In this document: positions 1-64,000 of the stretch, piece after piece
How the letters are laid out: the number at the start of each line of letters is the position of its first letter
Position numbering within the stretch: position 1 is the stretch's first letter
Origin: Cornus controversa
Taxonomy: Eukaryota > Streptophyta > Magnoliopsida > Cornales > Cornaceae
Length of the DNA stretch: 64,000 bases
Assembly: GCA_026545225.1 (NCBI GenBank)
Contig: CM048845.1
Coordinates: forward strand, 117,617,033 to 117,681,032
Direction of reading: 5' to 3'
Made by a program: the position numbers and the translations under genes
Notes under the pieces: generated by a model
Databases searched by the model: none
Seen by the model: the letters and a program-made list of their open reading frames with translations, nothing else
What the model was told of the DNA's origin: nothing

Positions 1-1440
1 CACAGGAGTCAATAAAAGGAATTGAGATTTGGAAGTATCACACATTAGGGAGATCAATAAACAGTTCTGAACTATTAAAAGAAAATCTTAACAAATTAAA
101 ACAACTTGATAGAATTTTAGACTCAAAATTGATTCTTTGAATGGACATCAGTCACTAATAATACTTTGAATTGAAAATTAGCCACCAAAATTTTAACTTG
201 TCATTCAATCGATGTCCTAATTCTATTACAATAGATCCTTATATAAGAAAAAATAAAAAAGTAATAGACTTCCTAAGCAAGTAAATAAAATAAGGAAATA
301 ACATTGCCTAATAAAGATTTCTAATAATATTGGTTTCTAACATTCCACTCCTCTTGAATCACGGTTTATTTTCAAGTCTAAAAATCTAAATAACAAGCAT
401 AAAAAAGTCAACATACTTTTCTCAAGTAGGATGATCCTTCCACTTATGAGCCAACAAGTGACAACTCGATTGTTCATCTTGAGTTTTAGTTTCAGGTTTC
501 ACAACTTAGACCTCTATTTCACCTTTCAAGAATAATAATTGAGGTTTTTGACACCGACGACTAGGCTTATAAATCTAATCACAATTAAAACAAAGACTTT
601 TCTCACGTCTTTCCTTTTCTTCAACCCACGACAAATGTTTAACACTAGGAAATAAAGCGGGTAATTGGGTAAATAGTCTTAGGTCAATACGTTGAAAGGA
701 GATGGATGAGAAATAAACTTTGTTGCATTATGGGTTGTTGTTGCAATAATTGCGTCTTCTTAACAAAGTGCTAGTTTAAAGGCCTCGGTAAACTCATCAG
801 ATGAAGCAAATGAACACCAACTTTTATATCAGCACGAAGTCCAAAGAAAAAAATATTAACTTGATGCGACTCCAACAAACTAGCAACTATATTAGCAAGT
901 TGCTCAAGCTCAATAATAAATTAGCGAATAGTGCTGGTCTGAGACAGTTTGGCTAGTGAATTACAAGGGTCAATATGTTGACGAGACCCAAAGCACGTAA
1001 ATACTGCGCGAGAAAATTACTATCAAGTCAGAATGACAATAGACTGTTTAATCCAACAATACCAATAAATAGTATCTCCTTGAAGATGCATTGCAGCCAA
1101 TGGAACCCTCTGCGCATCTAAAACACTAATGAGCTCTCGATATTGTTTAGCTTGAAACACCCACCCTTCAGGATTAGTACAATCAAATTTCAGAAAATCA
1201 ATTCGGAGAGTCCAACCTTAAATAATCAGGTTGTCGTCACATTGGAGAGGTCAATTAAGGTTGACACCGTTTTGGAGAAGATAATCATCACGTTGAAGAG
1301 GATCAAAAACATGTTATGGTGATTGCCTATTATACAACAATGCTTGGATCTGCAACATCAATTCTTGTAAATTGGTAGACATCGCGTCTACCTAGTAGTA
1401 AGAGCAGCAACTTAGTTTTTTGGCAACTAGGGTTTTAGTG
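1..1440 (-). mobile_element. Ty3-like retrotransposon gag relic (partial, broken)
   Basis: Read on the minus strand, pieces of a Ty3-type gag can be recognised. An N-terminal start lies near 1382. Next comes a block near 1000-1210 resembling the family core (RIDF..FD.TNPEGWVFQAKQY, then an LQG..YW-like stretch). A zinc-knuckle-like segment (CFNC followed by a KPxRRC-like tail) lies near 560-680. No protease, reverse transcriptase or LTR was found, so this is a partial fossil running off the window edge. It carries several breaks and has no intact reading frame. Family assignment rests on motif recognition by eye. Confidence 0.6.
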
Positions 1441-3379
1441 TCCTCTTTGAATGGGACTAGTTTTTAAGTAATTAAGTAGAAACATTTATGAAACTAGTGA
1501 TGGAAAATCCAAATACTTTGTTTTTCCGGTTAAAGATGTGCCTAAGCTCCAAAAAGGTATGACACTCGTCAAGGCTCAGACTACGCACTCAACCTATCAC
1601 AGATTTGACTACTTTTGTCATGCTAACCTAAAGCTCTTGGGCTCGTACTTTTCAATAAGATCAAGGCTAGAAAAAGTGTCTTTTTTTTTATTCATTCACT
1701 CGTATTGTTTTATTTTTCTTTTTAAATGACCAAGAATATACACTCCAACTCACATCTGGTCATATGTGATCGATTATGTTATTTGATTTTAAGTTGTGTT
1801 CAGCTGCACGGAAGAAAAATTGTTACTCCCTTTGTCTCTCAATACTTGTCCCTTTTGACAACCTAACTTTTTTAGAGGATAGAGTTTTATGATTTTTTTA
1901 TTTAAAGTACTAAATCTACCCTTATGGTCAAATTTTGTTTCCAAATCTATCCGTCCATCAATACATATCATGTTTTATTGTAGGTTTCACACAAAATAAA
2001 ATAAAATGAAGGGTAAAAAATTATTTATTTATACCATATAATTTGTTTGTTTTTTCTATTTACATATACGAGTTTTGTAATGCATAAATATAATCTAACA
2101 TTAAATTATATATAATCAATTAATATGATAAAACATCAGGTGCATAAATTATTTATATTCAACCAATAAATACTCTAGAGGTGCTCCTACTTTAAAAAAA
2201 CAATCTACTTTTTTTTTCAATTTTCAATCATAAATAATAACTTCTGTATGATAATCTTCATAGTATTTTTGACTTGTATTATATAATTTAAATTCATTTT
2301 AATTTTCAGAATTATTTTTTATTTTGTTTTTATTCTCACATGCTATATATTATATTAGTTTTTATTTATTTCATAATTAAATCTATTTTTAATCATTAAT
2401 TTAGAAGAAAAAAAGTGTAATTACTAAGCCCTTTTTAATAACTACATCGACCTAGAACTCATCAATATATCACCACTTTGTGTTAAATGGTCTTTAAAAA
2501 AAACTATTAAAATTCACTAAAAATCATTTCAAATCCTACATGCAAAGTCTAAAAAAATATATGATTCCAATTTTACACGGATACGAAATAGATTCTGTTA
2601 CACCACGTCTGCAACCATGAATGCCATATAAAAACACAAAAAGGAGATTCGTGTTGTCTTGATGTGTTCTTCTAAATTTGAATTTCATTTTCAACGCAGT
2701 TTCAGAATTTACGATACCAGATAAAATACAGGTGTGTCCAATAATACCATAGAATTAATCAAATCAATTGTTTGGCCTGGCCTGGCCTACATGAAATGAT
2801 GAAATACACACACGAGGATCGAAGGAGAGAAGTGAACTTCATAAGCGTGCCAACAACACTATTATCACATCTGGCTGGCTTGTTCTTCAACAAATGCACT
2901 CAACTAATTCAAGATAACCAATGCGTATACCTTCATTTAAACAGATCCATCAAAATGTCAAGAAAATTTTCAGCATCTAGACAGACAAATGCAAAACCAA
3001 AACCAAGAATTCCGAGAAAATGTGGAAGGAAAAGACAAGTTCATGTTAAGCACCTCAGACACCCTCTTTGTATTCTTCATGAGCGTCACAATGTACGCCC
3101 AAGTATCAAGCCAGCTACGCACGCACGCACGCACGAGGAAAATTTCTTACTGTGTCCCTAACAAGAAATGGAAATGGATGTGATTTAATGATTATTCCAC
3201 AGCCAAAAATGGACCACGGAACAACAGCTAGCTAATATATTCGAAGAAAAATTGTATTATGCCATTAAAACTGATATTTTTCAGTTATAAGTGTGTGTCA
3301 GCAACATGAAGACCGACTTCCCCTAAAGAATGATTGTACATAAATTTTAATTGTGACAAACTACCGTGGAACTTCACCA
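1441..3379. other. AT-rich intergenic stretch and 3' flank of the CCCH gene
   Basis: No convincing gene is visible. Near 1824-1850 the words TTACTCCCT and TCTCTCAATACTTGTCC resemble one end of a Stowaway/Tc1-mariner MITE, but no matching second end was found. The stretch from about 2900 to 3379 is probably 3' untranslated or downstream sequence of the minus-strand gene that ends at 3380. A short ACGC repeat lies near 3117-3136. The open frames at 2772-3183 are short and show no family motif. Confidence 0.5.
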
Positions 3380-6300
3380 TCATCGGTGCAGATAGTCACA
3401 CGATGCACCCTTCTTGCAGTACCCCCTCTCATGAAATTTACAAACTCGTTCTTTGAGAGGAGGCCTGGAATAACTTCCACCACCAACTGATGACTGGCAG
3501 CTCCATGAGAACCTACCCCTACCAAATCCTGAATCCCCAGCCTCAACAGCCCAGTCTCTTGGACCAGTAAACCTCTCACCACCATATTTTGGTTGACTCT
3601 CCCGCACTGTATTACCAGCTGAAACACCAAGATTTAGATTCATGTTTGCATTCCCAATTGCTATCTCCTGACTAGTTCCTCCTCCATCTATGTTCGTAAT
3701 TCTTTGAGATGGTTGACTCTCCCGCACTGTATTACCAGCTGAAACACCCAGATTCATGTTTGCATTTCCAATTGCTATCTCCTGACTAGTTCCTCCACCA
3801 TCCATGTTCGTAATTCTCTGAGATGGTTGACTCTCCCCCACTGTATTACCAGCTGAAACACCCAGATTCATGTTTGCATTTCCAATTGCTTTCTCCTGAC
3901 TAGTTCCTCGATCCATGTTCGTAATTCTTTGAGATGGTTGACTCTCCCGCACTGTATTACCAGCTGAAACACCCAGATTCATGTTTGCATTTCCAATTGC
4001 TATCTCCTGACTAGTTCCTCCATCCACGTTCGTAATTCCTTGAGCTGGTCCTCCACAGTCCAAGTCCATAACTTCTCCCCGAGCAGTATTTTTGTCAACC
4101 ATTTTCTGACTCGTGGTGGATGGTGCAGGAGGCTGGATATTTGAACCAGCTTCACAGTAATTCAGTGTTACATCAATGGGCTTTGTTTCTCCATCGACTT
4201 CGGCACTTGTAGAAGATTGCCCACCAGACCTCTTTACAGGATCAACATAACCCTGAGATGGCCCAAGTGGTTCATTTATCATTATAGATTCAGTAGGTAA
4301 CTGTATGTCAGCAGTGGAGCTCAAGGCATCACTTTTTCCAGGATCAGCTGTAGGGCTCAACCCCTCAATGGAACTAAAACTATCATTTCTAGAACCCTGA
4401 ATCAAGTCCCCACCACAGTTCATCACAGAAGTAGGGGAAGCCAAGCCGCATTGGGACTCCATCGCATCAACTTCAGCCAACAGATCTGAGACTGATTCCT
4501 CTGCCAAAGTGCTAAACTCAATGGTTTCAGTAACAATTGCCTGCCAACTAGATGCATTAGACGTAGGATGGGATGGAGAAGAATGAATAAGTTGCTCGCT
4601 ATTTGGCGTAGGAGAAGCAGCATGATCACTAATCAGTTCAGGCGCTTTCAATGAAGACATAGATGCAAGACCAGAGTCCATTTCCTCAACGGAAGGTTTT
4701 GTTGGAGTAGGAGAATATCCTCCCCATTCATCAGCTATGTCAGGTAGTTGTGCCCCATTTCCCACCACTGGACTAGAAGCACTGCTCCAGCTAGGGCCTG
4801 AATCTTGAACAAGAAAATTTGAAGACACGGATTGCTTGTTTTCAGTAGCCTCACCTTTCTCATCCCCATTGCTAGACTTTGGTGTGGGACTCGGCAGATC
4901 TGGAATACGTGAATCTTTCTGTGTTGGACTTGGCAGATCTAGAATATGTGAATCTTCCTGTGTGGGACTTGGCAGATCTGGAATATGTGAATCTTCCTGT
5001 GTGGGACTTGACAGATCTGGAATATGTGAATCTTCTTTTTGAACATTCGACAGAACAGACTGCTTGTTTTCAGAAGCCTGACCTTCCAATTCCTCATTGT
5101 TTGTCTTAGGTGTTGGACTAGGCAAATTTTGGATATCAATTCCAAGATTCTGTTCTGGCGAATCGGTTGACTTGGCCGCAGAAGCAAAACTGGATCTAGA
5201 ATCCCAGTTGTTGGAAGAAAAATTAACAGGTAAAGGTTTCCAGTTTTGTCCAGAAGATTGGCCTGAATGGCCTTGACCATTAGATTGGTTCTCATGACAC
5301 TGTCCACCTATAGGCTGAAAGGTTTCAGGTGAATTCAATTTTTCATGACTTGGACCAGAGTTCCATGTTTCGCCCTCTAGACCTCTTCCTTGATGTGATG
5401 CAGTTCCATATTGATGCCCAGAAATTGTGGAAGAGGGAAGCTGACTATGCACTTGGGGCTGGTCAGAACAAGAACTATTACCCTTGAATGAGTCCTGACG
5501 TTGAGAAGAACTTCTAGCCTCTACATCCTTGAAATTAACAACAGGTGTAGTCCAGTTGGAAGAATGTGAGCCCCAAGCATTGCTCCCCCCAAATTCATCT
5601 TTAGCATTCGAATGGGATTTTCCATCATTACCGTTCCAGCTTCCCTCACTTTGTTTGCTATTTAACCCAGTTGTATCCATACTCCCGCTCCACTTGCCAT
5701 CATGTGATCTAGTGTCAGAGGCACCTCCAACTTCCCGAGACTGTAAAGAAATCTCATACTGTGATGGCAACGCTTTATGGAACTGCCCATTCAATGCATC
5801 ATTCAAAAGTAAGGATTCAGTTTCTTCATCATTTATGCCCCATATTCTCATATCAGGTGGGAAGTATCCAGTTGTACTCCACTTACGCAGCTGCACCATA
5901 CAAAATGGTCCTTGAATCTTTCCACTTGGGTCCCGGTAGTGCCACAATTTGTCTGTTTCACAATCGTTGACAGATGGTGCCATCCCAATTGAGAGAGTTG
6001 CACTTGAAGTTTCTGATGCAACCCCAGAGAATGATCCAGACCCCACCACAGCTTGATTATTCCAATTACCAATCGCTGAACCAGCAGAATCAACATGATT
6101 TCCAGGTTTCTCCAAACCATTTGATCCACATGCATCTTTTCTCTCATTACAGGTAGGACCATCTTCTTTACCTGGGTAAAATGTAGTAGATATGTTTTTG
6201 TTTCGCTCACAGGTGATTAAATTTTTCAATGCCCTGCCACCTTTATCACTTGAAGTATCACCTACTTTTCGTGGAGATGTCGACTCCGTTCTATTTCTAC

Positions 6301-8752
6301 TGAATCCAGAATATTTTGGTCTCACATATTTATCTGCATATACACCAGCAGAGGTAACCACTAAGTAACAATAATGAAAAAAAGAACAAAACGAAACAAA
6401 CGGTCGGAAAAGATAAAGTTCATATCCATAAGGCAATGTGATGGACCTTGTTTCTTATCACTAAGTTCTCCACCACTTTCTTCAGATTCATAATTTGGAT
6501 CCATATTTGGATCAGCATGTACTTCTGGAATTTCATGTAGCCTGCGCCGATGTTCTACGGGTGTCTTCAGAAGCTGTAATTTCTCTACACACTCTCTAAG
6601 AGTAGTATTTGTCAAGGAATACCAAATAAATATTTCCTTCATGTAACATATAGCAGTAAGTATTAGGAATCACCTGCAACACTGTCAGTACTATGAAATC
6701 TTTAGTTCCTCTAATGCACTGTTGATTGCCATAATAAACATGAAAATGAATGAAAACTTGGAAGCTTAAGGTGGAATCGCCGTTGCACGAACCCAAGCTT
6801 TCTTTTCTTTATCTCCAACTTTTAGGCATTTGTATAAAGCATGAAGGTAACCTCTTAAGAAATGGTCATAAAGCAAGCCATATAGTAGAGAACGTTGGCA
6901 GTAAAGAAAAAAGAGAACCAAGATGCATAGACCATTGCTTGAATAGAGCATTGATGAATGAGGCAACATAATACAATAAACTATAATAGTTAGTTAGGTT
7001 TGTGAGAACTTGTGGTTCCCTACTTCACTAATTCCTATAATTCCCCCAAATCCCAAGGTTTGTGAGAACTTATGGTTCCCTACTTCACTAATTCCTATAA
7101 TTCCCCCAAATCCCACCACAGCAAGGCAGACTATTCATCTCAATCAACATCACAGGATATTCCATGTAGACAAGTTTTTGAAGAAAGGTACATCTGATCC
7201 AACATTATAGAGTAGGAATACCACTGAAAGATATTCCGTAAATTTATAAATTTTGGAGAGAGGTACACCTGGCCTAATGCATAGAATAAAACAATGGAAC
7301 CCTAACTTGCCCAATACATTAGCTAAAAAATAATGAATACTGGTACTTCACTGCAGCATATATGATGCTACATTCATTTTCTGAGCTGTAAATTATTTCA
7401 TCAGACAATAAGGTTAATTAGCTAATCTGAGTAACCCAGTAGTAAATAGGTTATGTCATAGCTAATCAACTGAACCTACCAACCCAAATTTCAACTTGAT
7501 TAACATTTATTAGTCAATAATTTAATTTTTTTGTCTTCCAAATTATAGTACTTTACTATTTTAAAATAGTTATTTTTATATTTTGAAAAAGAGAAAAAAG
7601 TCTTGACAGGTTGATCAGGCTATGTCAATTTTGGACCAGGTTTGCATTAATCATATCGGGTTCAGATTGGACACTTTTGGACCCAACCTATTGCCAGCCC
7701 TAAACAAGTAGCTCAAATTGAATTACAAAGTTTAGTAGGTTACTTTCAGAATGGTGTGAACCTATTCAACAATCTTCAATTAATTATAAAGAGACAAGAG
7801 TCATGGAATGTTTTACTTTGTACTTATCTTTTTTTTTTTTAATAAGTATTTTGCTCTGTACTCTATCTAGAATACATTAGACCGTAACTCTACATGTCTT
7901 TTCCATAACCTACTTGGCCTCTCTCTTTGACCTTGCAATATCTACAGCTCAAAATATGTAACTAACTATCTTTGCAATCATTTAACTCCATTGCACATGA
8001 AGAATCCAGCCTTCACTCAGCTAGTTATGAATGCAAAGTTCACTACAATAGAGTGGCACGCGCCCATCAGAACATACTTACTCCAGTTGCGCTTAATCTA
8101 TGGAGGAAAAGCACACTAAAAGTTTACCATAACTAAAATCAGCCTAGTTGGACATTTGTCCTAAATGTTAAACGTATATCAGGTGATATCATCTATTATA
8201 CAGCACCAGTAGTTCAATAGGGAATCATTAAAAACTTGTATAAGCAAGTTTTTTTTATTTTTTTCTCTCCTAGGGTTGCTTCAGCTGGGCTTTTAAAATT
8301 AATAATACCACATCTGAAAAAAACATTATTCGATTTTATTAAGCAACCAGTCAAAAATACGGTATCAAATAGTCAAAAGGATATTCTTTTTTATGCCCCT
8401 TTTCACTCGCTCTATCGCGAAGATGATTAAGCCGCAATATCTCCGTTTCCAGCCACTACATAAAAAAAATGGCATCATGAACAGCAGCAGGGTATGTTCA
8501 GTAAACAATCTCACAGTTTAAAACTTAGTTGAAACACTAAGCATGACAATATGAAGTGAAGAAAGATTGAAGCAAATTGGAAGAAATAAAAATTGGTCTC
8601 AACTTGAGATCAGGATGCATGATGTGCCATATTTTATGCATTACAATTGAAAGCTAAGAAACTTACGTCATTGAGTTTCACTGCCCGGAGTGCCATTGCT
8701 TTCTTCTGTATGTCACCCTACAGGCAGGCATGAATCTTCTTAGCAAAAAGCG

Positions 8753-8788
<36 letters not shown>

Positions 8789-11700
8789 TAGAAGCAACAC
8801 TAACATGCACTTACCACAGTCAACCGTTTAACGAGCCCACATTTTATACTCTGACGTAAACGTCCGCATTCATCCTGGAAATATTATAGAACATCAAAAC
8901 AAAGAAAGTGATAAATAAATAAATACTATCATGTAAAATGGTGCAGACTTGTATATTTTCAACAATGCTCCAGATTATCACACCTGATCAGACAGTTTGG
9001 AATACCCAAAAGATTGTGTATGAAATTAGAGTGCTCAGAATACAGAACATTATATACCCAAAATGGATGTCTAGAGATTTTAATTGTTCTTAAAATGAAA
9101 CCTTTTTCTAATATATAAAAATAAAGCTTTATGAAACCAATGCAATATTGTACAATCCGTGTTTTCCTGTGTTTCTTGGTTTTAAAATAAACCAATTTTT
9201 TTTCTTTTCTTTTCTTTTTTTCCTCTTTTTTCTTGGGTGATATATTCTTGGTTTTACAGCAATACCATGTCAGCCCCAAACTTCAGAAAAAGCTAGATGC
9301 CATATCCTTCTATTGGAAATATGTGATATTGATGGTTAAAATGAACCGAAAAAATTTACATTTCCGTTGTGTGGAGACTGAACTTAGCTACCTACAATTG
9401 AAAATTTCTGGAAAGACTGTTGCCATAAAAATAAGGAACAATGGATCAAAATAAGTGCCTTTAGAATGTTGTACGACAAATTGACAATAAAATACATAAT
9501 ATTGAACGTAAGACCTCTAGGCAATTTGCCAGTGCCTCAACCCAACTCGGCTACTCCATTGGGTTAATTGCCCACATATATCAAGAAAAACATTAAAAAA
9601 CTAGAAATTTATATCATTTTACTGTTTGGAGTCAAACAAAAATGAAACTAGGTAATAGGAATGTAGTTTGGTTAATCACCTTAGAGAACTCTTGATTTGA
9701 AATTGAATCAATAGATACAACCTCTTTCTTGTCTAGGTTTAATATATCGAGCATGATATCCACTGATCTTTCGCCGAGTTTATATGGCACAGCCACCTTG
9801 CTTGTACCTGATGCAAAATTTCAACCGTTTCACAAAGCATAACAACGAATGATTTCTCTTTCTTTTCTTCCTCCTCTAATCCTTATGACTAGAAATTGTG
9901 TGATTGGAAGTGAACAAAATTATTTAAAGAATTGCTGCTAATAAAAAGTTATGCACGTATACCTACAACTTGCACAAGCCTATACATATCTTGCTTCTGA
10001 TCGGTGCTGGAAATTCTTATTCGCACAATTGACCCAACAACCTTGTCATGGAACTTTTCATTATCTTCAATTAGACTCTCCATTAAATTACGCCGCAAGT
10101 AAATCAAGTTGATGTTGTGAACATCAATTGCAGCATATTCATCCAGATTAGGCTGTGGTACTCTTTCTTCACCCTTTTTACGAGTTTTACGTCTCTTATC
10201 ATTGCCCACAATCAGTAGGTTGTCATTGTTCTCATCAACCTCTGCAGGGCTCGCAACGGCATCAACAATGCTGCACTGAATAATGGCATTTTTCTGGGAA
10301 TCCTCCTTTATGAGAAAGTGAAATTCAAGAAGCTTTAACATTTCAAAATGACCCACGCGTGGTTTCCCAAACAGATTTTTAAGCCTCAAATCACAAATGA
10401 TTTGACTTTTCCGGCGAGGATCACGAAGATTATTTATCTTTATATAGTCTAGCAAAAGAGCCTGGACATCAAATTGAGATAGAACAGATGTATCACCATT
10501 CCTCATGTGGGCAACAAATTCCAAGAGTTCTTTAGATGCCCATTCCGTGCATCCAACTGAAGTTGTGCCTTTATCTGTACTTGATATATAAATGCTCAAA
10601 GAGTCCTTGTTGAGGAACTCCGGGTGGTCCTTGGTCTTTCTTCTTTTAGAACTATTTGCCTCCAGGAGTCCAGAGGAGCTGTCTGTAATAGAACCTTTGC
10701 CATCATTAGCACCATAATGTAAATCCAATGATTGCCCCTGGCAAACCATAGTGCCAGCTCCTTTCCAGGGATTCTTAGCTTGGGTGAGCTCATTTAAAGT
10801 TAAAGATAGCTTTCCTTTCAAGTAAATCCAGTATACCTTGAAAAGATACTCCCAGCTACTCTTGTCGTCAAAATCTACTTGAGCCTGCACAAGTTACACA
10901 GAAAGGCATGAAGATGGTAATAGGATAGCCAAAGAACTACAAACTGAAAGTATATGTTTGAGCCATTCTTTAAAACGAGTGAGATGCTACCAACTCCAAC
11001 ATCTCCTTACTCAGTACCCCCATTAACAACGAACCTACTTGTTTCCTTTTTCTTTTTATTTTAACTTTTTGATTTTATTTTATTTCCCTGCTGACGTCAA
11101 CACCAGCATTTGCGTATGTAGAACTGTTGCATTTCTTATCTTTATCAGTTCCTGTTGTCCTGATATTGCAATCTGTTTATCTAGTTTCAGATACAAGCAT
11201 TGCCAGCACAGAATGAATATGCTCACAAGTTGTGCCAAAGTTTGAAGGGAGCTTTAATTGACTTAACAAACTATTGTGTCCCAATACCTTTAATCAAAAT
11301 ATTAAAGCAAGAACATGATTAAGTATCAAGTAAAGTGGCAACCAAGGAAAAGTGCAAGGATGTCTAAACAAAAAGCGCACAAAAGGATCTAGCAAAATCC
11401 TTCTTCCCTGATCACAACAGAAATCCAGAAAGGACCACCTATCATCCACTAGCAAAACATAGAAAAGGAGTGACACGATGCAAGGAATGAGCAGTGCACG
11501 CAGTAGGAAATTTTAACTGCCATACTTGGAAACCGCAATTACATAATGAAATAGAAGGACAGATACTAACTAAACAGCCAGAATATATCAATTGCAAAAG
11601 CAATAACCAATCCATGGCGAACATGTTTTAAGATGAATGCAGCAGAATAACATGATGGCATAAGATAAGAAGCAATCCAAAAGGTAAAGCGAATGGACAA

Positions 11701-14700
11701 TAAACCAACTACTTTTTAAGACATACCCCTAGATTAAGCTAGACTCCAATTACTCTCTCTAGACTCATTGCGTGGATCCACATTGGCCAATGACTATTAG
11801 CCTTAACGGAACTTTGGACCTACACATATCATATTTACAAACATCTTTATAACGAATCACTCCTGGCACAATAATAGTTGTCTTCTCCCTGTGGTAAATA
11901 TGGTCTATTCCCAACAGAGTCACCCAAATGAAAGTGAAACACAACCCATGGGTCACCCAATTAGCAGTATGCGAGTCACCCAAAGATAAGTGGTTCATTC
12001 CCCAATGGTCACCCAACTAGCAGTCTGTAACCAACTTTGACACCCAAGGTCTTCAAATGATCTTTTCCCTAATGAGTTGCCAAAACAAGTGTACAAAGAA
12101 CTCTCTATAGAGTCATCCAAATAATAGTGGCTTTTCCCCCACAAAGCTACATGAAAATGTACGACGTTCTTCTCTATGGAGTCACCTAAACAATAGAGAT
12201 GTTCCCCATAAAATCACCAGCACAGTGTTTACGTATGGAGTCCTCCAACTAATAGCATTCAAGTATTATTTTCCCCACAGAGTCACCGGTATTACACAGT
12301 ACACGAAATCTTCTGTTACGGTCACACATAACGGTATCAAACACAAAATCACCCTTGGCAATGTGTTACAAGAGATTGTCCGAGAAGAAGTCAACCAATA
12401 TTGGCAATATACCTACATAGTCTCCCAACAAAGAGTGTACAAGATCCCTCCCCCATGGAATCAACCAGATGAGCATCCAAATGATCTTAATACCAGTCAC
12501 TAGACACACTGTGCACAAGGTCCTCGTCAGGAATGCACCCATAAAAGAAACAGAAAAAATAAAAATCAGTTTGTTCACCGTGGGTCACCCTACGGTTTGC
12601 AATGGAGACACCCAAATAGAGAGAGAGAGGACCTAACTCAGCTTGAGTTCATCTTGATTATCAAGAGCTTGATCCAACTTCCAAGCAAAGGAAATAATAG
12701 TTTGAGGAAGCAATTACAATGATAAACTCGATCATATGCCAAAGACATAAGATTGTACATACCGTTTCCTTGTTTCCTTGTTGATTTTCAATCAGCATAA
12801 TAGTTCTCATGCATGTTGTGCAAAAGCCTTTGTTCCCTCTTACACATAAGTAATCAGCATCTTTGGTGCATCCCTTGCACAATGAATATGTGCAAGTGTA
12901 GCACATATAATGGGCAGCCTTCTGACAGTTACTACAGATATGCCAACCTGAAATGTATTACAACGCCAATAAATTAGTTAATCATGCAATCTTAAGATTA
13001 GCTCTCATATTAATAATGGAGATTCAAGTATAAAAAAAAGAAACAAAATAGACATCAGAAAAGATTGTGGCCACCTGGAGGAATAAAATTTAGTTTCAGT
13101 AAAAAACTAGAAGGTCAGATATGCAAGCCACAAATTACCATACATACAATTCGACATTACAAGGAATAATGATCTCAACACGAAGAAGGATAATGTAACC
13201 AGTAATACAGACATTCAAGTCTACCAAGGAAAAATTTAAACAGATAACACCCAAAGAACCTGAACCGAAATTTCAACCCTGTTGACAATACCCCACTACA
13301 TAACACCCAAAGAACCTCTAGATCTTCAAAGGATAGACAATCAAAGGCTAGATAATCTCAAAGGGACATAAAGAATGAAAATAGTATACAGTTTTATAGA
13401 AGATCAAAACACCATTATCCAGAAAACAAAAAAGAAAATTATACAGAATTTGTAGAATAAAAGAAATCCATTTTTTTTTTATAACCTATACAAAACGTAA
13501 TCTGACAATCATCTTAGCATTTTATTGACTTCTTTATAAGATTTTGGAATGATTTACTTCGAATTGGCATCATGAAAGAAAGGACTGGAATTAACTGCCA
13601 CAAGATGTTATGGACAGAACGCCATATCTAGGTTCCAAATTAACCCTAATCAATAACCCACTTGCTGTTTCAACTAGGGATAAAAGCCAAGAGAAAAGCT
13701 AGAATAAATCTCCTTTGTAGCAATGCTAAACAGGGATTCAAAGTTTGACCTATCATAGACAATTCATTAAATTCCGATCACGATGTAATTTCTGCACCAA
13801 ATGTTTCATTATTTATTTTATTGTCACTTCTTTTTTTAGGAGGAGAACACATTAGTAACAACCATCACCCTGTGAAGTGTAACTGTTGCCCAAAAAGAAT
13901 ATAATGTTGCTTGTCTACAATTTTGGGGCACTACAACAACTAAAACAAAAGACATATTCTTATTTGAGGTGCCTCTTGCTCACCATTCGAACTTCATAAC
14001 TAGCTTAAAAAAATTATTAATTCATTTTTTTTTACTAAATGAACTTGCAAGCACAAAATGAAATGTATTGACATTACTCATTGCATCCCACCTATGAAGA
14101 AGGGTGCCAAGAGGGGAAGACTGGAGATAGACCTAGCAATTTGTATTATTTTGCCTGAAGTGACTGCTTACAGACTCGAACTAGTGCCCTCAACAAGAAC
14201 ATGCTAAATGATTGGAAGCGACAAATAAAACACCCATGCTCAATAGGCTCAAATCTGGACTTTTAGGCTCTGTTTGGTAGAGTGGAAAAGAAAAGAAAGG
14301 ATAACATTATTAATGAGAGAAAAGAAAAGAAAGGAAAGGGAAGAATAGTGTTAAATTTTTATCGTGTTTGGTTGATTAGTAAAGGAAAAGAAAGGAAAGG
14401 ATAATTAACATGTTTGGGGAAAGAAAGGAAAGTAAACAATTTAAATATTTTACCATTATACCCTTTTATATATAAAAGAACAAATTTTAGCTTTTATCAA
14501 AACAAGGGCAAAATTGGTATTAACAAAGTTTCATTAAAAAAGGTAGTCTTTCCTTCCATTTCTTCCCATTTTTGGAAGGATAACAAAAGCTACTATTCAC
14601 CCTTAATTTATCCCTCCAAATCCTTTCATTTCCTTTCCTATCCTTTAAAATTCTCATACCAAACACACAAAACCGTAACCTTCCAAATCCTTTCTTTTCT

Positions 14701-16011
14701 TTTCCTTCTACATCTTTCCTACCAAACTGACCCTTCACCTTGACTTGAACAGTGATATTTCACTTATCAAGCAATCCAGGCTGGAGCATATTGAAAGTGG
14801 CTTCTCTTCAAAACATCGTGATGGAAATATGCACAATGTCCAGATTTGCAAAAGGTTGTGATGGAGAAATGCACATGTCTAGATTGGCAGTGCTGATTAT
14901 AGTTGTAGCTGTAGAAGCAATGATTATGCTTGTACATTTCTCAAGTATACTGATGGCAGCGATGGTGAGATGCCAGTGACATCGGTAGCATTTAGATTTT
15001 TGGCAATGGTAACTTGTCCACACTATCACACAGGATGCTGAATGCAGCTCAACCTCCAACCCCACCCATCATGCAGCTTTCTGAAGCTCCGCAAACTTCT
15101 ATGAAGGGCCATAGGTACAGACTATTTGTATAGACTTGTACATCAAAACAGTCAATGTAAGCCATAGAATTAACAGTAACTTTGCTCCAAGAACATGTGT
15201 TTTGCTTAAAATTTACGGTGGTTTTAATGCTATTATAATCTAGATTGACTGTTTTTCTATAGATTTCCTGAACTTCAATTTAAGTTTGCTTCTCTTTTTT
15301 TAAAAATAAAAATTTCATTATGTTCCCCCGGATTGCTTGATAAGTTTCATTCACATAATTATAATGCTCAGTCTAAGAAACCCAAATCAACCATAATTAG
15401 TGAAAAGATAAGTGGAAGAACCATTCAAGAAAAGCAAGAGAGAAATTGGGTTCAGTACCATGGGAAGTGGAAAGCTAAAAGTTACTTTGAGACGAATACT
15501 AAGTTCAATGGAAAATGTACTATTTCTGATAAGAATAGCATAAAATATAACTTATCAAAAAAAAAGAATAGCATAAAATATAGAAAATTTTAGGGTAAAC
15601 CGATATGCATACTTTTGGAAATAACTGAAGAATTTGAAAGTTCTGTAAAAATCACTCTGACATCCCTTGTCAGAGTTAACACCGTTAAAGTCCTACAAGC
15701 ATTTACCAAATTATCCTAATTGATGTTGCTTGTAAATTACCCCTATCCAACACACGACCTCTCTTTCTCCTCCCCATCACCACAACCCCTATTGCCGCCG
15801 CCGCCCTCTTTTTCCACTGCTGCGACCACCACTGGTGTTGCCGCCACCCCCACACAATTGTCACATTTTTTTTTTGTTTTGAACAATCTTCCAAGTGTTA
15901 CTAACAGATTTCTCTCAGTAACACCCGTGCACTGAATCAAACTCTACAAACCAAAACACCTTTTCTTCTTTCCTAATTCAGATAAATTGTGTGTGTGTAT
16001 GTATGTGGGTC

Positions 16012-16044
<33 letters not shown>

Positions 16045-16448
16045 GAAAAACTATCAAATAGCTGAAAGAAATTAAACGACATTCACCATTCAACAAAACA
16101 ATTAGAAATATAAAATTCGTCATCTGAACTGGCAATACTTTTTCATACATAAACATTGTGCTTGGCAAGTGAAATATGTTTCAAAAAGATTCATGGGTAT
16201 ACTGTTGAAACAGAATATTGATGATAAAGGTTCTCAATTATGGTAAACCCCATGGCCACTTCATGAATTTGCAAACCTTCTATGTTTTTACCCAGTTGAT
16301 TTAGTGAAGTTGGAAACTCCCAAATGAGGAAAAAACACTAATCTGCATAGCAAAAGATGAATTAGTTATTGAAATGCTAGCCATGCGTGAACAAAATCTC
16401 ACAAATCTGGCAAATTGTAGTGGTGAAATCTGAGTACATCGCGAAGCA

Positions 16449-16499
<51 letters not shown>

Positions 16500-19400
16500 A
16501 CATCCCTGAAATTTATAGGGATTCTGCAAAAACTGAAGATAGAATGTTAATTTTCTGTGGATGCCGACAATGAGGGGTGGTGATGGGTATTTAGGGGCTT
16601 TTTTATTCGACAGAGTTTTAGGGAGAGGAGAGCTTTATACCGAGAAGAAATTGGTGAAGAGAGATGGTTGGAACACAGGGCTGATGGAGGTTTGAGAGGG
16701 AGAGAAAAGCAAACAAGGAGATGGAGATGAGAGAATAGAGAGATTGGTATGGTCAATGGTGGCAGCAGCAGAGCAGTGATGGAGGGTGGCGGAGGAGGGG
16801 TTAGTGAGAGAGAAGAAAGGAAAACATTTTCTGATATATATATTAGGTATATTAAACACATTATATTATTAATGGATAAATTAATGAAACTATTTACACA
16901 CACATGTATATAATTTTCATTTATATATTAATAAATAAATTATTGAGTATTTTTTGGTCAAAGAAATAGGCTTAAATTCGTCATGTTACGATGGTTAGTA
17001 GGGATAAAGAAGTAAATTCATTTATTGAAAGGCATTTTTGGTATTTGAAAAAATTTGCTTAACAGCATTAATATTTCTTTAATGGAGATGGAGTTGACTT
17101 TGATTTCATTGAATCTCAGGGAAGATTAGTGATTTTTCAAAACCTCAAGGGAGGTGAGAGTAATTTACTGTGGGAAGTAGAAAGCTAGAAGTAAGGATGC
17201 ATAATGGGCAGGGCCGGGCTGCAGTATTGGGAACCCAGGCCTGAGCCCACCGAGCTTTGACTGTTCAACGGGCCGGGCCTATAGGCATTTTAAGAATCCC
17301 AAGTCCGGCCCTTGGGCTTTGAGATAGTGGGCTGCAGCCCTAGGTTTCAGACATGGATAAAAGTGTATCGTTTACAGTTTGTAAGTCAAGCATGAAACTT
17401 GAAATAAATGATGCAACTATCATGATAGTTAAGTGCTAATCACACGAGATATCATGAATTAAGGCCATTTGAAATGTTCACCATTGTGATTTGTGTTTGG
17501 CAATGTCTTTTGTGCATTCAAATAGTGCGCCATGGAACTATAGATTCCAGATAGATACTAAGATGCGAGAACCTGGTGTATGAAGAATTTAAACTTGCCT
17601 TATTATATAACCACAAGGCTAAAGCAACCTGTTTGACCAAAAGGACTTGTAGTCCAATGGTATAACCTCCCCATCCTCAAAGGGGAGGGGAGGGGTTCGA
17701 GCCCCGGTGTGGGCAAAAAAGTGTGTAAGTCCCCAACTAGGGAAAAAAAAAAGAAGCTTGTTTGGTTGTTGAGAGATTGGAAGAAAATAGATAGATCTGG
17801 AATCATTACTGTCTTATTAGCATTCTTCCATTGTGTGATGTTATGAGAATTACCACTCCTCTTACACGTTTAAGTATACATCTAAACCTTTGTTCTGCAA
17901 TTTATAATTTAAGTATAGATTGCTATTTCTTTTGTTGAGAAAAAGATTTGTTGAGTTGAGTAAATATATTAAGCCTTAAAACATAATTTGAACTTAAAAG
18001 AGATTAGAAATGATGAAGTGGTACTCTGATTTATGATTCACCTATTATTGACGCCAAAAATAATGTGACTGGTAAAATGGGAAAGCATGATTTATTTTTT
18101 TCCCTTAACAAAGTTGTGAGTGTGTGTGAGAGAGAGAGAGAGAGCACTGCAACGGAAATGAATATACTGACTCAAAGTTATATTTTTTGTTTTGAAGAAA
18201 TGGACATGCAGGCTAGTGACGGATTTTGGTGGGTGTTGGCGGGCTTATTGGGTGGGCTTTTGGGCCAAGCAAAGGGCCAATCCCTATACCCAGGCCTTAC
18301 CCATCCTCTTATAGGGCTGGGTCGGGCTAGCCCTCCACAAGCTCGGGCTCAAGCCGGCCTGTGAGCTCCGGATCATTTTTGACCCCTTACTTAGCTAGAA
18401 GTTACTTTGAGTCGAACAATAAGTTCAATGGAAAATGTACAATTTGTGATAAAAATTGCATAAAATATAGAAAAGTTGTAGGGTAAACCGATATGCATAC
18501 TTTTGGGAATAACGGAAGAATTTGTAAGATTTTATGGATTGCTACTAAAGAAATGGCTTCAAAAGGACAGAAATTAAGAAAATTATATAAGTGCATTTCT
18601 TGAAAGTCTTCCCTGCTTTTCTAGAACTTTTTCAAAAACTTCCCTATGAGTATGGTTGGACCGCCCACCACATTCCAAAATGGTTCTTAATTGTTTCAAC
18701 TTAATTTTATTGAAAGATTTGCATCAGCTTCGTAAACGAGTTTCTAGAGGAAGAGAATTCACCCCTCATTTAAGTCTAAACAATTTCAGAATGGACGTGT
18801 ACAGCTTCATAGATGGAAATGTAAGAGGCTGCCAACTGATCAAACCTCTATTATTGAATGAACCTCAAGAAAATAAGATGGCAATATTTTAAGTTCTTAA
18901 AAGCTACGACTTTCACTATATGATGCAAGATAAATAGAGCAAAATCAAACCAAATGCCAAAAAATACCATAAATGAACTTTGAAGAATCTACATAAAGCA
19001 CATACCACAAATGCCAACAAATAACATAAATGAACTTTTAAGAATCCACATAAAGCACATACCGCAATTCCATCTAGCCTTGGATCGAAAGAATGCCTCA
19101 TCCCGCTTAATACAAGAAGGATGGTATGCCTTAGGACAGCCCCTAACAAGCAATAACCAAGAATGAATAATCAAATAAAGTACTGACCCTACTGAATGTG
19201 TTCAGTTTTCATTTCAAAAGTACCTCCCTCCCAGCAAAATCGCAGCAAATTTTGTTCTCAAAAGTGCTTCCAAGATGCTAGGAAATAGAAATCTAAATTA
19301 AGGAACGCGAACTAAGCCCTAACAAATCGACTCACCGGCGATCGCAGAGCACGAGACTTCCACCATCGAAGCATATAAAACAGACGTCCTCCTCTTCCTT

Positions 19401-19721
19401 GTTCTTCTTCGGAGGCGGCGATTTCACCTGGCCCTTGGGCGGCCGACCTCGCTTCCTCTTCGCACTGGCCCCATCTTTCACTTCCGCGTCCGTCTTCGTC
19501 TCCACACCGGCCGTTGAAGGACCACCTTTTTGGCCACCGACTACAGATTCCCTATCCACAACCGCCGGAGCTCCGACGAGCTGCGAATCGTCGAATTCGT
19601 GAATCGGCTCACATCCGTGGACGTTCGGGAGCTCTACGGTCTGCACAGTATCGTCGAAGTTTTGGTTGTGGGCTTCCATGTGAGGCCTGTAGAGACCTGA
19701 AGCTGAATCTACTTCTTCCAT
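3380..19721 (-). CDS. PHD-SWIB-Plus3-GYF-CCCH zinc finger protein (NERD / C3H44-like), 10 exons, 1663 aa
   Basis: Exons in coding order: 19721-19336, 19142-19063, 12947-12763, 10884-9963, 9807-9680, 8874-8815, 8717-8667, 8455-8385, 6601-6447, 6333-3380. They sum to 4992 nt with phase kept at every junction. The order of parts is: an AT-hook-like KRKRGRPP; a PHD finger from C114 (CFICFDGG...LCDRRGCPKAYHPSC) with a Cys-rich extension to about residue 205; SWIB/MDM2 at about 329-408; Plus-3 at about 468-600; GYF at about 810-862 (LWHYRDPSGKIQGPF); and a C-terminal CCCH finger (C-x7-C-x5-C-x3-H). A long Ser/Gly/Asn-rich region contains two sets of protein repeats and a few WG dipeptides. Arabidopsis NERD, in this family, binds histone H3 and AGO2 in RNA-directed silencing. 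The role here is inferred as nuclear chromatin or small-RNA silencing. Eight introns are GT-AG; intron 8 appears to be U12 AT-AC. The neighbouring UPF0183 gene suggests the orthologue is At3g51120 (C3H44). Confidence 0.9.
3590..4040 (-). repeat. Coding minisatellite: four copies of a ~37-aa unit in the CCCH gene
   Basis: Four nearly identical units of about 105-118 bp lie in the last exon. Each encodes a unit built around GTSQE-AIGNANMNLGVSAGNTV-ESQPSQRITN. Differences between copies are mostly single substitutions and one to two extra codons. The high identity at DNA level points to recent expansion inside the reading frame. No domain is recognised in the unit. Confidence 0.9.
4886..5041 (-). 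repeat. Coding 39-bp tandem repeat (QEDSHIPDLPSPT), about four copies
   Basis: A 39-bp, 13-codon unit is repeated about four times in the last exon of the CCCH gene. It encodes QEDSHIPDLPSPT with small changes. The flanking sequences PDLPSPTPK and NLPSPTPK look like older degenerate copies. The unit is Pro/Ser/Asp-rich and probably disordered. Confidence 0.85.
6602..8384 (-). other. Probable U12-type AT-AC intron (intron 8 of the CCCH gene)
   Basis: On the minus strand exon 8 ends ...CATAAAAAAGA at 8385 and the intron begins ATATCCTTTT at 8384, a perfect minor-spliceosome AT-AC donor. Just before exon 9, positions 6619-6611 read TTCCTTGAC, a consensus U12 branch site. The branch A at 6612 is ten bases from the terminal AC at 6603-6602. 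Exon 8 ends in phase 2, so GA joins T to give Asp, followed by LRECVEKLQLLKTP. That continues the family sequence (family consensus, from memory, GRRKELRECVEK). No nearby GT donor keeps the homology. The intron is 1783 bp and contains a 60-bp tandem duplication at 6996-7115. Confidence 0.85.
6996..7115. repeat. 60-bp tandem duplication
   Basis: Two adjacent copies of a 60-bp unit begin AGGTTTGTGAGAACTTRTGG and end in CCCCCAAATCCCA. They differ at about one position. They lie inside the U12-type intron of the CCCH gene. No coding meaning is seen. Confidence 0.9.
8757..8784. repeat. (AT)n microsatellite
   Basis: An uninterrupted AT run of about 14 units lies in intron 6 of the CCCH gene, between exons 7 and 6. 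Confidence 0.9.
11700..12640. repeat. Degenerate tandem repeat rich in GAGTCACCCAA and TTCCCC words
   Basis: Within intron 3 of the CCCH gene the words (A/G)GAGTCACCCAA, ATAGTGG and TTCCCCA recur at intervals of roughly 50-70 bp from about 11760 to 12600. The phase and spelling drift. This looks like an old minisatellite that has diverged. The short open frames across it are not conserved between copies, so I do not treat them as coding. Confidence 0.65.
14265..14734. mobile_element. MITE with AGGCTCTGTTTGGTAG-type inverted ends
   Basis: The left end reads AGGCTCTGTTTGGTAG and the right end is CTACCAAACTGACCCT, an imperfect inverted match. The body is rich in GGAAAAGAAAAGAAAGG on the left and its complement on the right, so the 470-bp element is almost a long hairpin. 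It has no coding capacity. I could not identify a clean target-site duplication, so the superfamily (hAT or PIF/Harbinger) is open. It lies in intron 2 of the CCCH gene. Confidence 0.75.
15460..15644. repeat. Direct repeat copy A in intron 2 of the CCCH gene
   Basis: This ~185-bp stretch (GGGAAGTGGAAAGCTAAAAG ... GATATGCATACTTTTGGAAA) recurs as copy B. Copy B begins near 17170, is interrupted by a TIR element, and resumes at 18395-18525. The copies are roughly 90% identical by eye. A TIR-like element (15645-17169) sits exactly between the two copies. Confidence 0.75.
15645..17169. mobile_element. TIR-like DNA element between the two direct repeats
   Basis: The left end reads GTAAAAATCACTCTGACATC and the right end, inverted, reads GTAAATTACTCTCACCTCCC. 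This is an imperfect inverted repeat of the kind plant Mutator-like or other MITE families carry. The 1.5 kb body has no transposase motif. It contains an AT microsatellite (16020-16044) and a CT tract (16452-16498). Superfamily is uncertain because the target-site duplication is not clear. Confidence 0.5.
16452..16498. repeat. (CT)n microsatellite, ~23 units
   Basis: Nearly pure CT dinucleotides run for about 47 bp. The tract is intronic on the minus-strand gene, where it reads as GA. Confidence 0.95.
17193..18392. mobile_element. Non-autonomous hAT-like element in intron 2
   Basis: The element is bounded by an 8-10 bp duplication: AGCTAGAAGT at 17183-17192 and again at 18393-18402. Its ends read AAGGATGCATAATGGGCAGG on the left and GACCCCTTACTT on the right. 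GGGCCGGGCC words are dense on both sides, a habit of plant hAT elements. There is no transposase frame. It splits copy B of the direct repeat described at 15460-15644, and it carries a SINE-like insertion at 17640-17752. Confidence 0.7.
17640..17752 (+). mobile_element. tRNA-derived SINE-like element
   Basis: The sequence has a box A-like TAGTCCAATGGTA (17650-17662) and a box B-like GGTTCGAGCCC (17694-17704). A short 3' body and an A-rich tail (17743-17752) follow. Imperfect flanking words CCTGTTTG (17629-17636) and CTTGTTTG (17757-17764) may be the target duplication. A tRNA gene is excluded because the cloverleaf stems do not close. Confidence 0.7.
18951..19064 (-). repeat. 57-bp tandem duplication spanning the exon 2 splice donor
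   Basis: Two 57-bp copies, 18951-19007 and 19008-19064, differ at a handful of positions. The copy next to exon 2 provides the used donor at 19062-19061. The second copy carries an equivalent donor, GTATGTGC, at 19005. Because 57 is a multiple of three and the intervening frame is open, use of the second donor would add 19 residues. Confidence 0.9.
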
Positions 19722-20030
19722 GGAGAATCGAATTTGAGACCATTATCAGAACCCTAGATTCCTCAATTCGATTAAGGTTCTGGGCTTTGATCGATGGCAC
19801 ATCAAGAGATATGGAGGCAGATGTCAAACCGACGTCGTTTTGGTTGGGGTTAGAAAGTTGTAGCAAAGACGAAAGCACAGATATACATACACATATATAT
19901 GTGTGTATAGAGTGAGAGAGAGAAAGAGAGGAGGTGTGTTGTGCTTGTGCAATTGGGTAGAGGTGCCGGTAGTAGAACTTGAGAGAGAGAGAAAGAAGGA
20001 GGGTCAAACGCGGCTGATGGGGTTTCCAAG
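19722..20030 (-). promoter_or_regulatory. 5' untranslated and promoter-proximal region of the CCCH gene
   Basis: On the minus strand, upstream of the ATG at 19721, this region holds a CT-rich tract (reverse complement of GAGAGAGAAAGAGAGAGG at about 19910-20000) and a TG/TA run near 19885-19905. CT-rich leaders are common near plant transcription starts. No clear TATA box is seen, so the start site is not fixed. Confidence 0.5.
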
Positions 20031-22108
20031 TCCCTTGCTTGGCAACACGTGATTGAGTTTTATTAGCTGTGGAAGTAACAGTGCATGTGTGGGTCAGTCA
20101 GTCAGAGCCGAGAGGCATCAAAAAGAAGGTCTGGTTTCGCCCAATGCCCATGCCCTCGCCCTCCGTGTCTACTTCTACCTTTTGTCTTGCCCAGTGTCAG
20201 GATGGGAAAAGGCCACACTGATGACCAAATGAAATCTACGCGCTAGATTAATTGCACGTCTTTCTCCTTTTTCATTTCTTTTCTTTACCATAAAGTGTAT
20301 GCCAATAAAATGGTTAATAAAAATATATTTTATTTTTCTATCTTTTTTTTTCTGTTCTTTCCATTGCCTTTCGAGGCACTTTATACGAGTATCATATTTG
20401 TCTCTGTTTACCACTCTGAAGATATGATCGGAAGTGAAAAGGAGGGAATTAGGGAAAGTACGTTTATTTTGTGTTCGTATTTTAATCAAAATATTGAAGG
20501 AGGGGATGGACTTGGACTTGGACTTGGACTTGGGGTTGAAAGTGCTCTCATGATAACTTTTTCTAGTTCTAATGTGATTATCATAATTTTAATTATAGTA
20601 GAAATTGAATAAAGTGAAAATGCAATTTAAATAAAATAAAAATAATGTAAGCATGTAAAAATTTAATTCACGATGAAACATAATGGAATTTAAATTACAA
20701 AATGCTCTTATTTATAAGGGGGAAAAAACTAGTATCGAGTGTTTTAGGATATTTAGAATATAGTACCATTCACTAATAGTAAATCTCTATTTTCTATTAT
20801 CAAAAAAAATAAAAAATTATAATACCTAGAGCTATCTATTATCTTACACAATAAATAAAAAATTAAAATACTTCGAGGTATCTATTATCTTGCACTCACT
20901 CATTTTGTGTAAGTTAATTGACATTATATTATTTATTTATTTATTTTTACCGGTGTATCTACTTGTGAAAACTTTGAAAGGGCTAAAAGAAAGAAAAAAA
21001 AATCCTAAAATTTGTATTATAAAACATGTATTAAAGAATTTTCTTTTTATTTTACCTGCTATAGTAGGAAAATACACAACATTGTCCTTGGGGGTGGGAC
21101 TTGACATGCTTGGGTATGCCCTCATGCTACCCATCTCCTGTAATGGTGGGCGCGTTATGCTTAGGTGTTGCCTGTTGGAATTGTGATAGGCATTCGCGTG
21201 TGTTTCTGGGTGTTTCAACGGCGCCAATGTTTTAGGCGCACACTGATCCCACGAGAACCCTCGCAATTAAGTTTGTTTGGACACTAGGATTGGTTAATCT
21301 GTGTGAAGTACTCGTGTTGACTTCTCTTACCTTATTTATTTACTTTTTGAAAAAGTGCCAATAAATAAACAACAACAGAAGGATGGTCCGACCCATTAAT
21401 TGATGATCACATGGGAAATTTAATAAAAAGTCGACATTTCTGACAAATGGAAATCCATTAACAGCTAATAAATCGAGTTATGAACTATAATTAATTAATT
21501 AATTAATAAATACTGCTACAATTCAAGCAAAAAGTGTAATAAAAAGTTGGAATCTTTGTACACATAGTCCGAATTCGGATTATAACCTTACTTCAATGAT
21601 GAATTACATCTTATAAGACTTGAATTATTCAATGAATCAACATAATTTCAACTACTACAACTAGAGACCTATCTAACTTCTCTATCCCAATACCCTACGA
21701 ATCTTAGAAGTTATGGTTGTTAGAACATTAACTAACAAGCCCTGAACTTCCCATGCAATTAACAAAATAATAAGTTGTGACATGGGCATTATGAGCTTAA
21801 CCCAAGTGAGGGAATGTTCGGTTCATCATTTTAAAAAATAATTTTTTATAGTTTTATAACAATCATTTTTTTTTTTTCAAATTTATTATATGTTAATATT
21901 TAGAATAAATATCACTGACACCTCCTGAGATTTAAACTTATAACACAAAAAGACAAACTTTAGTTATAACTTTAATACACACTTCAAGTGATATTTCAGT
22001 CTTTAACGACGGTTACATTACCTTTAGAATGTCTAATATATATGCTCTTAATTTTATATTAGTTTTTATTTCAAAATATCAGTTATTTATATTTACTCCC
22101 ACACACTG
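20031..22108. other. AT-rich intergenic stretch without a gene
   Basis: Only short open frames without motifs were found. A GGACTT hexanucleotide run lies at about 20508-20534. Near 21900-22030 there are words such as CACCTCCTGAGATTT that resemble ends of common plant TIR elements. Otherwise nothing recognisable. Confidence 0.5.
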
Positions 22109-22563
22109 AGGGCTAGTTTGGTACGCAATAATGGAGGTGGAATGGAATAGTCATTCCACATTTAATTCTCTTTCTCTTGTTTGTTGTGCTACATTAGAAA
22201 TGAAATGGTCATTCTTAGTTATTTCATTGGAATGTTCATTCTAACAAAATCATTCTTCTTCTTGAGCTATGGACTATGAAGCACGGATACTTCCTCGGAG
22301 GCGTCGTGGCCGTATCAGATACGTATCCGATATGGATACGGCCGGACACGTATCGGATACTCCGGAAAAGTATCTGTTTTTTTTTTAAATAATTTTTTTA
22401 TTTTCGAATACGGCATGATACGTGGTAAATACAGTAGGATATTTAAAAAGCTTTGTTAAATTGTGGGGCTTAATTTGTAATAAATCAAAAGATCTTTAAT
22501 GTTGAAAAAAAAAAGATCTTTTAAGTTAAAACTTAAAACTTAATTTGTGTTCTATTAATTTTT

Positions 22564-22611
<48 letters not shown>

Positions 22612-23198
22612 CGTATCCCGCTGTACCCGTATCCTATTTTTTTGAGATTTATCATATCGCCGTATCCGTATCGTGTCGTATCTGTGTCCGTGCTTCATAG
22701 GCTATGGAATGAATATTCCATTCTCACTTCTTATTAAAATCATCATCTCTCTCTTCATTAATTTATCTCCCTATTTTACAACTCAATCCAGAATAATTTT
22801 ATATACTTATTATATATATATATATATAAAAGAAAGATTCTTATTTTATCACTTTCAGTTTTTAATAAAATATTAATTTTTTCGTATAAAAGATTATATT
22901 AATCTCTTGACTAGAATAAAAAGACGGATTATATCTTGATTTAGAAAGTTTTAATTGAATGGATAATTAATGTTTTTTACATGATAATTAAATTAAAGTT
23001 GGTCAAATGTCCCATTTTTAAAATTGATTATATTTTATGAAAAAGTATAACACGTTGAAAGGTATTACCATTTCATTCCTACATGATTCTCTATCCGCAG
23101 CCAAACATTAGAATAAGAATGGTCATTCCATTCTATTCTCATTCTCATTCCATTCCCACCTTCATTTCATTTTCATTCTTGCGTACCAAACTAGCCCC
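22109..23198. mobile_element. TIR DNA element (GGGCTAGTTTGGTACGCAA ends), host to a nested MITE
   Basis: The left end GGGCTAGTTTGGTACGCAA at about 22110 is matched by the inverted right end TTGCGTACCAAACTAGCCC finishing near 23198. Subterminal ATTCCATT/AATGGAAT words are mirrored. Subtracting the nested 427-bp hAT MITE leaves about 0.65 kb of non-coding sequence. The target-site duplication is not clear, so superfamily is left open. Confidence 0.8.
22274..22700. mobile_element. hAT-type MITE with 8-bp target-site duplication
   Basis: Ends are CTATGAAGCACGGATAC and, inverted, CTATGAAGCACGGACAC. The 8-bp duplication GCTATGGA lies at 22266-22273 and 22701-22708, as expected for hAT. The inside is full of GTATCGGATACG-like self-complementary words. 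An AT microsatellite lies at about 22568-22609. It has no coding capacity. Confidence 0.9.
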
Positions 23199-24577
23199 CC
23201 TCTCTCTCTCTAAATGAAACTCTCCAATAAACACATTTCTCTTTCTATCTTCCTGCTCTATTTCTAAACCCTCTCAAACTCAACCACCATAAACCGATCT
23301 CTCATCTCCTAAAACTAATACACCAATGTACGAAACCACCAATTCCTCTAACTATCTTCCCCCTCTTTCTCTCTAAACCCTCTTAAACTCAACCACTGTA
23401 AACCCAACTATCTTATTTTCTAGTTTGCCATGGTGAATGGTAGACTTGGCAGTGGTTTGAGTTTCAGAAGTGGGTCTATTTGACAATATTGGTAGTACAT
23501 GCCCTAGAGTTTTGACGGCAATGGTTACTTGACAAGGAAGATAACCCAAATGTGATGTTAGAGATGGTGGCTGTCAGTAGTGGCCAGAATGGTGTCTCTG
23601 ATGGTCTCCAGTGGAGAAGCCTGGCGAAGCTTCAATTTGTTGAGACTTGGGCAGTGGCGAAACTTCGATTGAAGTTCATGGAGTTTCGGTTAGAGATGAT
23701 GATCCACGGTGGTGCTCTAACTTCATCATGTAGCTTCAATGGAGTTGATGCGGCAGTGGTGCTTCATTGTGGATTTTTTTTACTAGTGAAGACAGTGGCG
23801 GTTTGTTCTCGGCTATGGAGTTGGAGCTTGGTTCAACGATGATGGTGATTGTCTGATGAACTGTGGTCGTGTCCTGAAGAAGATGAAGATGGTGCCAACG
23901 GTGGTTGGCAGTGGTTTGCACATGGAGAATATAATGGTCACGTTTGGATGGTCGGAAAAGGAACTTCAGCAGTGGAGACGCACAGTTTTTTAAAAAAACA
24001 TAAATCAAAAACTCTTAAAGCAAAAATATTTTTTTGAGTAAACTACAAAAATTATTTACCTAAAATTACGTCTTTTGATTCGGGTTACAAATATATATAT
24101 ATATATATATATGTCATTTATGATTACAATCGTTAAAATTAAAAATATTAACTAGTTATTGTAATTGATTTGACGAGAATTTTGATAAGTTTAAACAATC
24201 TTATTCCAAAAATATAAAAGAAATAAATCATTTATCAAAGAAATGGTATAAGAAAAAATATTTATCTAAGTTACATTAAGACCTATATCTACTACATATA
24301 AAAATCTTGTTTCGCTTAATATTAAAATAAAGTAGTATCTTTTTATTATGTGGTCAGACCTGTCTATATACGGTATGAAGTCTTTCTCATGGAGAAAAAT
24401 CTAGAAGTGATCTCAACAGTACGTGTTGTGCACGGCTTGTAGGTCCCACTGTGCATGCATAACACGCATGGTTGGGATTACTCCCCAAGGTATTCTAAAC
24501 TTACTCCTCTCATAGACAGTGCAAAATGTTTGGATTTATACGGTCAATATCAACAAATTTCTCTTCGTGTGAAATAA
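23199..24577. other. Intergenic stretch without a recognisable gene
   Basis: The 23430-24010 part is G/T-rich with TGGTGG-type words and has a 96-codon open frame without any motif. I read it as non-coding or an old repeat. An AT microsatellite lies near 24090-24112. Nothing else is supported. Confidence 0.45.
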
Positions 24578-24582
24578 GTCCA

Positions 24583-25113
24583 TGTAAGAATTTTGGGCTT
24601 CCATTGATTATTATTTCATAATAATTAAAATTCGGATTGATGATTGAGACCAAATAGAGAATTACCGAATACCCTATACAGATGTGATTATAAATACTTA
24701 TTGGGTTACGGTATACCTTAGTCACATGTTATCATGTGTTTAGAGAGAGAGAGAGAGAGAGATATATATATAATATATATAGTTACCTATAAAGGAGAAG
24801 ATAATGGTGACGTTGGTTACCATGATCTTATAGAGGTAACGTAAAATAATTATAATCTGATCATTCCCTTGATGGGAGGGATTTGATCAGATATCTTCAT
24901 ATATATAGCTTGGTCCCCACTCTCACATATACGCCCCATACGGTTAGTCTTGCCCCATTTAGAGACATGAGCATAAGTGGAGAGAGTGGAAGACCAGAGC
25001 AATAAAAGGTTGGATTTCTTCAAGGTGCTTCTGAGTTTATTAATGACTTCCACAGGTATGTTTAATCTATCGTGTGTTATAAGCATGTGTATGTATTCCA
25101 ATTTAATCTTACA
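24583..25113 (+). repeat. 5' LTR of the Copia element
   Basis: 531-bp long terminal repeat with TG...CA ends, paired with the copy at 31304-31809. A GA/TA microsatellite near 24740-24780 accounts for most of the length difference. Confidence 0.9.
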
Positions 25114-25768
25114 TGTGATATCAGAGCTTGGTCATACACATCTTATGACCCATATATGTTATATATACTGATTGTTTATAAATGAAAATAATAGTTCGAT
25201 TTTTCAATTCGATTGCTTGTGATTTCTCAATTGTTGTAATATGAAATCGGTACAATATGCGTATATAAAGATTATTTTCCTTTGTGGTTTCTTTTCTGTT
25301 GTTGTTTTATTTTTTGAGTTATACTACTGTGTTATGAATAGATCTAACTCTAAAAAGTTTTGATTCATATCTTAAAATTTGATATCATTTTTATTGAAAT
25401 AACAATTTACGATTGTTGGGTAAATGACCCAAAACCATGTCGAACTTTTTACAATTGTTTTGGTAAATGACACAAAACCAATGTCACCTTTGATTGTTGA
25501 GAGACTGTGATTCATTGTTTTAATATTAGCAACACCTTTGATTGTCGAGAGAATTCATTATTTTCCACAATCAAATAAATAGTTATAAGCTATGGAGGCG
25601 TGATTAGTTATTCCAGTTGGGTTTTACCAGATTAGTTATTGCAGTTGGGTTTTACCAAAAGGAATGGATAGATTATAATGAGGTTTTTTCTCTGTATCTT
25701 CAAAATTCTTTAAAGACATTACGTTACACCAAATGGTTATTTTTTTACATATATTATGCGTAGGTATG

Positions 25769-26954
25769 TGATAAGTGCACAAAACATGTTATTTTATATC
25801 TCCTTTAATTACTCTTTTACTTTATTTAAATATTCTTATCTTTTCATTTTGTGTTTTATAGGGATTGATTTCCAAATAAGAAGAAAAGTAGCGAAAAAGG
25901 CCTAAAAAGGATATATATAGCCAAAGATAAATATCAGAAAAATTGTAGGAGAGATGATATTCTGTGCAATCTACTTCACAAGAGGTCTCAAGTTCAAAAC
26001 TTTGCAAAATACTTTTTTGCATGGCCACGTCTACAGTCCAGAATTCAAATTAAAGATATGGAGATCAAATATTAGATATTTAAATTCAAATTTTTGTATT
26101 TTGAATCTTTGTTTTTTGTATTTTGAATTTTGTATTTTAAATTTTGTATTTAAAATTTTTTCCACCTAAACCATTCTCCTTTAACTCTATAAATAGGGGG
26201 TCTTAGGGGATGGTGAAAAGGGTTAAAAATTGTAGAAAAAAATAAAGTGTAGTTGTAAATAATTTTTTTTGTATTCATTTTCTTTTTTCTTGTAAACATC
26301 CTTCTCAAGGGAGTGATGAAGCCACCATGGCTGAAGTATAGGTAAGTTGTTTTATTTTCTTGTCTACTTTTTTCTCCTAAGAGCATTCTTCTACTCTTCT
26401 ATTCTGGATTTTATTTTCTAAAATTAGAGAAAGGATTCTTCGTGTTTGCCAAATAATGGTAATTCGAAGAATGCCTACCTCTGTTTACCTAGCCAATGTG
26501 TATCAGATTAAGTAAAAAAATGTCTCTCTCATATATAATCAAGTCATTCTTTTTTATTCCATATTTTCCTTCATCTTTCTAAGTTCTAATTGGATTGGTG
26601 AAGTGTATTGGTTATTGGAGGAAAAACTAGATAAGAATATAAAAAAAACTTTATTTATATGGATCCATGGTGGTGAATTATCTTTCCTTAAGATTTGTCC
26701 CATCATTTGATCTAAGACATTTAATATTAGTTTTTATTATTAAATAAAAAATCAGAATTTTATTTTTTAAATATTCATTTTTCATCTCAAGAGATTTAGG
26801 TTTTGAAGTTTAGACTTGTTATTGATTCTCACTTGAGAGTGGTTCGACCCTGCTTACTGCTATATAGTTTTTAGTAAAGTTTTTGCAGGTTTTATTATTT
26901 TTTGTATGAAATGTAGAAAAGTAACGACAAACATCCATTAATCTACACTCGTCA
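25769..26954 (+). mobile_element. Nested solo LTR (Ty3-like)
   Basis: A 1186-bp block starts TGATAAGTGCAC and ends ACTCGTCA. It is flanked by the 5-bp duplication GTATG at 25764-25768 and 26955-26959. CTATAAATAGGGGG near 26190 is a TATA-like promoter word. There is no internal region, so this is a solo LTR left by recombination inside the older Copia element. TGAT...TCA ends and kilobase length suit Ty3-type elements; family is inferred. Confidence 0.8.
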
Positions 26955-29900
26955 GTATGTTTGTATTTAAGCAGACTAGTGCTCACATTACCTATAACTT
27001 AGTTCCTAGCCTTAATATAGGCTACATCCTCTTTGTCTAATATTCTCTAGAACACCCTTTTACAAATATCTTATATTATTACAACCTAATTTACATATTA
27101 CTACAAATCCTTATAATCCTCCAAGTAGGTTAGTAGGGTGTGACATCAAGATTATGACATTAAGCAGGACACAACTGCATTATTTTTAATATTGATCAGT
27201 TGTTTAATATAATTTGTCATGATATATATTTTCTATTAAATATTTTGACATTACAACATTGATACATAATTAACTAAGTTATGGAAACATGTCAAAATAT
27301 TACAGAAACTGTCATTATTTTGCATATGACTGTGATTATTAATTGATTGAGGATTTGATCCCGTTATAAGAAACTTTTGCCAGATTAATTGAATGTGCTA
27401 CCAAAGTGATTCATTTATGAAATCTGTACAATTTTCTTAGTTCAAAGGTTAAAGGATCAAAATTGCATTTTTGGATTATAACAATTAAAAATTCATCCAA
27501 AGGAGATTTTTATACGGTTCAATTCAAAAATGGCACATTATAATATATACAATGTAAAATTTGTGAAGACTTTTTCTTGCCCAATGGTGTTGAAGTTTTT
27601 ATAAATTTTGCATTATTATATATTAGTTTTGTGGTAAAGTGTTAAATTATAGCATATTATATTTCGACCGAAAGGAGATTTATAATAATGCATTTGGAGT
27701 TTTGGGGTTCGATTTTTATTGTTTAAATTGGATATTTTTATTTGTTTCCATAGTTATGAATGCTTATGTTAATATTCAGTCTTCTTCCATTGAGTCATTG
27801 ACTGGAACCAATTTAAGAAATAGAAGTAAGACCTAGATATTGTTCTTGAGTGAGCAAAATATGAGAACACCATATCTCTATTAAGTATGAAGTTGTCTAT
27901 GTCTGAACCTATTTGTGGAGGAATCCCTTAGTGCGATATTGCGAACCAATTCTTATATATCAAAGTAAGACCTAGAGATTGTTCTTGTGGAACATGGGCA
28001 TGGTAAAAGACGTCATAATCATAATAACCCTACCAAGAACATTGTGCCACCCAATGTACTCCAAGGTTTCAAACCAAATAAGAATGAGGTTATGTCTTTC
28101 TTTTGCAAAAAGAAGTGTCATATGAAGAAGGAGTGTTATAAATATAAAGCTGCCTTGAAAAACAAAATGGTAAACCTCTAGTCTTAGTTTATTTTGAGTC
28201 TAGTTGGCCTTCTAACTTTTTGTGGATTGACATTGGACCTTCTATTCATGTCATTCATTCTTTTTAGGGTTTAGGAAATAGCATTAAAGTTGCATTCGAG
28301 TCCTTATTAGGCTTGAGTTAGAGTCTAATTTTTCCTTAGATTTGATAGATGCAGACTATGTACCTTATATGAGAAGGAATTTAATTTTAGTGTCGAAGCT
28401 TGTTGTTTGGAAATTCTTTATAATTTAATAAAAGTGGTTTTAGTTTGTTTCATCATTCTTGTACAATTGGCAATGATTTTTTGTCTGATGGATTATATAA
28501 ATTAAACTATGTTCAATAGCTTTAAGTGCGAATAATAATTTTGGAGATAAACGTGTGCATCTTAATATAAATGATTAGGTTATATTTAAAGAAGATATCA
28601 TCCCTCCACTGGATTTTAGAGATTTTGGTGTTTGCCTTTACGGTATAAAATGAAAGTTGATTAATTCTAGAAAAAAGAGTTCTAGTCATAATCAACAACT
28701 TTCAGAAATCATTCATACGGATATATGTGGTCCGTTTCCTAGTAACAACTTTTGGTGTATATCATTTTTTTTTTTTGTAATTTTGATTGATGACTTCTCA
28801 AGTTATTGTTATATTTTTCTACTATCAGAAAAATTCAGTGTTATTGATGTCATCTTTTTTATTTCTCTCACCCCTCTCTCATTCAAGTTTAATGTCATGC
28901 ATTTGTGCACTCCTAATATACGTAGGAAGGTTGCAAATATCTATGATATTCTATTGGAGTATATGCTTGACATTTGTGAAAAGTTGAATTTTTAGAGTTT
29001 TCTACATTTGTATAGAGAATTGTGAAGTGTTGTGGAATAATGAAAGATTTTAAAAATTTTGTACTAAGTATGTTGATTAGAAAATATTCTAAAAGTGTAT
29101 AGTTATGTAAATTAAAGTTGTAATTATCCGAATATTTTGAAGGAATATCATAGCCATTTATTGAAATGCATCCTAGTCCTCTATTAGGAAGGAGGATGTC
29201 TATATATAAAGGGAATAAGTCTGTAATCATTTCCTAGTTTACTTGCTTTTTAAATTTCTTCCATTCCAATGTACAAAGTGTGGTCAATTACCACCACAAA
29301 ATTCCTCAGACTCATAATTTTGATGTTTGAGGTTGAGGTTGAAAATCAATTACATAGCAAAATCAAAATTGTAACGTCCGATCAGGTTGGGAAGTATTAT
29401 GTAAATACGACGAGTCTGGTCGCCATCTAGGTCTTTTTGCTAAATTTTCCAGATCTTTTTGCTAAATTTCTTCAACAGGTGTATAGTTGTTCAATATACC
29501 ACTGCTGAGATGTCTGAACAAAATGGGGTTGGAGAAATGTGTAACCCTATCCTAAAGGATATGATCCTAAGTATGATTTGCATGTTTTCCTTACCTGAAT
29601 TTTTATGGATTAAGCCCTTAAGACGACCAATTATATTTTGAATAAAAACTTCTTCAAGAAAAGAAGTTAGATCCTAGAACCATTAGTATTGGGTATCATG
29701 TCTAAGGCTATAAATTCTACTGTCCCAGTTCATGGCACTAAAATTGTTGAGACTAATTGTTCATAAAAGATTTTGATTGTTCCTATTACTACTACTACTC
29801 CCATGGAGGTTGTGAATTATGATATTTCATTGATTAGATAAATGAACAACAACTAGTGAGTTTCCACAACCAAAACAACAAATTTTTTTTTTAGTGGGAG

Positions 29901-31303
29901 TGAATTTATGTTTGTTGTTATTATTGTGACGTTTTGTTAGCCTGCATTGATCACAATATTTTAAAAAATATTGGTTAGAGATAATAGGTCATGAATTATT
30001 AAGAATACGTTTTCACCTTTACAGGTATGAATAGGTGAGACATGTTGTTATTTATTCTGTTATTATAAGCCCAATGTATGTTGAAGTATGAAGTCGTAAA
30101 ATTTGAGGTCAGTATACTTCCAAGACTTTATGCTAATCTTGGTTTTGAGCCTTGAGGCTGCAAATAAAGTTTTACAGCAAAGGCCCAAGAATTTTAGGCT
30201 TATTTATACTGAGCTTATTCATGGTTAGGGTAATATGTATATGAAATCAAATTTTGGTTACATATTTATATTGGCTGGAGGTGTTAAATAGTGCTGCATT
30301 TCCTCATCTACCATGCAAGCTAAGTTTATAGTCTGTTATGAAGTCACTGTTCAGGTTATTTGGCTAAAGAATTTTATTAGAGGTATTCATATAGTAGACT
30401 CAATTATGAAAGCATAAAGATATTTTGTGACAATATTTCTGGCAGTATTTTTAATTCCAAGAACAATAAGAGGTCTGGTTCTAAGAATATAGATATTAAG
30501 TACTTGCTTGTAAGGGAGAAAGTGAGAGAAGAACAAATAGTGATTGACCACATAGAGACTAAGGCAATGGTAACAGACCCACTAACTAAAGCCTTACCCA
30601 TTGGGTTATTCAAGAATCATATAATTAGCATAGGTTTGGTAGATTCTTTTGATGTACTTGGATAGTGGGAGTTTATTCATTTATTTGCTCTTATTTTATA
30701 GCATTCATAAAAACTTTTTAGTCTTATCTTTTATGAATATTTGGTAGCTCATAAAGTTTGGAGCATTACTTTTTCAATTTAAGAATATTCTTTTTGTGCA
30801 CATATGGTATTATGAATTGTATGAATCTCGTGAGGAGATATAAAGTTTGAAAGACTACATTTGCATTCAGTATACGGTTATTAACTGAATTTTTTATGCC
30901 TCATGTCATAAGGTTATTACAGATATAAAGTTGAAAGGTATGATTGTCTTGCATTAAAGACATAAAAGCTTCGAGTTTGAAATATAAGGAGTTTTGTGAA
31001 AAACCATAAAATTGGACCGAAATAGATATAACATAAATAATCACATAAAGATGTTATTTTTCATGTATTATATATTTGTCGGGGATCCATGTGGATAATG
31101 GTGCTAATGTTGTGATCATGGATGGTCATGTATGATTATATGTACATAAACCACTATGGTTCGCGTTGGTAGTATTATTTGACAGGATATTGAACTAAGG
31201 TATTTTCATATTTGGTTTCTGTGGCCATTTAAGTTAATCCAATCTGAAAATTTTATTTTAAAAACAAAAATTCATGTAATCAATGTTTGCCCAAGTGGGA
31301 GAA

Positions 31304-31809
31304 TGTAAGAATTTTGGGCTTCCATTGATTATTATTTTATAATAATTAAAATTCGGATTGATGATTGAGATCAAATAGAGAATTACCGAATACCCTATAC
31401 AGATGTGATTATAAATACTTATTGGGTTACGGTGTACCTTAGTCACATTTTATCATGTGTTTAGAGATATATATATATATATATATATAGGAGAAGATAA
31501 TGGTGACGTTGGTTACCATGATCTGATAGAGGTAACATAAAGTGATTATAATCTAATCGTTCCCTTGATGAGAGGAATTTGATCAGATCTCTTCATATAT
31601 ATAGCTTGGTCCCCACTCTCACATATACGCCACATACGGTTAGTCTTGCCCCATTTAGAGACTTGAGCATAAATGAAGAGAGTGGAAGACCAGAGCAATA
31701 AAAGGTTGGATTTCTTCAAGACGCTTCTGAGTTTATTAATGGCTTCCACATGTATGTTTAATCTATCGTGTGTTATAAGCATGTGTATGTATTCCGATTT
31801 AATCTTACA
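31304..31809 (+). repeat. 3' LTR of the Copia element
   Basis: 506-bp partner of the LTR at 24583-25113, preceded by the polypurine tract and followed by the GTCCA duplication. Confidence 0.9.
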
Positions 31810-31814
31810 GTCCA

Positions 31815-32595
31815 AACCACAAAGGATATGAGTGTAATTTACCCAAATATTTATTATTCATATTTTATATATGTTATATTTATATAGACATACAATAGAA
31901 CTAGATACATTTTTGTGCAACACTCACCTACCACTTACCTTGGTCCTTATATGACACTCACCTACCACTTACCTTGCACTACACTTATCTACCACCTATA
32001 TTGTATTGCACTCACTTAACCTATAAATAGACTCTTTGTACAACTTTTGAAATATCATAAAGAATTAGAAATTTATCTCATTCTCTCTTTCTAAAACTTT
32101 AACATTATAGACTTGTTATCAGATAATTTACCGAATATAGTTGACCTCTAAAATGTAGTTGAAACATTTCATTGCATCATAAAAGATTTGATTAGATTAG
32201 CCAATTAAAAACATAATGTAATATCTAATATTAAATTTGTAAGGTTCTAAATATTGAGTTAGTAACCTCGTTGTGCTCTTGAAAGTTGAAAAATCTCGAA
32301 CAGATTGTAAAACTGCAAGGTTGGTTATTTTGATAAATATTTTGTCCGTTTAAGTTCTCATCCAAATTATACATATTATTATTAGTGCTTTGTACTTTGT
32401 AGTCGAGTTAATTGAAGTCAGCTTAATTAATTAGAGTATCGTCAAATTAGAATTAAAAATTAAATTAAAAATACAATACCCAAATATGTTTTTACACGGG
32501 CACTTGAAAAGAAAAAATCTAGTAATATTAATCTTTTGATTTAATCAACATCATCATCCTTGCCTTAATCACACATGAATGAGGTCGACCACATG
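31815..32595. other. AT-rich stretch with possible old LTR fragment
   Basis: CACTCACCTACCACTTACCT is repeated near 31923-31985. It is followed by CCTATAAATAGACTC (about 32020) and a C/T-rich leader ending near ACTTGTTATCAG. This order looks like the end of a decayed LTR, but no partner was found. No gene is seen. Confidence 0.35.
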
Positions 32596-34120
32596 TGTTA
32601 AGAATTGTGGTTCGTATTCCTAATATAATAAAGTTTCTATATAGAGTTGTATTTTTAATAGGTAATTCTTAGATGATAAGTTGTCTTGATTTTTAAGGAA
32701 TTGTAATCCTTGTGTAACAATGAGTGGGTTTGGAGACTCTATAAATATAGATAGAGTTGAGTGAGAAGGTAGAGTGAGAGGAAATATGTAAGGGGTTAGT
32801 GAGTGTTGTGAGGAGATGAGGGGTATATGTAATTCTGAAAGGAAAGATGCCAAGAAAGAGTGAAAGAGTATGTGTGGTAGGCATATTTTTCGCGTGTTGT
32901 ATATTATGTTCTCAATATAGTGAAATCTCTCTTTCCATGGACGTAACCTTATAGTTGGGTGACTCATGTAAAATATTGTGTTGTGCGTGGATGTGTTTGA
33001 TTATTATCTCCTTATAGGTTTGTGTGATTGTGGATGTGATGTATGCTTGCGTTGTGTTGAACGAAGGAGGATTAATTCCCAACGAGTGGTATTAGATCCA
33101 ATGGTGGATCCGAGCCTATGGTTGGTTCTGAAGATTAAAGTCGAAGATTGGTGGTGTGTCAGAGCAGAAAGTTGATCGTGGAGAGTTATGGAGATATAAT
33201 CAGAGCTGATGAAGATACGAGGATGATGATGGTGTGAAGCCCTTGAGGAACAAGTCTTAGAATAAGCCAGAGGATGTTTATTTTTAAGATAGATCGAGTA
33301 AGATGATGATATGAAGAATGAATGTTTGTTGTTTTTGGCCCAGAAAAACATTAAGGGATTTTTGATACGTTTTAGCCTAAAAATAAGCAACAATGGAAGA
33401 AAAGAGAATGAAACAATGAGTGAGAAAAGAAAAAAGTGTGGGGGTAAAGATGATTATGATGAGGATGATGAATGATGATGACGACGAGAATGATGTGTGA
33501 TGATGATGATTGATTGGTGGGTTACTATGCGTGAGCAATTGAACACCAATAGGAATGATTTGATGGAATTTAGTTTGAAGTGGAGCTATGGAAGAGCGCG
33601 TTGATGGAATTTGAGCCAAGATTGCGATTATTAGGAATTGTGGCTCATATTCCTAATATAATGAGGTTTATATATAGAGTTTTATTTTTAATAGGTAATT
33701 CTTGGAGTACAAGTTGTCTTGGTCTTTTAGGAATTGTAATTCTTGCGCAACAAGGAGTAGGTTTGGAGATTTTATAAATAGAGATGGAGTTGAGTGAGAA
33801 GGCAAAGAGAGAGAGGAAAAATGTAAGGGGTTAATGAATGTTGTAAGGAGAGGAGATGGTATATGTAATTCTGAGAGAAATATGCCAAAAGAGAGTGGAA
33901 GAGTGTGTGTGGTAAGCATACTTTCCATGTGTTGGACATTCTCTTCTCAATATAGTAAAATCTCTCTTTCCATGAACGTAGCCCTAGAGTTAGGTGAACT
34001 ATATAAAATATTGTGCTGTGCATGGATGTGTTTGATTATTATTTTCATATATGTTTATGTGATTGTGGATGTGATGATATACTTCCGTTGTGTCAAACGA
34101 ATGGGGATTAATTCCCAGCA
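32596..34120 (+). mobile_element. TRIM-like short LTR element
   Basis: Two ~490-bp direct repeats, 32596-33084 and 33629-34120, flank only 544 bp of internal sequence. A primer-binding-like TGGTATTAGATC (33087-33098) lies just inside the first repeat. The 5-bp duplication ACATG occurs at 32591-32595 and 34121-34125. The LTRs carry a TATA-like CTATAAATATAG or TTATAAATAGAG. The interior has no gag or pol, so it was probably mobilised in trans. LTR divergence is well above that of the Copia element at 24583, so it is older. It sits at the left edge of a minus-strand Copia relic. Confidence 0.85.
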
Positions 34121-36790
34121 ACATGAATTATCTCTAAATTGGTTCCAAAAATAAGTATGTCATCCACGTATAGACATAATATCACATGATGTCTATTATT
34201 CTCCTTAAAGTATACATATTTATCGAAATCATTGATCTTTAAACCATATTTTAGTATTGCTCTATCAATATTTTTGTGTCATTGCTCAGGAGTTTGCTTA
34301 AGGCCATATAATGATTTAACTAATTTACACACTTTATGTTCTTGGCCTTTAACTATAAAATCCTCTGGTTGCTCTATATATATCTTTTCTTATAAGTTTT
34401 CATTAAGAAATAAGATCTTAACATACATTTGATGAATAACTAAAATATGTAAAGATGCTAGGGTTACTAAGATCCTAATGGTAGTGATATTAGATACAGG
34501 TGAATATGTGTCAAAGTAATCTATATCTTTCTTTTGTGAACCCTTAGTTACTAGCCTATCTTTATATTTGTCTATACTCCCATTAAGTTTTAGCTTTTTT
34601 TAAAAACCCATTTGCATCCTATGGTTTCCAGGAGGCAAGTTAGTTAATACCCATGTATTATTTTGAATTATAGATTAAAACTCACTATTTATTGCCTCTT
34701 TCTAAAATGGAGCGTCTATGAAAGTCATGGCTTCTTTATAAGTAGTAGAATCTCCTTTTACTAAGAAAGTATAAAAATCATCTCCAAAATTTTCTCTACT
34801 CTAACTCTCTTACTTCTTCTAAGTTCTTGTGGTTCAGTTTCTTCCTCTAAAGAGGTACTAGTAGATGAAATATCACTTGAAGATGATTTATCAATTACTG
34901 GTTTAGGAATCTTTGATTTATAGAAAAAAATATTTTTTTTAAAAGTGACGTCTCTAGATTCGAAAATTGTATATTAGAAATCTCACTTATTTCAAAATTT
35001 ATTACTAAGAATCTATTGGCGCTACTATTCTTGGCATACCCTAAAAAGATGGTGTCTATAGTTTTAGGACCTATCTTCTTCCTTTTAGGTTCAGGTATAA
35101 AAACTTTAGCTAAACACCCCCACACTTTTAGAATTTTAACATTAGGAGCTCTATGTTTCCATATCTCAAATGGAGTGTTATTATTATCACCCACAATTAC
35201 TTGATTAAGTATAAAACATGCAGTGAGCAATGCTTCCCCCCACAAATTTATGGGGCACCAGAACTCGAGAGCATTGAGTTAATCATATCCAAAAGAGTTA
35301 TATTATTCCTTTTAGCTACCCTATTAGATTGTGGTGAATATGGAAGAGTTACTTCATGTATGATTCCATGTTCTTCATAAAAATATTTAAACTCATTAAG
35401 ACTATATTCACCACCTCTATCAGATCTAAGTCTTTTGATTTTCTTCTCTGGTTGATTCTCAACCTCATTTTTGTTCACTTTAAATTTCTCAAAGACCTTA
35501 TCTTTAGTTTTGATCAAGTATAGATAGCAATACTTGGAGCAATCATCAATGAATGTCACAAAGTATTTATTTTCACCTCTAGTTGGAGGTCTATTAAAAT
35601 CACACACATCACTATGTATGAGTTATAAGAGGTGAGTATTTCTGTCTACGGACTTATAAGGTTTCTTATGTTGCTTAATTTGTACATATATTTTACACTT
35701 ATGTTTGAAATCAACATAGGATTTGGGTACTAAACTGAGATCCATCATTCTTTTAATTTTCTTCAAGCTCACATGTCCTAATCTCTCATGCCAAGTGTCA
35801 TAAGATTCAACAATAAAAACACGAGGAAAATTTTTATTGATTTTTAGAATCACATTCAATTTGAACAAGCCTTCACTGACATATCATTTTCCAACAAAAA
35901 CATTATTTTTTGTAATAACAACTTTATTAGATTCCAAAACAACTTTGTATCCTTGTTGAACTAAGGACGACCCACTAACTAGATTTCTCCTCATTTCAGG
36001 AATATATCGCACTCCCTTTAAAGTTAAGATCTTTCCATATGTCATCTTTAAGTCCACATCTCCAATACCGTGTACTTGTGTGATTGTATCATTTCCTAGA
36101 GTTACACCTCCTCCACTTGAGTTCTGATAAGATTTAAAATAACTATGCTTAAAACAAACATGTACACTAGCATTAGAATCTAACCATCAATCATCATTAT
36201 GATATGTGAAGTTTATACTTGGATACCTTATGGAGGGTTCGCTTGAGTTTTCTTGATCCATCAACATATTTACATGATCTTTTGGATCTCTTTCGTTCAA
36301 ATTTGTCTTGGGCTTGTAAGGCTCAGTCCTTTTGTAGTGGCAATCATTCGCCACATGATTGATCCTTCCACAAACATAGCATGGTTTGTCGCATTTGCCT
36401 TTAGCATTTTTGAGTTTGTTATTATAATGATTATTATAATTGTTGCGAAAGTTTTGACTCATACGATAGTAGTTCTTTTTGTTATATTTTTGAAGTGTTT
36501 CCCTCTAGGTTGGTAACGACCTTTATTGTTGGAATTATTAGAATTTCAGTGTTTCCAACTAGGTTCACTTTAGTTGATTTATCACTTTGGTTGATTATTG
36601 GCCTATGACTTTTTTCAACTCTAATGGAGTTAATAACTTGGGTCAAGGTCAACTTTCCTTACTTATGTCTAAGAGATTTATAAAACTCAAACCAACTAGA
36701 AGAAAGTTTCTCTATTAAACATGACACTTTAAAATCTTAAAGGCAAAGATGGATCTTACTTTATTTAAAATTTTAATAAAATATGTCACT
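34121..36790 (-). mobile_element. Partial Copia retrotransposon relic (gag to reverse transcriptase)
   Basis: Reading right to left there are: a gag part; a CCHC zinc knuckle (CYVCGRINHVANDC, about 36340-36390); a pre-integrase block (ESYDTWHERLGHVSL, about 35770-35830); and an integrase core (TFIDDCSKYCYLY ... LRSDRGGEY ... LPYSPQSN, about 35300-35590). These are followed by the integrase C-terminal LKVWGCLAKV block, and a reverse transcriptase segment with the YVDD motif near 34160-34180. The order is typical of Copia. It is incomplete, has no recognised LTRs and is broken in several places. The TRIM-like element adjoins the end of its reverse transcriptase part. Confidence 0.85.
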
Positions 36791-38900
36791 ATAAAATTCA
36801 ACAATTTAAATACAAATAAATTTATACAACAAATCTAAATAATACAAAAATTTAAAAGAATAAACAATAAATAATATGACAAAAATTTAGAACAAATTTT
36901 TTTTTTAGTGGTACACTATGGATGCAATTTTATATGAGCAAACTAACGATTATAATGATATAAGCAGTGTGAAATACTAAACTTAAGATATATGTAATAT
37001 GAGTTTCTGCAAAACAAAAAAATTCTTAAAAGTTATGAAATTAATACAATATAATATTCCTGAAGCATGTACAAACATAAAAATATAGAACAAAGTAATA
37101 TATCATATGTATTTAAATTTTTTTAGAAAATAGTAGAATTCACATATGAATTAGGAACTAATAATACATTCACATATGTATTAGGAATACAAGAAACATG
37201 AACTAATTAACAATGCTAAAACAAATAAATTAATTACAGAAGAATAAAAAGTGTAATGAAAAATTTCCTCCTACGTTCAGGTGGTGATGATGGTTAAAGC
37301 AGCTCCAAGATATAACCCAATCGCTATCAGCCACTACTCCTCTATCAGCAAGTTGACAGAAAGTACAGTAACAAGTCTTTCACATAAAATTGATTATGAA
37401 AATTGAATCATTTCCTCAATAGGAATCATTAATTTACATTTTGTGGTGGTGGAGGAAGGTGGCGATATGGAGGTGGTGGAGTGGTGTGGTGGGGGTGGTA
37501 ATGGAGGAAGGTGGCGATGTGGCAGTAGGGGTGGTGGCGACGATATGGAAGTGGTGGAGTAGAGTGGTGGTGGTGGCGGTGGAGGAAGGTGGCGATGTGG
37601 TGGTGGTGCAGTGTAGGTGGTGGTGACAATGTGGAGGTGGTGGCAGTGGTGTGGTGGGGGTGGAGGTGGAGGAAAGTAGAGATGTGGCGGTGGTGCGGTA
37701 GGAGTGGTGGCGACGATGTGGAGGTGGTGGCAGTGGTGTGGTGGGGTGGTGGTGGAGGTGGTGGTGGTGCAATGTGGTGGGGATAGGAGCAGTGGTGGCC
37801 ATGTCTGATGATCTTAAAAAATCATTCACCTCCATTACCACCACCATCACACTGGCTCTACCATCACCACCATCATAAAAATTAAGGATTGATTTAAGAC
37901 ATCCAGTTCCAAAAAACAAATGTAGTAGAATACAAAATGCAAAAATTTTGTTGCATTGGTTGCATACCATACCCAACACTGAACATGCATATATACTTTG
38001 AATCATTGTCCTCTGTCTAGTTTCCTCTTTCAACATCATACAGGCATAAAAATCAATGAATATAGCATAAAAACTTTGGTCACAATAACAATAGTTTTAC
38101 AAGAATTAGCATATTTTAAGTCATCAAACCACTAATTTCCATAGGAAGTAAAAGAATAGACGAACAAAAGAGAGACATGTTGTCAGAAAGAGAGAGAATA
38201 TGAAAGAAATGTAAGAGGAATTCACACATGGCATGTATAAATTCCCATGACAAAAAATGGCAGCAGAAAAAGTGTGCATGTTGGTCTCCACTGCACTGGT
38301 TTATATATATATATAATGGTGGCCTTAGAAGTTAAAGAGCCCTTGAAATAAGGTTAAAAACAAAAAGGGCAAGGCATTTCCGCCGCTAAAGGATGTCTAA
38401 AGGCATTCAATGCAAAAGGGAGGAGGTGACACTTTAGGTGTTTAGATTACTCATAACCTAAGTGCCCCCCCCCCCCCGACCCGTCAAGGGTTACCTAATC
38501 AACATATAACCTTGAATATATAATAATGATAGGATAATGATTTGTATAGTGCAAAATTATCATTGAATGTGTAATGAACATGGTATGCATCCATATTAAC
38601 AATAAATGTTCAAAATCAACATTTAAACATATGTAATCATAAGGCATAAATGGTACATGTTCCTGAAATATAAATGGTTAATACATGTTTATCACATGCA
38701 TAAAGTCCACAATCTGGACATGCATTCCAATAAGATAATATAAAGTCTTTATATGAAACTGATATCCGCTATATACGTAATTTTTAAATGTGTCTAGTTG
38801 GTCTTGCTCATAGGTAAGCCTTTCTACACACCTCAAAAGCTATATGAAAAATAACCAATATAAGAGCGTCACTTCTCTAATCTTACTTGAAGCATAAAAC
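36791..38900. other. Non-genic stretch with a G-rich minisatellite
   Basis: Apart from the GTGG minisatellite at 37438-37800 and a run of C at about 38466-38478, this region is AT-rich and shows no supported gene. A 201-codon minus-strand frame over the minisatellite is low-complexity (His/Pro/Thr), so I treat it as a by-product of the repeat. Confidence 0.5.
37438..37800. repeat. G-rich minisatellite (GGTGGTGG / GAGGAAGGTGGCGATGTGG)
   Basis: About five to six imperfect ~60-66 bp units combine GTGGTGGAGTGGTGTGGTGG with GAGGAAGGTGGCGATGTGG. The plus strand has almost no C, giving strong strand asymmetry and many G-runs that could form G-quadruplexes. Confidence 0.85.
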
Positions 38901-38989
38901 AACGATTTTGACACAATCTCGCTCGAGATGGCTGCCGCTGCTGCCCATATGCATTATTGAACGCTTTGAGTTTTATTTTATGAGATTAT

Positions 38990-39160
38990 GGGTATGATGT
39001 ATATTCCGCGATGATAATGTGAGATAATTAAGTGACATGTGACGATATCAAGCATGATATCAAAGAGGAAGTATGATTGGAAGTGTAGTTTATTACACAA
39101 TCACCCCTTTGTTTTTGGGTATAAAAAATCAAGGGCGTGACAACATGGTATCAGAGCGGC
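38990..39160 (+). mobile_element. LTR 3' edge plus primer-binding site (partial LTR retrotransposon)
   Basis: TGGTATCAGAGC at 39146-39157 is the classic plant primer-binding site for initiator tRNA-Met. It directly follows sequence ending GGGCGTGACAACA, which would be the end of a 5' LTR. The start of the LTR, a partner LTR and coding domains were not found. It is a partial and old relic. Confidence 0.55.
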
Positions 39161-39559
39161 TGAAATGGGTTTGACTGCTATGGCTGGCTGAAAATGGTGT
39201 GATTTGAGCTTGGTGAATGAGGGTCCGACCATGGTGGTGGAAGTGACTCTATCATGGAGCTGTGGAAGATGGCTGGTTTTCGGTACCGGTAGGTGAAATG
39301 GGTTTGCTCCGATTTGTTGGCCATGGTGGTGGATCTGAGGTGGTGGCATACCTAGAAGTTGGTTTTCAAATTTTGGTAACATGCCTTCGCATAGATATGC
39401 ACCACCCCAAAGGTGGTGACAATTGACAGACAAGATATGTGGGCGTGGTGCAATGCATGTTCACAAGCCAAGACACAAACAAAGCTTGGCTTTGACATTC
39501 AAATGAAATCCTTATGTGTACGGAGGCACAAGGCATTGCTCGGTTTACTCATGCATAGC

Positions 39560-39850
39560 ATGAGTTATTGGCTCAGTGAGCTCAGCCGGTTGAAGGTGGT
39601 GGTTGACACTTCTTATATATGTGCAGACATGAGTTGATGGCTTAGTGGGATCAGTCGGTTGGAGGTGGTTGGTAGCACTTCCTACATATGTGCAGACATG
39701 AGTTGATGGCTTAGTGGTATAGTCGGTTGGAGGTGGTTGGTGGCACTTCCTACATATATGCAGACATGGGTACATGGCTTAGTGAGCTAAGTTATTTAGA
39801 GGTAGTTGTTGGCACTTCCTACACACGTGCTGACATGGTGGGTTAGTGGA
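39560..39850. repeat. ~70-bp tandem repeat, about four copies
   Basis: Units built from GAGGTGGTTGGTGGCACTTC, then ACATATGTGCAGACATGAGT, then GATGGCTTAGTGG and TCGGTT follow each other with a period near 70 bp. Divergence rises toward the right-hand unit. Frames through it on the minus strand are repetitive and not gene-like. Confidence 0.85.
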
Positions 39851-40904
39851 CAAATTGTTAGCAAACCACCCATGCAAGGTGGCATAATCTGATGGTGTCA
39901 ACACAACCCTAGGTGGATGGGGGTGTCATCCACCAACAAAATGGGTACTTACATTACCCATTAGGCAATATTTAAACAAAGTGTACTTTTCTTCCTTCTT
40001 GTCTTCCTCCAAATTTGGAGGGATGAAAATTTATGAAAGAAGAAGGATGACTCATCCATCCTCTTTTCTCTTTTTTCTTTGCATCCTCTCTACCAAACGA
40101 AGAAAATTTGCGATTCCCTTCTATCTTCCCTCCACTCCCATAAAGGAAACTCTGTAGTAACATTTGACATCCACATCTTAATCATTTAACTACATTAAGA
40201 TTGTTCTAGCATAGTTACAATTCTCATAGTTTGGAGTATTTGGGCACATATATACATGCAACACATTCACTCTGTCACACTTTTTGAATGCATGAAAATA
40301 ATTGGAATAGTTTGGCTTTGAGTTATCAATAGAATTATAGGAAAATGAACTTCCTCATGGATAATTGTTTTAGTGGATTACTATCTAGGTTGAATTTGAA
40401 TAATTTTGTTTTGAGTTTTGTGGCATATTTTCCATTTGTAGAGGACAAGTGCCGATTAAATGTGTTTTTCTTTTTGGGTTGGGGTGTTTGAGCACACAAA
40501 TATCCACGACATTGAAAAGCACACAGATATCCATGACATTGAACCTCCACTTAAATATTCAGTTTCATGATTTGTAAAACCCTGATTTTTTGCTACGATT
40601 TGGACTCTTTGACATGGAAATGAACATGTATTGGCTAAAGCCATGATGTGTGGCCTCTGTCGTTTAAGACAGAGGCCCATATGGCAGCATCATTTTTGAT
40701 TGGTATTTCCTTGAAAGAAAGAATTCCTCAAAAAAATTCCATGCAAATCAGCAAGAACATTCCACAGGAAACTTCATGTTTTCCAGGCTTTGCCTTGCGC
40801 TTTATTCCCAAGAAGTGCTCAACTTGAAAAAAGATATAGTATCAAAGTCTGTATTTGGTGCAGATGAATAATAAAATAATATATATATATATATATATAA
40901 ATTA
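39851..40904. other. Stretch without a recognisable gene
   Basis: Mostly AT-rich sequence with a short TTTCTTCCTTC-rich patch near 39990-40130 that mirrors the composition of the MITE at 14265. An AT microsatellite lies at about 40878-40898, just upstream of the PPR fragment. Confidence 0.4.
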
Positions 40905-41216
40905 AAGCCAGAGAGAGATGTTGTCTCCTGGACCTCACTAATTGCAGGGTTGATAGCTGATGGACATAGTAGTGATGATTTTAAGATGTTCTATGAGATG
41001 AGAAAGGAAGGTATTAGGCCAAATGAATTTACAATTGCTACTGTCTTGAAAGGTTGTTCAATGTGCTTGGATTTAGATTTTGGGGAACAGTTACATGCCG
41101 AAGTAATCAAATCTGTTGCATTTTCAATTTTTTTTGTTGGGTCTGCTCTTGTTGGCCTTTATGCAAAATGTGGTGAGATGGAAATTGCAAACAAAGTGTT
41201 CTTCTGCAAAATGTAA
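40905..41216 (+). pseudogene. PPR protein gene fragment (PLS type), pseudogene
   Basis: The frame reads KPERDVVSWTSLIAGLIADG, then MFYEMRKEGIRPNEFTIATV, LKGCSM and FGEQLHAEVIK, FVGSALVGLYAKCGEMEIAN, KVFFCKM and a stop. This is about three tandem pentatricopeptide motifs, as found in organelle RNA-binding proteins of the PLS class. Family members run 400-900 residues, whereas this piece has only about 100 codons. There is no upstream start, targeting peptide or downstream E/DYW tail, and microsatellite DNA abuts it. It looks like a duplicated or captured fragment that is no longer functional. Confidence 0.85.
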
Positions 41217-41299
41217 TTTATCTAGGACTCCAAACAGTCTTTCACCAGTTGTCCAGAGAATGATGAGTTTGGAGTGTTGTCTCATAATATTTATAGACT

Positions 41300-43430
41300 A
41301 GGAATACAACGGTATAAAACAGATTATGATAAAAATGAGAAATCACGTTCATAAAATCAGCAAAAAAATTAACAACAAATATTAGAAAAATCAGCTTCGC
41401 TATTTGAATAGGTTAAGAGGTTGGAATACCTTGGCATAAGTTTTCTAATTTCACTATTGAATAGCTTGAAATACCTTAGTATACACTAAACACGTTTTGT
41501 ACTGCTCTCTATGCTTCTATGAATGAGCTTCTATAAATATGTTGGAATGTTATTCGGTCCAATCATTTTATTATTATTATTAATTTTTTTTGCTGTGTCA
41601 TTTAATTATTTATGATTAATTTTATTTAAGATTAAATAGAATGACTTCTCCTGAGTTTGATCTAATTACACTGGAGGAAACTTTTCAAGAATTTTACACA
41701 AACTTCTCCTCTAGTCAAATTTGAGAGTGATTTTACCACTATACCCTTAATAATTTAATAATAAAAAAATAATAATTTATAAAATGACATCTTTGCCCAT
41801 ATTTCATTATGTGTACACCCTCTCATCTCCACTGACCAAATTCACAACCTCACCATCACCTAATTTACTCCGATCCATACCTTAAAAAAAAAAAAACAAG
41901 AGAGAAATTTCTACTGCCTCCTCCTCCTCTTCCACCACCACCACCACCACCACCACCGCAAAGTTCACCCTCTCATCTCCACTAATCAAGGTCCCAACCT
42001 CACCACAACTATGGCAACCACCACCACCACCCAATTAACCAAGGCCACCACCTCTCACCAACACCTCCACAACCATTACCCAATCTACTCCAATTCATAC
42101 ATTAAAATTAAAAGAAAAAACTGAAGAGGAATTTCATTACCACCGCCACCAAGCATTGTCTCTAGTTCAAAATTACCACACAAAATCCTAGAAAAATCAA
42201 AAACCCAATTCATATCAATATACATATATACATACATAATTTCAATTTCCATCATTGATAATAAAAAACCACACCAAAGCCTAGAAAAATGAAAATCCAA
42301 TTTGTATCAATATCCACATATTACATATGTATATATTTATAGAAAGAGAAGTGGCGGCAGAGAAGGAAAGAAAATGGCATCGTTGTGGCCACGATAAGTG
42401 CCGAAACGCTCGTCGTTGTCGGCGAATGAGACGATGTGATATTTGACACACAAGAAGAGGATGTCGCGCCCGTCAAGATTAGAGGAAGCCCTCGTCAAAC
42501 CTCACATCCACGACATCGATCGCTGACACACGCGACTGCTTGCACCGACACAAGTGAACTCGTTAGCAATCTTCCCACTTGGGCCATCATCGGGTTTGAT
42601 GCTGGTGGTGATGGCAACGATGCCGGAGTGACAACATATGTGTAGTAATTCACAGCTCGGGTGAGGAGGAAGTTCGCTGGGAGGGGCGAGAGATGGGAGA
42701 TGGCAACAAAGCTCTAGGGTTTGTGGTTTTAGATAGAGATTAGTGAGGTGATTTGCTAGGGTTTAAGGGTTGTGGATCACCTAATTATTAAGGCCACGTT
42801 TGGATTTGGGATAAATGTTCTCCACCGTGTTTGGGTAGAGAAAGAGATGGAAATGATACAATGTCATTAGGTGAAATAAAAGGGCACATAGAGAGCATTT
42901 TAATCATATTATGCTTAGGTAATTTCTTAAAATAGATGATATTGTAAAAGTTAAAAAGTAATTTCAAATGGTTGGATGGCATTTTAGTCAGATTATGTAT
43001 ATTTTTTTGTAAGGAGAGAAATATTAGCAACAAGTTGTGAAAATTTTAGTGTAATAAGACCAAACCAATTGTATTTAACCCTTCTATTTACTACCCTCAA
43101 GTAAATTCATTACTTTCCATTTAATCATATTCACAAAGTTATTTCTTTAACCTCAATTAGTGAAATTCATTTTTTTTTTTTTTTTTATCGTTGTTCGGTA
43201 ATTAGTACCTCTAAAGCAATGGTAAAGTATTGAATAACTCTTGGACCATATCTCCCTGCACATCTAAATAATGATAAATTAATATTTTTTGTAATTAAAA
43301 AAAATAAAAATAAAAATTTTCATCTGAGGTATCAATGTGTCATCCCTCGCTAGTCAATAATTTCTCCTAAAGCAACCTATTTGATTGAAGTTTGAGTTAC
43401 CTATTGCAGAGGATTACGTACCCACGCCAC
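41300..43430. other. Non-genic stretch with CCACCA-rich tract
   Basis: A CCACCACCACC tract lies at about 41934-41960 and again near 42020-42040. The 41640-42790 region starts with ACTTCTCCTGAGTTTGATC and TTACAC words similar to ends of plant TIR elements, but a matching far end was not established. Frames at 42436-42645 show no motif. A T-run lies near 43170-43186. Confidence 0.4.
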
Positions 43431-43671
43431 GGGACATTTATAATTTTATATAATTTTACATTTTTCCATCTTTCTTCATTACGCTTTTCAATCTCGTTGG
43501 GTCGAACTCAAAGTATCTGACGATTCAATTCACCAAATTAAACATTTCGTGCTCGAAATTGTTTCCTAATTTCGTACATGTATAATCTCAACAACCGAGA
43601 ATCCTAATTCGAAAGGAGACGAAGATCACCGAACAAAAACAAGAGGGAGGCGAAAGCGGAAAGAGAGAGGT

Positions 43672-52434
<8,763 letters not shown>

Positions 52435-53230
52435 TAAAATGTTGAATGGTATGTGGCCTTTGATCCTTCCCTTAGCAGTGCTGTGTCATACTGTCATTGC
52501 ATACTGAAAGTCTTTGTGATTGCTATTCATCTTTATGTATTCTTCTTCTGTTATTTCGTGCAAGTACTCCTTTAGGCAAAGCCTTGGGTGCTGCTTGTGA
52601 ACTCGTGGAACAATTTTGTGTGCTTGTATGACATATATGTGTGTATTCTTGGCATATTTAGGGTTTAGTTGGATGACTGTTTTCAAGCTCTTATGAAGAC
52701 TCAAACCACCCGGTTCTATAATATGACATCCAACATAATTAACTAATTTAGCTATCATCAATTTCAATAATGTATATATTCTTCTTCGAGATTTATAATG
52801 CTGTCACTTCTATAAGTAGATACTGTCTAATTGACTGTATTTTGTAGCTCCTGGAAACACATAATGTTGTAATACATTAAGTAGATACTGTGTAATTGAC
52901 TGTATTTTATATATATCTATGGAAACACATAACGTTGTAATACATTGAACTGAGCCTCAGTACAAGGACCCTTTTTTATTCTTCTTCTTCTGTGACTTAA
53001 TGCTATGCTGTTTTTGATTAATGTGGTTGATTTTGGTTGGACACATTTTTTTTGCAGGGGTTCGGTGTTGTACAGTTAATTGGTGTTAAAGCAGCAGGTA
53101 CTGCTTAGAGGAATGAACATCATGATGTAAAATGTTAATTGTACAGTTATGTAATGAATTATACGGTTTCTCTATCTTTTCTCAACATGTAGTTGGCAAA
53201 GATCTTCTGTAACTAAATATAATGATTAAT
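52435..53230 (+). other. 3' untranslated region of the UPF0183 gene with a probable 3'UTR intron
   Basis: Fourteen bases after the stop codon, TGAATG is followed by a strong donor GTATGT at 52449. A C/T-rich tract and TTTGCAG close the putative intron at 53057, giving a 609-bp 3'UTR intron. The second UTR exon begins GGGGTTCGG at 53058. The 3' end probably lies near 53150-53240. The intron contains a ~67-bp tandem duplication (about 52813-52945). The short stop-to-junction distance would avoid nonsense-mediated decay. Confidence 0.65.
52813..52945. repeat. ~67-bp tandem duplication
   Basis: TAAGTAGATACTGTSTAATTG ... AAACACATAAYGTTGTAATA is present twice in succession, inside the putative 3'UTR intron of the UPF0183 gene. 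Confidence 0.9.
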
Positions 53231-53550
53231 TTGCTTTTTATAAAGGTAATTAAGGTTTCAATTCATCTCCTTGCTAAAAGCTTGTCTCCCCCATCCACAA
53301 CCACACATACAAAAACACAAATAAAATATAATTAGTTGCTAGGTAGGCCTGCGGGTTTTTGGTTGTAGACCTGTTGGTGTTTATAGGGTGGAGTTTGTCA
53401 CTACTTCAGTTAGGCAGTTTGTTTATAGGGTGGAGTTTGTCACTACTTCAGTTGGGCAGTTTCCTAGCGAATTAAAATTGTTCAAATCTAGTATAGCCAC
53501 GCTCGATCTTCTCATGAACTTGTTATACAAAGTGTGCGCATTGGATAATA
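53231..53550. other. Interval between convergent genes, with a 41-bp tandem duplication
   Basis: Between the 3' ends of the UPF0183 and pectinesterase genes, TTTATAGGGTGGAGTTTGTC followed by ACTACTTCAGTTRGGCAG occurs twice (about 53379-53461). The two 3'UTRs probably meet or overlap here. No gene is seen. Confidence 0.7.
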
Positions 53551-55272
53551 TCACAAGTCTGTAAGCCATTCATAGCCGTAAATAAAATCAAGTGAAATAA
53601 ATGGTTCGGCCTCTTGTTGGGTGAGCACCCTGGACCATGACACCCTCCCTTGAAAATCAGCCCCTGGTCCTGAACACTTGAATTCTCCGTAAAATACAGT
53701 CCTGCAAAGGAATGTGGTTATTGTTTGAATTAGTTATGAAAAGCTCAACAGATAATATAGTGCAGTGTTAGGCTCTGAATCTAAAACATTCGTGAAGGTA
53801 ATCTAATAGACCATATCAGTTCCTTAGCATTTGACAGTGTCATATGCCTCCAGTGTCTGTTTGTGTGTGTGTGCGTGAGAGAGAGAGAGAGAGAGAGAGA
53901 GAGATACATAGCAGTATACATTTCCCTGTTCTTATCTCCCCAATCAGACCATCCTCTAGGAGTGATGATTCTGTCCATGTAAGTGTAAGCAAAAACAACC
54001 CTAGAGAAAGTGCCCCATGCCCTGCCCAAGTAGAGGGCACCTGACCCAGTGACCTTGCAGTGGATGAAGGAAAAGCCGGTTTCTTCAAGCAAGCTCTCCC
54101 TCTTCTGGGCTGTCAAGGCCCCATAGCTGTTGGTAATGGCATGCAGATGGCAGTGTTGATAGAGGGAGCGACCGTTCCCAAATATGAAATCCACAGAACC
54201 TTGGATATAACAGTCCCTGAAGTAATGCCTGCCTGTGTGATCGTAAAGGGTGTCTTGTGCTCCAATAAACTTGCAACCTATAAAAGCTGCTGTATCCGCT
54301 GAGATTCGTAGCGCCACTGCTTGCTTTCCTAATGCCCCTGATGGTGGCGATGGTGCTTTGTTCTGTAATCAAACATATAATCATATTTTTGCACTATGCA
54401 TCTTTGTTTGCAGGATTGTAGTCTTTTGTTTTATAGTCAAATGCAATCTTAGGCCATTGACATGCAGGATTGTAGTCTTTTGTTTTATAGTCTAATGCAA
54501 TCTTAGGCCATTGGCATGCCTGCCTGTTCTTGACTATGCTGACTCATGTGAGCATGTCATTTTATTGAATTGGCATTACTAACCTTGAAGGTGATGTTCT
54601 TTGCAATGAAGTAAGGAGAATTAATGGCGACCGTTGCAGAATCAAAGGTACCCAATGGTTGCCCATTCTGTCCGGTCCGATCTGCTGTGTCGTCCCACTC
54701 GATAATGGTCTTGTCTGCACCTGCTCCTTCCACGCTAATGTAAGCCATGGTCATAGGAACCTCAACCTTCTCCCTGAATTTTCCATCCAATTTACAAACA
54801 TTTTTAATCAGACAGGTTTAATCCATTACTAGTCAATCTTCGTATACATATAAACACTTGAACAAAACCAACAAATACATAAAAAAAAAGTGAAGTAGAT
54901 TTACTCTATCTATTACCTGTAAATACCTGCACTAACTGAGATAACCACTCGGCAGTTATTGATAATTGGAAGAGAATTTATGGCTTTTTGCACTGTAACA
55001 AAATCTCCTAAACTTGGGTTTTTATTCACTTTTATGGTTAAGCAAGGCTTGAACTTGTTCTTTGCTTTCTGAAAGAGGGAATCGTTGAAAGAACCCATTT
55101 TTTTAACCAAATTTTGATGGGCTTGTTCAATAACAACCAACCCATTTGGATTATAAGATGGACTCGTGCTTTGGATCAATAATATCAACAAAAAGAGCTT
55201 CAATATCATTGTAAACTCTATGGACATGGACAAGGTAACAGTACTTTTGGGTTTCTTGAGTGAGGAGAACAA
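53551..55272 (-). CDS. Pectin methylesterase without PMEI pro-domain, 4 exons, 379 aa
   Basis: Exons in coding order: 55272-54917, 54773-54584, 54362-53920, 53701-53551. They total 1140 nt, all GT-AG and in phase. The enzyme demethylates cell-wall homogalacturonan. All the family signatures are present: GIYREKV, QAVALR (Q196), GAQDTLYD (Q218, D219), DFIFG (D240) and LGRAWG (R296, W298), so the catalytic Asp pair and Arg are kept. A hydrophobic signal peptide ([18 protein letters not shown]) lies near residues 22-39. Met16 or Met22 may be the true start, because the first 15 residues are not hydrophobic. The short N-terminus lacks the inhibitor-like pro-region, which makes it a group II enzyme similar to Arabidopsis PME53 in size. 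The last exon ends [14 protein letters not shown]. Confidence 0.95.
53877..53904. repeat. (GA)n microsatellite beside a splice donor
   Basis: A GA run of about 14 units lies in the last intron of the pectinesterase gene, about 15 bases inside the donor at 53919. On the coding strand it reads as CT. Confidence 0.95.
54410..54519. repeat. ~55-bp tandem duplication in a pectinesterase intron
   Basis: Two successive copies of TGCAGGATTGTAGTCTTTTG ... AATCTTAGGCCATTG lie in the second intron of the pectinesterase gene. They differ at two or three positions. Each copy includes a TGCAG word that could act as a cryptic acceptor only on the other strand. Confidence 0.9.
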
Positions 55273-55762
55273 GATATAGTGAATGTGGATCTGAAATTAG
55301 TTACTTATTTGTCAAGCTGTGGTTTCTACTTTCTAGTGTCTGTATTGGTCTGCTGGGGAGGTGTGAGGATTTATATATGCATACATGTTATATACTGTAA
55401 TAAATATACATATACGACTCTGCAAAAATATCCAATAAATAAGTTTGAACATATATATATATATATAGGTCATATAGTGCTAAAGCTGCTCATGTTGTAA
55501 GAGAGAGCAAAGAGAATGGTATATTTTGGGGAAGAGGCGTGGTAGATGATGACAAAAGGTAGTTATGAGGATGACCATGTTCATGATGGAGATGCTGCAT
55601 AAGCAGTAGAAAAAGATGGCAACATGCATTGCATGGTCACTTCAATAATCAATAGTAGGGAACAGTAGGCTTGTTTGTTTTTCCGACTAGATATCCTCGG
55701 AGAGAATTAGGTAAGCTCAGTTTCATTAGGCAAATGATTGACCCACGACAACATAAACTTAG
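55273..55762 (-). promoter_or_regulatory. Upstream region of the pectinesterase gene
   Basis: The segment holds TATATATATATATA near 55450-55468 and several other TATA-like words. No single TATA box can be chosen, and no specific factor site is claimed. Confidence 0.35.
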
Positions 55763-57667
55763 AGCCCGTTTAACATGCTTTTGTCCAAAACAGGGCAAGT
55801 GTTTTGTTACGAAAGTATTTTAAATAGAATTAAAATCACGTTGACAAGAAAAATATATTTTTAAGTTTTTTAAAACTCCAATTGTTGACAAAAAAATTGA
55901 AGCAAAAATTAAGAAATATATTTGACATGAATATGTTTGTGTGTTTTGTTTTAAAATATTTATATTATTATATATAATTAAAATTTATTATAATTTACAA
56001 TTAATGTTATTTGTAAATACAATTTGTAGAGATAATTTTTATTTTTATTTTTTAACAACAATTCAAATTATGTTATTCTCATAAATCAACCCAGCACAAG
56101 TCTAAATATATTTACATTTCAAACAAAATAAAAACAACACAACTTTCCAATATATATTATTACAATTTGCTCTAAATAACAACAATCCAAAAAGTTTGAA
56201 AAATAACAACTCTCTTTGCTTTACATTGTTCCAAAATCTGTACAACAACCAAACACAATCAGAACTCCACCCAAAGCCATATATATTCTCGTCAAGCCTT
56301 GTACAAATAACATGATCTAAATAAAAGAAGAGTTAAAAGCATAAAAAAAAAAAAAAGGTAAATTTGAATCTAAAGCTCACCGATCACAAAAATAAATCTC
56401 AATCCATTTTTATATTTTTTAAAGAGTTCAAAAGTACAAAGTTCCATAATTGTTATTATATATGTACAAGTGAAAAGTTTCAATCTTAACACAACCAAGA
56501 GATATTCCAACAAACTCAAACTGTAAAAGCTTCACCTCAAAGCATTCAAATTGAGACTCTAAGCAGCCAAATATAACCGAAAACAAAGTAAAACAATTTA
56601 GCCAAAACACTTACTAAAGAACTCAAAAAAGAAAAATTATATTAATAAAGATAAATAAATAAAAATTATATTAATAAAGATATATCAGCGCAAACATATC
56701 TATGAACTAATAGTCTAATATGTATAAAAGAAGTGAAGTCAGTGATTTACCTATTCATTATGATCACAAGCTAAATGAGATGTAATAAATCCAGCTCCTC
56801 CAGTATTTCAAAAGCAATGACAATTGTCATTATTAGGAAAGAAAATATTTTTCATATTCCAAAAATAATAAAATATTTTTCAATTCCTAATAAACAGAGA
56901 AATAGATCAGTTAATAATGAGTCACTGCGCCTCCTTTAGCCAAGGAATTAGGTTCAAGTTAGGCAATCTAAGGTGTCCATTCTAAATAAAATGTTAGAGC
57001 ACTAGATCATAATATTTACATAAATATGATAATATTTATGTAAATATGATTACAATATTTACATATATGATCATACTATTTACATAAATATGATTACAAA
57101 TCCCCATATAAACAATGATGAAACTTAATAAAAAATAAATTTTAAAAAATAAACAGTCTCCATTTTACAGAAGAGCGGAGAGAAAAGTGACAAGTGAGTG
57201 GGAGAGAAGTGAAAACCCAAATTAAACGAAATCCTAGAGTTTCAGCTTGTCAAAAATATGAAATGGGAGAACGGTAACATACCTCAAGCGCAAGTGGAAG
57301 CTTTGATTTGCACAAGTCCTTCGCAAAAATGGCCAGAAGCTAGAGTTTAGTTTGAATCGGCACAAATCGCCTCTTGTTGCCAGACCAAAGTCTGGGTAGA
57401 GGAGAGAGAAATAGGGCGAAAAATGAACTAGGATTTTGATTTTATAGCTTTTTCGCTTATGTTTCAAGTGTGTTAGATATTAAACCGCTGCCATGTAAAA
57501 CATTAAAAAACACTAATTTAGTGTTTCTATTTTGGCCCAAAAAAACTCAAACATTTTGATAGTGTACAAAACAAACAGTTGGCCTAGAACATGTTTTGGG
57601 CTCCGAATCTGCTACAAAGCCTGTCCAAAAATAAAAACACAAAAACAAAGTGATACCAAACAGGCCT
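55763..57667. mobile_element. Possible TIR element with GGCCTGTTTGGTA-type end
   Basis: The right end, inverted, reads AAGGCCTGTTTGGTATCAC and the left reads AGCCCGTTTAACATGCTTTTG. These are imperfect inverted ends of a kind common in plant hAT or PIF MITEs. The 1.9 kb body is AT-rich and has no transposase frame. Boundaries and superfamily are uncertain, and it may be two elements. Confidence 0.45.
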
Positions 57668-58500
57668 TATATCTAGGAGAATAGTTTTTTTTAATTATTT
57701 TTATTAAACCAAAGTAAAAAATTAAGATAAAATGGTGTTTATTTATTTGGAACAAGATAACAATGGTACTGACATCGAAAAAGATACAATACACTCCATG
57801 TAAATACACCGAATAAATCTGAATTATTCGTGTTGTATACGCATGACTAAGATTCACTCGGTGTATCAGGCGTATTGACATTAACATGAGATAAAATGGT
57901 GTTTTATTTATTTATTTAGAACGAGATAACAATGATATGATATGTCTCACATGGACATGAGAGCATCTAGTATAACTGTATAGCACAACTATATCGGATC
58001 TCTAGCAAATATGTACAGTCGTATGGGACTTGTTATAATGTAGACCTCATAGTTTCACGGCTCTTTGCAACTTGTTGGCGATTGTCGAATGTCTTTGAAT
58101 GATTATTTGCAATTTTTTTTCCTTTTTGGTTTTATCATTTCAATTTATTTTTTGAGTTCACCTCTTTGTTTTTTGTTTATTTTTATTGTTTTTTTAGCCC
58201 GACTCTTTGGTTGTTTATTTTTCTTTTTTGGTTTTTTTTATTTGAATTTGTTTTTTCTTTTTTGGTTCTTTTATTTAAATTTGTTTTTTGAGGTCGCTTC
58301 TTTGGCCTATTTTTAATTATATATATATTTTTATGAGAAGCAAACAATTGAAAAAAAAAAAAAGAAGGGTCACATAGTGGATGACCTGGTAAAATTGAGG
58401 TGCTCTCCACAATTCTTCGGAACAAACAAGAATGTTTTGGTTTGGATATTGACGTGATTATAATGAAATATTAAATTTATTTTGGCACTTCAAAGACATC
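57668..58500. other. AT-rich stretch upstream of the tRNA gene
   Basis: A T-rich low-complexity block at 58100-58310 repeats TTTTTTGGTTT-like words and gives a Phe-rich open frame that I do not regard as a gene. No gene is seen. Confidence 0.45.
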
Positions 58501-58572
58501 TCCGTTGTAGTCTAGGTGGTTAGGATACTCGGCTCTCACCCGAGAGACCCGGGTTCAAGTCCCGGCAACGGA
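58501..58572 (+). tRNA. tRNA-Glu (anticodon CTC)
   Basis: A 72-nt cloverleaf has acceptor stem TCCGTTG/CAACGGA and D arm GTCTAGGTGGTTAGGATA (box A). The anticodon arm CTCGG-CTCTCAC-CCGAG has CTC at the centre, and the T arm is CGGGTTCAAGTCCCG (box B). Every stem pairs fully. It has no intron. A run of five T at 58578-58582 supplies the RNA polymerase III stop. Confidence 0.97.
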
Positions 58573-58577
58573 AATTC

Positions 58578-58582
58578 TTTTT
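58578..58582 (+). terminator. RNA polymerase III terminator of tRNA-Glu
   Basis: Five T residues lie six bases after the tRNA 3' end. Confidence 0.85.
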
Positions 58583-59889
58583 GCCTCAAGGCTGCAGGGT
58601 TTGGAATTTTTAGATAAACCATTAAACCCATCTCATCTTAAGCATCCTCTGAGCATCTACCATTTCAACTTGACACACTAATAACCACTATCTTAAAATC
58701 TTTTGTTATTATTATTATTATTTTTTATTTTTTCTTTCAAAAGATTAATTACAGTGTTCTGCACACGCTACACAATTATCTGATTCATGGGTAAAGCAAA
58801 AACCCTGAATATCATCATATTGAACTATGTATTATACTCTCGTTTTAGCGATTATGCAAATACCATCATCACATCATCAGAGAGAGTAGTTGCCTCATTC
58901 AGCATCAACATCAGTATCAGGTTTCTGTACATTTTCTTGGCTTTGTTCATCACCCTCAACACACAATTTCACATCTACTAGGGAAGTAGTTTGAGAGAAA
59001 ATGGTGGTTTGCCATGAAACAGGTTATCATTTCACATTCAAGGTCAACTAGTACACAACATCCACAAATGAAAGCTCTTATGCAACCACAGTAATCTAGA
59101 TTGCAATGTTGGTTGTTCACATCCATTCCATAGTCGAGGATTACCTAAAACCTAACCTCCTCTTGAGGTTAATTGCACAAAGAGGCTACTCTCATCGTCC
59201 TCAATCGTACCAAACAATCGTCACTCTTGTAATGTGCGAGAGAGAAATAATGCCATAAAAAGGGACTCTTCATCACTAGTGGATAGACGAACCACAATCG
59301 TTTAATGATTTAATCAATCCACCCTTGCAAATGTACAAACAATATATCTATATCCCCTCATAAAACTAATGGGGTGGCTCATTCTTGGCTCGATCAACCT
59401 ATACTCGTGGTTATCTCAAAAATTCACTCCAGTACTCACATGTAGTAGTATTCCAGTCCTCGGACGTAATGTTCAAAAACAGATTGATCATGGAACAAAA
59501 AACTAGAAAGTTTTATGCAACAATTCAGCAATCATTTCAAGCTTTACTATGGATCTTTAACTATGTCAACAAGTCTCTAAGTGCAGGTTTCAATGCCATT
59601 GTAACATCTGTTCAATGCCTGCATATTAGAGCACTAGCAAAAATTTCAGATAGATACAAATGATTAGCGTGCTATTCACTGCACTCAGTTACAGTCTTAT
59701 TATCTGCAATAGATAGTACCAATGCTGTCCATATGTTGTCTAAATGACTCAGCTTCATTGACGAAATACCTACTCCCGCAAGCCTCAAAGACCATAATGC
59801 CCGCTTTTAAGAAAAAAGTGAGAATGAGGTAAGAAAATAGGTGGCATGCAAATTGGCAGCAGAGGAAGCACAGATGCAACTCTGCTCAG
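58583..59889. other. Stretch without a recognised gene; probable 3' flank of the B-box gene
   Basis: No open frame shows a family motif. The right part (about 59400-59889) may include the 3' untranslated region of the minus-strand B-box gene, but no polyadenylation site could be fixed. Confidence 0.4.
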
Positions 59890-62800
59890 TTATCCTGCAG
59901 GAACCAAACTTCCAGATTCACAATTCCTGGTACAAAAACAACAAATTCATGTTCCTTAGATGCACTAGCAGACACTATCGGTCAAAATGTACATACTCAG
60001 GAATTATTATGCTATCGAAATGTCCAATAGAAATGGAATAGTCTATTTTAGTTACGCATTAGGTTGTCGGAATTCAGAACTGTAATCTAGATCCTACCAC
60101 TCTCTCATACCGTCAATTCCATTTTCAGGTTCAATGCACACCCCAAAATTGCTAATCAGTAGAATCTTGATAGAATTCTCAAAATTAGAGTTTGCTCATG
60201 ACATCCTAAACCATGGATTGATATTACATTTTTAACTTTTTATTCAAGAGTCATTTATGTTTAAATTATTTATTAATTGTTTCATTTTTCAATTTTCTAA
60301 TAAAGTATCATTCATCCATTTCATAGAATCTTCAGATTCTCAATGCAAAACAGATCTAGGATCTTCATTCTGACAACTTTGGCTAGAATCCGTTAAGTAT
60401 AACATTTGAAATGACTGCATTCTCAATGCACATAGAGGCCCATCTTTAGAATGTCATTGATTGATGTGTTTTAGTTTTTCACCATAAAGTGTGGTGACGA
60501 ACTCATATCACATTTTAACTTTTGGGGGAAGAAAATATATGTTTCAAGAGTCATTTAAACTTTTATTTTTTTGGTTTTCTAATAGAATATCTTTCATCCA
60601 ATTAATAGAATCTTGATATTTTCATTCCAATTCTACAACTTTTATTCTATATATACCACTTCCCCCCATCCCCAAAATGTATCTAGAATATGCATTTTGA
60701 CAACTTTAGCAATTACATGTATAACACTGAAATGCATGCAGTCCCAATGCACATAAAGTACCATCTTTAGGATGTCATGAATGATGTTGCTTTAGTTTTT
60801 CACCATAATTGTGCTATTGATTCATTTGACCAGAACCAGATCAATTTATGCATTCAAATGCTATCATACAAAATCGACCATTCTATTTCTGTGGGACACT
60901 TAAATGTGAATAGAGTTCCAAATTAAAATTAAACATAATTCAAGATCTTGTTCCTGGTGAAAGATAATGGATACAATCTAACCTGATTATTTGAAGTTTG
61001 TCCATGCATCCGATGTGGTTTCATATTCAAATCAATCATTTTAGTTTCCATGTTGGAATGTGCATCAGCATTGGCATCTGACTTCGAAAGAGGAGAGACC
61101 CTGTGATTTTGCTGGTTCTCTCCATTGATCAGTTTGGGTGGCTGATTTTGACCCTTTATATTGTCAAGTGGATCTATTGGTTGCAAGATTGGGTCCTCCA
61201 TGTGGCCCGGTTTATCCCCTGGAAACTACAGATGAAACCAATGGAAGAAATATTCTAAGGGAACTCCTACCATAAAAAAAGGAAGAATTTGAACCAATCG
61301 TATCAGATAAAACAAACCTCAATTCTCTGCCTTAACAGGAGGTATCTTCCATGGGTTCTTTTACCTCCAACATGTACATGCATATCACATTGCAAACAAA
61401 GGGAACTTCCATCTATCTCACAGTAGAAGAAAGCTGCATGGGCGATTCAAAAGAAGGAATATAAGTTTAAGCCCGCCTCATAGAAACATAAAAACATATT
61501 ATCTTAGAAGGAAAAAAAAAAAGATGGAAAAGAAAACAAAAACGAGAACGGAAAAATAAAAATATATGCGCACCAGGAGCATTTTCACAAATGTCACAGC
61601 GAGGTACAGCACTGGGGTCAGCAAGCCCGACTCTCACATGCCGACTAGCAAGCTTATTACACATGTGCACCTGCGACACATTTATGATTTTTTTAGTAAT
61701 AAAAAATTTGCTATTTTAGAACATCAACAACAAAATTTAGAAAAAGGGAATCTCAAAGGCTTTGTTATATTGCAGTGGATCATCTGTTAGAGAAGGACCC
61801 AGTGATTAAGTCCAAGATGTGCAAAGGTGAAGCTTGACATATTTTACTATTAACAGGTGAGTTGTAATGATGCACATATGACAAAATCCAGAAAAATGTC
61901 CATGAAAGCTTGATAGGAAGTGGAAAGAAAGACTGAATGTAGAGTTTTTTCCTTCTCTGCGAGGCTTAATACAAAACAATCTCTCACCTTTGGCAGTAGC
62001 CACTGCAAAATAGGAAACGGTACCACTATTCCAACAGGCAATACATTTATCGCTTAACATAAGAAACACAGAGGAAAGAAAAACATGGATCCATGGAGCG
62101 TTACATCATTTCACTCAAGTCTAGGTACACCCAAAATAATGCAGTTTTCTTCTGCATGCATGTCATGATAACACTCCTCCTGTTAACACCCATATCTGTA
62201 TCAAATTCCATCATCATCTCTACTTGTCTGGTTTTTATGGGAATGAGCTCATCTCATTTATCATCATTATCATCGTCATCTTGCCTTAATCCCATATGAA
62301 CAGGGTCGCGCACACGACTTCTCTTTTTTCATTATTTTCTATTACACATCATCTCATTCATCTTTATCTTAATAATGTTTGCAGTAAGTTGAAAGCTGTT
62401 AGTAACTATGCAGCACATGAATCTTACTCTATTTGTGCACTTACCCAAAAAATCTACTCAATTACTAATCAACATAAAGTTTTTCAGCTGGAATTTACAA
62501 ATAACTAGATTCCTCTTGCTGGAAAAAACAGAATACATGTAACATGTTACACATCAACCAGCTTCTTTTATTCTTGTATTTTACACAAGTAGTCCTCCAC
62601 CTTACCCACAAACCGAATCGGGCTGAAAGCGAAATTCATCCCAAATCTTTTGATTCCCCAATTGGAAACAAGAGAATACATCAACCAGTTTCACTTTTTT
62701 AGCACCTAAACATACAACTATACAAGTGCTCTGAGTTTCACTAATGCCACAAAAACCATTCCTCAAAAGCATCGAGACTGGTTCATCAACTAACAAACAA

Positions 62801-63066
62801 TTAAGAAGATCTTATTACAATAAACCAACACATATACACGTATCACAATTCACACAAATCAAAAGAGGCAAACATATATATATAGATTGAATAAACATAT
62901 ATAGTTCAAGTATATGATATCGAACATGAAATTAAATAGAAGTTAGAGAGAGAAAGAACAGAGGAAGCAAAACCTTGTCATCGCAGGAGCGGCATAGAGC
63001 GGCCTCATCAGCAGCGCAAAAGATCACAGCCGCAGCGCTCTCACAAGCGTCACAAAGCGTTCGCAT
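59890..63066 (-). CDS. Double B-box zinc finger protein (BBX18/BBX19-like)
   Basis: Exons in coding order: 63066-62974, 61670-61574, 61433-61318 and 61225-60983, GT-AG and in phase, giving 183 residues. Two B-boxes are intact: residues 5-47 (C5, C8, C17, C25, C28, C35, H42) and about 56-95 ([29 protein letters not shown]). A family tail follows, with [15 protein letters not shown] near the end. BBX18/19 proteins are nuclear regulators of light, flowering and circadian responses that act by protein contact; the role here is inferred. The last exon is not settled. A canonical acceptor at 59927 would add only Glu-Leu before a stop (59926-59918). In another frame the same place encodes [11 protein letters not shown] (59925-59890), which resembles the family C-terminus. 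A further family-like piece, EPENGID, lies at 60132-60111. Confidence 0.88.
60227..60813. repeat. Diverged tandem duplication (~290-bp unit) in the last B-box intron
   Basis: Copy 1 (about 60227-60492) and copy 2 (about 60510-60813) share the same order of words: TTTCAAGAGTCATTT, TTTTCTAATA, TAGAATCTT, CATTNTGACAACTTT, CAATGCACATA, CCATCTTTAG, and TTTAGTTTTTCACCATAA. Identity is roughly 75-80% by eye. The left copy lies next to the region where the last exon is expected. Confidence 0.8.
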
Positions 63067-64000
63067 TCCTATTGATATATTTGTACCCTTCCACTCTCAT
63101 TTCTCTGATCATACACTACGAATTTTTCGTATATACATACATCAACCAAATTCCACATAAACACCAATTCAATTCTTGGAAAATAAGAGATGAGATTCTT
63201 CAGAGATCGACAAGGAAACAATTCACCAAATCAATGTATAGATATAAATAAATTGAGGATGGAGAAACAAACATTCAAGAGAGACGAACATATATTGATT
63301 TTAGAGAACAGTTTTTTTTTTTAAAAAAATAATAATAAAAAATTAAAAAATTACGTAAGGTAATGAGGGATGTGTCAACTTTGGTTTGTTCGCTCACTCG
63401 CAGCCACAAGATTTAAAGGCCGTGGGGACTGAAAACGATGCCCAGTTACTCTCGCCCACCAGTTACATATCTTACTGGCCCATTTAGGTCTCCAAAGTCC
63501 ATATTATCCCTGTTAGTTGTTAAAGTGCTCATACCTAATAAGAAACAATTATTTTTTAAGCCTTTGGTTTAATTATCTTCAAATTAAAATTTTTATAAAA
63601 TTATTTTAACATCTCTGTCACACAAAAGATCAGTTAAACAAAATCACACATCTAAATATATAATTACAATAATAACTTCAAGTTATAATCCTTTTGTGTA
63701 AAAAAATTTTAATTTTTAATCCTTTAACTGGTATTAACATATTTTATGTATACATTTTCTCTATCAATTCATACAGGTACTACCGTCACATAGAATAATT
63801 TTTACATTTTAATTTTTTATGTTAATTAATTTTAACAGAATTGACTGTTAACTAATGACAGGAATATCCGGATAAAGTCAACCAAACTTCAGAAAAGTTG
63901 ACCACCATATATTAAAAACGTTAATTTGAAAATAATTAGACAAAATTCAGGAGAGATCGGAATAATTTATCTTATTTTTTATAAATAAAGAAATTGATGA
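63067..64000 (-). promoter_or_regulatory. 5' leader and upstream region of the B-box gene
   Basis: Upstream of the ATG at 63066 the sequence is AT-rich, with no clear TATA box or G-box seen. From about 63760 to 63960 there are words such as CAACCAAACTTCAGAAAAGTTGACC that may belong to a TIR element cut by the window edge. Confidence 0.35.

Follow-up and report, generated by a model that had tools for sequence, protein, structure and literature searches.

Does the minus strand of this locus carry a genuine minor-spliceosome AT-AC intron, or do the letters at two of its exon borders resemble the signals of such an intron by coincidence? Introns of this type are rare. The counts given in PMC5716242 sum to 81 AT-AC introns among about 119,000 in representative Arabidopsis transcripts, an average of about 0.06% across plant genomes is stated in PMC6310983, and AT-AC introns are given as 26% of the U12-type introns of Arabidopsis in PMC7367187. 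The initial annotation had warned that automatic predictors usually miss such introns. This warning agrees with PMC5716242, where the genes predicted ab initio with AUGUSTUS for Arabidopsis Nd-1 are reported with zero non-canonical introns, and the absence of such introns from that set backs it. The window analyzed here is the whole stretch of 64,000 nucleotides (C1:117617033-117681032 of the 771.7-Mb assembly), and all coordinates below are window positions unless another region is named.

Gene model and domain organization

Judged from its sequence, the gene around the intron is a NERD-type PHD/SWIB/Plus-3/GYF/CCCH gene on the minus strand. The rebuilt coding span (19721..3380) runs from a start codon at 19721 to a stop codon at 3380 and contains 10 coding exons and 9 introns. 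Exons 1 to 7 are located at 19721-19336, 19142-19063 (80 nt), 12947-12763 (185 nt), 10884-9963 (922 nt), 9807-9680 (128 nt), 8874-8815 (60 nt) and 8717-8667 (51 nt). They are followed by exon 8 (8455-8385, 71 nt), whose 3' end reads AAAAAAGA, exon 9 (6601-6447, 155 nt), which starts with TCTTAGAGAG, and exon 10 (6333-3380), all on the same strand. An open frame of 1663 codons passes through all of the joined exons. Eight of the nine introns are bounded by GT and AG, and intron 8 is the sole AT-AC intron of the gene.

The initial annotation had described the product as a PHD-SWIB-Plus3-GYF-CCCH protein. SWIB, Plus-3, GYF and CCCH were recovered in this order with Pfam, and all of them pass the cut-offs; the PHD assignment stays below its threshold, with a match at residues 105-158 (best model, 22.2 vs 23.9 bits; PF00628, 19 vs 24 bits). 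The E values within residues 1-871 are 3e-23 for Plus-3, 8e-15 for SWIB and 8e-13 for GYF, and the CCCH match (1e-6) lies within the final 31 residues. From the exon lengths, the junction of exons 8 and 9 falls in codon 628, about 50 residues past the Plus-3 match (474-577). Sequence matches to solved structures were obtained for the RTF1 Plus-3 region and for one marginal chain, and the junction is crossed by none of them. NERD is connected to AGO2 through GW/WG, and the chain encoded here contains four GW/WG dipeptides only. In Arabidopsis, NERD (AT2G16485) is described as a protein thought to aid small-RNA-guided DNA silencing, with a PHD that binds histone H3 (PMC9699677, PMC13132833).

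Two coding tandem arrays were observed in exon 10, in the C-terminal half of the gene. They occupy positions 3590-4049 and 4882-5035 on the minus strand. In the former, a unit of 114 nt (38 residues) recurs about 4 times; in the latter, a unit of 39 nt (13 residues, EDSHIPDLPSPTQ) is present in 3.9 copies. A further tandem duplication, of 57 nt (18951-19067, minus strand), runs across the end of exon 2 and contains a second copy of the GTATGTGCTTTATG donor region of that exon. The repeated GTATGTGCTTTATG region lies just downstream of exon 2 and may act as a decoy donor.

Splice signals of intron 8

Intron 8 (8384..6602, minus strand) is 1783 nt long and interrupts the frame in phase 2; its assignment to the U12-type AT-AC class is drawn from the letters, the gene model and the paralogues. 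It starts with ATATCCTTTT (longer stretch, ATATCCTTTTGA) at 8384, directly after AAAAAAGA, and finishes with TTCCTTGACAAATACTAC (longer stretch, TATTCCTTGACAAATACTAC). The consensus letters of U12-type introns are RTATCCTTT for the donor and TTCCTTRAY for the branch site. The 5' splice site ATATCCTTT (8376..8384) conforms to the former, and the branch-point sequence TTCCTTGAC (6611..6619) conforms to the latter. The sole A of the branch motif is placed at 6612, and the last base of the 3' splice site AC (6602..6603) lies 10 nt past it. Joining 8385 to 6601 preserves the frame, and the joined exons encode D-L-R-E-C-V-E-K at the junction, where the bases permit no sliding of the border. The Arabidopsis counterpart of this stretch is presumably KELRECVEKL. 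The initial annotation had placed an AT-AC intron at exactly these coordinates, with an in-phase join and these signals, and the letters, the frame and the gene model agree with it.

How much weight the motifs can bear was estimated within the window and in 100 simulated first-order Markov windows, with the spacing of donor and branch site (intron length) set to 60-6000 nt. The donor pattern RTATCCTTT has 4 matches in the window (2.59 expected), the branch pattern TTCCTTRAY has 3 (4.67 expected), and a YAC close to a branch site is present once (0.96 expected). Of the 100 simulated windows, 14 contained one or more perfect sets of ATATCCTT, TTCCTTRAC and AC (mean 0.19), and 58 contained a looser donor/branch set. 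The bare motif pair, which about every seventh random window is expected to contain, is weak evidence by itself. In the real window the pair of intron 8 is the only donor/branch combination within 60-6000 nt on either strand. At a fixed boundary, the joint chance comes to about 3e-8 when it is calculated from the motif frequencies of the window, in which these very sites are included, and to 1.4e-8 when it is calculated from base composition. Only the exact placement of both signals at exon ends that are fixed by other means makes the observation strong.

Exon lengths of the Populus gene

One such means is the NERD gene of Populus tomentosa (PtoNERD), whose structure was derived from a cloned cDNA aligned to the genome (PMC5475392). 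In Table 1 of that paper, exons 3-10 measure 80, 188, 931, 128, 60, 51, 71 and 155 nt. Exons 2-9 of the window measure 80, 185, 922, 128, 60, 51, 71 and 155 nt, and their borders had been fixed before the Populus table was consulted. Six of the eight pairs are equal in length (exons 2, 5, 6, 7, 8 and 9 of the window with exons 3, 6, 7, 8, 9 and 10 of PtoNERD), and the differences in the two unequal pairs (185 vs 188 nt and 922 vs 931 nt) are multiples of three. Because the PtoNERD exons are 71 and 155 nt long, the orthologue predicts the intron ends exactly: counting 71 nt from the start of exon 8 and 155 nt back from the end of exon 9 leads to 8384 and 6602. This likeness of the two exons beside intron 8 is one of exon lengths. 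The domains named for PtoNERD in PMC5475392 (SWIB, Plus-3 and GYF) are all present here as well, with the PHD of the present protein remaining sub-threshold.

Paralogues in the same genome

The assembly was searched with the protein encoded by exons 8 and 9, and at least six matches were obtained, namely the two exons of the window and four matches at three other places. The corresponding regions are located on C9 (L007), C4 (L008) and C2 (L009), and the count of three paralogues is a lower bound. In each of them a donor directly follows the 71 nt of exon 8 ending in GA; it reads ATATCCTTT in C4 and C2, identical to the window at 9 of 9 bases, and ATATCTTTT in C9, identical at 8 of 9. TCCTTGAC lies 10-11 nt ahead of the final AC in all four copies and is followed by an in-frame exon 9. 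The branch site of C2 is TTCCTTGAC at a distance of 10 nt, and that of C4 and C9 is ATCCTTGAC at 11 nt; the first base of the motif is therefore A, not T, in two of the four copies. The branch distances over the four copies are at or just under the optimum of 11-13 nt that is given in PMC3584512. With its end set at the first AGGT within range, exon 9 measures 155 nt in C9, 155 nt in C4 and 143 nt in C2, and the joined exons 8 and 9 are open in every copy. The initial annotation had proposed to look for conserved U12 signals at the matching intron of orthologues, and such signals were present in all three of the same-genome paralogues found.

Any two copies share 8-9 of the 9 bases of the donor nonamer, and the ungapped identity between copies over bases 10-40 of the intron is 0.19-0.39. 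We considered the reading that the intron flanks have diverged to chance in all copies and rejected it; it holds for ungapped comparison only, as a gapped alignment of the C9 and C4 introns reaches 73% across the first 150 nt and 79% across the last 47 nt. The gapped comparison of the window with C2 gave several pieces, one of which spans 125 nt close to the 3' end (67%) and none of which lies at the donor. No alignable intron sequence was obtained between the pairs window/C2 and C9/C4 with blastn at E values up to 0.01. Exon identity is likewise highest within these two pairs, at 0.83 (exon 8) and 0.87 (exon 9) for window/C2 and at 0.86 and 0.85 for C9/C4. Since C9 and C4 align at the intron start, and the members of each pair do so near the 3' end, the four copies cannot be counted as four independent pieces of evidence. 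The signals are nevertheless common to two lineages with diverged intron bodies, which is most simply explained if the intron predates the split of the pairs. The AT-AC intron is probably older than the duplications behind the four copies.

Some differences among the copies are local. The first base of exon 9 is T in the window vs G in the three paralogues, so that the junction codon reads D vs E, and the paralogues encode E-L-R at the junction. The C2 copy reads HLCVQESEKG in exon 8 (L009 4331-4401), vs HLRDRASEKG in the other copies, and its exon 9 is 12 nt shorter, yet ATATCCTTT, TTCCTTGAC and AC are retained. The C9 donor ATATCTTTT (L007, intron start 3449) is one base off the other copies, and this change is possibly the first step of a decay of the U12 signal. 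A 60-nt tandem duplication with 98% identity lies within intron 8 of the window (6996-7115, minus strand), and both of its units align to one single stretch of the C2 intron. Outside this genome, relatives were sought in viral_contigs (4 pattern matches) and genome_contigs (50 pattern matches); none of these encodes a relative, as expected for a plant gene.

Alternative splice sites and intron retention

Other splice sites could in principle be joined at this place. With the AT donor kept, four ends besides 6602 are available, namely an AC at 6605, an AG at 6596 and two out-of-frame AGs. The AC at 6605 is in frame, lies 7 nt from the branch A and would give a product one residue longer. Among the four, only the AG at 6597-6596 (6596..6597) is a serious candidate. 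In this reading the U12-type donor and branch site are the same, and the main acceptor is the AG (an AT-AG intron), or both acceptors alternate. This AG preserves the frame and lies at a distance of 16 nt from the branch A, and the paralogues carry GCTTAG at the matching place. However, its use would shorten exon 9 by 6 nt to 149 nt, against 155 nt in the Populus table, and would drop the L-R that is coded there in all four copies; the product of the window gene would lose two residues and read KKEECVEK instead of KKDLRECVEK. AT-AG combinations are moreover described as disfavored in PMC3584512, and we regard this acceptor as very unlikely to be the main one or to alternate with the AC. That an ordinary U2-type GT-AG or GC-AG intron is spliced here and the AT-AC signals are coincidental is a further reading. 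Direct joins that keep exon 8 and add no exon were enumerated, with donors in exon 8 or in the read-through that ends at the stop at 8353 and with acceptors from the stop at 6672 down to position 6500. Among them are 24 in-frame GT/GC-AG joins; an ab initio predictor could pick one of them, for example 8360..6596. However, none of the 24 yields exons of 71 and 155 nt. On a rough plant matrix, the GT donors of the in-frame joins lie at about -3 bits, vs -1.5 to 6.2 bits for the eight GT-AG introns of the gene, and the best of the GC donors (8410) reaches 2.1 bits with its C not penalized. Retention of the AT-AC signals in all four copies found also speaks against a coincidence, which we consider extremely improbable.

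A different possibility is that intron 8 is real and is slowly removed or deliberately retained, so that the amount of full protein would be governed by the activity of the minor spliceosome. The retained RNA would then be led to decay or be translated into a protein of 638 residues without GYF or CCCH. An in-frame TGA within the intron (8351..8353), which is reached on retention, ends the frame 34 codons from the start of exon 8, and by count the product would have 638 residues with the PHD, SWIB and Plus-3 parts and without GYF and CCCH. U12-type introns are reported to be less efficiently removed, with a possible effect on expression, in PMC5716242 and PMC2952598. However, a stop is to be expected in almost any intron that is retained, and the stop in intron 8 is thus no sign of regulation by itself; slow or deliberate retention appears unlikely. 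The more specific proposal, that the intron has been kept in the family as a dosage valve whose slow, stress-sensitive removal sets the amount of the full-length protein or of the GYF-less 638-residue form, is a speculative one to which we give little credence. If it were true, minor-spliceosome activity would be coupled to RNA-guided DNA methylation.

Probable splicing mechanism and comparison with known introns

We conclude that intron 8 is very probably (about 0.97) a genuine minor-spliceosome, U12-type AT-AC intron of a NERD-type gene. The call is convincing because the Populus exon lengths and the paralogue signals both fit, and splicing would be carried out by the minor spliceosome of this plant. 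In U12-type introns, U11 and U12 recognize the donor and the branch site, and U6atac then replaces U11. Here U11 would pair with ATATCCTT and U12 with TTCCTTGAC, and the A at 6612 would be left free as the branch nucleotide. U4atac/U6atac/U5 would join next, and the exons ending in GA (8385) and starting with TCTT (6601) would be ligated in phase 2.

Intron 8 belongs, as an ordinary and conserved case, to a rare class that is already known, and presents no new splicing biology. It shares with plant U12-type AT-AC introns the U12 donor and branch site, the AC 10 nt past the branch A and the position as one among the GT-AG introns of the same gene. Nothing qualitative differs from them, and the length of 1783 nt and the 60-nt duplication are local details. 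Other non-canonical introns, such as GC-AG and U2-type AT-AC introns, likewise break the GT-AG rule. However, the donor and the branch site are U12-type here, and these are the defining features according to PMC3584512.

Knowledge of splicing itself is unchanged by this intron. What is gained is a secure model of the gene for a chromatin-silencing protein, which annotation restricted to GT-AG would truncate or distort, and four paralogous AT-AC introns that are available within one genome. The locus also offers a simple, testable connection from the minor spliceosome to RNA-directed DNA methylation. Among the literature matches listed, no paper ties this gene to a U12-type intron, and the intron may well stand already in plant U12 catalogues such as U12DB or ERISdb.

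Other features of the window

The whole window was searched with Rfam at the gathering threshold, and one tRNA and nothing else was found; it is a tRNA-Glu(CTC) gene at 58501-58573 on the plus strand. A PPR-repeat stretch is located at 40875-41216 (plus strand), and a pectinesterase-like stretch at 53781-54368 (minus strand). Retrotransposon fragments occupy 34895-36504 on the minus strand, where a CCHC knuckle, a Pol beta-barrel domain, an integrase core and an SH3-like domain lie in separate open frames; from the domain order we take them to be Ty1/copia-like.
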